Notes under the pieces: model-generated
What the model was told of the DNA's origin: nothing
The model's database searches: none
Seen by the model: the letters and a program-made list of their open reading frames with translations, nothing else
Part shown: piece by piece, positions 1 to 64,000 of the stretch
How positions within the stretch are numbered: position 1 is the stretch's first letter
How the letters are laid out: each line of letters opens with the position of its first letter
Assembly (NCBI GenBank): GCA_020735665.1
Contig: CP085928.1
Location: forward strand, 882,001 to 946,000
Length of the DNA stretch: 64,000 nt
Reading direction: 5' to 3'
Source: Lachnospiraceae bacterium GAM79
Lineage (GTDB): Bacteria > Bacillota > Clostridia > Lachnospirales > Lachnospiraceae
Program-made: the position numbers and the translations under genes

Positions 1-2286
1 TATAATAAGCGTATCGTGGAGCTTGGACGATTATTTAATAAGCCGGTTGTTGCAACCTGTGATGTCCATTTCCTTGATCCGGAAGACAGTATCTATCGTG
101 CGATCATCATGAAAAGTAAAGGTTTTGAGGATGCAGTTAATCAGCCTCCGCTTTATTTCAGAACGACGGAAGAAATGTTGGCGGAATTCGAATATCTGGG
201 AAGTGAGAAAGCCAGAGAGGTTGTTATCACGAATACAAATCTGATCGCGGATATGGTGGAATATATGGACCCGGTTCGACCGGATAAAGCACCGCCTATC
301 ATCGAGAATTCAGATGAGACACTTACGAATATCTGTTATGAAAAGGCTCATAAGATCTATGGACCGGATCTGCCGGAGGTCGTTGTAGAACGACTGGAAC
401 GTGAGTTACATTCCATTATATCAAATGGATTTGCCGTTATGTATATCATTGCACAGAAGCTTGTGTGGGATTCCAACGATCATGGCTATCTGGTTGGTTC
501 CAGAGGATCTGTAGGTTCTTCCTTCGTAGCAACGATGGCAGGTATCACAGAGGTAAATCCGTTGTCGGCACATTATATTTGTCCGGAGTGTCATTTTGTT
601 GATTTTGATTCCGAGCTTGTAAAATCATATTCCGGTATGTCGGGATGTGATATGCCGGATCGTGACTGCCCTCGATGCGGTCATCCACTGATCAAAGAGG
701 GACACGATATTCCGTTTGAAACCTTCCTTGGATTCAAAGGAGATAAGGAGCCGGATATCGATCTGAACTTCTCCGGTGAATATCAGTCATGTGCACATGC
801 TTACACAGAAGTATTATTCGGTAAGGGTAAGGCATTCCGTGCAGGAACTGTAACAACGGTAGCAGATAAGACAGCGTATGGTTATGTATATAATTACTTC
901 AAAGATCTTGCAAAGGATGAAGCGAGAGCAGAAGCTACGGCAATGGGAGATCTGACCCAGAAGGAGATCGAGAAATATGTCGATGAAAAGGCTATCGTCA
1001 CGAAACGAAGCTGTGAGATGGAACGTCTGGCAATCGGCTGTACCGGCGTTAAGCGTTCGACCGGACAGCATCCGGGTGGTATGATCGTTCTTCCAAGGCA
1101 TGAGGAGATCTATTCCTTCACACCAATCCAGAAGCCGGCAAATGATATGACGACGGATGTCGTAACATCTCATTTCGAGTACCATTCGATCGATCATAAC
1201 CTGTTGAAGCTTGATATTCTCGGTCATGATGATCCTACGATGATCCGAAGACTGGAGGATCTGACCGGTCTTGATGCAACCACGATCCGGTTAGATGATC
1301 CTGATGTTATGGCGTTGTTCCATGGAACAGAAAGTCTTCATATTACACCGGAGGATATCAATGGCATTCCGCTTGGCAGTCTGGGTGTGCCGGAGTTCGG
1401 TACGGATTTCGCCATGCAGATGTTAATTGATGCAAATCCACAGAACTTCTCGGATCTGGTGCGAATCGCAGGTCTGGCGCATGGTACGGATGTATGGCTT
1501 GGAAATGCACAGGAGCTGATCAAATCCGGTCAGTGTACGATCTCGACCGCAATCTGTTGTCGAGATGATATCATGGTATATCTGATCCATATGGGCCTGG
1601 AATCCGGTACAGCGTTCCAGATCATGGAGAATGTCCGAAAAGGTAACGTAGCTAAAGGCAAATGTGCAAAATGGGAAGAATGGAAAGAGGATATGAAGGC
1701 ACATGGTGTACCGGACTGGTATATCTGGTCGTGCCAGAAGATCAAATACATGTTCCCGAAAGCCCATGCGGCGGCTTACGTTATGATGGCGTGGAGAATT
1801 GCATATTTTAAGGTGAATTATCCGCTTCAGTATTATGCAGCGTTTTTCAGTATCCGTGCATCAGCCTTCAGTTACGAGATGATGTGCTTTGGAAAAGAAA
1901 AGGTACTGTATCATATCAATATGATACAGAGTATTGATAAGAATAAACGAACCGCAAAGGATGAAGATAAGTTAAAGGATCTGAAGCTGGTTCTTGAGAT
2001 GTATGCGAGAGGTTTTGAGTTCATGCCGATCGATATCTATGTGGCGGATGATATCCGTTTTCAGGTAATAGACGGTAAGATCATGCCGTCACTGGCTTCC
2101 ATTGAAGGAATGGGAGAGAAAGCTGCAAAGCAGTTGAAGGATGCAGCCTGCAAAGGCAGGTTTATCTCAAAGGAAGATCTGCAGGCTCATTCTAAGATTG
2201 GAAAGAGTGCGATCGACAAGCTGTCAGAGCTTGGCATCTTAGACGGTATGCCGGATACCAACCAGCTTACCTTTGACTTTGTATAA
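1..2286 (+). CDS. polC: DNA polymerase III alpha subunit PolC, C-terminal part (5' end outside window)
   Basis: This is the last 761 residues of the Gram-positive replicative DNA polymerase PolC. The frame is open from base 1, so the OB fold, first PHP half and inserted exonuclease lie upstream of the window; the GTG at 16 is an internal codon. Visible are the end of the PHP domain (KPVVATCDVHFLDPED), a four-cysteine zinc site (CPEC near residue 195 and CPRC near 222), and the palm motif PDIDLNFSGEYQ near residue 250 with the catalytic aspartates. The C-terminus carries the helix-hairpin-helix-like stretch SIEGMGEKAAKQL. PolC rather than DnaE architecture supports a Firmicutes host. It ends before a palindromic repeat that may serve as its 3' end. 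Confidence 0.97.
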   Translation, partial: YNKRIVELGRLFNKPVVATCDVHFLDPEDSIYRAIIMKSKGFEDAVNQPPLYFRTTEEMLAEFEYLGSEKAREVVITNTNLIADMVEYMDPVRPDKAPPIIENSDETLTNICYEKAHKIYGPDLPEVVVERLERELHSIISNGFAVMYIIAQKLVWDSNDHGYLVGSRGSVGSSFVATMAGITEVNPLSAHYICPECHFVDFDSELVKSYSGMSGCDMPDRDCPRCGHPLIKEGHDIPFETFLGFKGDKEPDIDLNFSGEYQSCAHAYTEVLFGKGKAFRAGTVTTVADKTAYGYVYNYFKDLAKDEARAEATAMGDLTQKEIEKYVDEKAIVTKRSCEMERLAIGCTGVKRSTGQHPGGMIVLPRHEEIYSFTPIQKPANDMTTDVVTSHFEYHSIDHNLLKLDILGHDDPTMIRRLEDLTGLDATTIRLDDPDVMALFHGTESLHITPEDINGIPLGSLGVPEFGTDFAMQMLIDANPQNFSDLVRIAGLAHGTDVWLGNAQELIKSGQCTISTAICCRDDIMVYLIHMGLESGTAFQIMENVRKGNVAKGKCAKWEEWKEDMKAHGVPDWYIWSCQKIKYMFPKAHAAAYVMMAWRIAYFKVNYPLQYYAAFFSIRASAFSYEMMCFGKEKVLYHINMIQSIDKNKRTAKDEDKLKDLKLVLEMYARGFEFMPIDIYVADDIRFQVIDGKIMPSLASIEGMGEKAAKQLKDAACKGRFISKEDLQAHSKIGKSAIDKLSELGILDGMPDTNQLTFDFV

Positions 2287-2293
2287 ACGGACG

Positions 2294-2481
2294 AAACAAT
2301 ACCTTTATTCTGTAAGCCCTGACACTGTATTCCTTTCATTACGCAAAACACTTGCGTTCTGTTTTTCACGTAGCGGTACTAAGCTCACTGCTTACAGCAG
2401 TTTGCCAAGTACCGACGTGAAAAAAGGTTTGCTGCATGAAAGAATACAGAATCAGGACTTGGCAGATAAAAGGTATTGTTT
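2294..2481. repeat. 188-bp imperfect palindromic repeat element
   Basis: The outer arms (2294-2339 and 2436-2481) are imperfect reverse complements, starting AAACAATACC and ending GGTATTGTTT. The inner part folds further through TTTTTCACGT and ACGTGAAAAA. The core carries CGCAAAAC and GGTACTAAGCTC, which recur in related form in the element at 12191-12352 (opposite orientation). No protein is encoded. It lies between polC and tRNA-Glu and could fold as one long RNA hairpin, but has no clear U-tract. Confidence 0.75.
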
Positions 2482-2553
2482 CTGTCTATGATAAAATTAA
2501 TGCAAAAATATGCTAAGGTGTATTTAGATATAAGGAAGATCTATGCAACAACC

Positions 2554-2586
2554 CTGTATCCCTTTCATTACGCAAAACACTTGCGT
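2554..2586 (+). repeat. Partial direct copy of the palindromic repeat core
   Basis: These 33 bases repeat 2325-2357 of the preceding element with one difference (CTGTATCCCTTTCATTACGC here against CTGTATTCCTTTCATTACGC), both continuing AAAACACTTGCGT. This is a fragment of the same repeat family, 200 bp downstream of the full element and just before a promoter. Confidence 0.75.
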
Positions 2587-2592
2587 ATTTGA

Positions 2593-2621
2593 TTGACAAT
2601 GCCCTTATTACAAGCTAAAAT
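2593..2621 (+). promoter_or_regulatory. Candidate sigma-A promoter (distal) for tRNA-Glu
   Basis: TTGACA, a 17-bp spacer and TAAAAT. It lies 92 bp upstream of tRNA-Glu and immediately downstream of the repeat fragment, so the tRNA appears to have tandem promoters. Confidence 0.55.
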
Positions 2622-2662
2622 ATGGTCAGTATAAAAAAATGTAAATTTACTGAAAAAAAAGC

Positions 2663-2691
2663 TTGCATTTTATCGTAGCTTCTGGTATATT
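2663..2691 (+). promoter_or_regulatory. Candidate sigma-A promoter (proximal) for tRNA-Glu
   Basis: TTGCAT, a 17-bp spacer and TATATT, ending 21 bp before the mature tRNA 5' end. The position suits a short 5' leader removed by RNase P. Confidence 0.65.
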
Positions 2692-2712
2692 AAACAAGTC
2701 GCTAAGATATAT

Positions 2713-2784
2713 GGTTCATTGGTCAAGCGGTTAAGACGTCGCCCTCTCACGGCGAAAACAGGGGTTCGATTCCCCTATGAACTG
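2713..2784 (+). tRNA. tRNA-Glu (anticodon CTC)
   Basis: A complete cloverleaf can be folded. The acceptor arm GGTTCAT pairs with ATGAACT (one G-U) with discriminator G. The anticodon stem TCGCC/GGCGA encloses the loop CTCTCAC, giving anticodon CTC. The T-arm is AGGGG TTCGATT CCCCT. CCA is not encoded. A terminator follows at 2794. Confidence 0.95.
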
Positions 2785-2793
2785 CTATTTGAT

Positions 2794-2826
2794 AACCTGG
2801 AAGTTTTTTCCAGGTTTTTTCTTTTT
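2794..2826 (+). terminator. Rho-independent terminator of tRNA-Glu
   Basis: Stem AACCTGGAA / TTCCAGGTT with a 5-base loop, followed by TTTTCTTTTTT. It isolates the tRNA from cysS. Confidence 0.9.
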
Positions 2827-2909
2827 TATGCGTAATCTATAGTGCATGATAAAACTGCTTCGAATGAAAGACAGGCGAAAATAAAAACTATATTTATTGG
2901 AGGATTCCC

Positions 2910-4316
2910 ATGAAGATTTTTAATACTCTTACAAGAACAAAAGAAGAATTTGTACCGATCAATGAAGGTAAAGTAGGAATCTATGTCTGCGGACCTACTG
3001 TATATGATTATATCCACATCGGAAACGCAAGACCAATGATCGTATTTGACACATTGAGACGGTATCTCACATATAAGGGATACGATGTAAATTATGTATC
3101 CAATTTTACAGATGTTGATGATAAGATCATCAAACGTGCAAATGAAGAAGGTGTTGATTCTAAGGTGATCTCTGAGCGTTTCATTGCAGAGACAAAGAAG
3201 GATATGGCAGCGATGAATGTACAGGAAGCTACGACACATCCAAAGGCTACCGAAGAGATCCCGGATATGATCGAGATGATCAAGACACTGATTGAAAAAG
3301 GACATGCATATGAAGTAAATGGCACTGTATATTTCCGTACCAGAAGCTTTGCAGACTATGGTAAATTATCCCATAAGAATATTGATGATCTGGAATCCGG
3401 ACACAGAGCAGAGAACCATCAGCTTAAGGTTTCCGGTCAGGATGAGAAGGAAGATCCACTGGATTTCGTTCTCTGGAAGCCAAAGAAAGAGGGGGAACCG
3501 TTCTGGGAGTCACCATGGGGTGAAGGAAGACCGGGCTGGCATCTGGAATGTTCTGTTATGTCTAAGAAATATATCGGTGATATCATTGATATCCATGCAG
3601 GTGGTGAGGATCTGATCTTCCCACACCACGAAAATGAGATCGCACAGAGTGAAGCAGCAAATGATAAGGAATTTGCAAGATACTGGATGCATAACGGTTT
3701 CTTAAAGATCAACAACGAGAAGATGTCCAAGTCACTTGGCAACTTCTTTACAGTAAGAGAGATCGCAGACAAATATCCACTTCAGGTTATTCGTTTCTTT
3801 ATGCTGTCTGCTCACTACAGAAGTCCATTGAACTTCTCGGCTGATCTGGTAGAGGCATCCAAGAATGGTCTGGAACGTATCCTGACTGCTGTTGACAAGT
3901 TAAAGTCACTTGCGCCGGCAGATGTGGAGGGTTCCGATGTTTCTGTCGAGGCAGAATTAGATGGATATACAAAACGATTTGAAACAGCTATGGACGATGA
4001 TCTGAATACAGCAGATGCGATCTCAGTTATCTTTGAATTAGTAAAATATACAAATATCAATATTTCAAATGATACACCAAAGAAAACAGTAGATCTGGCA
4101 ATCCGGACGATTGAGAAGCTGTGTGATATTCTTGGTATCATTACAGAGCGGGAAGAAGAACTGTTAGATTCTGATATCGAGGCTTTGATCAATGAACGTC
4201 AGGAAGCAAGAAAAGCAAAGAATTTTGCAAGAGCAGATGAGATCCGTAACATGCTCAGTGATAAGGGCATTATTCTTGAGGATACAAGAGAAGGAGTAAA
4301 ATGGAAAAGAGCTTAG
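2910..4316 (+). CDS. cysS: Cysteinyl-tRNA synthetase
   Basis: CysRS charges tRNA-Cys with cysteine in the cytoplasm. The 468-residue length is normal for the family. Visible are the class I HIGH variant HIGN (YDYIHIGNARP), the zinc ligands in YVCGPTVYD, GWHLECSVMS and HHENEIAQSEA, and the KMSKSLGN loop. The C-terminus carries the usual helical tRNA-binding region (ARKAKNFARADEIRNML). GGAGG lies 7 bases before the ATG. The 3' end overlaps mrnC by 16 bases, so the two are translationally coupled in the operon cysS-mrnC-rlmB-sigH, an order close to that of Bacillus and other Clostridia. Confidence 0.97.
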   Translation: MKIFNTLTRTKEEFVPINEGKVGIYVCGPTVYDYIHIGNARPMIVFDTLRRYLTYKGYDVNYVSNFTDVDDKIIKRANEEGVDSKVISERFIAETKKDMAAMNVQEATTHPKATEEIPDMIEMIKTLIEKGHAYEVNGTVYFRTRSFADYGKLSHKNIDDLESGHRAENHQLKVSGQDEKEDPLDFVLWKPKKEGEPFWESPWGEGRPGWHLECSVMSKKYIGDIIDIHAGGEDLIFPHHENEIAQSEAANDKEFARYWMHNGFLKINNEKMSKSLGNFFTVREIADKYPLQVIRFFMLSAHYRSPLNFSADLVEASKNGLERILTAVDKLKSLAPADVEGSDVSVEAELDGYTKRFETAMDDDLNTADAISVIFELVKYTNINISNDTPKKTVDLAIRTIEKLCDILGIITEREEELLDSDIEALINERQEARKAKNFARADEIRNMLSDKGIILEDTREGVKWKRA

Positions 4317-4759
4317 ATCAGTATTTTACTGCGATATTAGGTGTAGAAGATTCCAATCCGGCAGAATATTCCGGGCTGGCGCTTGCTTATATAGGGGACA
4401 GTGTATTTGACCTTTTAGTAAAGACCGTTCTGGTATCAAAGGATAACAAGCAGGCATTCAAATATCATAAAGAAGCTATTCATATCGTAAATGCAGAGTC
4501 ACAGGCAGGTTATATCGATCTGTTGGAAGAGAAACTGACCGAGCAGGAAATGGCGATATATAAGCGTGGAAGAAATACAAAGACACATTCCAAGGCAAAG
4601 AATGCGTCGGTAGGACAGTACAGGAAAGCTACCGGTTTTGAAGCGCTGATCGGCTATCTTTATCTGAATAAAGAATATGACCGTTTATTTGAGTTGACAA
4701 GAGACTGCCTGGAATCAAAACAACTGATTGAGCATTTACAATCTGATGATGTGGATTAG
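4301..4759 (+). CDS. mrnC: Mini-ribonuclease 3 (23S rRNA maturation)
   Basis: A 152-residue RNase III catalytic domain without a double-stranded-RNA-binding domain, the hallmark of Mini-III, which trims the ends of 23S rRNA precursors. The N-terminus has the RNase III signature in divergent form (EYSGLALAYIGDSVFDLL), followed by the family stretch KTHSKAKNASVGQYRKATGFE. The start lies inside the 3' end of cysS (16-base overlap), and the gene is followed 15 bases later by rlmB, another 23S rRNA enzyme. Confidence 0.95.
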   Translation: MEKSLDQYFTAILGVEDSNPAEYSGLALAYIGDSVFDLLVKTVLVSKDNKQAFKYHKEAIHIVNAESQAGYIDLLEEKLTEQEMAIYKRGRNTKTHSKAKNASVGQYRKATGFEALIGYLYLNKEYDRLFELTRDCLESKQLIEHLQSDDVD

Positions 4760-4774
4760 AAATGGAGCATAAGC

Positions 4775-5530
4775 ATGGAAGAAAACAGAAATGAAAAGTT
4801 TGAGATAGAGGGTAGAAATGCAGTTATGGAAGCATTTCGTTCCGGTAAAACAGTTGACAAGTTATATCTGCAGGATGGCTGTCATGATGGCAGTATCAAT
4901 TCAATCGTGCGTGAAGCAAAGAAGCAGGAGACGATTATTAATTATGTTTCGAAAGAGAAGCTGAACCAGATGTCTTCGACCGGGAAACATCAGGGTGTGA
5001 TCGCTCATGTGGCAGCCTATGAATATTCAGCGATCGATGAGATCTTTGCAAAGGCTGAGGAAAAAGGACAGCCGCCATTTATCTTTATTTTGGATGAGAT
5101 TGAAGATCCTCATAATCTTGGCGCGATCGTTCGTACAGCGAATCTGTGCGGTGCACATGGCGTTATTATTCCGAAACGAAGAGCGGTCGGAATTACAGCA
5201 ACAGTTGTTAAGGCTTCTGCCGGTGCAATCGCATATACACCGGTGGTTAAGGTAACAAATCTGGCGAAGACGATTGATGAATTGAAAAAACGTGGTATGT
5301 GGTTTGCCTGTGCTGATATGGATGGAGAACTGATGTACCGCTGCAATCTGACCGGACCGATGGGACTTGTGATCGGAAATGAGGGTACAGGTGTCAGTCG
5401 TCTGGTAAAAGAAAAATGTGATTATGTTGTATCCATACCAATGAGTGGAGATATCGATTCATTAAATGCTTCGGTTGCGGCCGGAGTATTGGGATATGAG
5501 GTTGTCCGTCAGAGGATGGGTGTGAAATAG
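4775..5530 (+). CDS. rlmB: 23S rRNA (guanosine-2'-O-)-methyltransferase RlmB / TrmH family
   Basis: SpoU/TrmH-family methyltransferase that modifies a 23S rRNA guanosine with S-adenosylmethionine. The N-terminal substrate-binding domain contains IEGRNAVMEAFRSG and KHQGVIA. The SPOUT trefoil-knot motifs are NLGAIVRTANLCGAHGVIIP, GLVIGNEGTGVSRL and IPMSGDIDSLNASVAAGVLG. Length (251 residues) is typical. It sits between mrnC and sigH; the yacP (NYN RNase) gene usually found between rlmB and sigH in Bacillus is missing. Confidence 0.94.
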   Translation: MEENRNEKFEIEGRNAVMEAFRSGKTVDKLYLQDGCHDGSINSIVREAKKQETIINYVSKEKLNQMSSTGKHQGVIAHVAAYEYSAIDEIFAKAEEKGQPPFIFILDEIEDPHNLGAIVRTANLCGAHGVIIPKRRAVGITATVVKASAGAIAYTPVVKVTNLAKTIDELKKRGMWFACADMDGELMYRCNLTGPMGLVIGNEGTGVSRLVKEKCDYVVSIPMSGDIDSLNASVAAGVLGYEVVRQRMGVK

Positions 5531-5545
5531 GGGAGTACCAGCGTC

Positions 5546-6148
5546 GTGGGTGTGTATGAAACAAATACCGATGAAGAAAATATCCGGTTGATCCGGGAAG
5601 AAAATGATAATGCCGCCTTTGAATATCTGATCAAAAAGTATATGGGAATCGTAAAGAAAGAGAGCCGTGCCCTGTATATTATCGGTGCAGAAAATGAGGA
5701 CATCATTCAGGAAGGAATGATAGGGCTCATTAAAGCTATCCGAAGCTTTGACGGAAGCAAAGGGGCATCTTTTTCTACATTTGCAAATCTGTGTATCAAG
5801 CGACAGTTGATCACTGCGGTGAAGCTGTCGAATAGGAAGAAGCATTCTCCCCTTAATTATTATGTATCATTTTATACGGAAAATGACGATGATGTTGCGC
5901 TTGTGGATGAGCTGCAGGCAGACCAAGCATTTGAACCGGAGAATCAGATGCTTGGGCAGTTGGAATCCCAGAAGCTTGCGGAAGCGATTGATAAAAAACT
6001 CAGCAAATTTGAAAGACAGGTGTTAGAAGGATATCTTGCCGGAAAAAGCTATGATGAGCTAGCGGAAGCATTTGGCAAGCCGTATAAATCTATCGATAAT
6101 GCGATCCAGCGAATACGAAAGAAATTACGGGATATAGAACAGGATTAA
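5546..6148 (+). CDS. sigH: RNA polymerase sigma factor SigH (Spo0H type)
   Basis: Alternative sigma factor of the sigma-70 family; SigH drives transition-phase and early sporulation genes in Bacillus and Clostridia. Region 2 is visible (EDIIQEGMIGLIKAIRSFDG, then SFSTFANLCIKRQLI), as is region 4 with a helix-turn-helix (YDELAEAFGKPYKSIDNAIQRIRKKL). The start is GTG preceded by GGGGAG at 10 bases. Position directly after rlmB matches the conserved spo0H locus. Whether this organism sporulates cannot be judged from the window. Confidence 0.9.
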   Translation: MGVYETNTDEENIRLIREENDNAAFEYLIKKYMGIVKKESRALYIIGAENEDIIQEGMIGLIKAIRSFDGSKGASFSTFANLCIKRQLITAVKLSNRKKHSPLNYYVSFYTENDDDVALVDELQADQAFEPENQMLGQLESQKLAEAIDKKLSKFERQVLEGYLAGKSYDELAEAFGKPYKSIDNAIQRIRKKLRDIEQD

Positions 6149-6259
6149 ATATATATTTAATAAACAGGGTCAGGTCTGGAAATTGCAAAGAATAATTCGA
6201 TAGTGACAAATGACCTATGAAAAAACTGAGCAAAAGATATGATTCTGGGGGAGCAGCTT

Positions 6260-7534
6260 ATGATAAATTCTATAAATAAAAAAAATGGCCTGAGGAAAGT
6301 GATGATCATTGTCGGCATGTGCTTTGTCCTTGGGCTTTTTTCAGGATGTCTGGATTTATCGGATGAAACGAACGAAAATCAGACAGGAAATACAACAGAG
6401 AATATAACAGAATCGATTGACAGTACGGAAGCTACGTCAGATGAGCAGATAGCCTCGGAAGCGAATACCGGGGGCACAACAGACGATTTTGCCGGACTTA
6501 CAGTTACTTTCTTAGATGTCGGGCAGGGGAATGCGGTGTTATTTTCCTGTGATGACCATTACATGATGATGGATGGAGGTCCGTCGTCAGCGTCTTCATT
6601 TGTCGTGGCATACCTGAAAAAACAGAATATAGAGTCACTTGATTATGTGATCGCGAGCCATTATGATTCTGATCATATAAATGGTCTGGTGGGTGTGTTG
6701 AATGTATTTGACACAGAGACTTTTATCGGCCCGGATTATGATGCAGATACAAAGATCTATGATTCGTTGATGGATAAGCTTGCGGCGCAGAACCTGACTG
6801 TTACATTCCCAAAGGCAGGGGATTCTTATACCTTTGGTGATGCGGTATTTACGATAGTAGCACCAATCACTTATAGTGATGATAATGAAAATGATAATTC
6901 TGTTGGAATTCGTATGACATATGGGGATACTTCATTCCTGATCTATGGGGATGGAGAAGAAGCCGGTGAGCAGGCAATGATCGCATCCGGAGAGGAACTT
7001 TCCAGTGACGTTCTGATGGTCAGTCATCACGGCAGCAGAAATGCCACAACAAAAGAGATGTTAGAGGCTGTTAAGCCCGGTTATGCGGTAATCAGCGTTG
7101 GGGCAGATAATTCATATGGACATCCGACCGAAGAAGTGCTTGATCGTTTGGCAAATGTAGGATGCACGGTGTATCGTACGGATCTGAATGGTACGATTCA
7201 GGCGTACAGTGATGGAAAAACAATTACTTTTATACCGGAACGGCAATCAGATATGTCAGGGGTGGGAGAAAATCAGAATCTGTCGGATGATACAACGAAA
7301 ACAGATAATGTAACAAGAGAGAGTACGACAGAGAAAGTTCAGACGGAAATAGAAGCAGGATCAGAAAAGGCAGCAGAGCATACTTATATTATTAATACAA
7401 ATACAGGAAAGTTTCATGAGCCGTCCTGCCGTTCAGTAAAGCGCATGAATGACAGCAATAAGAAAGAATATATCGGAAGCCGGGATGATCTGATCACGCA
7501 GGGGTATGAGCCATGTAAGATCTGTAATCCATAG
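6260..7534 (+). CDS. Secreted lipoprotein with ComEC/Rec2-type metallo-beta-lactamase domain
   Basis: A 424-residue predicted lipoprotein. The hydrophobic signal ends in lipobox LFSGC (Cys30), followed by a Thr/Glu/Asn-rich linker. Residues about 80-330 form a metallo-beta-lactamase fold of the ComEC C-terminal type (VTFLDVGQGNAVLF, metal motif SHYDSDH, then MVSHHGSRNATT and GHPTEEVLDRL). After a second linker, the last 50 residues (NTNTGKFHEPSCRSVKRM ... EPCKICNP) are a small cysteine domain often appended to such proteins. An ATG at 6239 is in frame, but GGGGGAG lies 7 bases before the ATG at 6260. The substrate is unknown; extracellular nuclease or phosphodiesterase activity is an inference from the ComEC domain. 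Confidence 0.8.
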   Translation: MINSINKKNGLRKVMIIVGMCFVLGLFSGCLDLSDETNENQTGNTTENITESIDSTEATSDEQIASEANTGGTTDDFAGLTVTFLDVGQGNAVLFSCDDHYMMMDGGPSSASSFVVAYLKKQNIESLDYVIASHYDSDHINGLVGVLNVFDTETFIGPDYDADTKIYDSLMDKLAAQNLTVTFPKAGDSYTFGDAVFTIVAPITYSDDNENDNSVGIRMTYGDTSFLIYGDGEEAGEQAMIASGEELSSDVLMVSHHGSRNATTKEMLEAVKPGYAVISVGADNSYGHPTEEVLDRLANVGCTVYRTDLNGTIQAYSDGKTITFIPERQSDMSGVGENQNLSDDTTKTDNVTRESTTEKVQTEIEAGSEKAAEHTYIINTNTGKFHEPSCRSVKRMNDSNKKEYIGSRDDLITQGYEPCKICNP

Positions 7535-7564
7535 GGTATGTTAAGAATGGGAGGATAAACGGAT

Positions 7565-8515
7565 ATGAAAAACAATTACAAATTTTTTCAGAATCGGGAT
7601 TGTGAATTTTTCCCATGCCATAAAATAGAAAATGAAGATTCCTTTAATTGTCTGTTTTGTTATTGCCCCTTGTATCTGAAGGAAAACTGCCTTGGAAGTC
7701 CTGATTATATCTTAAATGGGAAAGGACAGAAAATCCGGGATTGCAGTAACTGTACGATCGTACATCGCCCGGAGATGTATGAAGCAGTGATTGCACAGTT
7801 TCAAAAGCAGGACTGTGTGGTATTCGTCAGTATTTGGGATCTGAAGGATGAAATCATGGCGCGGATCGCAGAGATTGCTTCATGGGAACAGATGGAGCCG
7901 GAGAGCAGAAAAGAGCATAAGGATGAAGCCGAGAAAACGGTTATGCGTTTTTTATCCAGATACAATAATCGAAACCGGTATCTGGTACCTGTACTTTTGC
8001 AGCCATTTTCCAGAGACTGTATTAAGTCTGATGGATTTATGCTCGGCAAAAAGAATATTTCATGCCGGATACTGGAACGAATAGATCCGTCAAAGATTAC
8101 ACAGGGATATCTGTATGCATTTCATGCCCCGGAGATCCGGATCAAGGAGATGGATTCATTACTAGGAACTTATTATCTGGAAACCTTTCAGATCGCATGT
8201 ATGGATATTGTAAGAAAATGGATAAGAAAATACCTGGAACGAAAGCACAGTGTAGAGTTGGTGCATTACTGTAGTCCTTCTTTTGGACCCGGTTATTATG
8301 GAATGCCATTGGAAGCTGCCGGAATTCTTTGCAGCCTGATGGATACGGAACAGGTTGGAATCAGTTGGCATAAAGAACGAATGGAGCCGATGATGAGTCT
8401 TGCAGGAATTTATCTGATCAGTGAAGAACCACTGATACAGAACTGGAACGATTGTGAAAACTGTATCGGACAGTCCGTTGGATGTGAATACTGTATAAAT
8501 AAATCCGGACATTAA
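7565..8515 (+). CDS. Cysteine-rich small domain fused to a MetH activation-like domain
   Basis: A 316-residue protein. The first 70 residues hold eight cysteines (13, 18, 29, 32, 34, 42, 60, 63) arranged as in the cysteine-rich small domain (PF04071) found beside cobalamin genes. From about residue 195 the sequence resembles the activation domain of B12-dependent methionine synthase, including SPSFGPGYYGMPLEAAG and GISWHKERMEPMMSLAGIYL. The C-terminal tail has another cysteine cluster (CENCIGQSVGCEYC, about 299-312), suggesting a metal or Fe-S site. A role in corrinoid-protein reactivation is an inference; no cobalamin gene is adjacent. The start ATG follows GGGAGG. Confidence 0.6.
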   Translation: MKNNYKFFQNRDCEFFPCHKIENEDSFNCLFCYCPLYLKENCLGSPDYILNGKGQKIRDCSNCTIVHRPEMYEAVIAQFQKQDCVVFVSIWDLKDEIMARIAEIASWEQMEPESRKEHKDEAEKTVMRFLSRYNNRNRYLVPVLLQPFSRDCIKSDGFMLGKKNISCRILERIDPSKITQGYLYAFHAPEIRIKEMDSLLGTYYLETFQIACMDIVRKWIRKYLERKHSVELVHYCSPSFGPGYYGMPLEAAGILCSLMDTEQVGISWHKERMEPMMSLAGIYLISEEPLIQNWNDCENCIGQSVGCEYCINKSGH

Positions 8516-8520
8516 AAAAG

Positions 8521-8593
8521 AGCTACTAACGGGAGTCGGACCCGTGACCTCCACATTACCAATGTGGCGCTCTACCACCTGAGCTATAGTAGC
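8521..8593 (-). tRNA. tRNA-Thr (anticodon GGT)
   Basis: Read on the minus strand. Acceptor GCTACTA pairs with TAGTAGC, discriminator T. D-arm has AGCTCAGGTGGTAGAGC. The anticodon stem CCACA/TGTGG encloses TTGGTAA, giving anticodon GGT. The T-arm is ACGGG TCCGACT CCCGT. CCA is not encoded; a T-run follows its 3' end. A consensus promoter lies just upstream at 8607-8635. Confidence 0.95.
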
Positions 8594-8606
8594 AACAACA
8601 TTAGTT

Positions 8607-8635
8607 AATATATAGTAAAATGACGTATTTGTCAA
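8607..8635 (-). promoter_or_regulatory. Sigma-A promoter of tRNA-Thr
   Basis: On the minus strand: TTGACA, 17-bp spacer, TATATT, ending 13 bp before the tRNA. The IS element's direct repeat begins at 8640, only 4 bp behind the -35 box. Confidence 0.8.
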
Positions 8636-8639
8636 TAAG

Positions 8640-8664
8640 AGATTTGCTGAAAGTTATTGAAAAT
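8640..8664 (+). repeat. Left 25-bp direct repeat flanking the IS element (target duplication)
   Basis: AGATTTGCTGAAAGTTATTG followed by AAAAT; identical to 9729-9753 and abutting the left IS end. This is best read as an unusually long target site duplication. Confidence 0.75.
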
Positions 8665-9728
8665 TGTAGGATTACAATACATGTGTTACAACTGAATATA
8701 AAAAAAGCAGAGATGCTTCTTTTGTGTTATATTTTAGTCACCACAACAAAAAAACAAAAAAGGAGTTCTCTGCTATGGCTACTATAACACAAGATATGCG
8801 GTATCGTCTATCCTTAATCAAATACGCTGAAAGGTTTGGTGTCACCAAAGCTGCTATCAAATATAAAACCAACCGTCAATACATTTATCGTTGGAAACGA
8901 CGTTATGATGGTTCTATTGAGTCCCTTCGTGACCGCTCTCGCAGACCCCATCATCATCCAAACCAACATACCCCTGAAGAGATCAAGCTGATCTTTGATA
9001 TGCGCAGACGCAATCCCAATGCCGGTCTTGTTGTCTTTTGGGTTAAACTCAAGCAGCGTGGTTACTCCCGTTCCATCCCTGGACTATACAGATTTCTCCG
9101 TAAGCAGGGAATTATGGCAGTTCATCCGCCAAATCCTAAATATATTCCAAAGCCTTACGAACAGATGGATTATCCGGGACAACGCATACAGGTTGATGTA
9201 AAATTTGTTCCTTCTGCATGCCTCAAAAACCCCAAGGTCATCGGCAAACAATTCTTTCAGTATACTGCCATTGACGAGTATTCCAGATGGCGTTTCGTAG
9301 AGGCTTTTGAAGAACACAACACGTATTCTTCTGCTATGTTTATAGAGCATCTGGTGAAAGCCTTTCCGTTACCCATTCAATGTATCCAAACTGATAATGG
9401 AGCAGAATTTACAAATCGTTTTACCACTCACCGTGATAAACCCACACTATTTCAGGTGCATCTGAAGCAGCATGGGATTCGCCATAAAGTTATACGACCC
9501 TTTACACCACGACATAACGGGAAAGTTGAAAGAAGCCACCGAAAGGATAATGAGCGTTTTTATGCAACTCATACTTTTTATTCTTTTGAGGACTTTGCCA
9601 AACAGTTGAAAGTGTATAATCGCAGGGATTATAACAACTTTCCTATGCGTCCATTAGGATGGAAATCTCCAAATCAGGTACTAAAGGATTATCTGGCATC
9701 TGTGTAACATATGTTTGACAAACCTACA
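8665..9728 (+). mobile_element. Complete IS481-like insertion sequence, 1064 bp
   Basis: Terminal inverted repeats can be read directly: the left end TGTAGGATTACAATACATGT pairs imperfectly with the reverse complement of the right end (TGTAGGTTTGTCAAACATAT), both continuing GTTACA. One transposase gene fills the element. Identical 25-bp direct repeats abut both ends, so the copy is intact and probably recent. It landed between the tRNA-Thr promoter and glnS without breaking a gene. Confidence 0.85.
8775..9707 (+). CDS. IS481-type DDE transposase
   Basis: A 310-residue transposase. Residues 1-60 form a helix-turn-helix region (RYRLSLIKYAERFGVTKAA ... RQYIYRWKRRYDG), followed by a basic linker (LRDRSRRPHHHP) and the integrase core. 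Candidate catalytic acids are D141 (QVDVKF), D207 (QTDNGAEF) and E252 (KVERSHRKDNERFY). AAGGAG lies 9 bases before the ATG at 8775; the upstream in-frame ATG at 8724 has no ribosome binding site. The frame is intact, so the element may still be active. Assignment to IS481 rather than a close IS3-like group rests on organisation and single-ORF structure. Confidence 0.85.
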   Translation: MATITQDMRYRLSLIKYAERFGVTKAAIKYKTNRQYIYRWKRRYDGSIESLRDRSRRPHHHPNQHTPEEIKLIFDMRRRNPNAGLVVFWVKLKQRGYSRSIPGLYRFLRKQGIMAVHPPNPKYIPKPYEQMDYPGQRIQVDVKFVPSACLKNPKVIGKQFFQYTAIDEYSRWRFVEAFEEHNTYSSAMFIEHLVKAFPLPIQCIQTDNGAEFTNRFTTHRDKPTLFQVHLKQHGIRHKVIRPFTPRHNGKVERSHRKDNERFYATHTFYSFEDFAKQLKVYNRRDYNNFPMRPLGWKSPNQVLKDYLASV

Positions 9729-9753
9729 AGATTTGCTGAAAGTTATTGAAAAT
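9729..9753 (+). repeat. Right 25-bp direct repeat flanking the IS element
   Basis: Exact copy of 8640-8664, directly after the CCTACA right terminus of the IS. The following base (T) also matches the inner edge of the left end, so the match reads as 26 bp. Confidence 0.75.
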
Positions 9754-9853
9754 TACTGAGTTTTGCTGAGTTTTAGAATTTGCAGTTGAGGCTTTATGTA
9801 AAATGTGATAGACTTAAAAAAGTCATGCTAATTATATGAAGGAGGCATTAATG

Positions 9854-11518
9854 ATGGCAGAAGAATCAATCGGGAAAAATTTTATTGAACAGATTATTGA
9901 TAAAGATATAGCGGAGGGCAAGGTAACGAAGGTAGTCACAAGATTTCCTCCGGAACCGAATGGATATTTGCATATAGGACATGCCAAATCCATATTATTG
10001 AACTATGGTCTTGCACAGGAATATGGCGGACAGTTTAATCTGAGATTTGACGATACAAATCCAACAAAGGAAAAGACAGAATTTGTAGAATCCATATTAG
10101 ATGATGTAAGATGGCTGGGTGCCGATTTCGGAGACAGAGTATTCTTTGCATCCAATTATTTTGACCAGATGTATGAAGCAGCAGTCAAATTGATCAAGAA
10201 AGGCAAGGCATTTGTATGTGATCTGACAGCAGATGAGATCCGCGAATACAGAGGAACTCTGACAGAGCCGGGTAAAAACAGCCCATACAGAGACAGAAGT
10301 ATTGAAGAAAATCTTGCATTATTTGAAGCAATGAAGAACGGAGAGTTCCCGGATGGAAGCAAGGTGCTTCGTGCAAAGATCGATATGGCTTCACCGAATA
10401 TTAATATGCGCGATCCTGTTATCTATCGTGTTGCCCGTATGACACATCATAATACAGGGGATAAGTGGTGTATTTATCCAATGTATGATTTTGCTCATCC
10501 GATTGAGGATGCGATTGAAGGTGTAACGCATTCTATCTGTACACTGGAATTTGAGGATCACAGACCTTTATATGATTGGGTAGTACGGGAACTGGAATAT
10601 GAGAATCCACCAAAGCAGATCGAATTTGCAAAGTTATATCTGACAAATGTAGTTACAGGTAAGAGATATATTAAGAAGCTGGTAGAGGATGGTATCGTAG
10701 ATGGCTGGGATGATCCAAGACTTGTATCGATCGCAGCACTCAGAAGACGAGGATTTACTGCTTCTTCTATTAAGAAGTTTATGGAGTTGGTTGGTATCTC
10801 AAAGAGCCAGAGCTCTGTTGATTATGCGATGCTTGAGTATTGTCTGCGTGATGATCTGAAGCTTACAGCAAACCGTTATATGGCAGTCCTGAATCCGATC
10901 AAGCTGGTGATCGATAATTATCCGGAGGATCAGGTAGAATATCTGCCGGTTGAAAATAATCAGGAAAATGAGGAAGCAGGCTCCAGAGAAGTTGCATTCA
11001 GCAAATATCTCTATATTGAAAGAGATGATTTCATGGAAGAACCGCCTAAGAAATATTTCCGTCTGTTCCCTGGCAATGAGGTACGTCTGAAGAATGCATA
11101 TTTTGTAACCTGTACAGGATATGAGAAGGATGAAGATGGAAATGTAACAGTTGTTCACTGTACTTATGATCCTGCAACCAAGAGTGGTTCAGGATTCGAA
11201 GGAAGAAAGGTAAAAGGAACGATACATTGGGTATCAGCAGAAAGTGCAATTGATGCTGAGGTTCGTTTATATGAGAATATCGTGGATGAAGAAAAAGGTA
11301 AGTTGAATGAGGATGGTACTTTGAATCTGAACCCAAATTCATTGACCGTATTACAGGGATGTAAGCTCGAGAAAGCATTTGAAGATGCAAAACCTGGTGA
11401 AGCATTCCAGTTCCTTCGTAATGGATTTTTCTGTGTAGATTCCAAAGACTCTACTAAGGAGCATCCTGTATATAACCGTATTGTTTCATTAAAGAGTTCC
11501 TATAAGCCGGGAAAATAA
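9854..11518 (+). CDS. glnS: Glutaminyl-tRNA synthetase
   Basis: A 554-residue class I GlnRS that charges tRNA-Gln directly. Visible: [17 protein letters not shown] (HIGH motif, about residue 40), [10 protein letters not shown], and the GlnRS-specific [20 protein letters not shown], followed by the C-terminal anticodon-binding beta barrels. The loop corresponding to MSKR of E. coli GlnRS reads [10 protein letters not shown] (about 266-275), an altered KMSKS loop. Of three in-frame ATGs (9836, 9851, 9854), AAGGAGG at 9839-9845 favours 9854 (or 9851). A weak promoter (TTGAGG-17-TAGACT) lies upstream, between the IS copy and the gene. Confidence 0.93.
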
Positions 11519-11537
11519 TATTTAGCCTATTAAAAGT

Positions 11538-12152
11538 ATGAAAAATGATATATCAGAATTAGAAAACAGAAAATTATATATCCTGATCTCCAAGACACAC
11601 ACAGTTCCTGCAAGAATCATCAAATTCTGGACAAAAGAGCCATATGCACATGCATCCATTGCATTGGATCTGGAGCTTCGGGAGATGTACAGCTTCGCCA
11701 GAAAGGGAATCTATAATCCGTTCAACTGTGGATTCATTATAGAAGATATTGATACCGGAATATTTGGCAGAGATGTTGAAACAAGCTGTGTTGTTCTGGA
11801 ACTGACCGTGACAGATAAGCAGTACAGACATGTACTGCAGGAGCTTGCGGCATTTAAAGCAAATGCTGATCTCTATCGGTATAATTTTTGGGGACTTTAT
11901 GGTGTTATACGAAATAAGGCGATTGAGAGGAAATATAATTATTTCTGTTCCCAGTTCGTGGCAAGTGTGTTAGAATGTTCTGGTATACATATTCTCGATA
12001 AACAACCGGGGCTTGTAAGGCCGGATGATTTTCGGAAGAGCAGTAATGTTAAGGTGATTTACAAAGGCCTGCTCAGAAGATATCGTGAATACCTGTGGAC
12101 ACATGATCTGGCACAGGCATTTGGCGGTCATGTAACCAAACAGGCAATGTAA
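11538..12152 (+). CDS. Permuted papain-like (YiiX/NlpC-P60 type) cysteine peptidase or amidase
   Basis: A 204-residue protein resembling the YaeF/YiiX group of permuted papain-fold enzymes. Evidence is an early histidine motif (EPYAHASIALD, His near residue 36) and a later cysteine in YNYFCSQFVASVL (about residue 136), the permuted order of catalytic residues. No signal peptide or membrane segment is evident, so it probably acts in the cytoplasm. The gene starts 19 bases after glnS, without a strong ribosome binding site, and is probably co-transcribed with it. The substrate (peptide, lipid or modified protein) is unknown. Confidence 0.65.
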   Translation: MKNDISELENRKLYILISKTHTVPARIIKFWTKEPYAHASIALDLELREMYSFARKGIYNPFNCGFIIEDIDTGIFGRDVETSCVVLELTVTDKQYRHVLQELAAFKANADLYRYNFWGLYGVIRNKAIERKYNYFCSQFVASVLECSGIHILDKQPGLVRPDDFRKSSNVKVIYKGLLRRYREYLWTHDLAQAFGGHVTKQAM

Positions 12153-12190
12153 AAAAAGTGACAATATTGCTGTGAATTTTATACTATATA

Positions 12191-12352
12191 AAAAATACTG
12201 TGTACATTACACTCACTATTATGAAGCAAACCTGCCCGAACGCCAGTCCTTAGTGAGCCATATAATACGGCGAACTTAGTACTGCTGCGTTGAGGGTAGA
12301 GCGAAAGCGTTTTGCGGAATAATATGTGAAGTGCAATGTACACAGTATTTTT
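12191..12352. repeat. 162-bp palindromic repeat element (second family member)
   Basis: Perfect 18-bp terminal inverted repeats AAAAATACTGTGTACATT / AATGTACACAGTATTTTT, with further pairing inside. On the minus strand its core reads CCGCAAAACGCTTTCGCTCT, then AGCAGTACTAAGTTC and AGGTTTGCTTCAT, clearly related to the core of 2294-2481. It lies between convergent genes, where it could act as a bidirectional terminator. Confidence 0.75.
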
Positions 12353-12393
12353 GTGTGTATCCTATGTTTATCAGGCAGTAATATTGTCGCTTT

Positions 12394-13113
12394 TTATTCT
12401 ACAAATGTATGATTAGCCTTGATTATGCCGCGAGGTAGGGCATCCTTTGAGTTCTTCCATGGTTCATTCTTGAATCGATAGTCGAATTTATCGATGAACC
12501 ATCCGATATCTCCGTTGACACGTTCCATGTTTTCAAAATATAAGTGATTCAAAGCTTCTATGAATTCTTCACATTGGTTTTTGGACAGCTTTGTGACAGA
12601 GGTATCGTAGAGGATACCGTAGTGGTAAGTACAGAAGCCCTTGCTGCTTTTGAAGGTATCCTTGAATTCAGGATCTTTTTTCCACATATGAAAGATCGTA
12701 TCGACATAGCGGTCAAAGGTACGATTCATACGGTCACAGATAAAGCAGGAGCTTTCCAGTTCTTTGATATATGCACCGACACCGGAAAAATTTGACTGCT
12801 TGGAAAAAAGTCCTGGTTTTGCAGGAGTTCCTTTTTCTGATAAAGCTTTCAGATCCCGGATCGTTTTATCAGTGTGTGTCTTTAACATCAGGGCAAGTCC
12901 CAGACGATTCTTTTCTTTATATAACATGCCGATGTGATGGGAGCAGAAGCCCATTTTATCTGTCATAGCACGATTATCGTCTTCCATATAGCTTGGTCCC
13001 ATCGTATATTCGATGGCATGTTCCTCCAGCGTTTTCTGCATCTGACAGAGAGGACATTCACAGTCTGCATGAAAGGCATCGTTGACAGGTATTGTGTATA
13101 ATTGTTCAGCCAT
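12394..13113 (-). CDS. DUF6062 family protein
   Basis: A 239-residue protein with repeated cysteine motifs: ADCECPLCQM near the start, GFCSHHIGMLY, SCFICDRM in the middle, and GFCTYHYGILY. The two CxxC plus FCxxH modules look like an internal duplication and suggest metal binding. This pattern matches DUF6062 proteins common in Clostridia; their function is unknown. The upstream ATG at 13125 overlaps the GGAG that fits the ATG at 13113, so I chose 13113. It is one of few minus-strand genes here, convergent with the peptidase gene and divergent from groES. Confidence 0.75.
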   Translation of the reverse strand: MAEQLYTIPVNDAFHADCECPLCQMQKTLEEHAIEYTMGPSYMEDDNRAMTDKMGFCSHHIGMLYKEKNRLGLALMLKTHTDKTIRDLKALSEKGTPAKPGLFSKQSNFSGVGAYIKELESSCFICDRMNRTFDRYVDTIFHMWKKDPEFKDTFKSSKGFCTYHYGILYDTSVTKLSKNQCEEFIEALNHLYFENMERVNGDIGWFIDKFDYRFKNEPWKNSKDALPRGIIKANHTFVE

Positions 13114-13333
13114 AGTATTCTCCATTTCTATATATCATTTGGATAGCAGCCTTTGAACAGGCGTTATCCTGTATCATGTCAGAAATCATCGGTTTGATTC
13201 CTGTATTAGAAGCATATCATGCAACACCTGAATTTACAAATCAAAATCGCCGGTTTTCGTTCTGAATTCAGGGTATATTTCATATAATGTAAGAGACCTT
13301 GTCCATTTAATATATTTTTTATCATTTTAGGGG

Positions 13334-13361
13334 TTGATTTTTTCCACAAAATGAATACAAT
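13334..13361 (+). promoter_or_regulatory. groESL promoter
   Basis: TTGATT, 16-bp spacer, TACAAT. The CIRCE operator starts 10 bp downstream, so repressor binding would overlap the transcription start. Confidence 0.6.
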
Positions 13362-13371
13362 AATAATTGTG

Positions 13372-13398
13372 TTAGCACTCGAGAGATATGAGTGCTAG
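13372..13398 (+). promoter_or_regulatory. CIRCE operator (HrcA binding site)
   Basis: TTAGCACTC, nine bases, GAGTGCTAG: one mismatch from the CIRCE consensus TTAGCACTC-N9-GAGTGCTAA. HrcA binding here represses groESL until heat stress. hrcA itself is not in the window. Confidence 0.95.
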
Positions 13399-13460
13399 GA
13401 ACTGCCGGAGTACATAAGGCAGATAAGAACGGATTTAATATGTTAGGAGGAATATATATT

Positions 13461-13748
13461 ATGAAATTAGTACCATTAGGAGACAGAGTTGTATTAAAAC
13501 AGTCCGTAGCAGAAGAGACAACAAAATCAGGTATTGTATTACCGGGACAGGCAAAAGAGAAGCCACAGTATGCAGATGTTGTAGAAGTTGGTCCCGGAGC
13601 TGTTGTCGATGGCGTTAAGGTTCCTATGGAAGTAAAGGCAGGAGACAGAGTTATTTATTCTAAATACGCAGGAACAGAAGTTAAGCTCGGTGATGATGAA
13701 TATATCATCGTAAAACAGAGTGACATTCTTGCAGTTGTAAGCGAATAA
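13461..13748 (+). CDS. groES: Co-chaperonin GroES
   Basis: The 95-residue GroES caps the GroEL chamber during ATP-driven protein folding. It starts MKLVPLGDRVVLKQ, has the mobile loop ETTKSGIVLPGQAKEKPQ, and ends KQSDILAVV. TAGGAGG lies 10 bases before the ATG at 13461; an earlier in-frame ATG at 13392 sits within the CIRCE site and is not used. It is the first gene of the groES-groEL operon. Confidence 0.97.
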   Translation: MKLVPLGDRVVLKQSVAEETTKSGIVLPGQAKEKPQYADVVEVGPGAVVDGVKVPMEVKAGDRVIYSKYAGTEVKLGDDEYIIVKQSDILAVVSE

Positions 13749-13777
13749 TCAGATAGCAGAAAAACAGTTGGAGGTAG

Positions 13778-15415
<1,638 letters not shown>

Positions 15416-15454
15416 AAATAAAATATCACTCATAAAGTTCAAATAGAGAATAAA

Positions 15455-15520
15455 AAGGAAGATAGTATTGTTTATTATCGTGTAAGATACATGATAGTGA
15501 CAGGCTATCTTTCTTTTTTT
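15455..15520 (+). terminator. Terminator of groESL
   Basis: Outer stem AAGGAAGATAG / CTATCTTTCTT with an inner stem around TATCGTGTA / TACATGATA, then a run of seven T. The rest of the 315-bp gap to 15731 shows nothing certain. Confidence 0.75.
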
Positions 15521-15730
15521 ATACACGCATAGACCATATTTCCAGACCTAGTGAAACATTTCATGCCGTTTTTCAGACATTTCGTGCATAGAATCCGGTA
15601 AGGAGAAATGATTATGGTACAATACCAGAAAATAACTTATTTGGAACAACATAATGAGATATGCAGATATAATTATACTATATGTTGTATTATGTGTTGT
15701 ATTCAGATGAATGAAAGGGGATAAGAAAAT

Positions 15731-17713
15731 ATGGTAAGACGACTAAAAGAAAACAAAGTTACAGGCATCCTGACGGCCTTGCTGGTTGGCATTGTTATGT
15801 TTGTTGGCATGGGAACAATGAAAGTAAATGCAACAGAATACAGGTCAGAAACGATTGATCCTACGACTCTACAGGTAGGGGATACGGTTTATGTAGGAGC
15901 TGAGTTATCTCCAGACAAACAGATAGTAGTTTGCAAGCAATGTCATATGATCTGGATAACATACGGTGGCTCTTCGCAATATGGAATTGGAGACAGAATC
16001 AATTCTATTGTAATGAGATCAGATGCACACAAAGATCATGCCGGTTATGTTGGATATAGTGAGTTTAATTTTTACTTCACAGGAGAATATTTACCTAGTA
16101 ATACTCCATATACAGTTATGGGAAATTCAAATCTTGGATATACGATTAAATATAATACAAATGGTGGTAGTGCAATAGCAGATGCTGTTAAACAGACACA
16201 TATACCGAGTATATTTCCAACGACGACCAGAATAGGATATATGTTAGAGGGCTGGTACACAGATGAGGAATGTACACAGGCAGCTCAGCGAGAACTTTCA
16301 ATATTTGAAGATATAACATTATATGCAAAATGGATAGAAATAGGTGCACATGAGCATACATTTTCTGATAATTGGAGTAGTAATGCTTATGGACACTGGC
16401 ATGCGGCAACCTGTGAACACAGTAATTTGGAGGAAAATTATCAGAAACATTCATATGGAACCACAGGTGAAGACAGATATACATGCTTAATCTGTAAGTA
16501 CGTAGATGCAGACAAGAAAGCTGCGGCTGAGGTTGTAGATGCATCAAAGATAGTATTAAAAGCAGATGAAGTGCAGGTTGGGGACAAGATTTATTTTGGT
16601 AATCAGCTATCACCTAATAAATGGATCACTGTATGTAAGAAGTGTCATATGATCTGGATCACATCTGCTGATTCTGATCCGGATGATATAAGCGTTGGAA
16701 TCGGTGTTGGAAGCCAGAAGTGTTACGAAGTTGAGCAGACGGATGAACATAAAGACCATAAAGATGATGTTGGATATGCAGATTTTAATTGGTATACAAC
16801 AAATTCAAACAGTCCATTAGAGAGAAATGTTCCATATACAGTTATCGAGAATGATAACCTTGGATATAAGATTACATATAACACAAATGGCGGAAGTGAA
16901 GTAACTGAAGCCGTACATCAGAAGAAGCTCCCGGATGTGCTTCCAACAACAAGTAAAGCTGAATATGAATTTGCAGGCTGGTACACAGACGAGGCACTCA
17001 CAAAGGCGGCTGTGCCGGGCAAAGCTTTAACAGGAAATACAATTCTTTATGCAAAGTGGACAGTGAAGCAGTCTACGCCATCAGATCCAGAGCCTTCAAA
17101 GCCAGTAGTAAAAGCAAAACGGACAAAAGTAAATGATCAGGCATTAAGCTCCAAGTTCAGTATCACTACAGGAAAGACGATAAAAGTAACGTGGGGTAAG
17201 GTTGCAAAAGCAGATGGATATGATGTATATATGGCATATTGTAAGAAGGGAAAATACACCGTTGTTAAGTCTGTAAAAGCTGCAAAGACCTTATCTGTGA
17301 CGATCAATAAGCTGAACAAGAAGGCTGTAAATCAGAAAGATAATGTAAAATGTTATGTAGTTGCATATAAGAAGGTTGACGGCAAGAAAGTGACCATTGG
17401 AAAATCCATTACAGGTCATGCGGTTGGCAAGAAGAATACGACTGTAACAGATGTCAAGAAGATTCAGATAAAGAAATCTGCTTACAGCCTGAAAAAGGGA
17501 AAAACAGCTAAGATAAAAGCAACTATTGTTAAAAAGAATAATAAACTTCCACTTTTTGGTCATACAGCAAAATTCAGATATGACACATCAAATAAAAAGG
17601 TAGCAACTGTATCCAAAGATGGCAAGATCACAGCAAAAGGAAAAGGCACCTGTTATGTATATATCTATGCAGTAAATGGATGCGCTAAGAAAGTAAAGGT
17701 AACAGTTAAATAA
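15731..17713 (+). CDS. Secreted repeat protein with two InlB-type B-repeats and Ig/FnIII-like C-terminus
   Basis: A 660-residue protein with a signal peptide (basic start, hydrophobic 10-27, cleavage probably near VNA-TEY). It contains two copies of a roughly 170-residue module (about 36-205 and 268-440). Each has a CxxCHMIWIT motif (CKQC, CKKC), a spacer, and a Listeria-Bacteroides B-repeat (KYNTNGGS ... GWYTDEE ... LYAKW). The first copy is followed by a His/Cys-rich insert. The Lys-rich C-terminus carries an FnIII-like region (WGKVAKADGYDVYMA) and a bacterial Ig-like (Big_2) end (SNKKVATVSKDGKITAKG). No sortase motif or membrane anchor is seen, so the protein is probably released or held by charge. 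Function unknown; adhesion is a guess. Confidence 0.75.
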   Translation: MVRRLKENKVTGILTALLVGIVMFVGMGTMKVNATEYRSETIDPTTLQVGDTVYVGAELSPDKQIVVCKQCHMIWITYGGSSQYGIGDRINSIVMRSDAHKDHAGYVGYSEFNFYFTGEYLPSNTPYTVMGNSNLGYTIKYNTNGGSAIADAVKQTHIPSIFPTTTRIGYMLEGWYTDEECTQAAQRELSIFEDITLYAKWIEIGAHEHTFSDNWSSNAYGHWHAATCEHSNLEENYQKHSYGTTGEDRYTCLICKYVDADKKAAAEVVDASKIVLKADEVQVGDKIYFGNQLSPNKWITVCKKCHMIWITSADSDPDDISVGIGVGSQKCYEVEQTDEHKDHKDDVGYADFNWYTTNSNSPLERNVPYTVIENDNLGYKITYNTNGGSEVTEAVHQKKLPDVLPTTSKAEYEFAGWYTDEALTKAAVPGKALTGNTILYAKWTVKQSTPSDPEPSKPVVKAKRTKVNDQALSSKFSITTGKTIKVTWGKVAKADGYDVYMAYCKKGKYTVVKSVKAAKTLSVTINKLNKKAVNQKDNVKCYVVAYKKVDGKKVTIGKSITGHAVGKKNTTVTDVKKIQIKKSAYSLKKGKTAKIKATIVKKNNKLPLFGHTAKFRYDTSNKKVATVSKDGKITAKGKGTCYVYIYAVNGCAKKVKVTVK

Positions 17714-17816
17714 AAGTAAATAGAAAGAAGTTATAAATTCGGCAGTGGCTTGGATGGACAGTAGTCTGAGACCACTGCTGATAAATGTTTCTGATAAATA
17801 TTTCTAAAATAAGATG

Positions 17817-17845
17817 TTGACACACATGGATACATTTGATAATAT
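17817..17845 (+). promoter_or_regulatory. Promoter of the Mn2+ riboswitch-antiporter unit
   Basis: TTGACA, 17-bp spacer, TAATAT. It lies 22 bp before the aptamer start and is the only strong promoter seen before the antiporter gene. Confidence 0.8.
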
Positions 17846-17866
17846 TTATCGAGTAACTTAATATTC

Positions 17867-18024
17867 CATGAGGGAGTAGTTAGCGCGAAAGTGTGATTTG
17901 TCAACATTCTGATTATAATAAGAGAGTATAATCTGGCAAATCTTAAATAATGAGACTCATGTATATCGATTAACAGCTTGTGTAATATACACCGGCGGAT
18001 AATTGATATACATGAGTCTTTTTT
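17867..18024 (+). promoter_or_regulatory. yybP-ykoY manganese riboswitch with terminator expression platform
   Basis: Conserved yybP-ykoY elements appear in order: GGGAGTAG after the P1 strand CATGAG (17867-17872), TGTCAACAT (about 17899), a paired arm GATTATA/TATAATC followed by TGGCAAAT, and GAGACTCATG closing P1 (CTCATG 17956-17961). The same CTCATG is part of a 14-bp terminator stem (17954-17967 with 18005-18018) followed by TTTTTT. P1 and the terminator therefore exclude each other. In the known family, Mn2+ stabilises the aptamer and turns the downstream gene on. It precedes a cation antiporter and a GDT1-type protein, both plausible Mn2+ exporters. Confidence 0.85.
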
Positions 18025-18101
18025 AATCTGTCGGACATACTTTATAGTAGCAGACAGTTCGGCTGACATCACTGGTATGGATAGAGAAAAAGGAGAACAA
18101 T

Positions 18102-19103
18102 ATGGAAAAATTCATTAACAATGCCCCGTTTGCTCTTGTAATTGTAATTCTTGTGATCGGTTTTGTACTGCTGATCAAAGGAGCGGATTTTTTTGTAGAG
18201 GGAAGCTCGAGTGTAGCAAAGAGACTGCATGTTCCATCTATAATTATTGGACTTACAATTGTTGCGATGGGAACATCACTTCCGGAAACAGCGGTCAGTG
18301 TATCAGCATCAATAGCAGGCAATAATGAACTTGCAGTTAGTAATGTAGTTGGTTCTAATATTTTTAATCTGATGGTTGTTATCGGAGTATGTGCAATATT
18401 AGCCACAGTAAATGTTGCAGGAGAAACGATAAAGAGAGATATTCCGCTTTCGCTTATATGTGCCGGACTCTTAATGCTTTTAGGAATAATCGGCCTTGGA
18501 GACAAAACAGGCATGACGTTGGGACATATGGATGGTGCTATATTTATTGGTTTATTTGCAGGATACATTTTTTACATGATCAGGATTGCATTAAAGGCCA
18601 ACAAAGAAGGAAAGAAAGTTGAGATTGAAGGTGGCTCGGATGAGGAAATTAAGCTTGTATCCGTTCCGGTCAGTATTCTGTTTATCGTTGGCGGAGCAAT
18701 AGCGATTGCAGTCGGAGGGGATGTGACCGTTGATGCGGCATCAAGAATTGCAAGTGATCTCGGAATGAGTCAGACACTGATCGGACTTACAATCGTTTCG
18801 ATAGGCACGTCACTCCCGGAGCTTGTGACCTCAATTGTTGCAGCCAGAAAGAATGAAGTTGATATGGCGCTTGGTAATGCGATCGGTTCAAATATATTTA
18901 ACATACTTATGGTACTTGGTATTGCATCAGTGATCAGTCCGATCAGTATAATCAGAGAGAATATTATTGATCTGTGTGTACTGGTTGCATTTACTGTGTG
19001 TGTATGGATATTTGCAGGGACAAAGAAGAAAATCGGAAGAATCGAAGGTTTGTGTATGGTTGCTCTCTATGCAGTATATGCAGTTTATATTGTAATAAGA
19101 TAA
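18102..19103 (+). CDS. CaCA-family cation/sodium antiporter (YrbG type)
   Basis: A 333-residue inner-membrane antiporter with about ten membrane segments. The two inverted alpha repeats are plain: GMGTSLPETAVSVSASIAGN ... VVGSNIFNLMVVIG (residues about 50-95) and IGTSLPELVTSIVAARKNE ... AIGSNIFNILMVLG (about 235-275). A charged cytoplasmic loop separates the halves. AAGGAG precedes the ATG. The family is usually annotated as Ca2+/Na+ exchange. Because this gene sits behind a Mn2+ riboswitch and before a GDT1-type gene, Mn2+ export is a reasonable alternative. Confidence 0.9.
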   Translation: MEKFINNAPFALVIVILVIGFVLLIKGADFFVEGSSSVAKRLHVPSIIIGLTIVAMGTSLPETAVSVSASIAGNNELAVSNVVGSNIFNLMVVIGVCAILATVNVAGETIKRDIPLSLICAGLLMLLGIIGLGDKTGMTLGHMDGAIFIGLFAGYIFYMIRIALKANKEGKKVEIEGGSDEEIKLVSVPVSILFIVGGAIAIAVGGDVTVDAASRIASDLGMSQTLIGLTIVSIGTSLPELVTSIVAARKNEVDMALGNAIGSNIFNILMVLGIASVISPISIIRENIIDLCVLVAFTVCVWIFAGTKKKIGRIEGLCMVALYAVYAVYIVIR

Positions 19104-19118
19104 ATGTGGGTATAGCAA

Positions 19119-19844
19119 ATGATATTATTTTTAAAGGTATTTTTTACGGAATTCATAGCGGAGATGGGAGATAAGACACAGCTTATGTTGATTGCTCTTA
19201 CGTCTAAGTACAAATTAAAAGATATCATATTAGGAACTGCTGCCGCAATTCTTGTACTGAATGGTCTGGCGGTTCTTGCAGGTGGACTTGTCAGCGAATT
19301 TGTTCCGGAATGGCTCATTAAGAATATTGCAGCACTTGCATTTCTTTACTTCGCAGCATCAACGGTTTCCGATGGCGACGAAGAGGAAGAAGAAAACGGA
19401 AGATCAAAGATCAAGTTTGCGCCATTGGCTGTTTTCTGTACTTTTTTTGTAGCTGAGCTTGGAGATAAGACTCAGCTTACCGCTATAACATTTGGTGCAA
19501 ATGAAGGTATGGGGGCAGCACTTATTGTATGGATCGGTTGTTCGCTCGGACTATTTGCAGCGGACATTCTTGGAATGCTGATCGGTTACCTCTTAAAGAG
19601 CAAAACTCCGGATGGACTGCTTAACACACTGGCATTTGTGATATTCTCGATATTTGGTGTGTATACACTTTATCAGGGCCTTAAGCTCATCTCTTCAAGT
19701 GTCTGCCGGATTCCGGTACTGCTGATACTTATAGCTGTAGTCGTTGTATTTGCGGGCTTATGTGCATTCCTTTTCGTACGGCGAAAAAAGAAAAAAAGGG
19801 AAAAAATACAGGAAACGAATAGAATACAAATCTCATTTCATTAA
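19119..19844 (+). CDS. TMEM165/GDT1 family (UPF0016) cation transporter
   Basis: A 241-residue membrane protein with the two family signatures EMGDKTQLMLIALTSKY (near residue 15) and ELGDKTQLTAITFGA (near 110), separated by an acidic loop (DGDEEEEENG). The conserved Glu/Asp residues line the cation path of GDT1/MneA proteins, which move Mn2+ or Ca2+. It starts 15 bases after the antiporter, so the two probably form one Mn2+-responsive unit. An extra hydrophobic segment and a basic tail (RRKKKKREK) follow the second repeat. The ribosome binding site is weak. Confidence 0.88.
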   Translation: MILFLKVFFTEFIAEMGDKTQLMLIALTSKYKLKDIILGTAAAILVLNGLAVLAGGLVSEFVPEWLIKNIAALAFLYFAASTVSDGDEEEEENGRSKIKFAPLAVFCTFFVAELGDKTQLTAITFGANEGMGAALIVWIGCSLGLFAADILGMLIGYLLKSKTPDGLLNTLAFVIFSIFGVYTLYQGLKLISSSVCRIPVLLILIAVVVVFAGLCAFLFVRRKKKKREKIQETNRIQISFH

Positions 19845-20005
19845 ATAAATAGTCTGGATGTCAACGATAAGATTAACAATTCTGATAGATTATTGCGGTG
19901 AAATAGTAGAAATAGTGCCATTTTTGTTTGATATTATACAAGAAACACATAAAGATATATCGTATTATTGATAATATATGTTATATTTGTATGTAAGGAG
20001 AAAAC

Positions 20006-21328
20006 ATGATGGTTGAAAGGAAAACATTATCGCAATTATCTGTGCCAATATGCCTGGAAACTTTATTCTATATGCTTTCAGGGATGGTTGATACACTTAT
20101 GTTATCATCTGTAAGTGATCAGGCTGTGGGAGCAGTGGGAACAGCAAATACTTATATAGGTGTTTTCATTGTTATGTTTGGAGTGATATCATCGGGTATG
20201 ATAGCTGTTATGTCACAAAATATAGGAGCGGGAAGACCCGGGATAGCATATCAGGCCAGACAGCTTGGACTTATGTTTAATGCGTTCATAGGTATTCTGA
20301 TGTCTGTTGTTCTTGCAATTTTTTCCGGCAGAATACTTAAAATAGTAAGTATTGCTTCTGCTTTGTTTGAACCGGCTGAAACATACCTCAAAATTGTTGG
20401 TGGAACATGTTTTTTAAATGCGCTTATTCCTATTTTTTCCAGCTATTTGAGAGTATTTGGATATACAAAGCATTCCTTGATAGGAACTATTGTTGGAAAT
20501 GTTCTTAATATAATACTAAATTCGGTATTCTTATTTGTATTTAACTGGGGAGTAGTGGGAGTTGCCGTTGCCACGGTTATTTCAAGGGTTGTAAATCTTG
20601 TTATTGTAGCGGTGATGGGCGCTGTACTTATAAAAGCAAAACAAAGTCCTGATCGTATTGTGCCGCGAAAGATATTTGCGCAGATTGTTAAAATAGGTTT
20701 TCCTTCCGCATTTGAAACAGCACTTTATAATATAGCAATGACATTTATAGTGCGTTTTATGAATCAGATGGATGCGAACGGAATGAATGTCACAGCTCGT
20801 TCGTATGCTATGCAGATAGCAAATTTCTCATATTGTGCAGGAGCTGCACTGGCACAGGCTAATGCTATTATGACAGGCTGGAGAATCGGAGCAAAGGAGT
20901 TTGAAGAATGTGACAGGGGTATAAAAAAAGCAGAGATATATGGCCTTGTAATAGCCACATGCTTCTCTGTGACATTTGCACTGTCCGGACACATTATAGT
21001 GCATATATTTACGGATGATGCACAGATGATAAGTCTTGTTGTAAAATTGTTAATAATAGATATATTCCTTGAACTTGGAAGGGTGACAAATCTTGTGTAT
21101 AGTCAGGCGTTAAAAACCAGTGGAGATGCAGTTTTTCCGGTTATAATGGGTGCAATTTTCATGTATCTGTTTGCGGTTGGTGGTACATATTTTCTTGGAA
21201 TACATTTGGGCTTTCTGGCGGTAGGAGCATATATTGCCATGGCAGGTGATGAATGTGCGAGAGCTGTTGGAATGGTGCTTCGATGGAAAAGCGGAAAATG
21301 GAAAAGTAAGAGTCTTATAGAATTATAG
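20006..21328 (+). CDS. MATE family efflux transporter
   Basis: A 440-residue multidrug/toxin extrusion (NorM/DinF-like) protein with about twelve hydrophobic segments. It begins with TLSQLSVPICLETLFYMLSGMVDTLMLSSV, carries DQAVGAVGTANTY in the first half, and shows the half-repeat typical of MATE transporters in the second (RIVPRKIFAQIVKIGFPSAFE). AAGGAG precedes two tandem ATGs (20006 and 20009). It is followed 8 bases later by an AraC-type regulator and shortly after by a second MATE gene. The substrate is unknown. Confidence 0.9.
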   Translation: MMVERKTLSQLSVPICLETLFYMLSGMVDTLMLSSVSDQAVGAVGTANTYIGVFIVMFGVISSGMIAVMSQNIGAGRPGIAYQARQLGLMFNAFIGILMSVVLAIFSGRILKIVSIASALFEPAETYLKIVGGTCFLNALIPIFSSYLRVFGYTKHSLIGTIVGNVLNIILNSVFLFVFNWGVVGVAVATVISRVVNLVIVAVMGAVLIKAKQSPDRIVPRKIFAQIVKIGFPSAFETALYNIAMTFIVRFMNQMDANGMNVTARSYAMQIANFSYCAGAALAQANAIMTGWRIGAKEFEECDRGIKKAEIYGLVIATCFSVTFALSGHIIVHIFTDDAQMISLVVKLLIIDIFLELGRVTNLVYSQALKTSGDAVFPVIMGAIFMYLFAVGGTYFLGIHLGFLAVGAYIAMAGDECARAVGMVLRWKSGKWKSKSLIEL

Positions 21329-21336
21329 GAGAGATT

Positions 21337-22206
21337 ATGTATTTTGAATTAAAGGAAAATAAACCACATGGTACAAAGGATGATCCGTTCAGTACATATC
21401 ACATAGAGAATGCGGGGCAGTCCTTTCAGATACCGGTACATTGGCATGATGAATTCGAAATTATATATGTAAAAAGTGGCTTTTTGACTGTAAATATATC
21501 AGGAGAGAACTATATCGGGAAACCCGGGGATGCCTTCGTTGTATCACCGGGCAATCTGCATTTTATGGGTTCAAAGACCGGTACTGTAGATTATTTTACT
21601 TTTCTTTTCCCATTGAAATATATATCTTTTTATACAGATGATATACTAGATGATAGATTACTTGAACCATTAGACAGTGGCCGTCTGATGATAAGTCCCA
21701 GTGTAAAAGATACGATAAAAGAATTGTGTGAGCAGTTAATTGAGATATATGAAGCAAAAAAGAGTGAAAGAGAGTTGAACATAACGACGCAGATAAAGAC
21801 CAAAATAATTCTTTTACAATTTATTCTTGAAATGTGGGAAAAAGGATTTATAGTAGAAAATAACACAAGTGGTAGAAACATTGTAGAAAAAGAAATGGTC
21901 TCGTATATACAGCAGAATTTTACAGGAAAAATATCATTAAAGGAATTTGGGGAGCAATTTCATCTTTCTGAAAAATATATATCCAGATATTTTAAGGAGC
22001 ATTTTCATATTACACTTTCACAATATGTGGCGTATTTACGATTAGAGTATGCAAAACAGCTGTTGCAAGACACCGATATTTCTGTTACAGAGGCAGCAAT
22101 GCGGAGTGGTTATCAAAATATAAGCTATTTTATCAGAAGTTTTAAAAAAACATACGGAGTTTCTCCGTTAAAATACAGAAAAAAGCAAGTTGACTGTATG
22201 CAATAA
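21337..22206 (+). CDS. AraC family transcriptional regulator
   Basis: A 289-residue one-component regulator. The N-terminal cupin-like ligand domain (VHWHDEFEIIYVKSGFLTV, GDAFVVSPGNLHF) occupies roughly residues 15-100. The C-terminal hundred residues hold two helix-turn-helix motifs, including ISLKEFGEQFHLSEKYISRY and the family signature SVTEAAMRSGYQNISYFIRS followed by KKTYGVSPLKYRK. It lies between two MATE genes and overlaps neither, so control of drug or metabolite efflux is likely but inferred. Confidence 0.92.
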   Translation: MYFELKENKPHGTKDDPFSTYHIENAGQSFQIPVHWHDEFEIIYVKSGFLTVNISGENYIGKPGDAFVVSPGNLHFMGSKTGTVDYFTFLFPLKYISFYTDDILDDRLLEPLDSGRLMISPSVKDTIKELCEQLIEIYEAKKSERELNITTQIKTKIILLQFILEMWEKGFIVENNTSGRNIVEKEMVSYIQQNFTGKISLKEFGEQFHLSEKYISRYFKEHFHITLSQYVAYLRLEYAKQLLQDTDISVTEAAMRSGYQNISYFIRSFKKTYGVSPLKYRKKQVDCMQ

Positions 22207-22269
22207 CATTGTATTGGCCGCGTTAGCTCTGATTTTGTAACGTTTTACGTTTTATGGAGGAAAATGATA

Positions 22270-23613
22270 ATGTCAAAAGATGAATATTTAATTACAGATG
22301 CCCCTATAAAAGCACTGACTGTATTTGCAATGCCTATGATTCTGGGCAGCTTCTTTCAACAGGTATACAATATGGCAGATTCAATCATTGTTGGTCAGTA
22401 TGTCGGTGCTCCTGCACTTGCGGCAGTTGGCGCATGTGCCGCACTGACAAATGTTTTTATCTGTATAGCACTTGGTGCCGGGGTAGGGGCGGGAGTGCTC
22501 GTAAGTCGTTATTTTGGTGCCCAAAATTATAGCAAAATGAAAACAATTGTATCAACATCCTTGATCAGCTTTTTGATTTTAAGCGTACTTTTGGGTATTT
22601 TCGGTTTTTGTTTTTCTCGTTTTATGATGACTTCATTACAAACACCTGCTGATATACTGGAGGAAGCAGTGTTGTACCTTCGCGTTTATTTTGTGGGATT
22701 TCCGTTTCTGTTTATGTATAACATTCTTTCAACGATGTTTAACTCAATCGGTGAATCGAAGATTCCGTTAGGCCTTTTGATAGTTTCTTCTATTTTGAAT
22801 ATTTTTATGGACATTTGGCTGGTAGCCGGTCTTGGTCTGGGTGTGTTCGGTGCCGCTCTCGCAACTCTTATTGCACAGGGAATTTCCGCCGTGTTCTCGC
22901 TTTTGATTTTCTTTAGCCGGATGCGTCGATATAAAAGTCCCTTTAACTGGTTTGACAGGCAGGAACTATCTTCTATGCTTCAAATTGCCGTTCCGTCTGT
23001 TCTGCAGCAGTCTACAGTGTCAATTGGTATGATGATCGTTCAGGCTGTTGTAAATCCATTCGGCACGCAGGCTCTTGCAGGTTATGCAGCAACGATGAGA
23101 GTAGAGAATGTTTTTTCATTGATATTCGTATCCATTGGTAATGCAGTTTCACCATATGTTTCCCAGAACTATGGTGCAAAGAAAATTGAACGTATCAAAA
23201 AAGGATATCATGCTGCGTTGGTGTTGGATGTATGTTTTGCAGTGCTTGCTTTTGTAGTCATTGAAACACTGCACACACAAATTTCTTCGCTATTTCTTGG
23301 TAAAGATGGAACTGCTTTGGCGTATCAGGTGTCTGGCGATTATATGAGATGGCTTGGTTATTTTTTCATTTTTATGGGTATTAAGATGGCAACTGACGGA
23401 GTCCTTCGCGGACTTGGGATTATGCGTCCGTTTCTCATTGCAAATATGGTAAACCTTGCGATACGATTGTCGGTTGCATTGATTTTTGCACCCCGTTTCG
23501 GTATTGCGTTTGTCTGGCTTGCTGTACCGGCCGGCTGGTTTGCAAACTTTCTGATTTCGTATGTGGCACTTAGAAAAAGCTCGATTATTCAACTAAAATT
23601 ATACAGCAATTAA
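22270..23613 (+). CDS. MATE family efflux transporter (second copy, distinct subfamily)
   Basis: A MATE protein of 447 residues when read from the ATG at 22270. GGAGG ends 9 bases before that ATG; the earlier ATG at 22264 is only 3 bases away and unlikely. It begins ITDAPIKALTVFAMPMILGS and has FFQQVYNMADSIIVGQYVG and LAAVGACAALTN, the pattern of the DinF/VmrA-type MATE group. It is only distantly similar to the MATE at 20006, so this is not a recent tandem duplication. Possible control by the upstream AraC regulator is inferred from adjacency. Confidence 0.9.
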   Translation: MSKDEYLITDAPIKALTVFAMPMILGSFFQQVYNMADSIIVGQYVGAPALAAVGACAALTNVFICIALGAGVGAGVLVSRYFGAQNYSKMKTIVSTSLISFLILSVLLGIFGFCFSRFMMTSLQTPADILEEAVLYLRVYFVGFPFLFMYNILSTMFNSIGESKIPLGLLIVSSILNIFMDIWLVAGLGLGVFGAALATLIAQGISAVFSLLIFFSRMRRYKSPFNWFDRQELSSMLQIAVPSVLQQSTVSIGMMIVQAVVNPFGTQALAGYAATMRVENVFSLIFVSIGNAVSPYVSQNYGAKKIERIKKGYHAALVLDVCFAVLAFVVIETLHTQISSLFLGKDGTALAYQVSGDYMRWLGYFFIFMGIKMATDGVLRGLGIMRPFLIANMVNLAIRLSVALIFAPRFGIAFVWLAVPAGWFANFLISYVALRKSSIIQLKLYSN

Positions 23614-23750
23614 TAAGGGAAAGAAGTTGGAATGATATAAAAGAATTTGAGTGATTAAAATCGATTTACGCGTTTGTAAGAGATGAAATTTTGAAATGTT
23701 TATAAACAATCGGTAGATGCTGTTGGATAGATTGTTAAGGGAGGTAGGAA

Positions 23751-24215
23751 ATGAACAAGATTATATACAGAAAGACTACAAATGCTGATATGAAAATTCT
23801 GATGAAGCTGAGACTTGAAATGCTTAGAGAAGTGAATGGCTTGTCCGGTGAGTATGAATATGACGAGAATTTTATCTCTGAGAGCAGAAGATATTTTGAG
23901 TCAGGGGAACAGACTACAGTTATTGCGTCTGATGGAGAAACTCTTGTAGGCTGTGCAAGCTTATCCTATACATGGATTATGCCAACCTTTTCGCATCCAA
24001 CAGGTAATCGGGCGCATTTAATGAATGTCTATACTCGCGCAGATTATAGAAGAAGAGGAATTTCTAAGAAAATGGTTGAGATTTTGATTGATGAGGCAAA
24101 AGAAAATGGTGTGACAGAAATAAGCCTGGATGCAACCGAGATGGGAAGACCTTTGTATGAATCGTTAGGGTTTAAAGCATCTGATTCATGTATGGTGATG
24201 GATTTGGAGGGGTGA
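23751..24215 (+). CDS. GNAT family N-acetyltransferase
   Basis: A 154-residue single-domain GNAT using acetyl-CoA. The acetyl-CoA motif is in MNVYTRADYRRRGISKKMV, followed by VTEISLDATEMGRPLYESLG, the usual beta5-alpha4 end. GGGAGG precedes the ATG. Related in layout to the GNAT at 29732 (MGVKLYTDFGF). It is the first of a run of small acetyltransferase genes in an accessory stretch. The substrate is unknown. Confidence 0.85.
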   Translation: MNKIIYRKTTNADMKILMKLRLEMLREVNGLSGEYEYDENFISESRRYFESGEQTTVIASDGETLVGCASLSYTWIMPTFSHPTGNRAHLMNVYTRADYRRRGISKKMVEILIDEAKENGVTEISLDATEMGRPLYESLGFKASDSCMVMDLEG

Positions 24216-24220
24216 TATGG

Positions 24221-24664
24221 ATGAAGATTATAGAGATCACAGAAAATAAAAAACAATATCTTGATTTGCTGTTATTGGCAGATGAACAGGAAACTATGAT
24301 AGACCGTTATCTTTATAAAGGCAAAATGTATGTATTAGATGATAATGGGATTAAATGTGAGTGTGTCGTTACCGATGAAGGAAATGGTGTGCTTGAAATA
24401 AAAAATATTGCAACTGTTCCGGAATATCAAGGAAAGGGATATGCAAAAGCTTTAATTGATTTTATTGTTGAGAGATACGGAAAGCAATATGCTATTTTGC
24501 AAGTGGGAACAGGGGATAGCCCGCTTACAATACCCTTTTATGAAAAGTGTGGTTTTATCCGTTCACATAGCGTACCACATTTTTTTACAGATAATTACGA
24601 CCATCCAATATATGAAGATGGAGTACAATTGGTGGATATGATATATTTGCGAAGACGGTTATAA
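24221..24664 (+). CDS. GNAT family N-acetyltransferase
   Basis: A 147-residue GNAT: IKNIATVPEYQGKGYAKALI is the acetyl-CoA-binding motif, followed by LTIPFYEKCGF and a C-terminal FFTDNYDHPIYEDG that is common in a small-molecule-modifying subgroup. The frame extends upstream to 24188, but GGAGGGG at 24206-24212 sets the start at 24221. Only five bases separate it from the previous GNAT, so they are co-transcribed. Confidence 0.85.
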   Translation: MKIIEITENKKQYLDLLLLADEQETMIDRYLYKGKMYVLDDNGIKCECVVTDEGNGVLEIKNIATVPEYQGKGYAKALIDFIVERYGKQYAILQVGTGDSPLTIPFYEKCGFIRSHSVPHFFTDNYDHPIYEDGVQLVDMIYLRRRL

Positions 24665-24784
24665 AGAAAATTGTGATTTGTTAGTTTATACACAGATGCA
24701 TTAATGTTGTTAGATCAATATGATCATCAATCAATAGAAAAGACAGAAGGTAATAAATCGATCTATAAAATAGGAGGTGTCAAT

Positions 24785-25303
24785 ATGATAGAAACAGAAA
24801 GACTTATTCTAAGGGAATATACAATGGGGGACTTTGAAGCATTATATGAAATTGTTTCTGATCCAGAGACAATGCAGCATTATCCAGCACCTTTTGATGT
24901 TGAAAGAACAAAAGGATGGATTTCTTGGAATTTGGAAAATTATGAAAAATATGGTTTTGGGCTATGGGCGGTTGTGTTAAAAAAAACAGGCGAATTTATC
25001 GGTGATTGTGGAATTACTATTCAAAATATTGATGGAGAAATGCTTCCGGAAATAGGATATCATATTTACAAAAAATATTGGCGTAAGGGGTTTGGAAAAG
25101 AGGCTGCAATCGCAGTCCGTGATTGGGCATTTGAACATACGGACTATGACATTATTTATTCTTATATGAAATATACAAATGTTGGTTCTTATAATACAGC
25201 TATAGCGAATGGGATGAAAAGGGTTAAAGTATATGATGACTCTAAAAACACAATATCATATGCTTATGCAATTACAAAAGCGGAATGGGAAAAATTAAGA
25301 TAG
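24785..25303 (+). CDS. GNAT acetyltransferase, RimJ/RimL type
   Basis: A 172-residue GNAT of the ribosomal-protein-acetylase-like group, beginning MIETERLILREYTMGDFEAL. It has the acetyl-CoA motif KYWRKGFGKEAAIAVRDWAF and ends with a divergent VGSYNTAIANGMKRV. TAGGAGG is 6 bases before the ATG at 24785. A RimJ-like N-terminus does not prove a ribosomal substrate; many such proteins acetylate small molecules. Confidence 0.85.
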   Translation: MIETERLILREYTMGDFEALYEIVSDPETMQHYPAPFDVERTKGWISWNLENYEKYGFGLWAVVLKKTGEFIGDCGITIQNIDGEMLPEIGYHIYKKYWRKGFGKEAAIAVRDWAFEHTDYDIIYSYMKYTNVGSYNTAIANGMKRVKVYDDSKNTISYAYAITKAEWEKLR

Positions 25304-25357
25304 TTCCCTAGTTGTGAATAACAATATTTAAAGAACAGTATTGGAGGAAAATATCTT

Positions 25358-25774
25358 ATGTTAAATTTAATAGTGAAATATAATGAATTAACAGCAGAAC
25401 AATTTATTGAATTGTGGGAAACGGTATGGGGAGATGGACCGTCTCTTGAACAGACAAGGTTAGCAATGAAACATACTTTATTCAGAGTTTCTGTATGGGA
25501 TGGAGATTTCATTGTTGCTATGGCAAGAATGAATGGTGATATGGGACTTAATTACTATATTAAGGATGTTGTTGTCAGACCTGAATATCAGGGAAAAGGT
25601 ATCGGAAAGATGTTAATAAATGAATTAAGAAGATTCATAAATGACAATGGAGTTAAAGGTACAGACATTTTTGTGGAATTATGTGCAGTCCCTGATAAGA
25701 TTCCATTTTATGAAAAGTTTGGGTTTGAGGCAAATGAGGCACAAAGATTGAAAAAATATCATCATGTAGAGTAA
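25358..25774 (+). CDS. GNAT family N-acetyltransferase
   Basis: A 138-residue GNAT with IKDVVVRPEYQGKGIGKML as acetyl-CoA motif and a typical end (KIPFYEKFGFEANEAQRL). TGGAGG precedes the ATG. The same end motif (FYKKLGFEAN) appears in the gene remnant at 30603-30677, so a related gene once lay there too. Confidence 0.85.
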   Translation: MLNLIVKYNELTAEQFIELWETVWGDGPSLEQTRLAMKHTLFRVSVWDGDFIVAMARMNGDMGLNYYIKDVVVRPEYQGKGIGKMLINELRRFINDNGVKGTDIFVELCAVPDKIPFYEKFGFEANEAQRLKKYHHVE

Positions 25775-25977
25775 AGATAAATCTCAATTAGTTTTATTGC
25801 TTTTTTCTTGATAATTACATATAATGTAAACGAGCAAGTACACTTGCTTGATTTAAGTGCGTTGCTACTTTGAGTGCAAACCTTTAATTTAAGTGCTTTG
25901 CAGCTTAAAATGCGAATTGTTAATTTCAGGGAGATAAGATGATTAGCTCCCTGTTTTGCTATACTATGGAGATAGAA

Positions 25978-26472
25978 ATGAAAAATAAATCGGTGGATGC
26001 ATTCTATACGGCTGAGATTTTGGCACTTGTAGTTGCTTTGATTTTCTTTGTGGCGGGTATGACGCAGGTGGTCGGATATGCCTGTAAGAAGAATCATACA
26101 ACAGGAACTGTAACATATCAAAGTTCTCGGCAGAGCTCCAATCATGTCAAGGTACATAGCGGAAATGATGTCAGAAATTATAAATCACGTTATGGGAAAG
26201 GCATCCGGTCAACTTATACGGTGCTGCAGATTAAGTCGAATTCGCCTGTCAATGGTGCCGATGTGTTCTGGTATGAGGGAAATTGCAGCACTCTGGGCAG
26301 TAAGAATGTTTATATAGGCTATAATGATAATTCCATGTCGGTCTTATCACAGTTTGAACTGGTAATGACGATCATAAGCGGTGCATTTTTATTATTACAT
26401 GCAGTTTCAGCACGGTTGCTCAGTAAGAAAAATCCATATGGCGGGAAGCTTTTCTGGTTTTTTAAATTTTGA
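25978..26472 (+). CDS. Small two-helix membrane protein, unknown function
   Basis: A 164-residue protein with one hydrophobic segment near the start (ILALVVALIFFVAGMTQVVG) and one near the end (VMTIISGAFLLLHAVSA), separated by a roughly 75-residue polar domain with two cysteines. The topology resembles DUF3592-like membrane proteins, but I cannot assign the family firmly. GGAG sits 5 bases before the ATG at 25978; an upstream in-frame ATG at 25939 lies inside a hairpin (CAGGGAG ... CTCCCTG at 25927-25953, followed by TTTT) that might act as a weak attenuator. The leader at 25820-25920 also has short inverted repeats. Confidence 0.55.
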   Translation: MKNKSVDAFYTAEILALVVALIFFVAGMTQVVGYACKKNHTTGTVTYQSSRQSSNHVKVHSGNDVRNYKSRYGKGIRSTYTVLQIKSNSPVNGADVFWYEGNCSTLGSKNVYIGYNDNSMSVLSQFELVMTIISGAFLLLHAVSARLLSKKNPYGGKLFWFFKF

Positions 26473-26555
26473 CCAACCCTGCCGGAAGTCATTTTATATT
26501 ATGACAGAATTAAGTTGATAAAACAGAAAAATTAGAAATTTTAGAGGTATAAAGA

Positions 26556-27353
26556 ATGATAAATTTAGTAGCACTTCCGTGTTTATGTGTAGATGTTTTT
26601 GATGGAACTGATGAACTATATGCTGGCGGTGAAGCCCTTAATTTTGCAGTCCATGCATCAAAATTTGAGGAGTTCAATGTTTCAATATTGGGTGCGGTTG
26701 GACAGGATTCTTACGCAAAATTTATTATGGATTCTATTTCTGATAAGAGAATAGATGTAAGCCACGTAAGAGTAGAAAAGGATAAAGTAACAGCGAATAA
26801 TCGTACATATCTTACAGCCGACGGTGACAGATATTACAAAGATGATTCATGGACGGGTGATATTGTTGATAAAATGATATTGAACCATGATGAATTGGAG
26901 TTTATCAAAAAATCAGATGTTGTATTTGTACATTTTTGGGCAGGCTGTTTTGGACAAATTATAGATTTAAAAAAGAATAACAATTTCAGATTGGCAGTGG
27001 ATTTTGTAGAATATCGTAATTTTAAAGAAATGGAAAAATATGCACCATATATAGATTATTTCATGATTAGTGGAGAGAAATCAATTCTCCCAATATTTGA
27101 AGCGTTTTCAGAGAAGTATAAAGGGCTATTTAATGTGTCTTTAGCTGATAAAGGAAGTGTTACATATCATAATGGTGAAAAGTATTTTGTTCAAGCTAAT
27201 AAAGTTAAAGAAGTAATTGATACTACAGGTTGTGGAGATAGTTACCATGCAGGCTTTGTATGTTCACATTTGATAAATGGGAATATTTATGAGGCTATGA
27301 GAGTTGGGACAGAATTAGCAACAGAGACGCTGTCTCATTATGGTGGATTTTAA
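26556..27353 (+). CDS. PfkB-family sugar kinase, fructoselysine 6-kinase-like
   Basis: A 265-residue ribokinase-fold kinase. It has the N-terminal GGEALNFAVHASKF (sugar-binding glycine pair) and the C-terminal PfkB signature DTTGCGDSYHAGF with the catalytic aspartate. The short length and the LGAVGQDSYAKFI stretch resemble FrlD, which phosphorylates fructoselysine, but no deglycase or transporter is adjacent, so the substrate is open. AGAGGT precedes the ATG. Confidence 0.75.
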   Translation: MINLVALPCLCVDVFDGTDELYAGGEALNFAVHASKFEEFNVSILGAVGQDSYAKFIMDSISDKRIDVSHVRVEKDKVTANNRTYLTADGDRYYKDDSWTGDIVDKMILNHDELEFIKKSDVVFVHFWAGCFGQIIDLKKNNNFRLAVDFVEYRNFKEMEKYAPYIDYFMISGEKSILPIFEAFSEKYKGLFNVSLADKGSVTYHNGEKYFVQANKVKEVIDTTGCGDSYHAGFVCSHLINGNIYEAMRVGTELATETLSHYGGF

Positions 27354-27408
27354 GAGAAAGAGAGTTTTTTGGAGTTCCTGAATTTCAATGATGGTTGGAA
27401 TAGTATTG

Positions 27409-27861
27409 GATAATCTGTTACGGTGAAAAGAAATATCGAAAACCATTAATAATAATGGGAGCCAGACAAGTGGGAAAAACTTGGTTGATGAAGGAATTTG
27501 GAAAGAATTATTATGAGAAAACAGCATATATTTCTTTTTATAACAACCAACGGATGAATGCGGTATAAATTATTTATGCTGGATGTCGGATTACTGGGGG
27601 CATTAAGTGAGTTGCCGGCGACATCTATATTGGAAGAAAATGATATTTTTATGGAATTCAAGGGTAATCTCACAGAGCAATATATGTTGCAGCAGATGAT
27701 TTCAGATACACCGTATACGCTGTATGTCGAACAATACAGATTACAGCGTCTGACATGGGAGTTAAATTATATACGGATTTTGGATTTGTACATAATGGTA
27801 ACTTTATGCAATATAAACTTTAACGGTTATAGTATTTCTGATTGAAAAGGGCAGAAAACAG
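27409..27861 (+). pseudogene. Decayed duplicate of the ATPase-GNAT block (two internal deletions)
   Basis: This stretch matches 28428-30222 in order, with two deletions. The first part equals the ATPase N-terminus (Walker A region). At ATGAATGC (about 27553) it jumps to the ATPase C-terminal part at about 29309; that 8-bp sequence occurs at both parent sites. At about 27720 it jumps into the 3' end of the GNAT gene (parent about 30085) and continues through its stop to GGGCAGAAAACAG. No useful reading frame remains. Confidence 0.85.
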
Positions 27862-27896
27862 CAAGGTTGGGCTTAGCACCATAGGAGTAGGATAAT

Positions 27897-28232
27897 ATGA
27901 TGGAAACCAGAAGTCGAAGAGGGATACTTATAATTGTTTCAGTTGCAATCGTTGTATTGCTTATAATAATCAGCGGCAGATATTTATTTTTGCATAATAA
28001 AAGTTATAAAAATCAGGCAATAGAACGCGGAGATGCAATATATTTAAATGAAATCAAATATTCTCCGATATCGTCATCTGATTTGAATGAATATACTATT
28101 TCAAATGTTCTGATTTGTAAAACTGATACGGGGATGAAATTATATGAAATAAATGAATATCCTGATTATGAATATATTGCAGGATATCATGCATGGAACG
28201 GTGAAATTTATAAAAAAGACGAAACAGATTGA
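27897..28232 (+). CDS. Small N-terminally anchored protein, unknown function
   Basis: A 111-residue protein. Residues about 9-31 (GILIIVSVAIVVLLIIISG) form a single membrane anchor or uncleaved signal, followed by a polar extracellular domain of about 80 residues with one cysteine. ATAGGAG lies 10 bases upstream. I do not recognise a family. It sits between the decayed duplicate block and the intact parent. Confidence 0.5.
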   Translation: MMETRSRRGILIIVSVAIVVLLIIISGRYLFLHNKSYKNQAIERGDAIYLNEIKYSPISSSDLNEYTISNVLICKTDTGMKLYEINEYPDYEYIAGYHAWNGEIYKKDETD

Positions 28233-28296
28233 CCATTTAGAACAAAAAACGTAACAAATTTATGACCAGTGATGAAAAATGTAATATCACAGATTT

Positions 28297-28348
28297 ATAA
28301 GGTAAGAAAAAATGTAAAAAATAGAACTGATAAGGTAAGAAAAAATGT
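28297..28348 (+). repeat. Two 19-bp direct repeats in the ATPase leader
   Basis: ATAAGGTAAGAAAAAATGT occurs at 28297-28315 and again at 28330-28348, 33 bp apart, upstream of the DUF4143 ATPase. They may be operator sites or simple duplication. Confidence 0.5.
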
Positions 28349-28412
28349 TAGAATAACGGTAGAATAGACAATAAAAAATGTGATATACTATCTGCGAAAG
28401 GATGGTGTGACA

Positions 28413-29702
28413 ATGCTTCGATTTGCAATGGATAATCTGTTACAGTGGAAAGAAAAGAAAAATAGAAAACCGTTAATAATAATGGGAGCCAGACAGGTGG
28501 GAAAAACTTGGTTGATGAAGGAATTTGGAAAGAATTGTTATGAGAAAACAGCATATATTTCTTTTTATAACAACCAACGTATGAATGCAGTGTTTGAAAA
28601 TGATTTTGATATTGAACGAATCATAATGAATTTAAATATTGAGTCAGGAGTAACAATTACTCCAGGGAATACATTGATTATTCTTGATGAGGTTCAGAAC
28701 ACACCAAAAGCTTTAGAATCCTTGAAATATTTCTGTGAAGAAGCACCAGAATATCATATTATAGCAGCAGGGTCATTGCTTGGAGTGGCAATTCATGAGG
28801 GTGTGTCGTATCCGGTTGGTAAAGTAGATCTGTTGGATTTATATCCGCTTAATTTTAGAGAGTTTTTATATGCTATGGAGGAAAAAAAACTTGCAGATGC
28901 ATTAAAGACAAAAGACTTTTCCATTATTGATAATTTTTCTGACAAATACCTTTTCTGGTTAAAAAACTATTATTATACAGGAGGAATGCCTGCGGTTGTT
29001 GATGCTTTTCGGCTAGACAAAGATTATACAGAAGTAAGGCAGATTCAAAGCGATATATTAAGACAATATGAGGGAGATTTTGGAAAGCATATTGAAAGCA
29101 AGGTACTGCCAAGAATCAGAATGGTTTGGAATTCTATTCCAATGCAGTTGGCAAAAGAAAATAAAAAATTCTTTTTTGGTCAAATAAAAAAGGGGGCTCG
29201 TAGCAGCGAGTTTGAAATAGCAATTCAATGGCTGATTGATTGTGGACTGATTTATAAAGTTAATCGTGTAAATGAACCACATATACCTCTGAAAGCATAT
29301 CAAAGCATGAATGCGTATAAATTGTTTATGCTGGATGTCGGATTGCTGGGGGCATTAAGTGAGTTACCGGCGACATCTATATTGGAAGGAAATGATATTT
29401 TTATGGAATTCAAGGGTGCTCTCACAGAGCAATATGTATTGCAGCAGCTGATTTCTGATACGCCGTACACACCATATTATTATGGAACTGAGAAAGCTAC
29501 GTTTGAACAGGATTTTTTGATCCAGAAAGAAGATGCAATTATACCTATTGAAGTAAAAGCAGAAACGAATATAAGGTCGCAGAGTTTAAAAGCGTATTAT
29601 GATAAATTCCATCCCGAGAAAGCTGTACGTTTTTCGACTCTAAAGTATATGGATCAGGAATGGATGGTAAATATACCATTGTATGCGGTATGTAATTTAT
29701 AA
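28413..29702 (+). CDS. AAA-family ATPase with DUF4143 domain
   Basis: A 429-residue protein of the widespread AAA_14-DUF4143 type. Walker A is MGARQVGKTWLMKEF (about residue 27), Walker B is TLIILDEVQNTP (about 90). DUF4143 occupies the C-terminal half, with the conserved MLDVGLLGALSEL and the nuclease-like end ALTEQYVLQQL ... IPIEVKAETN ... YDKFHPEKAVRFS. The start is set by AAAGGA 10 bases before the ATG at 28413. Function is unknown; the C-terminal ExK-like motif (EVKAE) hints at a restriction-endonuclease fold. A decayed copy lies upstream at 27409. Confidence 0.85.
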   Translation: MLRFAMDNLLQWKEKKNRKPLIIMGARQVGKTWLMKEFGKNCYEKTAYISFYNNQRMNAVFENDFDIERIIMNLNIESGVTITPGNTLIILDEVQNTPKALESLKYFCEEAPEYHIIAAGSLLGVAIHEGVSYPVGKVDLLDLYPLNFREFLYAMEEKKLADALKTKDFSIIDNFSDKYLFWLKNYYYTGGMPAVVDAFRLDKDYTEVRQIQSDILRQYEGDFGKHIESKVLPRIRMVWNSIPMQLAKENKKFFFGQIKKGARSSEFEIAIQWLIDCGLIYKVNRVNEPHIPLKAYQSMNAYKLFMLDVGLLGALSELPATSILEGNDIFMEFKGALTEQYVLQQLISDTPYTPYYYGTEKATFEQDFLIQKEDAIIPIEVKAETNIRSQSLKAYYDKFHPEKAVRFSTLKYMDQEWMVNIPLYAVCNL

Positions 29703-29731
29703 ATATCAGTTTGTATAAGGGGATCGTGAAA

Positions 29732-30184
29732 ATGGATATTAGATATAAAAGACTTACAGAAAAAGAACTGAATACGTTTATTCACATGAGGATAAACCAG
29801 CTTAGAGAAGAAGGTGCTAAAGAAAAGATAGATTTGGTTCCTGCATTGAAGGAATATTATACTCGACATATGGCGGACGGAACATTTGTATCTTGGCTTG
29901 CCCTTGATGAGGAAAATATTATTGGAACAAGCGGGATGTCATTTGTGGAGAAGCCTCCCTATTTTGGATGCCCAAGTGGAAAGATAGGATTGTTGTCCAG
30001 TATGTTTACTGATCCGAAATATAGAAGAAGAGGTATTGCAAAGGAGCTGCTATCCCGCGTTATAGATGACGCCAGGGAATATGGCTGTGGAACAATACAG
30101 ATTACGGCGTCTGATATGGGAGTTAAATTATATACGGATTTTGGATTTGTACATAATGGTAACTTCATGCAATATAAACTTTAA
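29732..30184 (+). CDS. GNAT family N-acetyltransferase
   Basis: A 150-residue GNAT with acetyl-CoA motif MFTDPKYRRRGIAKELL and end motif ASDMGVKLYTDFGF. AGGGG precedes the ATG at 29732. It follows the ATPase by 29 bases and was copied together with it: its 3' end and downstream sequence recur in the decayed block ending at 27861. The N-terminus (MRINQLREEGAKEK) resembles the GNAT at 23751. Confidence 0.85.
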   Translation: MDIRYKRLTEKELNTFIHMRINQLREEGAKEKIDLVPALKEYYTRHMADGTFVSWLALDEENIIGTSGMSFVEKPPYFGCPSGKIGLLSSMFTDPKYRRRGIAKELLSRVIDDAREYGCGTIQITASDMGVKLYTDFGFVHNGNFMQYKL

Positions 30185-30260
30185 CGGCTATAGTATTTCT
30201 GATTGAAAAGGGCAGAAAACAGAGGGATTATTTGATAAATTAAAAAGAGAAAAAAACAAT

Positions 30261-30599
30261 TTGACGATTGGTGCGATCATAGGCAAAGAGTATGAGCAGC
30301 AGTATTTTGATGACTATTCCTATTTTTGTGATTTTATCAGTGAAAAATTAACGGAACAACCTATTTTTTCAGAAGTCGAGAAACAAGAAATTAATTTAAT
30401 AATGGCTTACATAAAAGAATGTGGAACATACGCCCAAAAATTCTACAGCGGAAAAAAATCAGAGAACAATGTGGATATGGAGAAGATTGCATATGTGAAT
30501 GATAATTTGTACGATAGAATCTGCGATAAAATAGGACGCCTACATAAAGAAAATGGGGAGCCGATGCCATACGAGAAAAATGACGATATTGTGAGATGA
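30261..30599 (+). pseudogene. Probable 5'-truncated gene remnant, unknown family
   Basis: An open frame of 112 codons from TTG 30261; in-frame codons extend upstream without an ATG to a stop at about 30204 (peptide GLFDKLKREKNN before the TTG). No ribosome binding site fits. The frame begins exactly where the duplicated ATPase-GNAT block ends (30222), which suggests that the insertion or recombination cut off the true start. The remaining protein is acidic and helical; I do not recognise it. Confidence 0.45.
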
Positions 30600-30602
30600 T
30601 TT

Positions 30603-30677
30603 CAAGAAGAGTGTTGGAGAAAAAGCTTTTATAAAAAGCTTGGCTTTGAGGCAAATACGGAGGTAATGTTATTATGA
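30603..30677 (+). pseudogene. 3' remnant of a GNAT acetyltransferase gene
   Basis: The frame reads SFYKKLGFEANTEVMLL then stop, matching the conserved GNAT end motif (compare PFYEKFGFEANE of the gene at 25358). The rest of the domain is missing. Its stop codon overlaps the start of the next gene. Confidence 0.7.
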
Positions 30678-31432
30678 TCTTGTGCTTTTCCGGAACTGGT
30701 AATAGTCGTTATATAGCAAAGAAAATTGCAGATGAATTGCAGGACGAGATTGTAGATATGAATGCAAAAATCAAGGCAACAGATTATTCGCCAATGAAAA
30801 CAGGCAGAAATATAATCGTAGTGGTTCCAACTTATGCGTGGCGTATTCCACAAATTGTATCGGAGTGGCTTTGTAAAACGGAACTGCTTTCTGCAGAACG
30901 CATTTGGTTCGTGATGGACTGTGGAGGCGAGATTGGGAATGCAGCGAAATATAATCGGCGCCTTGCGGAGCAAAAACATTTATGGTATATGGGTACAGCT
31001 CAGGTTATTATGCCGGAAAATTATATTGTTATGTTTGGTGCACCGAAAGCAGAAGAAGCAAGAAAGATTGTTAGAAATGCGGAACCTACTATTATGGATA
31101 TAATTGCGCACATTAAGGCAGAGCAGCCGTTCGCTGTACCAAGAAACAATCTTTATGACCGGTTAATGAGTGGTCCGGTAAATCCGATTTTTTATCATTT
31201 CTTTGTGAAATCTGATGCATTTCGTACGGATGCTACCTGTGTCGGTTGTGGTCAATGTGTTAAGAACTGTCCATTGAACAACATTACGCTTAAGGACAGA
31301 AAGCCTGTATGGGGAAAGCAATGCACTCATTGTATGGCTTGTATTTGTTATTGCCCTACAGAAGCTATTGAGTATGGAAAAAAGAGTGTTGGAAAGCCGC
31401 GTTATCATTTCGAACAATTAGAGAGCAGATGA
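30674..31432 (+). CDS. EFR1 family flavodoxin-ferredoxin fusion
   Basis: A 252-residue electron-transfer protein. The N-terminal flavodoxin-like domain binds FMN (FSGTGNSRYIAKKIA phosphate loop, residues about 4-18). The C-terminal domain carries two 4Fe-4S cluster motifs: CVGCGQCVKNCP and CTHCMACICYCP. Such EFR1 proteins are common in Clostridia; the redox partner is unknown. AGGTAATG before the ATG provides the ribosome binding site; the start overlaps the GNAT remnant by 4 bases. Confidence 0.88.
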   Translation: MILCFSGTGNSRYIAKKIADELQDEIVDMNAKIKATDYSPMKTGRNIIVVVPTYAWRIPQIVSEWLCKTELLSAERIWFVMDCGGEIGNAAKYNRRLAEQKHLWYMGTAQVIMPENYIVMFGAPKAEEARKIVRNAEPTIMDIIAHIKAEQPFAVPRNNLYDRLMSGPVNPIFYHFFVKSDAFRTDATCVGCGQCVKNCPLNNITLKDRKPVWGKQCTHCMACICYCPTEAIEYGKKSVGKPRYHFEQLESR

Positions 31433-31503
31433 TTTATAAATCTCTGTACGGAAATTAGAAATTGATAATTTGAAAAATTTCCAGTTTGAAGGAGCAACGG
31501 TAT

Positions 31504-32124
31504 ATGAAGTATTTATATTTGCATGGATTAGGACAAAAACCAGACAGTTGGACTAGAGTAATAAAAGAAACGAAAGTGTCGGAAAGTAGTGTCAATTTGA
31601 GTTTGGCAGGGATGCTAGAGGGAAAATCTGTTACATATAAGGAATTATATTCAGCATTCTCAGGAGAATGCGACAGGGAGAACGAAGGAATTGTCTTATG
31701 CGGGCTTTCTCTAGGTGCTGTTTTGGCGCTTAATTACGCGATAGACCATCCAGATAAAGTAAGGGCGCTCGTATTAATTGCAGCACAATATAAAATGCCA
31801 AAAAACTTATTGAAAGTTCAGAATATATTGTTTCATCTTATGCCGAATTCGGCATTCAGTAAAATGGGTTTCAAAAAAGCGGATGTTATCAGCCTGTGCG
31901 GGACGATGGCTGAATTGGATTTCAGTGACTCCCTGCATAAGGTGTCTTGCCCAGTATTGCTCATTTGTGGAGAGAAGGACACTGCAAACAAAAAAACTTC
32001 AAAAGAACTTTGCCAATATTTGAACAACGCCTGTTTCCATGAACTTGTGAAAACAGGTCATGAAGCAAACATAGAAGCTCCGGAAGAGTTGGCGATCGTG
32101 TTGCAGAGATTTTATGATAATTAA
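31504..32124 (+). CDS. Alpha/beta hydrolase
   Basis: A 206-residue cytoplasmic hydrolase. The oxyanion HG is in YLHGLGQKPDSW, the nucleophile elbow is CGLSLGAVLAL, the acid lies in LLICGEKDTANKK and the histidine in VKTGHEANIE. AAGGAG lies 11 bases before the ATG at 31504. The small size with a reduced lid suggests a thioesterase or esterase. Substrate unknown. Confidence 0.82.
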   Translation: MKYLYLHGLGQKPDSWTRVIKETKVSESSVNLSLAGMLEGKSVTYKELYSAFSGECDRENEGIVLCGLSLGAVLALNYAIDHPDKVRALVLIAAQYKMPKNLLKVQNILFHLMPNSAFSKMGFKKADVISLCGTMAELDFSDSLHKVSCPVLLICGEKDTANKKTSKELCQYLNNACFHELVKTGHEANIEAPEELAIVLQRFYDN

Positions 32125-32204
32125 CATTCCCGGAACATGGTTCGGAGTTTGATATGAAATCATAGGGAATTAAAACTTAGTGAAAAAGTGCAGTAAGTTT
32201 TAAT

Positions 32205-32534
32205 TTGAAGAGGCAAATCTGTGGAAAAAGTTATCTTCTGTTTTATTTGTTTCGTGACTATCTTATAGCAAGAAGATATTATATTCAGTCTGCATTATCC
32301 GTAAGTGATCCTGATAAGATGGGACTACAGACAAACTTCTGTATAGATGCAACTGTGAAATCTGCTTTTGAAAGAGGTTATAAAGTAATTGTTCCACAAG
32401 GGGCAAATTCAACATTTGATAACGATTATATGACTGGAGAAGAAACATATAAATATTACAATGATATGATGTGGCCAAAGAGATTTGCTACATGTGTATC
32501 TGTTGATGAAGCAATTAAATTGATGGAAAGTTAA
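32205..32534 (+). pseudogene. N-terminally truncated isochorismatase-like cysteine hydrolase
   Basis: From about residue 35 of this frame the sequence is the second half of an isochorismatase/nicotinamidase-type hydrolase: LQTNFCIDATVKSAFERGYK holds the catalytic cysteine, followed by VIVPQGANSTFDND and VDEAIKLM. The first half, with the catalytic Asp and Lys, is missing, and the preceding residues do not fit the family. No ribosome binding site precedes the frame. A dead remnant is most likely. Confidence 0.65.
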
Positions 32535-32570
32535 ATCGGAATTTTAAGAATTGTCTAGGAGGTATGATTT

Positions 32571-33011
32571 ATGAAAAAAACACATTTAATAATTGTAAAT
32601 ATAATTCTTTTACTGTGGTATTTTCTTTCAATGATAGGATTGAAGATTGGAGACAAATACTTGGTAACAGGTGCATTTGAGGAAGATTGGCTATTTATGC
32701 TTATTCCGACAATTACATTCGTTTTAATGTTAGTTACAAAAAATGTTGGAAGGAATATACATTTGATATGGTTGGCAGGGTGGTTTGTCACTCAGTTCTT
32801 AAGTCATGAATGGTATACTTTATTTGGAAGAGGATTTATGGGAGAAATGGACAAGAAGATTGCCTATTTTTCAGAATGCATTCAATTAATAAATGTGGAT
32901 GGAAGATATGTTCCTGATGTATATCATATTGTATTACATATTTTGATAATTATTGCATTTGTTGTGACCTTGCTTTATAGAGAAGAAAAAACATTAGTTG
33001 ACGAAGTGTGA
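32571..33011 (+). CDS. Predicted four-helix membrane protein, unknown function
   Basis: A 146-residue hydrophobic protein with about four membrane segments (residues about 6-24, 40-56, 63-80 and 120-137). CTAGGAGGT precedes the ATG. No catalytic motif is apparent. The upstream neighbour is a hydrolase remnant and the downstream one a CPBP protease; a shared role is not indicated. Confidence 0.6.
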   Translation: MKKTHLIIVNIILLLWYFLSMIGLKIGDKYLVTGAFEEDWLFMLIPTITFVLMLVTKNVGRNIHLIWLAGWFVTQFLSHEWYTLFGRGFMGEMDKKIAYFSECIQLINVDGRYVPDVYHIVLHILIIIAFVVTLLYREEKTLVDEV

Positions 33012-33061
33012 AAATTCCAGTTTTGGTAACTGGTAAATAGAAATTTGTGAAGGAAGGTACA

Positions 33062-33811
33062 ATGGATAAGAAACGACTAACAAAATATTTGATAATCACA
33101 TTTCTCATCACCTGGGTTTGCTGGTGGGGAGATGCTCTGCTGGTTAAAGTCACATCTTTAACTGAGTCAAACGTGTTTCCGATGATTATTTTTACAATTG
33201 GAGGATTTGGACCGACAATTGCCGCCTGTATCTGCATGGAAGGTGGTTTTACGCGAAAGAATTTAAGGCGGTTCCTGTTTAACAATACAAAAAAGAACTG
33301 GCTGACAATTCTTGTTGCAGTTATAGTTGAAACAATAGTATTCTTCATTTGTTCAGATGGACTGCTGTCCTCAATCCCCAGATCGCCGATAGCTGCGGTT
33401 GTGGTATTCATCATATTTATACAGACTGCACTCCTGTATGGTGGCAACGAAGAACTTGGCTGGCGAGGTACTATGTTGCCGATTCTGGAGAAGAAAGTTT
33501 CTGCACCTTTAGCAACATTGATCGTTGGAATCGTATGGATCATTTGGCATATTCCGCTCTGGTTCATAGAAGGCAATTCACATCAGAGCATGTCATTTAT
33601 CTGGTTCGCGGTCTTAGGATTGGCGCTCAGCTATTGGTTATCTATGGTTTATGATATCACTAGAGCTGTCATGTTCTGTATGATCCTACACGGATGGACA
33701 AACACATTGATGGGAGTGGTAGATATCAATCAAGGTCCGTTATATTATGTGTTACTGGTTGTAATGACAGCAGCCTCAATGTTAATAAGTATCCGGATTC
33801 GTAAAAAATAA
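33062..33811 (+). CDS. CPBP family intramembrane glutamic endopeptidase
   Basis: A 249-residue membrane protein of the CPBP (Abi/Rce1-like) family. Motif 1 is NEELGWRGTMLPILE with the catalytic glutamates and arginine; motif 2 is IIWHIPLWF with the histidine. About seven or eight membrane segments flank these. Family members process peptides or provide bacteriocin self-immunity. GAAGG precedes the ATG at 33062. No bacteriocin gene is visible nearby. The 205 bases after it hold no gene I can support. Confidence 0.88.
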   Translation: MDKKRLTKYLIITFLITWVCWWGDALLVKVTSLTESNVFPMIIFTIGGFGPTIAACICMEGGFTRKNLRRFLFNNTKKNWLTILVAVIVETIVFFICSDGLLSSIPRSPIAAVVVFIIFIQTALLYGGNEELGWRGTMLPILEKKVSAPLATLIVGIVWIIWHIPLWFIEGNSHQSMSFIWFAVLGLALSYWLSMVYDITRAVMFCMILHGWTNTLMGVVDINQGPLYYVLLVVMTAASMLISIRIRKK

Positions 33812-34016
33812 AGGAACGTTCATTCATAACTTCCAGTTGTACGCCCAGCCGATGGTGTGGCACTGCGGAGTCAGAGAACCAATTATGTTTTACATTGTGA
33901 ATATTTAAGCTGGTATGCAAAAGGGTAGGAAGCGTTGCAGTCTTTATGTCAATTGGTTATTCCATATTGGGGATAGATGCAGGAATCATCAGGCACTTGA
34001 TTAAAGGAGATACAGT

Positions 34017-34967
34017 ATGAAAAAGATATTAAGAAATATTCTAAGAGTAATATTGATTGTAATCACGGTTATTGCATTATTCGTGATAATATCATTGGTT
34101 CGCCATAAAGTATGCAGTTCAAGAGAAAAGGATTTATTAACTCCGTTAGGTGAACTGGTAGAAGTCAACGGGCACAAGATGAGCGTATATACAGAGGGGG
34201 ATGGTGATAAAACGCTTGTGTTCATGTCCGGAGGTGGAACCTGCTCGCCAATATTGGATTTTAAGTCTTTGTATTCGCTGCTTAGCAATGATTATAAAAT
34301 CGTTGTAGTGGAAAAATTCGGTTATGGCTTTAGTGATGTTGTAGACGAAAACAGGGATATCGATACGATGTTAAGCGAAACAAGGATGGCACTTGATAAA
34401 GCCGGAATAAAAGGCCCATATGTGCTTTGCCCCCATTCAATGTCCGGACTTGAGGCTTTATACTGGGCACAGAAGTATCCGGAAGAAGTTGAGGCTATTG
34501 TTGGTTTGGATATGGCAGTACCAGACTATTATGATGAAATGAACATTAATATTCCTATTATGAAATTAGGGCAGTATGGTGCGGCACTTGGAATCACCAG
34601 ATGGATACCGAGCCTTGCCGAGAGCGATGCAATCAAAGCCGGAACATTGTCTGAAAAGGAAAAAGAGATTTACAGAGCAGTATTTTATCAAAAAACTGCA
34701 ACTGTAACGATGATCGATGAAGTAAAAGCTGTAAAACAGAATGCAAATATTGTAAAAGAAAACGGAATTCCGCAGGTGCCGATGTTATTGTTTATTTCTG
34801 ACGGCTCCGGTGGAACCGGTTTTACAAAAGAAAAGTGGAGAAGTATTCCCGAAAATTATATTTCAGGTTGCGACAATGCAGGTTATATTGAATTAGATTG
34901 TCCGCATTATGTCCACGACTACAAATATGATGAGATAAGTAAAGAAATCAGGAAGTTTATTCAGTGA
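34017..34967 (+). CDS. Membrane-anchored alpha/beta hydrolase
   Basis: A 316-residue hydrolase with an N-terminal membrane anchor (ILIVITVIALFVIISLV, residues about 12-28), so the catalytic domain is probably outside the cell. The core begins GHKMSVYTEGDG; the nucleophile elbow is CPHSMSGLEAL (Ser near residue 142). The acid is probably in LLFISDGSGG and the histidine in ELDCPHYVHDY. AAGGAG precedes the ATG. Substrate unknown. Confidence 0.82.
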   Translation: MKKILRNILRVILIVITVIALFVIISLVRHKVCSSREKDLLTPLGELVEVNGHKMSVYTEGDGDKTLVFMSGGGTCSPILDFKSLYSLLSNDYKIVVVEKFGYGFSDVVDENRDIDTMLSETRMALDKAGIKGPYVLCPHSMSGLEALYWAQKYPEEVEAIVGLDMAVPDYYDEMNINIPIMKLGQYGAALGITRWIPSLAESDAIKAGTLSEKEKEIYRAVFYQKTATVTMIDEVKAVKQNANIVKENGIPQVPMLLFISDGSGGTGFTKEKWRSIPENYISGCDNAGYIELDCPHYVHDYKYDEISKEIRKFIQ

Positions 34968-35084
34968 ATGGAACAGGTGGTACATATGACTGTGTTGCTT
35001 TAATGGCATATTATGTCATTTGCAAATCAGTGACAAATCTTTACGAGATAGAAGAGATAAATGAGAACTTATGGAGGATGGAAA

Positions 35085-35495
35085 ATGGTAAAACCTATTG
35101 TAAAAGATATTCTTTTTCTGGGACAGAAATCCGTTCCGGCAACACAGCTTGATATGAATGTGGTAAATGATCTTCGGGATACATTAGCTGCAAATCGTGA
35201 GCGTTGTGTCGGAATGGAAGCAAATATGATCGGGTATAAGAAAAATATGATTATTGTAAGTGCCGGACCTGTAGATATGATTATGATCAATCCGGTGATC
35301 TGTTCTAAGATCGGACGTTATGAAACAGAAGAAGGTTGTCTGTCATTAGAGGGAAAACGAAAAACAACGCGGTATAAGAAGATAGAGGTAGAGTTTCAGG
35401 ATGCTGGTTTTGTAAAAAGAAAGATGGCATTTGAGGGATTTGTGGCACAGATTATTCAGCATGAGGTGGATCACTGTAATGGGATAGTGATATAA
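35085..35495 (+). CDS. Peptide deformylase-like protein with altered motif 1
   Basis: A 136-residue peptide deformylase homologue. Motif 2 (EEGCLSLEG, metal ligand Cys85) and motif 3 (QHEVDHCNGI, ligands His126 and His130 with catalytic Glu127) are kept. Motif 1, normally GxGLAAxQ, reads VGMEANMIG, so the conserved glutamine is a methionine and the second alanine is lost. The protein is also shorter than housekeeping deformylases. TGGAGG lies 8 bases before the ATG. It may be a deformylase paralogue with another substrate or weak activity. Confidence 0.8.
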   Translation: MVKPIVKDILFLGQKSVPATQLDMNVVNDLRDTLAANRERCVGMEANMIGYKKNMIIVSAGPVDMIMINPVICSKIGRYETEEGCLSLEGKRKTTRYKKIEVEFQDAGFVKRKMAFEGFVAQIIQHEVDHCNGIVI

Positions 35496-35507
35496 CAGGA
35501 GACAAAC

Positions 35508-36239
35508 ATGGAAAAAGACTCAGGCAAATGGATCATGTATGGTGTAGACTGGGATGATCCGGAGTGTATTCATACAGTAGATGAGGCAATAGAATATATA
35601 AATGAGATTGGCTTCCTACCGCTTTTTAGAAATGATATACCGGGATTTTCGCTGGAAGAACGAACCGTGCCGGAGTACTGGTGGTGTGAGGATGTTGACA
35701 GAGATCCATGGATGTGGCGGGCGGTTATCGCAAGAAGACATGACATCGTATATGGCAAGTTTTTTAATAAAAAGGCAGGTTTTATATCGAGAAAATGGCT
35801 TCCTGTATTTGCCAATTACAGACGGGATGGATATGATTTTGATGCGCTGTATGAGGATGGAAAAGCCCCGAATAAGCATAAAAAGATCATGGATCATTTT
35901 ATGGAAGCACATGTAGATACAGAACTGTATTCCAACGAACTGAAGAAAATGGCAGGGTATGGAAAAGACGGCGAAAAGGGATTTGATGGAGCTGTCACCA
36001 ATCTTATGATGCAGATGTATCTTTGTAATTGCGACTTCAGAAAACGTGTAAATAAAAAAGGACTGGAGTATGGTTGGGATGTGGCGGTTTACTCGTCTCC
36101 GGAACATATCTATGGATATGATTATGTAACATCCTGTTACAAGGATGATCCGCAGGAGTCGTGGAATACGATCATCCGACACATGCATGATATTTATCCG
36201 ATCGCAACAGATGCACAGATAAAAAAGCTTTTGAAATAG
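35508..36239 (+). CDS. AlkZ-related protein (putative), unknown function
   Basis: A 243-residue soluble protein rich in aromatic residues. It contains EEYWWCEDVDRDPWMWRAVI-like sequence (PEYWWCEDVDRDPWMWR) and YGKFFNKKAGFISRKWLPVF, which resemble proteins annotated as related to the AlkZ/YcaQ DNA glycosylase winged-helix family. This assignment is from memory of similar proteins and is tentative. ACAGGAG precedes the ATG; the gene follows the deformylase-like gene by 12 bases and is probably co-transcribed. Confidence 0.5.
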   Translation: MEKDSGKWIMYGVDWDDPECIHTVDEAIEYINEIGFLPLFRNDIPGFSLEERTVPEYWWCEDVDRDPWMWRAVIARRHDIVYGKFFNKKAGFISRKWLPVFANYRRDGYDFDALYEDGKAPNKHKKIMDHFMEAHVDTELYSNELKKMAGYGKDGEKGFDGAVTNLMMQMYLCNCDFRKRVNKKGLEYGWDVAVYSSPEHIYGYDYVTSCYKDDPQESWNTIIRHMHDIYPIATDAQIKKLLK

Positions 36240-36374
36240 AATCAAAGAAATTTATTATATTTAATTAAATTTATCTTATGTGCAGGATAGGAGCACATAT
36301 GACAGGCAGGAAACAGCAGGTTGCTTTTTATAAAACAGATTCTCCTGTATGATATGAATAAAGGAGGACGAGTC

Positions 36375-37142
36375 ATGGAAACAAAAAATATTATTTTTGA
36401 ACTTCGTACAAAGAGAGGCATGTCACAGGATGAACTGGCTGAGAAAATAATGGTGACGAGACAGGCTGTATCACGTTGGGAGAATGGAGAGACAATTCCT
36501 AACACAGATACTTTAAAGCTTTTATCGAAGGAATTTGATGTATCGATCAATACACTACTGGGAGAGCCTAGAAAACTTATCTGCCAGTGCTGCGGAATGC
36601 CGCTTGAGGATGACACAATCATAGGACATAATAGTGATGGTTCATTGAATGAGGACTATTGTAAGTGGTGTTATGCGGATGGAACATATACCTATAGTGA
36701 TATGGATGAATTGATAGATGTCTGTGTTAAACATATGGTAGACGAAAATGTTACAGAGAATCAGGCGCGTGTTTATATGAAGAAACTTCTTCCAAAATTG
36801 GATTACTGGAAAAGATATGAAGAACTGAGTGACAATGGTCAGTTTGATCAATTCAAGAAGGAGCTGATCAGAGAAATTAATGATCTTCATGTAGAAGGTC
36901 TGCCTGAGGTAAAAAGACTGAATGCCCTTGTTGGAGAATATGTGAATTTAGAATACAGGCTTCCGAATGGAGAAAAAGTGAAATTCCTGGATGGCCGGAA
37001 AACATATTTAGGCAATCAGCTTGAATGTGAATTTGGTGGAGACAGATACTTTGGAGTTCTTGCAGATATGGATTTTATTCTGATTTCAACATATGAAGCT
37101 CAGGGCAAAGATCCGGAACTGATAATTTACAAAAAAAGATAA
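36375..37142 (+). CDS. XRE-type regulator with zinc-ribbon domain
   Basis: A 255-residue protein. Residues 1-65 are a Cro/CI helix-turn-helix (MSQDELAEKIMVTRQAVSRW, then DVSINTLLGE). Residues about 73-125 form the putative zinc ribbon PF12674 (CQCCGMPLEDD ... DYCKWCYADG) with four cysteines. The C-terminal 110 residues are a further domain of unknown type, including a small barrel-like stretch (LVGEYVNLEYRLPNGEKVKF). AAGGAGG is 7 bases before the ATG. A sensor of metal or redox state is a possible role. Confidence 0.78.
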   Translation: METKNIIFELRTKRGMSQDELAEKIMVTRQAVSRWENGETIPNTDTLKLLSKEFDVSINTLLGEPRKLICQCCGMPLEDDTIIGHNSDGSLNEDYCKWCYADGTYTYSDMDELIDVCVKHMVDENVTENQARVYMKKLLPKLDYWKRYEELSDNGQFDQFKKELIREINDLHVEGLPEVKRLNALVGEYVNLEYRLPNGEKVKFLDGRKTYLGNQLECEFGGDRYFGVLADMDFILISTYEAQGKDPELIIYKKR

Positions 37143-37146
37143 TTGC

Positions 37147-37174
37147 TTGACAAATCATCTTTTTGTGCTATACT
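37147..37174 (+). promoter_or_regulatory. Promoter of the LuxR-type regulator gene
   Basis: TTGACA, 16-bp spacer, TATACT. It begins 5 bp after the XRE gene stop and lies upstream of the terminator at 37200. Confidence 0.75.
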
Positions 37175-37199
37175 TCATGCCAACAGAATAGTAAAAAAT

Positions 37200-37239
37200 A
37201 AGTACGCAAGGGTGTGTTACATCGGTTGCGTACTTTTTT
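37200..37239 (+). terminator. Leader terminator (possible attenuator) before the LuxR-type gene
   Basis: Perfect 10-bp stem AAGTACGCAA / TTGCGTACTT with a 16-base loop, followed by TTTT. It lies between the promoter at 37147 and the GTG at 37271, leaving only 31 bases for another promoter. It may also end the XRE transcript. Confidence 0.75.
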
Positions 37240-37270
37240 GTTTTATGAAATACAAGGGAGGTGGAAACTG

Positions 37271-38020
37271 GTGAAGACCCTTGAAACAAATGACTGGCTG
37301 GTCATGAACAGTATCATATACAAGATTTACACAACCGGTGATTTTGATGCCATGCGGACACAGTTTCTGGAACAGATCAAGACCGTCATAGATTTTGATA
37401 GTGCAGATTTTTATCTGGCATCATCAAATGAGAAAGAAAATCTGGAACGTCCGGTATTCCTCAACTGTGATGAAGACTTGTCAGATATTTATGAGAATAT
37501 GGATTACAGCCGTGGTATTATGTTCAGTGGCAGGAGTATGGTATACCGGGAAACTGATATCATATCTGATGAGAAAAGAGTTCAAACAGAATATTATCAA
37601 AGAGTATATAAGCCAAATAACTGGCATTATGCGTTACAAATGATATTTGGACGGAACAAACATTTTCTGGGCGTAGTGACACTATATAGGACGATTGGTA
37701 AAGAGGACTTTACATATGAAGATGTATTCCTGATGGATATGCTTAAGGATCATATGGCATACCGGTTGTCACAGGACAGAAACAATCAGATGACCAGTCA
37801 GGAGAAACTGACGCTGACACAGGCAGTAAAGACCTATGATCTGACGAAGCGGGAGCAGACCATATTGCAGCTTTTGCTGCAGGGAATGGAGAATACGGAG
37901 ATCTGTGACCATTTATCCATAACGGTAAATACACTAAAGAAGCATATTTTAAATATTTACCGGAAACTGGGAATTCGAAACCGTGTTCAGATGTTTAAAC
38001 TGATTAAAGAAAAAGAGTAG
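37271..38020 (+). CDS. LuxR-type transcriptional regulator
   Basis: A 249-residue regulator. The N-terminal 170 residues look like a GAF-type sensor (YKIYTTGDFDAMRTQFLEQI ... FLGVVTLYRTIGKEDFTYED). The C-terminal LuxR helix-turn-helix is clear: LTKREQTILQLLLQGMENTE followed by TVNTLKKHILNIYRKLGI. The start is GTG with GGGAGGTGG just upstream; no ATG is better placed. It precedes the P-II/Pot polyamine operon and is the obvious candidate regulator of it, though this is inferred from adjacency. Confidence 0.85.
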   Translation: MKTLETNDWLVMNSIIYKIYTTGDFDAMRTQFLEQIKTVIDFDSADFYLASSNEKENLERPVFLNCDEDLSDIYENMDYSRGIMFSGRSMVYRETDIISDEKRVQTEYYQRVYKPNNWHYALQMIFGRNKHFLGVVTLYRTIGKEDFTYEDVFLMDMLKDHMAYRLSQDRNNQMTSQEKLTLTQAVKTYDLTKREQTILQLLLQGMENTEICDHLSITVNTLKKHILNIYRKLGIRNRVQMFKLIKEKE

Positions 38021-38062
38021 TTAGTACTATAAAAGTAGTAGAAAAATGGTAATCCTGTTCTA

Positions 38063-38091
38063 TTGAAGAATTAATTTGAAAGTAGTATATT
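38063..38091 (+). promoter_or_regulatory. Promoter of the P-II-pot operon
   Basis: TTGAAG, 17-bp spacer, TATATT. The predicted start is about 10 bases before the leader hairpin. Confidence 0.7.
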
Positions 38092-38108
38092 TTCGTTAAC
38101 AAGCAAAG

Positions 38109-38138
38109 GAGCTGTTCAGAGATGAACGGCTCTTTTTT
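38109..38138 (+). terminator. Promoter-proximal terminator hairpin (putative attenuator) before the P-II gene
   Basis: A 9-bp stem GAGCTGTTC / GAACGGCTC closes the six-base loop AGAGAT, followed by TTTTTT. It lies inside the leader, after AAGCAAAG. Only 39 bases separate it from the P-II start, with no promoter between, so the operon must be read through this hairpin. The leader resembles that of the putrescine aminotransferase gene (44306-44339). Confidence 0.75.
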
Positions 38139-38177
38139 GTTATATTAGTTGTATGTTGCAGATTGGAGGAAGAAAGA

Positions 38178-38525
38178 ATGAAAGAAATCATATTAATAAT
38201 CAGACCAGAAAAGCTGGAAGTATTAAAAAGCATATTGGATGAGAAGAATTGTGGTGGTATGACGATCTCAACCGTTATGGGATGCGGAACACAGAAAGGA
38301 ACTGTTGAGGGCGTAAATGAGATTAAAGGCTTTAAAACTACGATCAATCTTCTTCCAAAAGTAAGAGTTGAAGTAGTAGTTGAAGATTCCAAGGTAGAAC
38401 AGATTATTCTGGATGTCAGAGAAAAGGTAGCTACCGGACATGTCGGAGATGGTAAGATCTTCATTCGAAATATCGAAGAGGCTATACGAATCCGTACCGG
38501 TGAACGAGGAGAAAAAGCATTATAG
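38178..38525 (+). CDS. P-II family nitrogen regulatory protein (atypical T-loop)
   Basis: A 115-residue P-II (GlnB/GlnK) homologue. The core fold is kept: MKEIILIIRPEKLEVLKSIL, the strand INLLPKVRVEVVV after the T-loop, and the nucleotide-binding B-loop TGHVGDGKIFI. The T-loop (about residues 36-58) contains no tyrosine, so the classical uridylylation site Tyr51 is missing; signalling would rely on ATP/ADP and 2-oxoglutarate binding. GGAGG is 9 bases before the ATG at 38178. It is the first gene of the pot operon instead of lying beside amtB, which suggests control of polyamine uptake by nitrogen or energy status. Confidence 0.87.
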   Translation: MKEIILIIRPEKLEVLKSILDEKNCGGMTISTVMGCGTQKGTVEGVNEIKGFKTTINLLPKVRVEVVVEDSKVEQIILDVREKVATGHVGDGKIFIRNIEEAIRIRTGERGEKAL

Positions 38526-38552
38526 AGAAATTTGAAAAAGAGGTGATATGAT

Positions 38553-39689
38553 TTGGCAAATGTTATAGTTGATATCAAAGACGTAAATAAAATATACGGA
38601 ACAAATCATGTTGTAAAAGATCTGAATCTACAGGTAGAGGAAGGCGAGTTCCTGACATTGCTTGGATCATCCGGATGCGGCAAGACGACAACGCTTCGTA
38701 TGATCGCAGGATTTGAAGAACCGACGACAGGCTCCATTCAGGTAGAAGGTGAGCCGATTGAAGATAAAGAGCCATTTGAGAGAAATGTAAACACTGTCTT
38801 TCAGAGTTACGCTTTATTTCCACATAAGACCATATATGACAACGTAGCATATGGTCTTAAGATGAAAAAGGTTCCAAAGAAAGAGATCAAAGAACGGGTA
38901 GCGGAGATGTTAGAGATGGTTCAGTTATCCGGATTTGAGAAACGGTATCCAAGTCAGTTGTCCGGTGGACAGAAGCAGCGAGTTGCGATTGCAAGAGCGT
39001 TGATCAATCGTCCGAAGGTTCTGCTGTTGGATGAGCCGCTTGGTGCATTGGATCTGAAGCTTAGAAAACAGATGCAGCTGGAACTGAAACGGCTGCAGAA
39101 GAAATTACATATCACATTTATCTATGTTACACATGATCAGGAAGAAGCGCTTACGATGAGCGACAGGATAGCTATTATGCATGATGGTGTCATGGATCAG
39201 ATCGGATCACCGACAGACATCTATGAAAGACCGGCAACCAAGTTCGTAGCAACCTTCATCGGAGAGACAAATGTATTTGACGGAACGATCAAATCGATCG
39301 CAAACGGAAAAGCGGTTATAGGAATTGAAAATGGAGATGTAACAACCTCCGGCTCCGTGACCGAGACAGAGGAAAAGAACACCGGATTTTCAGTTGGTGA
39401 ATTTGTAACCGTTTCTGTTCGACCGGAAAAGCTTCATTTTTCGGCGGAACCGGTAGAGGGCTTCAGTGTACCGGCACTGGTCAAGGATTATATCTATGTT
39501 GGTTCAGTCGTTAAATGTCTGGCGGTTCTTCCAAATGGAAATGAAGTAAAGATGGAACGTCTGGCAGGCGAAGAACTTCCAAAATCCGGTGACAAAGTAT
39601 TTATCTGCTGGAATCCGGAGGATGCGGTATTGATCCACAGTCTGGATAACAGCTTCTATCAGAGTATGGAAAATATAACACTGGCATAA
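38553..39689 (+). CDS. potA: Spermidine/putrescine ABC transporter ATP-binding protein PotA
   Basis: The 378-residue ATPase of a polyamine importer. Walker A is LGSSGCGKTTTLRM, the Q-loop is VFQSYALFPH, the signature is LSGGQKQRVAIARAL, Walker B is VLLLDEPLGALDLKLR and the switch is YVTHDQEEALTMSD. The C-terminal TOBE domain (about 290-360) carries VRPEKLHFS. The start is TTG at 38553, preceded by GAGGTGAT. It is 27 bases after the P-II gene and leads potB, potC and potD. Confidence 0.95.
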   Translation: MANVIVDIKDVNKIYGTNHVVKDLNLQVEEGEFLTLLGSSGCGKTTTLRMIAGFEEPTTGSIQVEGEPIEDKEPFERNVNTVFQSYALFPHKTIYDNVAYGLKMKKVPKKEIKERVAEMLEMVQLSGFEKRYPSQLSGGQKQRVAIARALINRPKVLLLDEPLGALDLKLRKQMQLELKRLQKKLHITFIYVTHDQEEALTMSDRIAIMHDGVMDQIGSPTDIYERPATKFVATFIGETNVFDGTIKSIANGKAVIGIENGDVTTSGSVTETEEKNTGFSVGEFVTVSVRPEKLHFSAEPVEGFSVPALVKDYIYVGSVVKCLAVLPNGNEVKMERLAGEELPKSGDKVFICWNPEDAVLIHSLDNSFYQSMENITLA

Positions 39690-39702
39690 GGAGGTGTTTG
39701 AT

Positions 39703-40569
39703 ATGAATAAAAAGAGATTCAGAGAAAAGACACTTCCGGCAACGATCATGGTAGGGCCGGTGACCTTATGGCTGATCCTGTTGGTAGCGGTTCCACTCAT
39801 CTATATACTGGTCATGAGTTTTTGCAGTATCGATCAGTATTACAATGTAACATTTCAGTTCACATTCGATAATTACAAACATCTGGCGGACAGTTCTTAT
39901 ATTAAGATCTATGTTCAGTCACTTGTGATCGCATTACTTACAACCGTGATCTGTATCGTGCTTGCATATCCGTTTACCTATATTATTGCAAGGACAAAGA
40001 GCAGATCAAAGAATCTGTTATATATGCTGGTTATCATTCCATTCTGGACGAATTCACTGATCCGTATCTATGGATGGAAGACATTCCTTGGTTCATCCGG
40101 CTGGTTGAATACCGTGCTTATGAAGCTACATCTGATATCAGAGCCATTGAACCTCTTATATAATCAGGGAACTACCGTATTTGGTATGGTGTACTGCCTG
40201 TTCCCATTTATGGTACTTCCGCTTTATACCGCGATCGGCAAGCTGGATCATACTTTACTGGAGGCTTCCTCTGATCTTGGAGCTAAGGGCTGGCGGACTT
40301 TCTTTGAAGTGATCCTGCCACTGACAGCCAGCGGAATCTTTTCCGGTTGTATCATGGTATTTATCCCATGTCTTGGATATTTCTTTGTATCGAATATCTT
40401 AGGTGGTGGAAATGCAGATGTTATTGGTAACCTGATCGAGCGTCAGTTCAAGAGTGGAAATAACTGGCCGCTTGGTGCAGCCTTATCCATCATATTAATT
40501 GTTATCACATTGATCCTCGTCAAACTGTACCAGAAGACAGGCGGCGATATGGATAGTCTGGGGGTGTAA
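39703..40569 (+). CDS. potB: Spermidine/putrescine ABC transporter permease PotB
   Basis: A 288-residue inner-membrane permease with six segments. It begins with a long first helix (GPVTLWLILLVAVPLIYILV) and carries the permease-ATPase coupling motif EASSDLGAKGWRTFFEVILP. AAGGAGGT is 8 bases before the ATG at 39703, which I prefer to the in-frame TTG at 39694. It is separated from potC by three bases. Confidence 0.95.
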   Translation: MNKKRFREKTLPATIMVGPVTLWLILLVAVPLIYILVMSFCSIDQYYNVTFQFTFDNYKHLADSSYIKIYVQSLVIALLTTVICIVLAYPFTYIIARTKSRSKNLLYMLVIIPFWTNSLIRIYGWKTFLGSSGWLNTVLMKLHLISEPLNLLYNQGTTVFGMVYCLFPFMVLPLYTAIGKLDHTLLEASSDLGAKGWRTFFEVILPLTASGIFSGCIMVFIPCLGYFFVSNILGGGNADVIGNLIERQFKSGNNWPLGAALSIILIVITLILVKLYQKTGGDMDSLGV

Positions 40570-40572
40570 ACG

Positions 40573-41373
40573 ATGAGCAGAAAAGCAAAAGTAAGAACAA
40601 AGAGTATTCTTTCAAAGATCTTTTGTTCTCTGATTTATATTGTATTGTTTATGCCGATTGCAGTTGTTGTAGTGAATTCTTTTAATGCAACGACATCAAA
40701 ACCATATCTGACCTGGAAGGGGTTTACATTTGACTGGTATGTGAAATTGTTTGAAAATCAGTCGCTTCTTACATCCTTTGGCAATACGATGATCATAGCA
40801 TTGGTCACAACTGTACTTTCAACGATTATAGGTACGCTCGGTGCGATCGGAATGTACAAATATAAATTCAAAGGAAAAGGGATCATAGACGGACTTTTAT
40901 ATATCCCGGTCGTTATTCCTGAGATTGTAATGGGTATATCCTTACTTACGGTATTCGCAAAGGTCTCGATCCCAAGAGGTATGCTTACATTGATCATTGC
41001 ACATATCACCTTCTGTGTGCCATATGTTATCTTCAATGTCAGGGCAAGATTATCCGGCTATGATATTTCGATTGAAGAAGCAAGTATGGATCTGGGAGCT
41101 AACCGCATTCGTACATTCTGGGAGATCACACTTCCGGTTTTAAGACCCGGCATTACAGCCGGTGCATTACTGGCATTTACGTTATCGATTGATGACGTTA
41201 TCATAAGCTACTTTGTAAATGGTAATACGATGACTTATCCGTTACAGGTTATGGCAAGTATTAAGAGTGGAGTAGCACCTGATGTAAATGCATTATCAGC
41301 GCTGATCTTAGCAGGCACGATCATCTTTGTTGTCCTGACTCAGGGAAATCTGTTTAAGAAGAAAAAACAGTAG
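40573..41373 (+). CDS. potC: Spermidine/putrescine ABC transporter permease PotC
   Basis: A 266-residue permease partner of PotB with six membrane segments. The coupling motif is EEASMDLGANRIRTFWEITL. The N-terminal VVNSFNATTSKPYLTWKGF is typical of PotC, as is the substrate-path stretch FTLSIDDVIISYFVNG. It is followed 74 bases later by the binding-protein gene. Confidence 0.95.
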   Translation: MSRKAKVRTKSILSKIFCSLIYIVLFMPIAVVVVNSFNATTSKPYLTWKGFTFDWYVKLFENQSLLTSFGNTMIIALVTTVLSTIIGTLGAIGMYKYKFKGKGIIDGLLYIPVVIPEIVMGISLLTVFAKVSIPRGMLTLIIAHITFCVPYVIFNVRARLSGYDISIEEASMDLGANRIRTFWEITLPVLRPGITAGALLAFTLSIDDVIISYFVNGNTMTYPLQVMASIKSGVAPDVNALSALILAGTIIFVVLTQGNLFKKKKQ

Positions 41374-41447
41374 CTGTATAGAATGAAACAGTAAACAATT
41401 TATAGAAGTAACCGAACAAGGTTCAAGAGTAGAAGGGAGACATAATT

Positions 41448-42512
41448 ATGAAGAAAAACAGAAAAAGAGCAGTAAGTATTGCATTATCACTTGTTCTTGC
41501 AATGACAGCAGTAAATATCACAGGCTGTGGTAAGAAAGCAGACAGTACAAACGGAGAGTTAAACCTGTTCATTTGGACAGAGTATGTACCGGATGAAGTA
41601 ATTAAGGATTTTGAAAAAGAATATGGAATTAAAGTAAATGTATCAACATTCTCATCCAATGAGGATATGCTTGCAAAGGTAAAATCAGAGGATGAAGGAA
41701 CTTATGATATCGTACAGCCGAGTGACTATATGGTAGAATCCATGATCGCTCAGGGAATGCTTGAGAAGTTGGATCAGGATGCACTTACCAATCTGTCAAA
41801 TATTGGTAGTCAGTATCTGGATCCTACATATGATCCGGGCAATGTCTACTCCGTTCCTTATCAGGGTGGTGTGGCAGCGATCGCAGTCAACACCGACAAG
41901 GTATCAACAGATATTAAGGGATATGCAGATCTCTTTGATCCTTCATTAAAAGGACAGATCGTAGCACTGGATGACTACAGAGCAGTTATCGGTATGACGG
42001 AGAGAAGCATGGGACTCAGCATGAATGAAACAGATACAGCAAAGCTTGCCGAGGTTGAAACGAAGCTTCTGACATTAAAGGATAATATCGCAGTATATGA
42101 CAGTGACAGTCCAAAGTCATCTCTGATCAGCGGAGATTGTAATATTGGTTACTGCTGGTCTGCTGAAGTAGCGCTTGCTATGGATGAGAACCCTTCGATC
42201 AAGATTGTATTTCCTGAAGAGGGCGCATATAAATTCATTGATAACTGGGCAATCGCAAAGGGTGCCAAGAACTATGATAATGCAATGAAATTCATCAACT
42301 ATATGTGTGATCCGGATGTTGCTACAAAGGTTATGGCGGAATACCCATATCTGAATGCAAATGCAACTGCAGTGGAGGCAAATGAAGATTACAAGAATAA
42401 TGAAGCAAAGAATGTACCGGCTGAGGTATTTGAAAAAGGTGAATTTGTTGGAAATCTTGATACAGATACATTGACTGTTTACAACGATATGTGGAACAAA
42501 TTAAAGCAGTAA
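41448..42512 (+). CDS. potD: Spermidine/putrescine-binding lipoprotein PotD
   Basis: A 354-residue substrate-binding lipoprotein. The lipobox is NITGC (Cys26), after a hydrophobic signal, so it is tethered outside the membrane. The mature start (LNLFIWTEYVPDEVIKDFEK) and YDIVQPSDYMVESMIAQGML are typical of PotD/PotF. Aromatic and acidic residues expected around a polyamine are present (WTEY, SDYM, WSAE). It is the last gene of the P-II-potABCD operon, followed by the aldehyde dehydrogenase 52 bases later. Whether it prefers putrescine or spermidine cannot be told; the downstream catabolic genes favour putrescine. Confidence 0.95.
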   Translation: MKKNRKRAVSIALSLVLAMTAVNITGCGKKADSTNGELNLFIWTEYVPDEVIKDFEKEYGIKVNVSTFSSNEDMLAKVKSEDEGTYDIVQPSDYMVESMIAQGMLEKLDQDALTNLSNIGSQYLDPTYDPGNVYSVPYQGGVAAIAVNTDKVSTDIKGYADLFDPSLKGQIVALDDYRAVIGMTERSMGLSMNETDTAKLAEVETKLLTLKDNIAVYDSDSPKSSLISGDCNIGYCWSAEVALAMDENPSIKIVFPEEGAYKFIDNWAIAKGAKNYDNAMKFINYMCDPDVATKVMAEYPYLNANATAVEANEDYKNNEAKNVPAEVFEKGEFVGNLDTDTLTVYNDMWNKLKQ

Positions 42513-42564
42513 TACAAAACGGCAAAAGGCAGACAAAGAAAGTTGATCAGGAGGAGTAAGATAT

Positions 42565-44043
42565 ATGGAACCAAAAAAGATGTATATTGATGGTGAGTGG
42601 GTAACAGGAAGTATGGAAAAGCCGTTTGATGTTATCAATCCGGCAACCGGAGAAGTGATCGCACAGGTCTATGAAAGCAGTGTAGAAGATACCAAACGTG
42701 CGATCGCTGCGGCAAAGAAATCATTTTACCAGACAAGAGAGTGGCGTGATATGGATTCCCAGACCAGAAGTGATATGATTCTAAAGATCGCAGATCTGAT
42801 CGACAAATATGCCGATGAACTGGCAATGCTGGATACTCTGGATAATGGTAAGCCTCTTCGTGAAGCAGAAGGAGATATCAGTGATGGTATTCATTGCTTC
42901 CGTTATTACGCAGGCCTTTGCAAGACTCCGCATGGTGGTGTATATGAGGTAAATGATGGATTTGGTAAGATGCATTCATATGAGACCAGAGAGCCGGTCG
43001 GTGTCTGTGCGCAGATCACTCCATGGAATTATCCGTTTCTGATGTCTGTCTGGAAACTGGCTCCTGCACTTGCAGCAGGAAACAGTATCGTGTTTAAACC
43101 AAGTCCAAAGGCTCCGCTTTCAACAATCCGGTTATTCGAGATCTTTGAAGAAGCAGGACTTCCGAAGGGCTGCGTCAATCTGTTACAGGGTGATGCTGAG
43201 ATCGGAACGGAAATGGGCGAGAATACCGATGTTGATATGATCACATTTACTGGAAGTACCAGAGTCGGTCAGAGTCTGATGAAAGCAGCCGCTACAAATG
43301 TGAAGAAGATCGGACTGGAGCTTGGTGGTAAATCACCAAATGTCATTTTCGCAGATGCAGATCTGGATGGCGCTGTAGAGTGGGCAATGATCGGTATTTT
43401 CTTCAATCAGGGCGAGGTATGTTCCGCAGGATCCAGAATCATCATAGAAGAAAGCATCCATGATGAGTTTGTTGCCAGATTAAAGAAAAAGGCGGAAGCC
43501 ATGACGATCGGCAATCCGGTGAACAATCCGGATATCGGACCAGTCATTACGGAAAAGGATATGGAGAAAGTTCTGTCTTACATAAAGAGTGGTATCGAGG
43601 AAGGCGCAACACTTGTAACAGGTGGTGAGCGCTATACAGAAGGAGAATGTGCAAAGGGCTACTTTGTACGTCCAACGATCTTTGATAATTGTACTTCGGA
43701 TATGAAGATTGTCCGTGAGGAGATCTTTGGTCCCGTTGTCAGCATCCAGACCTTTAAGACAGAGGAAGAAGCGATTGCGATGGCAAATGATACTGTATAT
43801 GGTCTTGCCGGAGCTGTATTTACTTCCGATATAACCAGAGCACATCGTGTGATCAGTGAGCTTCGCGCAGGTATCACATGGATCAACTGCTACAACCCAA
43901 CCTTCAATGAAGCACCTTGGGGCGGCTATAAGATGAGCGGTATTGGCAGAGAGCTTGGCGTTCATGGTATCGAGGAATATCAGGAGGTTAAGCAGATCAA
44001 TATCAATCTGAACCCGGGTATTGTAGGCTGGTATGAACACTAG
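42565..44043 (+). CDS. Aldehyde dehydrogenase (likely 4-aminobutyraldehyde/betaine-aldehyde type)
   Basis: A 492-residue NAD(P)-dependent aldehyde dehydrogenase. The cofactor motifs are ITPWNYPFLMSVWKLAPALA and FTGSTRVGQSLMKAA; the catalytic glutamate is in LELGGKSPNVIFADADLDGA and the cysteine in NQGEVCSAGSRI. Sequence style matches the GABA-aldehyde/betaine-aldehyde group. CAGGAGGAG precedes the ATG. Between a polyamine importer and a putrescine aminotransferase, it most likely oxidises 4-aminobutyraldehyde to GABA, an inference from context. A terminator follows. Confidence 0.9.
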   Translation: MEPKKMYIDGEWVTGSMEKPFDVINPATGEVIAQVYESSVEDTKRAIAAAKKSFYQTREWRDMDSQTRSDMILKIADLIDKYADELAMLDTLDNGKPLREAEGDISDGIHCFRYYAGLCKTPHGGVYEVNDGFGKMHSYETREPVGVCAQITPWNYPFLMSVWKLAPALAAGNSIVFKPSPKAPLSTIRLFEIFEEAGLPKGCVNLLQGDAEIGTEMGENTDVDMITFTGSTRVGQSLMKAAATNVKKIGLELGGKSPNVIFADADLDGAVEWAMIGIFFNQGEVCSAGSRIIIEESIHDEFVARLKKKAEAMTIGNPVNNPDIGPVITEKDMEKVLSYIKSGIEEGATLVTGGERYTEGECAKGYFVRPTIFDNCTSDMKIVREEIFGPVVSIQTFKTEEEAIAMANDTVYGLAGAVFTSDITRAHRVISELRAGITWINCYNPTFNEAPWGGYKMSGIGRELGVHGIEEYQEVKQININLNPGIVGWYEH

Positions 44044-44052
44044 ATAAAACAG

Positions 44053-44091
44053 ACCGTTCACTTTCTGAAAAATGAAGGTGGGCGGTTTTTT
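44053..44091 (+). terminator. Terminator of the pot-aldehyde dehydrogenase operon
   Basis: Stem ACCGTTCACTTTC / GAAGGTGGGCGGT with some G-U pairs, then TTTTTT. This already ends the upstream operon, so the second terminator at 44306 has no such role. Confidence 0.85.
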
Positions 44092-44259
44092 AATGCGTTT
44101 CAAATACCGAATGATTTGGCGAATAACAGAAATAGGGTAGAAAATGATACTTCGATAGAGGTATGACGATGAAATTACAAGTCAGTTATATGAGCTAAAT
44201 ATACTTATATTTAATTATATATAATAGATAAATGGTAGATAAATGGTATAAATTAGTAA

Positions 44260-44288
44260 TTGAAAAAGAGCATGAGATACGATAATAT
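44260..44288 (+). promoter_or_regulatory. Promoter of the putrescine aminotransferase gene
   Basis: TTGAAA, 17-bp spacer, TAATAT. The predicted start is about 11 bases before the leader hairpin. The AT-rich stretch 44100-44255 before it shows repeated AAATGGTA(G/T)A but no gene. Confidence 0.75.
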
Positions 44289-44305
44289 ACAGACATAGAA
44301 GCAAA

Positions 44306-44339
44306 GGAGCTTGTGGACAGGTCACAGGCTCCTTTTTTT
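44306..44339 (+). terminator. Promoter-proximal terminator hairpin (putative attenuator) before the aminotransferase gene
   Basis: A 10-bp stem GGAGCTTGTG / CACAGGCTCC with loop GACAGGT, followed by seven T. It is preceded by AGAAGCAAA, as at 38109 (AAGCAAA). Only 38 bases separate it from the ATG, with no promoter between, so expression requires readthrough. Confidence 0.8.
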
Positions 44340-44377
44340 CAGTTTAAAGATGAATATATTTTAAGGAGGATTTTAAT

Positions 44378-45730
44378 ATGAGTTATGAACAGGTAAGTAA
44401 GGATTTGGAAAAGGTAATTGGTTATATCCATTCAGATGAATTAACAGACGATGAAAAGAAATTAATGACAGAACAGACATTAGATTATTTTGATAATTAT
44501 GTAAGCCCGGGCTGGTTAAAATACAGAAAGTCAGTATCTACCAACTCAGCAGTGCTTGAGTGGAAAGATCATGACGGTGTATGTGATGGCTTATATGGTG
44601 AAGAATTCATTGACTGTCTTGGTGGTTTCGGTATTTATACATGTGGTCATAGAAATCCGGAGATCCTTGATACCGTAAAGGCACAGCTTGATCATCAGGC
44701 GCTTCATTCACAGGAGCTGTTGGATCCGCTTCGTGGATATCTTGCAAAGGCAGTTGCAGATATCACACCGGGTGATCTTCAGTATTGTTTCTTTACAAAT
44801 GGTGGTGCAGAGGCAGTCGAAATGGCATTGAAGCTTGCCAGAATCGCAACAGGCGGAAGATGGTATATCTCAACCGTTGGTGCATTCCATGGTAAATCAA
44901 TGGGTGCAATCTCAATGGGTGGTAAGAATACATACAGAGTTCCATATACACCTATGGTACAGCAGGTACAGCATGTAGAATATGGTAATGCAGAGGATGC
45001 AAGAAAGGCAATCCGTAACCTGATCGCTGTTGGTGAAAAGGTTGCAGCCATGATCGTTGAACCAATTCAGGGCGAGGCTGGTGTTATCGTTCCACCGGAA
45101 GGATATCTGACAGAGTTAAGACAGATCTGTGATGAGTATGGTGTAGCGTTGATCTTTGATGAGATCCAGACAGGTATGGGTCGTACCGGTACAATGTGGA
45201 GATGCGAAGCAGAAGGCGTAACACCGGATATCATGACATTCGGTAAAGCATTTGGTGGTGGTATTATGCCAATCACAGGTATTATCTGTAAGCCATCCAT
45301 GTGGGTACAGCAGTTGATCGACAACCCATGGTTACTTGGTTCTCCTACATTTGGTGGTAACCCTGTATGTTGTTCGGCAGCGATCGCAACGATCAAATAC
45401 ATGATTGATAATGATATTCCAGGACAGTGTGCAAGCAAAGGTAAGATCTTAAAGGCAGGACTTGAAAGTCTGAAGGCAAAATATCCTGAGATCATCGATG
45501 ATGTCAGAGGCGTAGGTCTGATGCTTGCTGTTGAGTTTGTTACATCTGATATCGGTTACAGCATCGCAAAGGGCTTGTTCTCAAGAGGTGTTATGACAGC
45601 CGGAACACTTGTAAACTCCAAGTGTATCCGTTTCGAGCCGACAGCGGTTATTACAGAGGAACAGATCGCAGCCGTTATCGAGCGTATGGATGCGGCACTT
45701 GCTGATACGAAGAAAGAATATAATCTGTAA
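44378..45730 (+). CDS. Putrescine aminotransferase (class III, PLP-dependent)
   Basis: A 450-residue class III aminotransferase close to YgjG/PatA. The PLP-binding sequence shows FTNGGAEAVEMALKLAR, the aspartate in LIFDEIQTGMGRTG, and the Schiff-base lysine in TFGKAFGGGIMP. The N-terminal extension and YVSPGWLKYRKSV are characteristic of putrescine aminotransferases. It would convert putrescine to 4-aminobutyraldehyde, which the upstream dehydrogenase could oxidise to GABA. AAGGAGG precedes the ATG. It has its own promoter and leader hairpin. Confidence 0.9.
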   Translation: MSYEQVSKDLEKVIGYIHSDELTDDEKKLMTEQTLDYFDNYVSPGWLKYRKSVSTNSAVLEWKDHDGVCDGLYGEEFIDCLGGFGIYTCGHRNPEILDTVKAQLDHQALHSQELLDPLRGYLAKAVADITPGDLQYCFFTNGGAEAVEMALKLARIATGGRWYISTVGAFHGKSMGAISMGGKNTYRVPYTPMVQQVQHVEYGNAEDARKAIRNLIAVGEKVAAMIVEPIQGEAGVIVPPEGYLTELRQICDEYGVALIFDEIQTGMGRTGTMWRCEAEGVTPDIMTFGKAFGGGIMPITGIICKPSMWVQQLIDNPWLLGSPTFGGNPVCCSAAIATIKYMIDNDIPGQCASKGKILKAGLESLKAKYPEIIDDVRGVGLMLAVEFVTSDIGYSIAKGLFSRGVMTAGTLVNSKCIRFEPTAVITEEQIAAVIERMDAALADTKKEYNL

Positions 45731-45819
45731 ATTCATCGGTATATCATGATGGAAAATCATCTGACCATAGTATAGGCAATGATTTTTCGGATGAATAGAA
45801 TGTGCAAAGTACATATAAG

Positions 45820-45900
45820 ACTACCGTTTATTCGGATACAGATTTGATCGTCAGTTGAAACTGCTATGATCAGACTGCCGGATGGACGGTAGTTTTGTTT
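45820..45900 (+). terminator. Branched terminator of the aminotransferase gene
   Basis: Outer stem ACTACCGT / ACGGTAGT with additional pairing (TTCGG / CCGGA) and an inner CAGTT / AACTG hairpin, followed by TTTTGTTTT. A second weak hairpin lies at 45946-45964. Confidence 0.7.
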
Positions 45901-45961
45901 TATAGAAATATTTATCCTGTAAAGCAATTTTGTTCTGGGGTAAAAGAGTCGAAGCGGCTCT

Positions 45962-45989
45962 TTGTATTTATACATAAATAGGGTATAAT
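45962..45989 (+). promoter_or_regulatory. Promoter of the rhomboid-glycerate kinase unit
   Basis: TTGTAT, 16-bp spacer, TATAAT, 36 bp upstream of the rhomboid start. Confidence 0.7.
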
Positions 45990-46024
45990 AAAGCTATTCA
46001 TTCTATATGGGGAGGTATATACAG

Positions 46025-46588
46025 ATGAGAAAATTAAAGATCACATTTAACGCACCGGTGACGCTGGGCTTTGTATTTATTTGTTTTGTTGTAACGCTGC
46101 TTGGGGTACTGACCGGTGGCGGAAGTACCCGGTTATTATTTATGACATATCATTCATCGCTTACAAATCCACTCACATATCTGCGATTCTTTACACATGT
46201 ATTCGGGCATGCAGGATGGAGTCATTTTATCGGAAATGCCTCCTATCTGTTATTGCTTGGACCGATGTTAGAAGAAAAATATGGTTCGAAAGAAATGTTG
46301 GAAGTGATCGGTGTAACAGCACTTGCGACCGGTATTGTGAATTACATCTTTTTCTGGAATGTAGCACTTTGTGGAGCGAGTGGTGTCGTATTTGCATTTA
46401 TCGTGCTGGCGTCCTTTACCGGATTCCGAGCAGGCGAAATTCCGTTATCCTTTATTCTGGTTGCGATCATCTTTATCGGACAGCAGGTATATGAAGGTAT
46501 CGCAGTACAGGACAATATCTCGAATATGGCACATATCGTTGGCGGTATTGTGGGTGCAGTTGTCGGATATAATCTGAACCGAAAATAA
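46025..46588 (+). CDS. Rhomboid family intramembrane serine protease
   Basis: A 187-residue membrane protein with six segments. The catalytic serine is in CGASGVVFAF, the histidine in NMAHIVGGIVGAVVG, and the oxyanion-side HFIGNASYLLLLG is present in the second segment, as in GlpG. GGAGG is 9 bases before the ATG at 46025; the frame from 46007 lacks a ribosome binding site. Substrate unknown. Confidence 0.88.
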   Translation: MRKLKITFNAPVTLGFVFICFVVTLLGVLTGGGSTRLLFMTYHSSLTNPLTYLRFFTHVFGHAGWSHFIGNASYLLLLGPMLEEKYGSKEMLEVIGVTALATGIVNYIFFWNVALCGASGVVFAFIVLASFTGFRAGEIPLSFILVAIIFIGQQVYEGIAVQDNISNMAHIVGGIVGAVVGYNLNRK

Positions 46589-46621
46589 ACGGTGTGATAT
46601 TTGCAAGGGAGGACTTCTCAA

Positions 46622-47887
46622 ATGAATCGAACATGTGAAATACATGACACCATATTGCAGGATGATCTGAAATTGAGAGAAAGACCGCTTAAGGTTCTGG
46701 CGGCTGTTGATTCTTTTAAGGGCAGTATGACATCTGTTCAGGCAGGCATGGCGGTTAAAAAAGGTCTGGAGAAAAATTATAAGAATTGTGAGATCGAAGT
46801 GGTTCCGGTTGCAGATGGCGGAGAGGGAACCATGGATGCGATCGCCTATGGAAAATCGAACATGAAACGTCATACAGTTAATGTAACAGGACCGCTTGGA
46901 CAGGTCGTAAAGGCTTCTTATATCAGTTATGATGAAGCAGGAGAAAAAGTAGCATTGATCGAGATGGCAGAGGCAGCAGGACTTCCGCTTGTACCGGAGT
47001 CAGCCAGAAATCCGATGCATACAACTACATATGGAGTAGGCGAGATGATAAAGGATGCCATGCTGCATGGATGCCGGAGCTTTATTATAGGGATTGGCGG
47101 AAGCGCAACAAATGATGCCGGGATCGGAATGCTTCAGGCACTTGGATGCCATTTTCTTGACGAACATGGAAACGAAGTTTGCTATGGAGCAGAAGGACTT
47201 TCAAAAGTATGCGAGATTCACACAGAGGATATGTTACCGGAGCTTTCAGCATGTTCATTTCAGATTGCCTGTGACGTTACAAATCCGCTGGTTGGCGAGA
47301 ATGGATGCAGCTATATCTTTGCACCGCAAAAGGGAGCAGATGCTCAGATGGTAGAGAACATGGAGAAATCCATGGTGCGTTATGCAGATCTGGTGGAACA
47401 GCAGAACTGGTCAGGCTGTAAGCAGGATAAAGTGCAAATGAATACAGACCCGGAGAAATGTCAGATGGACAGCATAATAAATCGTATGACACCGGGAGCA
47501 GGTGCAGCAGGCGGTCTTGGATATGCATTTCTAATGTTCCTGCATGCAAGATTACGACCGGGAATTGATATAGTATTTGATGAGATCCATTTAAAAGAAA
47601 GAATAAAAAATGTCGCTCTGGTTATTACCGGAGAGGGCAGGATGGATGCACAGACGTTAATGGGAAAAACTCCGGCAGGCGTAGCAAAACTTGCAAAAGC
47701 ACAGAAGAAAAAAGTGGTTGCATTTGCTGGCTGCTTCGGGGAAGGCATCGAACAATGTATGGAGAGCGGCTTGTTTGATGCGTGTTATTCCATAACCGAC
47801 GGACTGTCCGAAGAGGAACGAGGGAGAGCCATGCAGACAGAATGTGCCATGCAGAATATGGAACGAGCTGTGAGAGAGAAACTATAG
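46622..47887 (+). CDS. Glycerate kinase
   Basis: A 421-residue type I glycerate kinase (GlxK/GarK), which phosphorylates glycerate with ATP. Motifs: AAVDSFKGSMTSVQAGMA, VPVADGGEGTMDAI, IGIGGSATNDAGIGMLQALG and TPGAGAAGGLGYAFL, and VITGEGRMDAQTLMGKTPAG. There is a short N-terminal extension before the usual start and a Cys/Met-rich insert around residues 265-285. GGGAGGA is 8 bases before the ATG at 46622, 33 bases after the rhomboid gene. Confidence 0.93.
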   Translation: MNRTCEIHDTILQDDLKLRERPLKVLAAVDSFKGSMTSVQAGMAVKKGLEKNYKNCEIEVVPVADGGEGTMDAIAYGKSNMKRHTVNVTGPLGQVVKASYISYDEAGEKVALIEMAEAAGLPLVPESARNPMHTTTYGVGEMIKDAMLHGCRSFIIGIGGSATNDAGIGMLQALGCHFLDEHGNEVCYGAEGLSKVCEIHTEDMLPELSACSFQIACDVTNPLVGENGCSYIFAPQKGADAQMVENMEKSMVRYADLVEQQNWSGCKQDKVQMNTDPEKCQMDSIINRMTPGAGAAGGLGYAFLMFLHARLRPGIDIVFDEIHLKERIKNVALVITGEGRMDAQTLMGKTPAGVAKLAKAQKKKVVAFAGCFGEGIEQCMESGLFDACYSITDGLSEEERGRAMQTECAMQNMERAVREKL

Positions 47888-47895
47888 CAAATAAG

Positions 47896-47934
47896 AAAGC
47901 CTGAATAGAGCAGTAAACTCTATTTGGGCTTTTT
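47896..47934 (+). terminator. Terminator of the glycerate kinase gene
   Basis: Stem AAAGCCTGAATAGAG / CTCTATTTGGGCTTT with a 7-base loop and a short T-run. Confidence 0.85.
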
Positions 47935-47994
47935 ATGTAAGAACATTTAAAAGTCATATCACACTGTTAATATAGGCGTAAGGAGGTAAGAAAT

Positions 47995-48699
47995 ATGACA
48001 TATCAGATACTGATGATTGAAGATGATGAACAGATCTGCGAAGTGGTGAAAGATTACTTTACCAGAGAAAGTGAAAATGAGATCGTGGTACGGACGGCAC
48101 AGAACGGACAGGACGGGCTGGATTTATTTGAGACGGAACGGGTGGATCTTGTATTGTTAGACATCATGCTTCCGGGAATGGACGGCTTTGCGATCTGCCG
48201 GGAGATGCGCAGGACGAGCATGGTTCCGATCCTGTTTTTAACAGCCAGAAGTTCCGAACGGGATATCCTGCTTGGATATGATCTCGGCTGTGACGATTAT
48301 ATCATCAAACCATTTTCCCTTGTGACCTTATATGCGAAATGCAAGGCACTGATCAGACGATCAAAGGATATCAGCAGAACCGGAGAACTGGTCTGCGGCA
48401 GGATACATATGAAGCCGTCGGAGTACAGGGTTCTTGTGGATTCTCAGGAAATTGAACTTGCGCCGAAAGAGTTTGCATTGTTACGGATGCTGCTCGAGAA
48501 CAAAAACAAAACTGTGGCAAGGGAACGACTGCTGATCGGGGTATGGGGCTATGATTATGATGGCAGTGATCGTTGCGTGGATAATCACATTCGAAAGATC
48601 CGAAAACATCTTGGAAGTGCAGGAAAGCAGATTAAAACAGTGATAGGAAATGGATATCAGATACGGGGTGATGACGATGAAAAAGAACAAAAACAATAA
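47995..48699 (+). CDS. OmpR-family response regulator
   Basis: A 234-residue two-component regulator. The receiver domain has the acidic pair EDDEQ, the phospho-acceptor Asp in DLVLLDIMLPGMDGF, Thr in FLTARSS and Lys in DDYIIKPF. The C-terminal winged helix has the OmpR pattern (LAPKEFALLRMLLENKNKTV ... VDNHIRKIRKHLG). AAGGAGG precedes the ATG. It overlaps its kinase gene by 23 bases. The stimulus is unknown. Confidence 0.94.
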   Translation: MTYQILMIEDDEQICEVVKDYFTRESENEIVVRTAQNGQDGLDLFETERVDLVLLDIMLPGMDGFAICREMRRTSMVPILFLTARSSERDILLGYDLGCDDYIIKPFSLVTLYAKCKALIRRSKDISRTGELVCGRIHMKPSEYRVLVDSQEIELAPKEFALLRMLLENKNKTVARERLLIGVWGYDYDGSDRCVDNHIRKIRKHLGSAGKQIKTVIGNGYQIRGDDDEKEQKQ

Positions 48700-50233
48700 A
48701 AAAAGAAATGCCATATTGTCGGAGCGGCAGAAAAGAAAAAGACAAAAGGTAAGAAGAAAATGGATATGGATTTCATCTGGCATTATAGCAGTCAGCATAA
48801 TGTTGTATCTGCTGGTGATCGGTTATTACAGAAATCAGGTCAATCTGGAATTAAAAGAATATTTTCAGGTGTCAACAAATAGTGTCAGTGCAAGTTTGGC
48901 TGAATGTCAGGAAGATATTGCAGGTATGACAGATATAGAGGAAGCCCGTAATAGAATACAGGAGATCTTTGCGGAGGAAAATACACCATATTTTTTGACA
49001 GCAGTTTACAGGCGGCATTTGGAAAGCTCAGATGCAGTAGACAATATAGAAGAAAAAGACGATGTAAATGTTGCAGATGAAAATCAAGAAACAGAAACTA
49101 CGAAGCATACAGACGAAAATGATACAGAAAAATTAGAACAACAGGTACAGGATATAGAGGATGATATGGAGCAGATGCAGTCCGAAGTACAGATGTATTC
49201 ACCGATTATGCCTTCTTTCCGGCAGGTGGTTCAAAATGCTGATGCAGGGGAATTTGCATGGAGTCTTCATGGCAGAGTAGATGATGCCAATCAGTATAGT
49301 AAGACGAGCAGGTATTTGTTGGATAAGATGGAGACCCTCGGAACATATCCGGAAGATACAACAGAGAGTATAAGTGGTTATCTGGGTGAAAACTATTATT
49401 TTAAAAGTCAATATATCGTTTTTGACAATGATATATACTATATCGTATCCGCTATGTATGCAGATCCATTTGGCTGGCATACAGAAGGCATCTGGTTATT
49501 TTATGGAGGGCTTGCAGTTGTATTTCTCATTATAATTGCAACGATCCTGACTGCGTTTATATCCTGTAGACGGACATTTTCACAGATGGAAGATGCAGAG
49601 AGAAAAGAAACGGTTATTACAGCACTTGCACATGATGTAAAAAGTCCATTGATGGCAATTTCCGGGTATGCAGAGAATCTGAAACAGTTAAACCAGACAG
49701 GAGAGTGCCGGCATTACATAGATGTTATTTTGGAAAATACATCTTACATGAATGAACTTTTATGTCAGTTAAGCGAGTATATCAAGCTTGGTAAAATGGA
49801 AGCGTTACAGACAGAGTCTGTAAGCATCGAACAGATATGGGAGCCGTTACAGGAACGGTATCAGAATCTTCTGGATGAAAAAGGTCTGGAGGTAAGAATG
49901 TCAGGAAACTGTACGGTAAAAGGTGATCCGCTGATGCTTTCCCATATGTTAGAGAATCTGTTTGTAAATGCAATTAAGTATTCACTGAAAGGAAGTGTGA
50001 TCCGGCTGGTATTAAAGGAAGATCATCTGATCCTTAGCAATCCGATGGAACAGTCGATTGCAACCGATCCGGAGGAGTTATGGAAGCCATTTGTAAAGGG
50101 AGACGAAACAAGAACCGGCAGAAGCGGAAGCGGAATCGGATTGAGCATCGTGCAGGAAATCATGCAGATATTCGGCTACCACGGAAGTTTAAAAACAGAA
50201 GACGGTGAATTTGAAGTAACAATTTATTTTTAA
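48677..50233 (+). CDS. Membrane sensor histidine kinase
   Basis: A 518-residue kinase. A very basic N-terminus leads to membrane segment 1 (about 34-52), then an extracellular sensor of about 220 residues with an acidic, coiled-coil-like stretch (ENDTEKLEQQVQDIEDDMEQ), then segment 2 (about 275-297). The HisKA box is TALAHDVKSPLMAISGYAEN; the ATPase motifs are MLENLFVNAIKYS and GRSGSGIGLSIVQEIM. GGGGTG before the ATG at 48677 sets the start, inside the regulator gene; an in-frame ATG at 48671 is possible. Confidence 0.92.
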   Translation: MKKNKNNKKRNAILSERQKRKRQKVRRKWIWISSGIIAVSIMLYLLVIGYYRNQVNLELKEYFQVSTNSVSASLAECQEDIAGMTDIEEARNRIQEIFAEENTPYFLTAVYRRHLESSDAVDNIEEKDDVNVADENQETETTKHTDENDTEKLEQQVQDIEDDMEQMQSEVQMYSPIMPSFRQVVQNADAGEFAWSLHGRVDDANQYSKTSRYLLDKMETLGTYPEDTTESISGYLGENYYFKSQYIVFDNDIYYIVSAMYADPFGWHTEGIWLFYGGLAVVFLIIIATILTAFISCRRTFSQMEDAERKETVITALAHDVKSPLMAISGYAENLKQLNQTGECRHYIDVILENTSYMNELLCQLSEYIKLGKMEALQTESVSIEQIWEPLQERYQNLLDEKGLEVRMSGNCTVKGDPLMLSHMLENLFVNAIKYSLKGSVIRLVLKEDHLILSNPMEQSIATDPEELWKPFVKGDETRTGRSGSGIGLSIVQEIMQIFGYHGSLKTEDGEFEVTIYF

Positions 50234-50258
50234 ATAGAGAGTAGAAATTTTAAATAGT

Positions 50259-50337
50259 AGATTGACAGTGGTCTTACTATTATGTAACAAGCCTATCTGA
50301 ATGTCTTGTGTAATAATAGGTAAGACCACTGTCAATC
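50259..50337. repeat. 79-bp near-perfect palindrome
   Basis: Arms AGATTGACAGTGGTCTTAC and GTAAGACCACTGTCAATCT (19 bp, perfect) continue into TATTATGTAACAAG / CTTGTGTAATAATA with minor mismatches. No T-run follows. It lies between the kinase gene and cdd and is not similar in sequence to the two larger palindromic repeats. Confidence 0.75.
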
Positions 50338-50455
50338 TGTTGTGTATAGTTTGTGTTCAAATACGCCAGAATCGCATTGCAAACACATGGAAAATAGGCT
50401 ATATTTATGGGTGGTACTGTTAGTTTTATGTAACAGGAAGTAAGAGGAAATTTGT

Positions 50456-50872
50456 ATGAATGAAAACGAGATTTCAGAAATGATCGAGCTTGCGATGCAG
50501 GCAAGAACAAAGGCATATGCACCATATTCGAATTTTCAGGTGGGAGCCTGTATAAAGATGGAGAATGGAAGTTATTATACAGGATGCAATATAGAAAATG
50601 CTTCCTATGGGGCAACAAACTGTGCGGAACGGACGGCTGTTTTTAAGGCAGTCAGTGAAGGATGCAGGAAACTGTCTGCGATCGTGATCGTTGGCGGACT
50701 AAAGAACGGAGAATGTGACTATACTTATCCATGTGGGATATGCAGACAGGTCATTGCCGAATTTGCCGAACAAGACTGCGTGATCGTTGTAGCAAAGAAC
50801 AAACAGGAATATCGGATGTATTCGGTAGAAGAGCTGCTTCCGGAGACATTCCATTTGAATAAAGAAGAATAA
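50456..50872 (+). CDS. cdd: Cytidine deaminase
   Basis: A 138-residue pyrimidine salvage enzyme converting cytidine or deoxycytidine to uridine forms. The zinc ligand and catalytic glutamate are in NCAERTAVFKAVSEG; the other two ligands are in PCGICRQVIAEF. The substrate loop is YAPYSNFQVGAC. AAGAGG precedes the ATG. It is followed 13 bases later by the M16C protease. Confidence 0.95.
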   Translation: MNENEISEMIELAMQARTKAYAPYSNFQVGACIKMENGSYYTGCNIENASYGATNCAERTAVFKAVSEGCRKLSAIVIVGGLKNGECDYTYPCGICRQVIAEFAEQDCVIVVAKNKQEYRMYSVEELLPETFHLNKEE

Positions 50873-50885
50873 AGGAGACATCAGA

Positions 50886-53816
50886 TTGAGAGACTTAAAA
50901 GAATTAACAGGGTATGATATCATAACAGAAGAAAAAATCCCTGAAGTAAACGGAACAGGTTATATCTTAAGCCACAAGAAGACAAAGGCCAGAGTGCTTG
51001 TAATTGCAAATGATGATGAGAACAAGGTGTTTAATATCGGATTCCGGACACCACCGTATGATGATTCCGGTATTCCGCATATTCTGGAACATTCGGTATT
51101 ATGCGGTTCCAGAAAATATCCGGTAAAAGACCCGTTTGTAGAACTGGCAAAGGGGTCATTAAATACATTCTTAAATGCAATGACATATTCTGATAAGACA
51201 GTATATCCGGTTGCAAGCTGTAACGAAAAGGATTTTGAAAATCTTATGGATGTCTATCTGGATGCGGTATTCTATCCGAATATTTATGAACATACAGAGA
51301 TCATGCGTCAGGAAGGCTGGCATTATGAACTTGAAACTGTAGAAGGGGAACTGAGCTATAATGGTGTTGTGTTTAATGAGATGAAGGGGGCATTTTCATC
51401 TCCGGAACAGCAGATGTATTCAAAGATTGAAAAACTTCTTCTTGCTGACACACCATACAAGAATGAATCCGGTGGTGATCCTGCAGCGATTCCAACATTA
51501 AGTCAGGAACGTTTTCTTGATTTTCACAGAAAGTATTATCATCCGTCAAACAGTTATATTTATCTGTATGGTGATCTTGATATGTATAAGGAATTGGACT
51601 ATATCGATAAGGAGTATCTCTCGAGCTTTGATTATAGAGAGATTGATTCTACGATCGCTGTGCAGACAGCCTATGAACAGATGAAGGATGAGAGCTGCTT
51701 TTATTCGATCGCAGAAAATGAGAGCGAAGAAAATCAGACATTTTTAACCTATAATATGGTAGTTGGCAGCAGCCTTGATAAGAAGCAGTCCGTTGCCATG
51801 AATATACTGGAATACGCAATTATGGACGCTCCGGGCGCACCATTGAAGAAAGCATTAGTAGATGCAGGGATCGGAGAGGACGTCTTTGCTTCCTTTGATG
51901 ATGGGATCCGGCAGACAATCTTTTCAATCGTAGCAAGAAATGCAAATATGTCCGATAAGGAACGTTTTGTGTCTGTGATCAGGGATACACTGACCGATCT
52001 TTCCGGGCATGGAGAAGAAGGAAAGGCGATCGATCGGACTTCGATTGAGGCTGCGATCAATAATTTTGAGTTTAAACATAAGGAAGCAAACTTCGGCAGA
52101 TTTCCGAAGGGGCTTATGATGGGTCTGGATGCATTTAATACATGGCTGTATGATGATGCATCTGCACTTGAAATGTTTAAGTTAAATGAAGTATATGATG
52201 AATTGAAAGAAAGTCTGAAAACCGGATATTTTGAAGAACTGATCTGGGAAAAGCTGGTTCAGAATACCTTTGGTATGATTTTTGTTATGAAGCCGAAGAA
52301 GGGGCTTGATAAGGAGAATGATGCAGCAGAGAAGCAGAAGCTTGCAGACTATAAGGCCTCTCTTACGGAAAATGAGCTTGAACAGGTTGTATCAGATACA
52401 AAGGAATTAAAATTATATCAGGAGACACCATCTCCGGCAGAGGATATGGAGAAGGTTCCGTTGCTTAGTATTTCTGATATCAGAAAAGAGATCCATCCGT
52501 TAAAGAACCGTGAGGACAGCATTTATGGTATGCCATTAATAAGTCATGATATCTTTACTAACGGAATTGGTTATCTGGAGTTTATATTTGATATCAATGA
52601 TCTGGATGCAGAGTTTGTTCCATATGTAGAGCTGCTCACCAGCATTTTCAAATATGTGGATACAGAGCATTACACATATAGTGAACTGTCCAATCAGATC
52701 AATTTCCATACCGGTGGTATCGGATTTTCTACAGGAGCCATGTATAAGGATGGCGGGAAGGATCATCTTTCATTCTTCTCCGTTAAGACAAAGGCCATGT
52801 ATGACAAGCTTGGAGAAGGTCTGAAGCTGATCGAGGAGATCCTGTTCACATCGAAGCTTTCGGATAAGAAGAGATTGAAAGAGATTATATCGGAAGAAAA
52901 GGCCGGACTTAAGACTGATCTGATATCCTCAGGGCATATCACATCTGCAACACGCGCGATGTCTTATGTCTCAGATGTGATGGCATTTAAGGATATGACA
53001 GAGGGAATCGGATATTATGATTTCTTACAGGAGTTGGATCAGGATTTTGAGCAGAATGCAGATGCAATCATTGAGAAGCTGCAGACAACGCTTGCCGAGA
53101 TCCTTAGAAAAGGAGCGGTAACAATCTCTTATACCGGTGACAATGATATCAAGGAATTATTGGGCGCAGATATTGAAGCGTTTGCAAGAAAGTTGTCGAC
53201 CAGACCTGCTTTTGCAGAAAAACGTGTGATGAAAAAAGCTGTTAAGAACGAAGCCTTTAAGACAGCAAGCCAGGTACAGTATGCGGCTCTCGCAGGAAAT
53301 TATAAAGAAAAAGGATTTGAATATACCGGAGCACTGGAAGTCCTACAGGTGATCTTCTCCTATGGATATCTCTGGGAGAATATCCGTGTAAAGGGTGGGG
53401 CATATGGAGCTATGTGTTCATTTGCCAGATCAGGAATGGGATATTTTACATCCTACAGAGATCCGAACCTGATGGAGACATATGATATCTATAAGAAGGC
53501 AGCAGACTATGTAGCAGGCTTTGATGCAAGCGACAGAGATATGACCAAATATTTGATTGGTGCGATCGCGAAGTTAGATTCTCCAATGACACCATCAGCA
53601 GAAGGAGCATTTAGCCAGACCTGTTACTTTGCAGGTATTACAGATGAGCAGCTTCAGAAAGAACGTGATCAGGTGCTTACTGCAAATGTAGAAACGATTC
53701 GTTCACTGGCACCTGTGATCCGGGCGATCACAGATGGCGGGGTTATCTGTGCGATCGGTGGGGAAGATAAGATCGAACAGAATCGGGCAAAGTTTAAAGA
53801 AGTAAAAGATCTATAG
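50886..53816 (+). CDS. M16C family zinc metallopeptidase (insulinase/PreP type)
   Basis: A 976-residue peptidase. The inverted zinc motif HILEH is in SGIPHILEHSVLCGSRKYPV (about residue 60), with the distal ligand region in VVFNEMKGAFSS (about 165). The length and domain order (M16 pair, helical linker, M16 pair) match presequence protease/Cym1, which degrades short unfolded peptides in a closed chamber. No signal peptide, so it is cytoplasmic. The start is TTG at 50886 with AAAGGAGA upstream. Confidence 0.93.
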   Translation: MRDLKELTGYDIITEEKIPEVNGTGYILSHKKTKARVLVIANDDENKVFNIGFRTPPYDDSGIPHILEHSVLCGSRKYPVKDPFVELAKGSLNTFLNAMTYSDKTVYPVASCNEKDFENLMDVYLDAVFYPNIYEHTEIMRQEGWHYELETVEGELSYNGVVFNEMKGAFSSPEQQMYSKIEKLLLADTPYKNESGGDPAAIPTLSQERFLDFHRKYYHPSNSYIYLYGDLDMYKELDYIDKEYLSSFDYREIDSTIAVQTAYEQMKDESCFYSIAENESEENQTFLTYNMVVGSSLDKKQSVAMNILEYAIMDAPGAPLKKALVDAGIGEDVFASFDDGIRQTIFSIVARNANMSDKERFVSVIRDTLTDLSGHGEEGKAIDRTSIEAAINNFEFKHKEANFGRFPKGLMMGLDAFNTWLYDDASALEMFKLNEVYDELKESLKTGYFEELIWEKLVQNTFGMIFVMKPKKGLDKENDAAEKQKLADYKASLTENELEQVVSDTKELKLYQETPSPAEDMEKVPLLSISDIRKEIHPLKNREDSIYGMPLISHDIFTNGIGYLEFIFDINDLDAEFVPYVELLTSIFKYVDTEHYTYSELSNQINFHTGGIGFSTGAMYKDGGKDHLSFFSVKTKAMYDKLGEGLKLIEEILFTSKLSDKKRLKEIISEEKAGLKTDLISSGHITSATRAMSYVSDVMAFKDMTEGIGYYDFLQELDQDFEQNADAIIEKLQTTLAEILRKGAVTISYTGDNDIKELLGADIEAFARKLSTRPAFAEKRVMKKAVKNEAFKTASQVQYAALAGNYKEKGFEYTGALEVLQVIFSYGYLWENIRVKGGAYGAMCSFARSGMGYFTSYRDPNLMETYDIYKKAADYVAGFDASDRDMTKYLIGAIAKLDSPMTPSAEGAFSQTCYFAGITDEQLQKERDQVLTANVETIRSLAPVIRAITDGGVICAIGGEDKIEQNRAKFKEVKDL

Positions 53817-53937
53817 TTTTTACAGAAGTAACGAAAGAAGATATAAGTATATAGATTTGTAAATAGTTCTCCGGCAGGTTACAGGATTCTGTGCCGAATG
53901 GAGAACATGAATACATACAGAGTATGGAAGGAGAAGT

Positions 53938-54843
53938 ATGAACGATACATACAAATCAGGATTTGTTGCGATCATAGGAAGACCAAATGTAGGTAAATCC
54001 ACACTGATGAATCAGTTGATCGGACAGAAGATCGCGATAACGAGCAGTAAGGCGCAGACAACAAGAAACCGTATTCAGACCGTGTATACCTCGGATGAAG
54101 GACAGATTGTTTTCCTCGATACACCTGGAATCAACAGGGCCAAGAACAAGCTTGGTGAATATATGTTAAAGGTGGCAGAGGGAACATTAAATGAAGTAGA
54201 TGTCGTTATGTGGATTGTTGAAGCAACGACATTTATCGGAGCAGGAGAACGGTATATCATTGAACAGTTAGAACGTGTTAAGACTCCGATCATCATTGTG
54301 GTAAATAAGATCGATGCGGTAAGTGAAGAAGAAGTATTCAAGGCGATCTCGACCTATAAGGATGCCTGCAGTCATGCGGAGATCGTTCCGGTATCGGCAT
54401 TAAAGGGAAAGAACAAAGATGAACTGATAAAGACGCTGTTCAAATACCTTCCATACGGACCACAGTTCTATGATGAAGACACGATCACCGATCAGCCGGA
54501 GCGACAGATCGTATCCGAACTGATCCGGGAGCAGGCTTTAAGACTTCTGGATAAAGAGATTCCACACGGAATCGCGGTTGTTATTGATTCGATGAAGGAA
54601 CGTCCGAATGGACGGCTTATGGATATAGATGCAACAATCATCTGTGAGCGGGATTCCCATAAGGGTATTATTATCGGAAAACAGGGCGCAATGCTGAAAA
54701 AGATCGGCAGCAATGCAAGGTATGGCATTGAACAGCTATTAGATACACATGTGAATCTGAAGCTTTGGGTAAAGGTGAAGAAGGATTGGCGGGATACCGA
54801 TACCCTTCTTCGAAATTATGGTTATAAGATGGATGAATCATGA
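53938..54843 (+). CDS. era: GTPase Era
   Basis: A 301-residue GTPase needed for 30S ribosome assembly; it binds the 3' end of 16S rRNA. G1 is GRPNVGKSTLMNQL, G2 QTTRNRIQTVY, G3 FLDTPGI, G4 NKID, G5 VSALKG. The C-terminal KH domain includes IIGKQGAMLKKIGSNAR. AAGGAGAAG precedes the ATG. Its stop overlaps the recO start (ATGA), a common era-recO pairing in Clostridia. Confidence 0.97.
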   Translation: MNDTYKSGFVAIIGRPNVGKSTLMNQLIGQKIAITSSKAQTTRNRIQTVYTSDEGQIVFLDTPGINRAKNKLGEYMLKVAEGTLNEVDVVMWIVEATTFIGAGERYIIEQLERVKTPIIIVVNKIDAVSEEEVFKAISTYKDACSHAEIVPVSALKGKNKDELIKTLFKYLPYGPQFYDEDTITDQPERQIVSELIREQALRLLDKEIPHGIAVVIDSMKERPNGRLMDIDATIICERDSHKGIIIGKQGAMLKKIGSNARYGIEQLLDTHVNLKLWVKVKKDWRDTDTLLRNYGYKMDES

Positions 54844-55583
54844 AGGATGAGATAGTATTAAACGGAATCGTGCTTTCCTCCGGTCTTCAGGGAGAATATG
54901 ACAGACGGCTTGTTATACTGACCAGAGAGCAGGGGAAGATCACAGCATTTGCAAAGGGAGTCCGACGACCAAGCAGCCAGTTGATCTCAAAGACGCAGCT
55001 GTTTGTCATGGGAGCATTTACTGTATATCCGGGAAGAAATGCATATACACTTATCAACGTAGATGCAAAGGAATATTTTCATGAACTGACCTTTGATATG
55101 AACAAATACTGTTACGGATCTTACTTTTGTGAGATGATGTCATATTTTACAAGAGAAGGTGACCGGTCGGCAGATTATCTGAATCTGCTGTTTGTCAGCC
55201 TGAATGCATTAAAAAAAGGACTGCTGCCGGTGAAACTGATCCGTTGTGTATATGAACTGAAGATCATGGATATCTTTGGACAGGGCCTGCAGAGCTTTCA
55301 CTGCCCAATCTGTGGAAGCGACAGGCTGACACGGATATTTGATCCCTTATCCGGTGGAATCCTGTGTGAGAACTGCCGGAGCAAGGCTAAGAAAAGTATC
55401 CATATATCAGAGGACGCCAGATATGTGCTTCAGTATATTAATGGAGCAACGCTTGGAAATCTGTATAATTTCACGGTTTCAGACAGCGTGCTGGAAGAAC
55501 TTATGATGATCACAAAGGAATTTCTGGCGGTATATGTAGACCGGAAATTCAATTCTGTAGAAATAATTGAATCCCTGTCTTGA
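54840..55583 (+). CDS. recO: DNA repair protein RecO
   Basis: A 247-residue RecO, which loads RecA onto SSB-coated DNA in the RecFOR pathway. The N-terminal OB fold contains VLSSGLQGEYDRRLVILTRE and FAKGVRRPSSQL. A zinc finger of four cysteines (CPICGSDR ... CENCRSK, about residues 155-180) lies in the helical C-terminal part. It overlaps era by 4 bases. Confidence 0.93.
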   Translation: MKDEIVLNGIVLSSGLQGEYDRRLVILTREQGKITAFAKGVRRPSSQLISKTQLFVMGAFTVYPGRNAYTLINVDAKEYFHELTFDMNKYCYGSYFCEMMSYFTREGDRSADYLNLLFVSLNALKKGLLPVKLIRCVYELKIMDIFGQGLQSFHCPICGSDRLTRIFDPLSGGILCENCRSKAKKSIHISEDARYVLQYINGATLGNLYNFTVSDSVLEELMMITKEFLAVYVDRKFNSVEIIESLS

Positions 55584-55648
55584 AAAAAACAGGGAGAGAA
55601 GGTACAATAACGTACAAATATAAAGATGAAATATAAATGGAGGACATT

Positions 55649-57046
55649 ATGGAAAAGACATTAGACAAGATCGTTGCTTTAGCAAAGAACAGAGGTTTTG
55701 TATATCCGGGTTCAGAGATTTATGGTGGACTTGCAAATACATGGGATTACGGTAACCTTGGTGTTGAGTTAAAGAACAATGTAAAAAAGGCTTGGTGGAA
55801 AAAGTTCATACAGGAGAATCCATATAATGTAGGTGTTGACTGTGCGATCCTGATGAACCCACAGACATGGGTAGCATCCGGACATCTTGGCGGTTTTGCA
55901 GATCCTTTGATGGACTGTAAAGAGTGCCATGAAAGATTCCGTGCAGACAAACTGATCGAAGACTACATGGCAGAGAATAACATGGAGATCGAAGGTTCCG
56001 TTGATGGCTGGTCAAATGAAGAAATGGAGAGCTTTATTGAAGAAAAGAATATCTGCTGTCCTTCATGCGGAAAACATAATTTTACAGGTATCAGACAGTT
56101 TAACCTGATGTTCAAGACATTCCAGGGTGTAACAGAGGATGCAAAGAACACAGTATATTTAAGACCTGAGACAGCACAGGGTATCTTTGTAAACTTCAAG
56201 AATGTACAGAGAACATCCAGAAAGAAGATCCCGTTTGGTATCGGACAGATCGGTAAGTCATTCCGTAACGAGATCACACCGGGTAACTTTACGTTCCGTA
56301 CCAGAGAGTTTGAGCAGATGGAGCTGGAATTCTTCTGTGAACCGGGAACAGACCTTGAATGGTTTGATTACTGGAGAAGCTTCTGTATCAACTGGCTAAA
56401 AGACCTTGGTATCAAGGATGAAGAGATGCGTGCTCGTGATCATTCACCGGAAGAGCTTTGCTTCTACAGCAAGGGAACAACAGATATAGAGTTCTTATTC
56501 CCATTTGGATGGGGCGAGCTTTGGGGTATCGCAGACAGAACGGATTATGATCTGACCCAACATCAGACTGTATCCGGCGAACCAATGGATTATTTTGATG
56601 ATGAGAAGAAAGAGAAATACATTCCATATGTTATCGAACCATCACTTGGTGCTGATCGTGTAACACTTGCATTCCTTTGTGCTGCATATGATGAAGAAAA
56701 TATCGGAACAGAGGAGAAGCCGGATGTAAGAACTGTATTACATTTCCATCCTGCACTTGCACCTGTTAAGATCGGTGTCCTTCCACTGAGCAAGAAACTT
56801 GGCGAGGAAGCAGAAAAGGTATATGCTGAATTATGCAAATACTACAACTGTGAATACGACGACAGAGGAAATATCGGTAAGCGTTACAGAAGACAGGATG
56901 AGATCGGAACTCCGTTCTGTGTAACTTATGATTTTGATTCAGAAGAAGATGGTGCTGTAACTGTCCGTGACAGAGATACCATGGAGCAGGAAAGAGTAAA
57001 GATCGAAGATCTGAAGGCATATTTTGAGAAGAAATTCGAATATTAA
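55649..57046 (+). CDS. glyS: Glycyl-tRNA synthetase (class IIa, single-chain)
   Basis: A 465-residue dimeric-type GlyRS, not the tetrameric alpha-beta enzyme. It starts with [20 protein letters not shown]. Class II motif 2 is in [20 protein letters not shown] and motif 3 in [14 protein letters not shown] cysteine pair region (CKECHERF ... CPSCGKHNF) is likely a zinc site. The anticodon-binding domain follows ([20 protein letters not shown]). TGGAGG is 6 bases before the ATG at 55649. Confidence 0.95.
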
Positions 57047-57107
57047 TCAGACGAAATGAATCAATATCTCAGATAGAGTATCTGGTTGATCGAATCTGTA
57101 AAATAAA

Positions 57108-57158
57108 AGGGACATTTGTCGGAAAAGAACATTATCCGGCGGATGTCTCTTTCTTTTT
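57108..57158 (+). terminator. Terminator of glyS
   Basis: Stem AGGGACATTTGTCGG / CCGGCGGATGTCTCT with G-U pairs, then TTCTTTTT. A smaller hairpin CAGATA / TATCTG lies just upstream (57070-57084). Confidence 0.85.
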
Positions 57159-57211
57159 GAAAAAGATTCCGGAATATGCGGTTAAAAAGAGAAAAAAATT
57201 GAAAAAAGTGG

Positions 57212-57240
57212 TTTAATATTATTAGGTCATATGATATAAT
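57212..57240 (+). promoter_or_regulatory. Candidate ppdK promoter
   Basis: A consensus TATAAT at 57235-57240 with a weak TTTAAT 17 bp upstream. The 85-base leader contains CTGC-CCTAAA-GCAG and a six-T run, too weak to call a terminator. Confidence 0.5.
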
Positions 57241-57325
57241 CACGTCAGAGTGGTGGGAAAATTCTGCCCTAAAGCAGGCTTTTTTCAGCATATATTTAAT
57301 TAGATACGTAGGAGGTAATAAACAA

Positions 57326-59971
57326 ATGGCAAACAAGTGGGTTTATATGTTTAGCGAAGGCGACATGACCATGCGTAATCTTCTCGGTGGTAAGGGTGCA
57401 AACCTTGCAGAGATGACAACAATTGGTCTTCCAGTTCCACAGGGTTTCACAATCACAACAGAGGCTTGTACTCAGTACTATGAAGATGGTCGTAAGATCA
57501 ACGACGAGATCATGGCACAGGCTATGGAAGGTGTTAAGAAGATGGAGGAGATCAACGGCAAGAAGTTCGGAGATCTTGAGAATCCATTATTAGTATCAGT
57601 TCGTTCAGGTGCTAGAGCATCTATGCCGGGTATGATGGATACAATCCTTAACCTTGGTTTAAATGACGAAGTTGTTGCTGCAATGATCGCACACAACCCA
57701 GATCCAGCATTCGAGCGTTTCGTATATGATTCTTACAGACGTTTCATTCAGATGTTCTCAGACGTTGTTATGGAAGTTGGTAAGAAGTACTTTGAGCAGC
57801 TCATCGATAAGATGAAAGAAGAGAAGGGTGTTAAGTTCGACGTAGAACTTACAGCAGCTGATCTTAAGACTCTTGCAGAGCAGTTCAAGGCTGAATACAA
57901 GAACCAGTTAGGAACAGATTTCCCTTCAGACCCAGTTGAGCAGTTAAAGTTAGCTATCGAAGCTGTATTCCGTTCATGGGACAACCCACGTGCAAACGTA
58001 TACAGAAGAGATAACGATATCCCTTATTCATGGGGTACAGCAGTTAACGTAATGCCTATGGTATTCGGTAACTTAAATAATGAATCTGGTACAGGTGTTG
58101 CATTTACTCGTGACCCTGCAACAGGTGAGAAGAAGCTTATGGGTGAGTTCCTTATCAATGCACAGGGCGAAGACGTAGTTGCCGGTGTTCGTACACCAAT
58201 GCCAATCGCTCAGATGGAGCAGGAATTCCCAGAAGCATATGCAGAATTCCTTAAGGTATGTGAGACTCTTGAGAATCACTACCATGATATGCAGGATATG
58301 GAGTTCACAGTTGAGAACAAGAAGCTTTACATGCTTCAGTGTAGAAATGGTAAGAGAACAGCTCAGGCAGCTCTTCAGATCGCTTGTGACCTTGTTGATG
58401 AAGGACATAAGACAGAGGAAGAAGCAGTTGCAATGATCGATCCTCGTAACCTTGATACACTTCTTCACCCACAGTTTGATGCAGCAGCTCTTAAAGCAGC
58501 TACACCAATGGGCAAGGGCCTTGGTGCTTCACCGGGTGCTGCTTGTGGTAAGATCGTATTTACAGCTGACGATGCAGAAGCATGGGCAGCTAAGGGCGAG
58601 AAGGTTGTTCTTGTACGTCTTGAGACATCACCAGAAGATATCACAGGTATGAAGTCAGCACAGGGTATCTTAACAGTTCGTGGTGGTATGACATCACATG
58701 CTGCTGTAGTTGCTCGTGGTATGGGTACTTGTTGTGTATCAGGTTGTGGCGATATCATTATGGATGAAGAGAACAAGAAGTTCACACTTGCAGGCAAAGA
58801 GTTCCATGAGGGAGATTTCATCTCAATCGATGGTACAACAGGTAACATTTACGATGGAGTTATTAAGACAGTTGATGCTTCAATCGCAGGTACATTCGGT
58901 CGTGTTATGGCATGGGCTGATAAGTACAGAACACTTAAGGTTAGAACAAATGCTGATACACCAGCAGATGCTAAGAAGGCTCGTGAGCTTGGTGCAGAAG
59001 GTATCGGTCTTTGCCGTACAGAGCATATGTTCTTTGATCCAGAAAGAATCGCAGCATTCCGTGAGATGATCTGCTCAGATACAGTAGAAGAAAGAGAAGA
59101 AGCTCTTAATAAGATCCTTCCATATCAGCAGGGAGATTTCAAGGCTCTTTACGAAGCACTTGAAGGTAACCCAGTTACTATCAGATTCCTGGATCCACCT
59201 CTTCATGAGTTCGTTCCTACAGAGGAAGCAGATATTGAGAAGCTTGCAAAGGCTAAGAATAAGTCAGTAGAAGAGATCAAGGCACTCTGCAACTCACTTC
59301 ATGAGTTCAACCCTATGATGGGTCACAGAGGATGTCGTCTTGCTGTAACATATCCAGAAATCGCTAAGATGCAGACAAAGGCTGTTATCCGTGCAGCTAT
59401 CGAAGTTCAGAAAGAGCATCCAGATTGGAATGTTGAGCCAGAAATCATGATTCCACTTGTATGTGAAGTTAAAGAGCTTAAGTATGTTAAGAAGACAGTT
59501 GTTGAGACTGCTGATGCAGAGATCGCTGCTGCAGGCGTAGATCTGAAGTACGAAGTTGGTACAATGATCGAGATCCCTAGAGCGGCTCTTACAGCTGATG
59601 AGATCGCTAAGGAAGCTGACTTCTTCTGCTTCGGTACTAACGACCTTACACAGATGACATTTGGTTTCTCAAGAGATGATGCAGGTAAGTTCTTAAATGC
59701 TTACTATGATGCTAAGATCTTTGAGAATGATCCATTTGCTAAGCTTGACCAGACTGGTGTTGGTAAGCTCATGGATATGGCTGTTAAACTTGGCAAGCCG
59801 GTTAATCCAAAGCTTCATATCGGTATCTGTGGTGAGCACGGTGGAGATCCTTCATCCGTTGAATTCTGCCACAAGATCGGTCTTGATTATGTATCATGTT
59901 CACCATTCCGTGTACCTATCGCTAGACTTGCTGCTGCTCAGGCTGCAATCGCTAACAATGCAGGAAAGTAG
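57326..59971 (+). CDS. ppdK: Pyruvate, phosphate dikinase
   Basis: An 881-residue PPDK, which interconverts pyruvate + ATP + Pi and phosphoenolpyruvate + AMP + PPi; in Clostridia it works in glycolysis or gluconeogenesis. The N-terminal ATP-grasp starts LLGGKGANLAEMTTIGLPVP. The swivelling histidine is in GGMTSHAAVVARGMGTCCVS. The PEP-binding TIM barrel has LCRTEHMFF and GTNDLTQMTFGFSRDDAG, and the cysteine acid is in IGICGEHGGDP. GGAGGT precedes the ATG. Codon use is strongly biased (CTT, ACA, GCT), as for a very highly expressed gene. Confidence 0.97.
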   Translation: MANKWVYMFSEGDMTMRNLLGGKGANLAEMTTIGLPVPQGFTITTEACTQYYEDGRKINDEIMAQAMEGVKKMEEINGKKFGDLENPLLVSVRSGARASMPGMMDTILNLGLNDEVVAAMIAHNPDPAFERFVYDSYRRFIQMFSDVVMEVGKKYFEQLIDKMKEEKGVKFDVELTAADLKTLAEQFKAEYKNQLGTDFPSDPVEQLKLAIEAVFRSWDNPRANVYRRDNDIPYSWGTAVNVMPMVFGNLNNESGTGVAFTRDPATGEKKLMGEFLINAQGEDVVAGVRTPMPIAQMEQEFPEAYAEFLKVCETLENHYHDMQDMEFTVENKKLYMLQCRNGKRTAQAALQIACDLVDEGHKTEEEAVAMIDPRNLDTLLHPQFDAAALKAATPMGKGLGASPGAACGKIVFTADDAEAWAAKGEKVVLVRLETSPEDITGMKSAQGILTVRGGMTSHAAVVARGMGTCCVSGCGDIIMDEENKKFTLAGKEFHEGDFISIDGTTGNIYDGVIKTVDASIAGTFGRVMAWADKYRTLKVRTNADTPADAKKARELGAEGIGLCRTEHMFFDPERIAAFREMICSDTVEEREEALNKILPYQQGDFKALYEALEGNPVTIRFLDPPLHEFVPTEEADIEKLAKAKNKSVEEIKALCNSLHEFNPMMGHRGCRLAVTYPEIAKMQTKAVIRAAIEVQKEHPDWNVEPEIMIPLVCEVKELKYVKKTVVETADAEIAAAGVDLKYEVGTMIEIPRAALTADEIAKEADFFCFGTNDLTQMTFGFSRDDAGKFLNAYYDAKIFENDPFAKLDQTGVGKLMDMAVKLGKPVNPKLHIGICGEHGGDPSSVEFCHKIGLDYVSCSPFRVPIARLAAAQAAIANNAGK

Positions 59972-59982
59972 ATTACAACTAT

Positions 59983-60099
59983 ATGTACTTCACGGAATTT
60001 CTGATTACCAGAGCTGATGTTAATGATTTCATGACACATCGTCCGGAGTACACGAAAGCGAACCGTTTTAAGGATTTCGTTTGTAAAATCTATCTTTGA
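59983..60099 (+). CDS. Small ORF of 38 codons after ppdK, unknown
   Basis: An ATG at 59983 opens 38 codons (begins MYFTEFLITRADVNDFM, ends DFVCKIYL) 11 bases after the ppdK stop and ends just before the terminator. A weak GGAAAG lies upstream. The composition looks protein-like, but it may be the end of a lost gene. I do not recognise it. Confidence 0.35.
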   Translation: MYFTEFLITRADVNDFMTHRPEYTKANRFKDFVCKIYL

Positions 60100-60105
60100 T
60101 AATTA

Positions 60106-60141
60106 GGGGAAAATTCCAAATATTGGGTTTTCCCCTTTTTT
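60106..60141 (+). terminator. Terminator after ppdK
   Basis: Stem GGGGAAAA / TTTTCCCC with a 14-base loop, then TTTTTT. Confidence 0.9.
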
Positions 60142-60153
60142 ATTGGGTTTTCT

Positions 60154-60196
60154 AAGGATTCTATCTCTTACTAAGAGGTAGAGTCCTTTTATTTTA
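60154..60196 (+). terminator. Second hairpin terminator after ppdK
   Basis: A 16-bp stem AAGGATTCTATCTCTT / AAGAGGTAGAGTCCTT (two G-U pairs) with a tiny loop, then TTATTTTA. It could terminate transcription in either direction. Confidence 0.75.
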
Positions 60197-60225
60197 TACA
60201 AAATTCCTAAAGGAGGTTCGAGGTT

Positions 60226-60485
60226 ATGAACAACACATGGTATTTGAATCAGTAGATCACAGGACATTTTACAGAGAAAAATTAGCGAGAGCGAGATACA
60301 GAGACAGTTATCACAAGTCACTCATTTATATCCTTGGCATATCTGAGGACACGAGACGGCATTGCGATGAAATCTACGTGAAGAAAGTACTGAATTTATG
60401 GTATGTTAGATTGTCATTTAACTTTTTATTATGGCTTATAAGGAAACAAAGAGCAATACCTTCTACTGCAAAGCATTTGATTTAG
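60226..60485 (+). pseudogene. Probable DUF6075-family remnant
   Basis: Reading from ATG 60237, the first 45 residues (VFESVDHRTFYREKLARAR ... YHKSLIYILGISEDTRRH) resemble the start of DUF6075 proteins. After DEIYVKK the family sequence is lost until VRLSFNF, suggesting an internal deletion or frameshift; the frame ends at 60485. The best ribosome binding site (AAGGAGG at 60210) instead fits ATG 60226 in another frame, which gives only MNNTWYLNQ before a stop. The family call is from memory and moderate. Confidence 0.4.
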
Positions 60486-60542
60486 GATGGTATGGGTGAT
60501 ATAATCTGAAATGTAAATATTTTGTTTAGTTATAGGGGATTG

Positions 60543-61292
60543 ATGGGAGTGCTTAGAGTAGGAATTTGTGATGATGGGTCGGCAATCTGTTCGGAAATTG
60601 AAAGGATCGTTAAAGAATATGGGAAGAAGCATGACTTGAGACTTGATACAGAGATATGGAGTACGGGAGAGGCACTGGTGGATTATCTTGAGGATGGAAA
60701 TGCGATTGATTTATTATTCTTGGATATTGATTTGATTACGACCAGCGGTGTAGATATAGGACAGTATATTCGGCATAGACTGAATAATTATAGCATGAAG
60801 ATTGTGTTTATATCTGCAAATACAACATATGCAATGAGCCTGTTTGATATAATGCCGATGAATTTTCTTGTGAAGCCGCTTGTAAAATCTAAGGTAGAGG
60901 AATGTCTTGATTTGGCTGTTATGTTTCTCGTAAAAGAAGAGAAGGTGTTTCAATGTAAAGTGGCTGGTAAAACTCATTATATACCATTTAGATCTATCCT
61001 TTATTTTGAAAGTGATGGCAGAAAAATCAGACTTGTCACGGAGAAAAAACAAAAAAATGGTGGCTTAGATACAAAAGTGGATGTGTATGAATATTACAGA
61101 AAGATAAAAGAGGTTGCTCAGGAAATTCTGTCGGACGAATCTTTCTTGCAAGTTCATAGGTCTTATATCGTCCAGATTGCTTACATACAAAAATATGAAT
61201 ATACACAGATACTAATGATGGACGGTACACAGATCCCTGTTAGTCAAAATTTTCGGAAAGAAGTACGGAGCAAGATGCTGGAGAGGGGATGA
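60543..61292 (+). CDS. LytTR response regulator, AgrA-like
   Basis: A 249-residue response regulator. The receiver domain has GICDDGSAICSEIERIV, phospho-acceptor Asp61 (LLFLDIDLI) and Lys in NFLVKPLVKSKV. The C-terminal LytTR domain (about 140-249) has YIPFRSILYFESDGRKIRLV, FLQVHRSYIVQIAYIQKYE and GTQIPVSQNFRKEV, the pattern of AgrA/VirR/ComE regulators that bind paired 9-bp repeats. AGGGGA is 6 bases before the ATG at 60543. It pairs with the kinase 6 bases downstream; likely targets are the repeats before agrD at 63134. Confidence 0.92.
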   Translation: MGVLRVGICDDGSAICSEIERIVKEYGKKHDLRLDTEIWSTGEALVDYLEDGNAIDLLFLDIDLITTSGVDIGQYIRHRLNNYSMKIVFISANTTYAMSLFDIMPMNFLVKPLVKSKVEECLDLAVMFLVKEEKVFQCKVAGKTHYIPFRSILYFESDGRKIRLVTEKKQKNGGLDTKVDVYEYYRKIKEVAQEILSDESFLQVHRSYIVQIAYIQKYEYTQILMMDGTQIPVSQNFRKEVRSKMLERG

Positions 61293-61298
61293 AGAAAA

Positions 61299-62540
61299 AT
61301 GTACACGGCAGTATATTTAATGTGCAACATGTTCAGAATATATCTGATTAAGCATCTTACAGACATGTTTTTTCAGGGAGAGAATCCGGATAAGAAACAT
61401 GTTGTAGGAGTATGTATTGTTTTTTATGCGGTAAACAGCGCGTTGTTTATCTGTCTTAATATATCATTGATTAATCTTATATGTAATGTTCTCGGCATAG
61501 GTGCGCTCGTGTGCGTGTATTCCAGAAACAGAAAATATGTGATTTTTATTATTGTAATACTTACTATTGTGTGCATGGGCTGTGATATGCTTGCTACAAG
61601 TCTGCTGACTCCGGCATACAAATCAGGAGATGCACTGGATATGCTGACATTCGTCATGGTCGATATGATTATGTTTGTGTTTATGTGTCTTCTGAGAAGG
61701 ATAATGCAGAGCCGGAATGAGCAACAGATAGTGCCGAGCGTGGCTCTGATAATTGTGCCGATTATCAGTATATGTATACTTTTGTATATGGCTTACATGA
61801 AGCATTATATATCAGGCGACTTTATAGCAGTAGGATTGGGACTTTTATGTATAAATTTCTTGGTGCTGTATTTGTATAATATGCTTCTTGAATCCGCTCA
61901 GGAAAAATATGAGAACCAAATTCTCAGGCAGTATGTCAAGGAATATTCAAACCAGTTGGACATTATTCTTGAATCAGAACAAAAAGTAAGACGCATGCGC
62001 CATGATATCAGGAATCATTTGTCAGAGATACAGCTTCTGACCATGCAGAATAAGCGCGATGAGGTTTTAAAATACATAGAAAGCATGACGGACTATATGC
62101 AGAATTCAAGGGCAATTTCAGAATCTGGCAATATTGAGACAGACAGCCTTTTGAATTATATGCTTGGGTTGGCAAAGAAGGACGGAATTCATGTTGAAAC
62201 GGACATATGTCTGCCGGAAGAATTGCGTAATTCGTTTGAGTTCAACATTGTTCTGGGCAATCTGCTTGACAATGCAGTCAGGGCGGCAAAGTCCAGTGAA
62301 GAAAAATACCTCTATGTTAGAATCAATATGGACAAAGGGACATTGAGGATTCTGGTAAAGAACAGCTACAGCGGTAAACTGCGTAAATCAGGGAGACATT
62401 TCCTTACCACCAAAGATGATTCGTATAATCATGGCATGGGTTTACAGAGTGTACAGGATGTTGTGAATCAAAATAATGGTGAGATACAGTTTGAAGCTAC
62501 TGAAAATACTTTCATAGTCAGAGTTATATTGTTCAATTAA
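61299..62540 (+). CDS. GHKL sensor histidine kinase, AgrC-like
   Basis: A 413-residue receptor kinase. The first 205 residues contain about six membrane segments with short loops, the AgrC topology for sensing a cyclic peptide outside the cell. The dimerisation helix carries the phospho-acceptor in KVRRMRHDIRNHLSEIQLL (probably His235). The ATPase has VLGNLLDNAVRAAKS (N box, about 318-332), GMGLQSVQDVV and ends at VRVILFN, the HPK10/GHKL type. It follows the AgrA-like regulator by 6 bases. Confidence 0.92.
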   Translation: MYTAVYLMCNMFRIYLIKHLTDMFFQGENPDKKHVVGVCIVFYAVNSALFICLNISLINLICNVLGIGALVCVYSRNRKYVIFIIVILTIVCMGCDMLATSLLTPAYKSGDALDMLTFVMVDMIMFVFMCLLRRIMQSRNEQQIVPSVALIIVPIISICILLYMAYMKHYISGDFIAVGLGLLCINFLVLYLYNMLLESAQEKYENQILRQYVKEYSNQLDIILESEQKVRRMRHDIRNHLSEIQLLTMQNKRDEVLKYIESMTDYMQNSRAISESGNIETDSLLNYMLGLAKKDGIHVETDICLPEELRNSFEFNIVLGNLLDNAVRAAKSSEEKYLYVRINMDKGTLRILVKNSYSGKLRKSGRHFLTTKDDSYNHGMGLQSVQDVVNQNNGEIQFEATENTFIVRVILFN

Positions 62541-62623
62541 CAATGATGTCTGCCAAGCTGCTTGGGGTTATGCCTGCAGCTTCTCTTAATTTCTTGATAC
62601 GCTCAGGTATGTCAATGACTATT
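62534..62623 (-). pseudogene. 5' fragment of an XRE regulator gene (decayed duplicate)
   Basis: On the minus strand, 29 codons read IVIDIPERIKKLREAAGITP then SSLADIIVN and stop. They match the first residues of the gene at 62992 (MVMDISERIRELREVIGITQ). Both start codons are changed (ATG to ATA and ATT). Similarity continues upstream into the leader to about 62685. The fragment abuts and overlaps the 3' end of the kinase gene by 7 bases. Confidence 0.75.
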
Positions 62624-62686
62624 TTGTTTCTATAAAAGGTATGATTATGCTGTGTAAGGTTTCATGTCATTTCCTAGTATATTCTG

Positions 62687-62992
62687 TTAATTGTTTTCTT
62701 TTGAATTCTCCGCAGAAAAATAATGGACGAGACGGAGAATAATATCTACGCCTTCTGGACTTACTCCTGATATTTCAATTAGCTGCAATTCATTTCTTCC
62801 AAGTAAATAGTCTGTAGATACATGAAAAAAATCAGCCAAATCAACAAGAGTGTCTATAGAGGGTTTTGATGTACCCATTTTCCATGCGTTTACTGCTGAG
62901 CGAGATATGTTAAGTGCGCTTGCCAAATTACTCTGGGTTATACCGATGACTTCTCTCAATTCCCTGATACGTTCAGATATGTCCATTACCAT
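62687..62992 (-). CDS. XRE-family transcriptional regulator within the agr locus
   Basis: A 101-residue Cro/CI-type regulator. The helix-turn-helix is ITQSNLASALNISRSAVNAW, followed by KPSIDTLVDLADFFHVSTDYLLG; the last 35 residues form a short helical tail. GAGGA is 7 bases before the ATG at 62992. The gene is divergent from agrD-agrB and convergent with the kinase gene; it shares the 256-bp intergenic region that holds the LytTR sites. A role as local repressor or modulator of the agr genes is inferred from position. Confidence 0.88.
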   Translation of the reverse strand: MVMDISERIRELREVIGITQSNLASALNISRSAVNAWKMGTSKPSIDTLVDLADFFHVSTDYLLGRNELQLIEISGVSPEGVDIILRLVHYFSAENSKENN

Positions 62993-63068
62993 TTTTATTC
63001 CTCACAAAAAATACGATTATGTCATGTTACATGTTTGTCCTTTCATTAGTATATTCAATTCAAAGTCA

Positions 63069-63097
63069 ACTATAATTATCTTATTTGATAGTTACAA
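63069..63097 (-). promoter_or_regulatory. Candidate promoter of the XRE regulator gene
   Basis: On the minus strand: TTGTAA, 17-bp spacer, TATAGT, 77 bp before the start codon. It lies 37 bp from the nearest LytTR repeat. Confidence 0.4.
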
Positions 63098-63133
63098 ATG
63101 ACAAAAAGAACCGGATTTTGGCAAAAAAACACG

Positions 63134-63163
63134 AGTTATGACAAAAAAGCTGTTAGTTATGAC
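63134..63163 (+). promoter_or_regulatory. LytTR-type (AgrA-like) binding site: two 9-bp direct repeats
   Basis: AGTTATGAC occurs at 63134-63142 and exactly again at 63155-63163, a 21-bp period with a 12-bp spacer. LytTR regulators such as AgrA and ComE bind 9-bp direct repeats with this spacing; the core AGTTATG is close to AGTTAAG of the AgrA site. The second repeat ends about 7 bp before the -35 position of the agrD promoter, which itself lacks a good -35, as expected for an activated promoter. Confidence 0.75.
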
Positions 63164-63192
63164 ATATGGCGAATTTTAAGAAAAAAATGTGC

Positions 63193-63198
63193 TATGAT
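63193..63198 (+). promoter_or_regulatory. -10 box of the agrDB promoter
   Basis: TATGAT, 51 bp upstream of the agrD start. No recognisable -35 lies 17 bp upstream (CGAATT), which fits dependence on the LytTR regulator bound at 63134-63163. Confidence 0.6.
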
Positions 63199-63248
63199 TT
63201 AGACGGCTAATATCAAAATAGCAAAATATATCACAGGAGGGATGCAGT

Positions 63249-63380
63249 ATGAACAAGGCAAAGAAGCTCGTAAACAAGATGGCAAAGAAATCGGCGGAGA
63301 AAGCAGCTAACTCAGCTTGCTGTTTCTGGGCATATCAGCCGAAAGAGCCAAAGGCAGTCAAGAAGCTGCGCAAATTCTAA
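63249..63380 (+). CDS. agrD: AgrD-like cyclic lactone autoinducer peptide precursor
   Basis: A 43-codon gene. The N-terminus (MNKAKKLVNKMAKKSAEKAA) is a basic amphipathic helix. The core is NSACCFWA (residues 21-28), and the C-terminus YQPKEPKAVKKLRKF carries the conserved QPxEPK motif that follows the signal in clostridial AgrD precursors. By analogy, AgrB would cut after Ala28 and close a five-residue thiolactone on Cys24 (ring CCFWA). AGGAGG is 8 bases before the ATG. agrB starts 6 bases after the stop. The receptor is presumably the kinase at 61299. Confidence 0.9.
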   Translation: MNKAKKLVNKMAKKSAEKAANSACCFWAYQPKEPKAVKKLRKF

Positions 63381-63386
63381 GAGCCG

Positions 63387-63959
63387 ATGAAGACATTGCA
63401 GGAATATGTAACCAACGAATATGACTCCGATGAGGAGAAGGAGATCATAGCCTATGGGCTTGAGCGTATCAGGGAGAACGTGCTTGCCTTTGGATTTACA
63501 GTTCTTGTCGGCTTCTGCTACGGTGATGTCCTCTCGGGCGTTCTGCTGTGGGTGTTTCTTTATCCCATAAGGAGCAGCGCGGGAGGATATCATGCGCAGA
63601 CCAGATGGGGCTGCAGAGTTATGTCGGTTTCGCTTCTGCTTGCAGCTTATACTGCGGTATATGCCGTAAACAGGCTGGCATACGGACAGATGATACTGCT
63701 TGGGCTTCTGCTCTGCGCGGTGCTGACTCTATGGCTGCTTGCTCCGATTGGCACGGAGAATAAGCCTCTCGATGATATCGAGCATAGAATTTATCAAAAA
63801 AGGACAAGGATTATAGTTCTGGTTGAAACGATATTAGCCGTGTTTACACTGTATGAGGGAATATCGGTCATATATCTGCCGATAGTTATGGCATTTTTAA
63901 TTTCATCAGCACTGCTTGTGATGGGATGTATTAAGCTGAGAAAAAATAAGGGAAAGTAA
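63387..63959 (+). CDS. agrB: Accessory gene regulator protein AgrB
   Basis: A 190-residue membrane endopeptidase that cuts and cyclises AgrD. The catalytic pair is in RSSAGGYHAQTRWGCRVMS: His69 and Cys76, seven residues apart as in known AgrB proteins. About five or six membrane segments follow, with PLDDIEHRIYQKRTR in a cytoplasmic loop, also a family feature. The ribosome binding site is within the end of agrD, so the two are coupled. The remaining 41 bases of the window hold nothing supportable. Confidence 0.95.
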   Translation: MKTLQEYVTNEYDSDEEKEIIAYGLERIRENVLAFGFTVLVGFCYGDVLSGVLLWVFLYPIRSSAGGYHAQTRWGCRVMSVSLLLAAYTAVYAVNRLAYGQMILLGLLLCAVLTLWLLAPIGTENKPLDDIEHRIYQKRTRIIVLVETILAVFTLYEGISVIYLPIVMAFLISSALLVMGCIKLRKNKGK

Positions 63960-64000
63960 ACATCAATTATATATTTTGCAACAAATGAAAGGAAAAAAAT

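What the first reader, a model, noticed from the sequence alone, without database searches (positions are those of the whole stretch)
60543..63959. Complete agr-type peptide quorum-sensing locus with an embedded XRE regulator
All four agr parts are visible: LytTR regulator, GHKL kinase with AgrC topology, AgrD-like precursor and AgrB. The arrangement is unusual: regulator and kinase come first, a divergent XRE regulator is inserted, then agrD-agrB. The locus lies after terminators and a gene remnant, so it may be an inserted module. The specific signal and the XRE link look undescribed.
Basis: partly seen in the sequence, partly recalled or inferred. Interest (0 to 1): 0.85.

Follow-up and report, generated by a model that had tools for sequence, protein, structure and literature searches.

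The report
Quorum-sensing module upstream of toxin operon
A gut-type bacterium carries a complete peptide "head-count" signalling module whose genes appear to run straight on into a large toxin-and-immunity operon just past the window's edge, which would make this a toxin weapon switched on by crowding, although no experiment has yet shown it.

Summary
In detail: LytTR regulator, AgrC-like kinase, AgrD (TIGR04223, E 1.3e-14) and AgrB (PF04647, E 2.4e-34), with a divergent XRE gene. The XRE insertion is the odd part.
The main result lies outside the coordinates. Forty-two bases after agrB, same strand and without a terminator, begins a polymorphic-toxin operon: a secreted toroid protein, a lipoprotein-like toxin carrier, two spare C-terminal cassettes (one ending in Ntox35) and three immunity-like genes. 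agrD, agrB and the two big genes share base composition. The agrD promoter has a two-repeat operator enriched in near relatives, absent in more distant ones. The ~15 kb is absent from a same-genus genome.
Best reading: agr drives its own toxin operon. Inferred, not shown. The pairing is rare: 1 of 80 other toxin loci has agr nearby, not clearly above chance.

The parts
60105..60188 (+). two intrinsic-terminator-like hairpins behind ppdK; similarity to same-genus G004 stops just after them (about 60204)
60237..60485 (+). DUF6075 gene remnant at the left end of the island
   Evidence: PF19552 E 3.8e-14 over 47 of 129 profile positions
60543..61292 (+). AgrA-type response regulator, receiver + LytTR
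61299..62540 (+). AgrC-type sensor kinase, membrane part + GHKL ATPase
62551..62684 (-). decayed partial copy of the XRE gene 5' end and its promoter region
   Evidence: local alignment score 80 against 31 for the best of 300 shuffles
62687..62992 (-). XRE-family (HTH_3) regulator, divergent from agrD
   Evidence: nearest relative found 52% identical in G006, no agr gene labelled in the 19 kb around it
63098..63123 (+). two weaker upstream half-sites (ATGACA, TTGGCA), 20 bp apart and in step with the main pair; they overlap a promoter-like site for the XRE gene (63104-63075, minus)
63134..63198 (+). predicted agrDB promoter: AGTTATGACA, 11 bp, AGTTATGACA, 23+5 bp, TATGAT (extended -10 TGTGCTATGAT)
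   Evidence: GTTATGACA-N11..13-GTTATGACA occurs once in the genome
63249..63380 (+). agrD, signal precursor of 43 aa
   Evidence: TIGR04223 E 1.3e-14; aligned with 16 relatives
63318..63332 (+). predicted ring of the signal peptide, Cys24-Cys25-Phe26-Trp27-Ala28, closed from the conserved Cys24
   Evidence: alignment plus the 5-residue thiolactone ring of C. perfringens (PMC7492741, passages); inference
63387..63959 (+). agrB, processing and export endopeptidase
   Evidence: PF04647 E 2.4e-34; H69/C76 invariant
63960..64000 (+). first 41 nt of the 42-nt gap (63960-64001) to the secreted toroid gene. Beyond the window, in continued window coordinates: toroid gene 64002-67232, toxin carrier 67234-70461, immunity-like 70483-71013, cassette 2 71089-72237, immunity-like 72234-72704, cassette 3 72786-73754, immunity-like 73733-74302

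Best explanation
A self-contained, horizontally variable island in which an agr-type quorum-sensing circuit drives its own polymorphic-toxin operon. AgrB trims and cyclises AgrD to a five-residue thiolactone peptide (predicted ring CCFWA) and exports it; at high cell density the peptide activates the AgrC-type kinase; the LytTR regulator binds the repeat pair at 63134-63164 and fires the promoter at 63193-63198; transcription runs through agrD, agrB, the secreted toroid protein and the toxin carrier with its immunity gene. The toxin is displayed or released against neighbours, and kin carry the immunity genes. Recombination with the downstream cassettes can swap the toxin tip. The XRE protein, facing agrD across the shared control region, probably acts as a local brake. 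Shown here: the genes, their order, the promoter pattern, shared composition, cassettes, and absence in a relative. Inferred: signal structure, regulator binding, read-through, killing, tip swapping and the XRE role.
For: Same strand; 42-nt gap agrB to toroid gene and 1 nt toroid to toxin gene; no structure in the agrB-toroid gap (fold z +0.86). GC3 of agrD 0.61, agrB 0.50, toroid 0.51, toxin carrier 0.50, against RR 0.36, kinase 0.43, cassettes 0.39-0.43, immunity-like genes 0.26-0.29. Repeat pair [AT]TNNNACA at 20-22 bp upstream of agrD in 11 of the 20 nearest agr loci (0.29 expected; pattern chosen after seeing them) and in 3 of 10 held-out loci chosen by regulator similarity (0.20 expected, P 6.6e-4, two of the three from one genus); an extended -10 in one of four allowed forms, also chosen after looking, follows at 22-24 nt in 11 of 15 pairs, the window included. 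S. aureus AgrA binds two direct repeats centred near -60 (PMC4227749, passages); here about -56 from the predicted start. Toxin: 765 bp and 334 bp perfect repeats that run into different tips; Ntox35 E 3.7e-25 in one tip; tip 1 related to the end of a Leptotrichia haemagglutinin (28%, E 6e-9); tails of the family elsewhere match TNT, CdiA_C, EndoU, deaminase and other toxin domains.
Against: No experiment. Linkage of agr with this toxin family is not enriched: 1 of 80 other named toxin loci has AgrB nearby, about 0.33 expected from AgrB density, and the window was picked for its agr. The genome's second toroid-toxin pair has no agr gene in 20 kb and no such repeat pair before it. 10 of 40 agr loci, this one included, have some co-directional gene within 100 bp of agrB, so closeness alone is weak. 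The operator pattern was absent in all 14 tested distant agr loci (one place counted twice), in all 8 tested of a second set and in 7 of 10 held-out ones. A weak 5-pair hairpin with a T-run lies at the end of agrB (63877-63893; z -0.90), and promoter-like matches exist inside the downstream genes, more than in shuffles (43 against 24.4).
Confidence: 0.65

Rival explanations
1. Neighbours by chance: an ordinary agr module and a polymorphic toxin operon share an insertion hotspot, but the toxin operon has its own regulation and agr serves other genes.
For: No enrichment of agr beside this toxin family; the ppdK-CDF site holds different cargo in G004; the toxin pair stands without agr elsewhere; RR and kinase differ in composition from agrDB and toxin genes; promoter-like sites inside the downstream genes.
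Against: 42-nt gap without a terminator, same strand, same GC3 as agrB; of two repeat pairs on the island only the one before agrD has a matching -10.
Confidence: 0.27
2. Decaying or silent locus: the partial XRE copy, DUF6075 remnant and toxin-gene remnant show an island in decay, with agr not signalling.
For: Remnants at 60237-60485, 62551-62684 and L034 10398-10590.
Against: All four agr genes and both large genes are open frames; AgrB His/Cys and the kinase His motif are kept.
Confidence: 0.08
3. The agrD product is itself a bacteriocin-like or interference peptide rather than a self-signal.
For: The gene neighbourhood is antagonistic.
Against: A kinase and LytTR regulator sit beside it in the usual family order, and the promoter has the repeat pair seen in near relatives.
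Confidence: 0.05

Closest known systems
Staphylococcus aureus agr (AgrBDCA)
   Same: AgrB, AgrD, AgrC-type kinase, LytTR regulator; regulator on two direct repeats near -60 of the promoter (PMC4227749, passages)
   Different: order here RR-HK-(XRE)-agrD-agrB; RNAIII not sought; toxin operon directly behind agrB; S. aureus T7SS toxin secretion is tied to Agr as part of a wider circuit (PMC10765036, passage)
Agr-like system of Clostridium perfringens (agrBD with VirS/VirR)
   Same: signal likely a five-residue thiolactone ring; toxin production under Agr control (PMC7492741, passages)
   Different: there the toxin genes are not in the agr operon (recalled); here signal, receptor and toxin lie in one island
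RR-HK-agrD-agrB loci of related genomes (L156-L175 and others)
   Same: gene order, AgrD form and, in the nearer ones, the promoter pattern
   Different: no relative of the XRE protein between kinase and agrD and no toroid/toxin match in the stretches compared
Polymorphic toxins with an inactive transglutaminase domain (Zhang et al. 2012, PMC3482391, passages)
   Same: signal peptide, then a transglutaminase fold with Asp where the catalytic Cys would stand (all five rows that show the place, the window's included; the Cys position is recalled), variable toxin tip
   Different: no RHS match in this protein; the held text of that paper (first 300,000 characters) has no 'quorum' or 'AgrB'
CdiA/Rhs orphan toxin cassettes (listing PMC3150448 and others; rest recalled)
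   Same: tandem C-terminal cassettes with homology to the main gene plus immunity-like genes
   Different: lipoprotein-like carrier of a Gram-positive, not CdiA or Rhs
Bacillus subtilis ComQXPA/Rap-Phr and LXG/Wap toxins (PMC12935306, passages)
   Same: quorum-sensing regulators change expression of such toxins
   Different: global regulators acting on distant toxin genes, other signal type

Membership tests
agr quorum-sensing system | AgrB endopeptidase with catalytic His and Cys | tested here: met
   PF04647 118.7 bits; H69/C76 invariant in 32 of 32 rows
agr quorum-sensing system | AgrD precursor with conserved Cys and C-terminal recognition tail | tested here: met
   TIGR04223 53.9 bits; Cys24 shared by all 17 aligned (17 of 19 found), tail QPKEP
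agr quorum-sensing system | AgrC polytopic GHKL kinase | tested here: met
   HATPase_c_5 E 7.2e-19; 5 hydropathy segments
agr quorum-sensing system | AgrA LytTR regulator | tested here: met
   LytTR E 7.6e-17
agr quorum-sensing system | direct-repeat operator at the agr promoter | tested here: inconclusive
   repeat pair present here and enriched in near relatives, absent in the 14 and 8 more distant loci tested; binding not shown
agr quorum-sensing system | processed cyclic peptide that activates the cognate kinase | not testable with these tools
   needs mass spectrometry and reporter assays
polymorphic toxin system | export signal and conserved N-terminal part with variable C-terminal toxin tips | tested here: met
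   hydrophobic start with lipobox-like LSGC; conserved core; tails with TNT, CdiA_C, EndoU, deaminase etc. among 69 scanned of 76 listed
polymorphic toxin system | extra cassettes sharing sequence with the main gene | tested here: met
   765 bp and 334 bp identical, then divergent tips; Ntox35
polymorphic toxin system | cognate immunity genes | tested here: inconclusive
   three small low-GC genes directly behind the tips, no Pfam family at cut-off; the second copy of the locus has an IFS-like immunity gene just below its cut-off (28.6 of 30 bits)
inactive-transglutaminase RHS toxins | RHS repeats after the transglutaminase domain | tested here: not met
   no RHS match in this protein at E 0.1, so not filed as an RHS toxin

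The most novel reading that the evidence does not exclude
A portable kin-discrimination island: a private cyclic-peptide signal, its receptor, a swappable toxin tip and matching immunity genes travel together, so that the toxin is fired only when enough carriers of the same signal type are present, with the XRE protein holding it off at low density.
Probability: 0.3. Interest if true: 0.82.

Novelty: new variant of a known kind. Interest (0 to 1): 0.6.

Why it matters
Both halves are known kinds; a dedicated agr circuit joined to a cassette-bearing polymorphic toxin in one insertable unit did not come up in the paper searches made (open-licence library only). If it works as read, it gives a simple, testable case of crowd-gated antagonism among Gram-positive gut bacteria, and it predicts that signal type and immunity type are inherited together.

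Tried and rejected
Gene order as the novelty: rejected, since it is the usual order among near relatives. A general link between agr and this toxin family: not supported (the 80 toxin loci hold 1.16 Mb and some are short). The divergent agr in L082 (uncultured Clostridiaceae) lies beside a PT-HINT toxin with a weak Ntox30 match, but in another arrangement; kept as a remark. Close relatives of AgrB in the named genome collection: none confirmed. Toxin relatives in viral contigs: none confirmed. Fold of tip 1: weak model (pLDDT 65), no PDB match at E 0.001. Fold of the toroid protein: 8-sequence model, pLDDT 78, pTM 0.37; its N-terminal part resembles squalene-hopene cyclase, farnesyltransferase and complement toroids (TM to 8pak_B 0.56 by target length); the top-ranked galactosidase matches have TM near 0.1 and were ignored; no function drawn. 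PADLOC: no match for four proteins. XRE operator: only short palindromes. Two weak blastp labels of immunity-like genes near other agr loci (L157, L159, E between 1e-4 and 1e-3; seen, not at the stricter limit) were not followed. Operator test sets: 0 of 14 tested of 27 loci (12 without agrD, 1 too short, one place twice), 0 of 8 tested of 9, 3 of 10 tested of 20.
Full report
What is there. The window is bases 882001-946000 of a 2.96-Mb single-contig genome. I take it for Lachnospiraceae: of five 'same family' genomes whose contigs I could match by length to named records, three are called Lachnospiraceae; one is called Clostridium sp. and one, a metagenome bin, Bacteroidales. At 60543-63959 lie a LytTR response regulator, an AgrC-type GHKL kinase, a divergent XRE gene, agrD and agrB, all confirmed by family models. 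AgrB keeps His69 and Cys76. In the alignment of 17 AgrD (of 19 found) the cysteine shared by all is Cys24; some more distant AgrD have none there. With the five-residue ring of C. perfringens (PMC7492741, passages) this predicts the ring Cys-Cys-Phe-Trp-Ala before Tyr-Gln-Pro-Lys. A parallel with Listeria is recalled only.

Gene order is ordinary, the XRE gene is not. AgrB was searched in 397 genomes of the family; the three best relatives are 33-35% identical. Of the 20 nearest loci fetched, 11 have RR-HK-agrD-agrB in one direction (kinase in two pieces in L165 and L169), L158, L164, L170 and L172 show part of that order, L174 has it with two genes before agrB, and L163, L166, L171 and L175 differ. 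The order also holds in 8 of 9 further loci (the ninth shows agrB only) and in all 10 of 20 regulator-selected loci in which agrD was found (in two of these agrB stands 4-6 kb from the regulator's start). By blastp none has a relative of this XRE protein between kinase and agrD. The XRE protein belongs to a common class: 28 of 40 genomes, the own one included, have a match at E 1e-8; its one close relative (52%) is in G006, with no agr gene labelled in the 19 kb around. A decayed copy of its 5' end and promoter lies at about 62551-62684.

The operon runs on. Just after the window begins a 1076-aa secreted protein (64002-67232 in continued window coordinates) and, 1 nt later, a 1075-aa lipoprotein-like protein with a transglutaminase domain (E 3.1e-12) and two membrane segments before a C-terminal tip (67234-70461). 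The part of this gene ahead of the tip is repeated downstream: 765 bp identical at 71086-71850 and 334 bp identical (more at about 97%) from 72772, each then running into a different tip. The tip of cassette 2 is Ntox35 (E 3.7e-25), elsewhere predicted to be an RNase of the BECR fold (PMC3482391, passages). Tips 1 and 3 are 37% identical, and tip 1 matches the end of a Leptotrichia haemagglutinin at 28% (E 6e-9). Behind each tip stands a small AT-rich gene without a Pfam family, as expected of immunity genes. Whether the cassettes are expressed is unknown; promoter-like matches exist in the repeated part. A remnant of the main gene lies further on.

The toxin family. With a seven-sequence core alignment, 104 relatives were confirmed in the named genome collection and 80 kept, by their titles from Lachnospiraceae and Ruminococcus to Nitrospirae, Desulfuromonadales, Acidobacteriota and Myxococcus. 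A relative of the toroid protein is present in 57 of 92 loci scanned, some of them overlapping. Among 69 toxin tails scanned (of 76 listed), matches include TNT, CdiA_C, EndoU, CDI_toxin_EC869, deaminases, NlpC/P60, Ntox28 and PT-HINT. So this is a polymorphic-toxin family. Its transglutaminase domain has Asp where the catalytic Cys would stand in the five rows that show the place (the position is recalled), which fits the inactive-transglutaminase toxins of Zhang et al., though RHS repeats are missing here. The genome holds a second toroid-toxin pair, at 2,788,923, without agr.

Is agr tied to the toxin? For: same strand, a 42-nt gap with a plausible ribosome site and no hairpin, and GC3 of 0.50-0.61 for agrD, agrB, toroid and toxin against 0.36 and 0.43 for regulator and kinase. 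Against: of the 80 named toxin loci only L082 has AgrB nearby, with about 0.33 expected from AgrB density in 60 relatives (the density comes from a single-protein search, the loci from a profile); as the window was picked for its agr, there is no enrichment to claim. Ten of 40 agr loci, this one included, have some co-directional gene within 100 bp of agrB. A few of these neighbours look secreted, which hints at a wider habit.

The promoter. Upstream of agrD stand two copies of AGTTATGACA 21 bp apart and, 23 bp further, TGTGCTATGAT. The pattern [AT]TNNNACA twice at 20-22 bp was chosen after looking at the 20 nearest loci; it is present in 11 of these 20, 0.29 expected. Other loci: 0 of 14 tested distant agr loci (27 tried, one place counted twice), 0 of 8 tested with regulators 20-25% alike, 3 of 10 tested with regulators at least 33% alike (0.20 expected, P 6.6e-4, two of the three from one genus; 10 further loci dropped because no agrD was found). 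In 11 of 15 pairs, the window's included, an extended -10 in one of four forms chosen after looking follows at 22-24 nt. S. aureus AgrA binds two direct repeats centred near -60 (PMC4227749, passages); here the centre is near -56 from the predicted start. The strict pair occurs once in the genome. On the island a second, looser pair exists at 67409, inside the toxin gene and without such a -10. This supports, without proving, regulator control of agrDB.

The island. In G002, of the same genus, the ppdK and CDF-transporter matches are 217 bp apart; in G004 they stand about 47 kb apart with other cargo; in G001 and G003 no CDF match at E 1e-30 was found. Similarity to G004 ends at window 60204 and resumes at about 75028. 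Gain here or loss there cannot be told, but the site varies in three ways.

Print. Nine paper searches gave one paper holding 'polymorphic toxin', 'agr' and 'autoinducing peptide': a Staphylococcus xylosus study whose passages list agrD and an LXG toxin among associated gene groups, with no such locus in the passages seen. Quorum regulators acting on such toxins from afar are known for B. subtilis (PMC12935306, passages) and touched on for S. aureus (PMC10765036, passages). An Eubacterium rectale study mentions agrB only beside motility genes (PMC7278147, passages). The library lacks most subscription papers, so 'not in print' is limited to these searches.

Verdict. A real and complete agr locus of ordinary order with an extra XRE gene, most likely the control head of a polymorphic-toxin island. 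New variant of a known kind; interest 0.6.

Noticed in passing
window 62551-62684: Decayed partial copy of the XRE gene's 5' end and promoter, beside the intact gene.
   Followed up: partly
G004 C1 1766808-1817357 (L191-L193): The same ppdK-CDF site in a same-genus genome holds about 47 kb of other cargo, including a protein that looks TIR-like and several ATPase-like proteins by eye; no family scan was made.
   Followed up: no
L052 9752-19799: Second toroid-toxin pair of this genome, with three similar 170-aa genes behind it, one of them scanned and like the immunity factor of streptococcal NADase (IFS, just below cut-off).
   Followed up: partly
L002: Second agr locus of the genome, with agrD, agrB and a LytTR-type regulator in another order.
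   Followed up: no
L082 5849-12946: An agr locus divergent from a PT-HINT toxin of the same family (weak Ntox30 match) in an uncultured Clostridiaceae genome.
   Followed up: partly
L156, L164, L168, L198, L200, L253: Other agr loci have, next behind agrB, a gene that looks secreted by eye (gaps 12 to 392 bp), perhaps a habit of agr modules driving a neighbouring secreted protein.
   Followed up: no
toroid protein, L033 6003-9233: Partner protein found beside the toxin in distant bacteria; N-terminal toroid fold like squalene cyclase or the complement toroid; role unknown.
   Followed up: partly
L204: An XRE-like gene stands upstream of the regulator in one other agr locus (28.5% identity).
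   Followed up: no
L157, L159: Weak blastp matches to two of the immunity-like genes near other agr loci.
   Followed up: no
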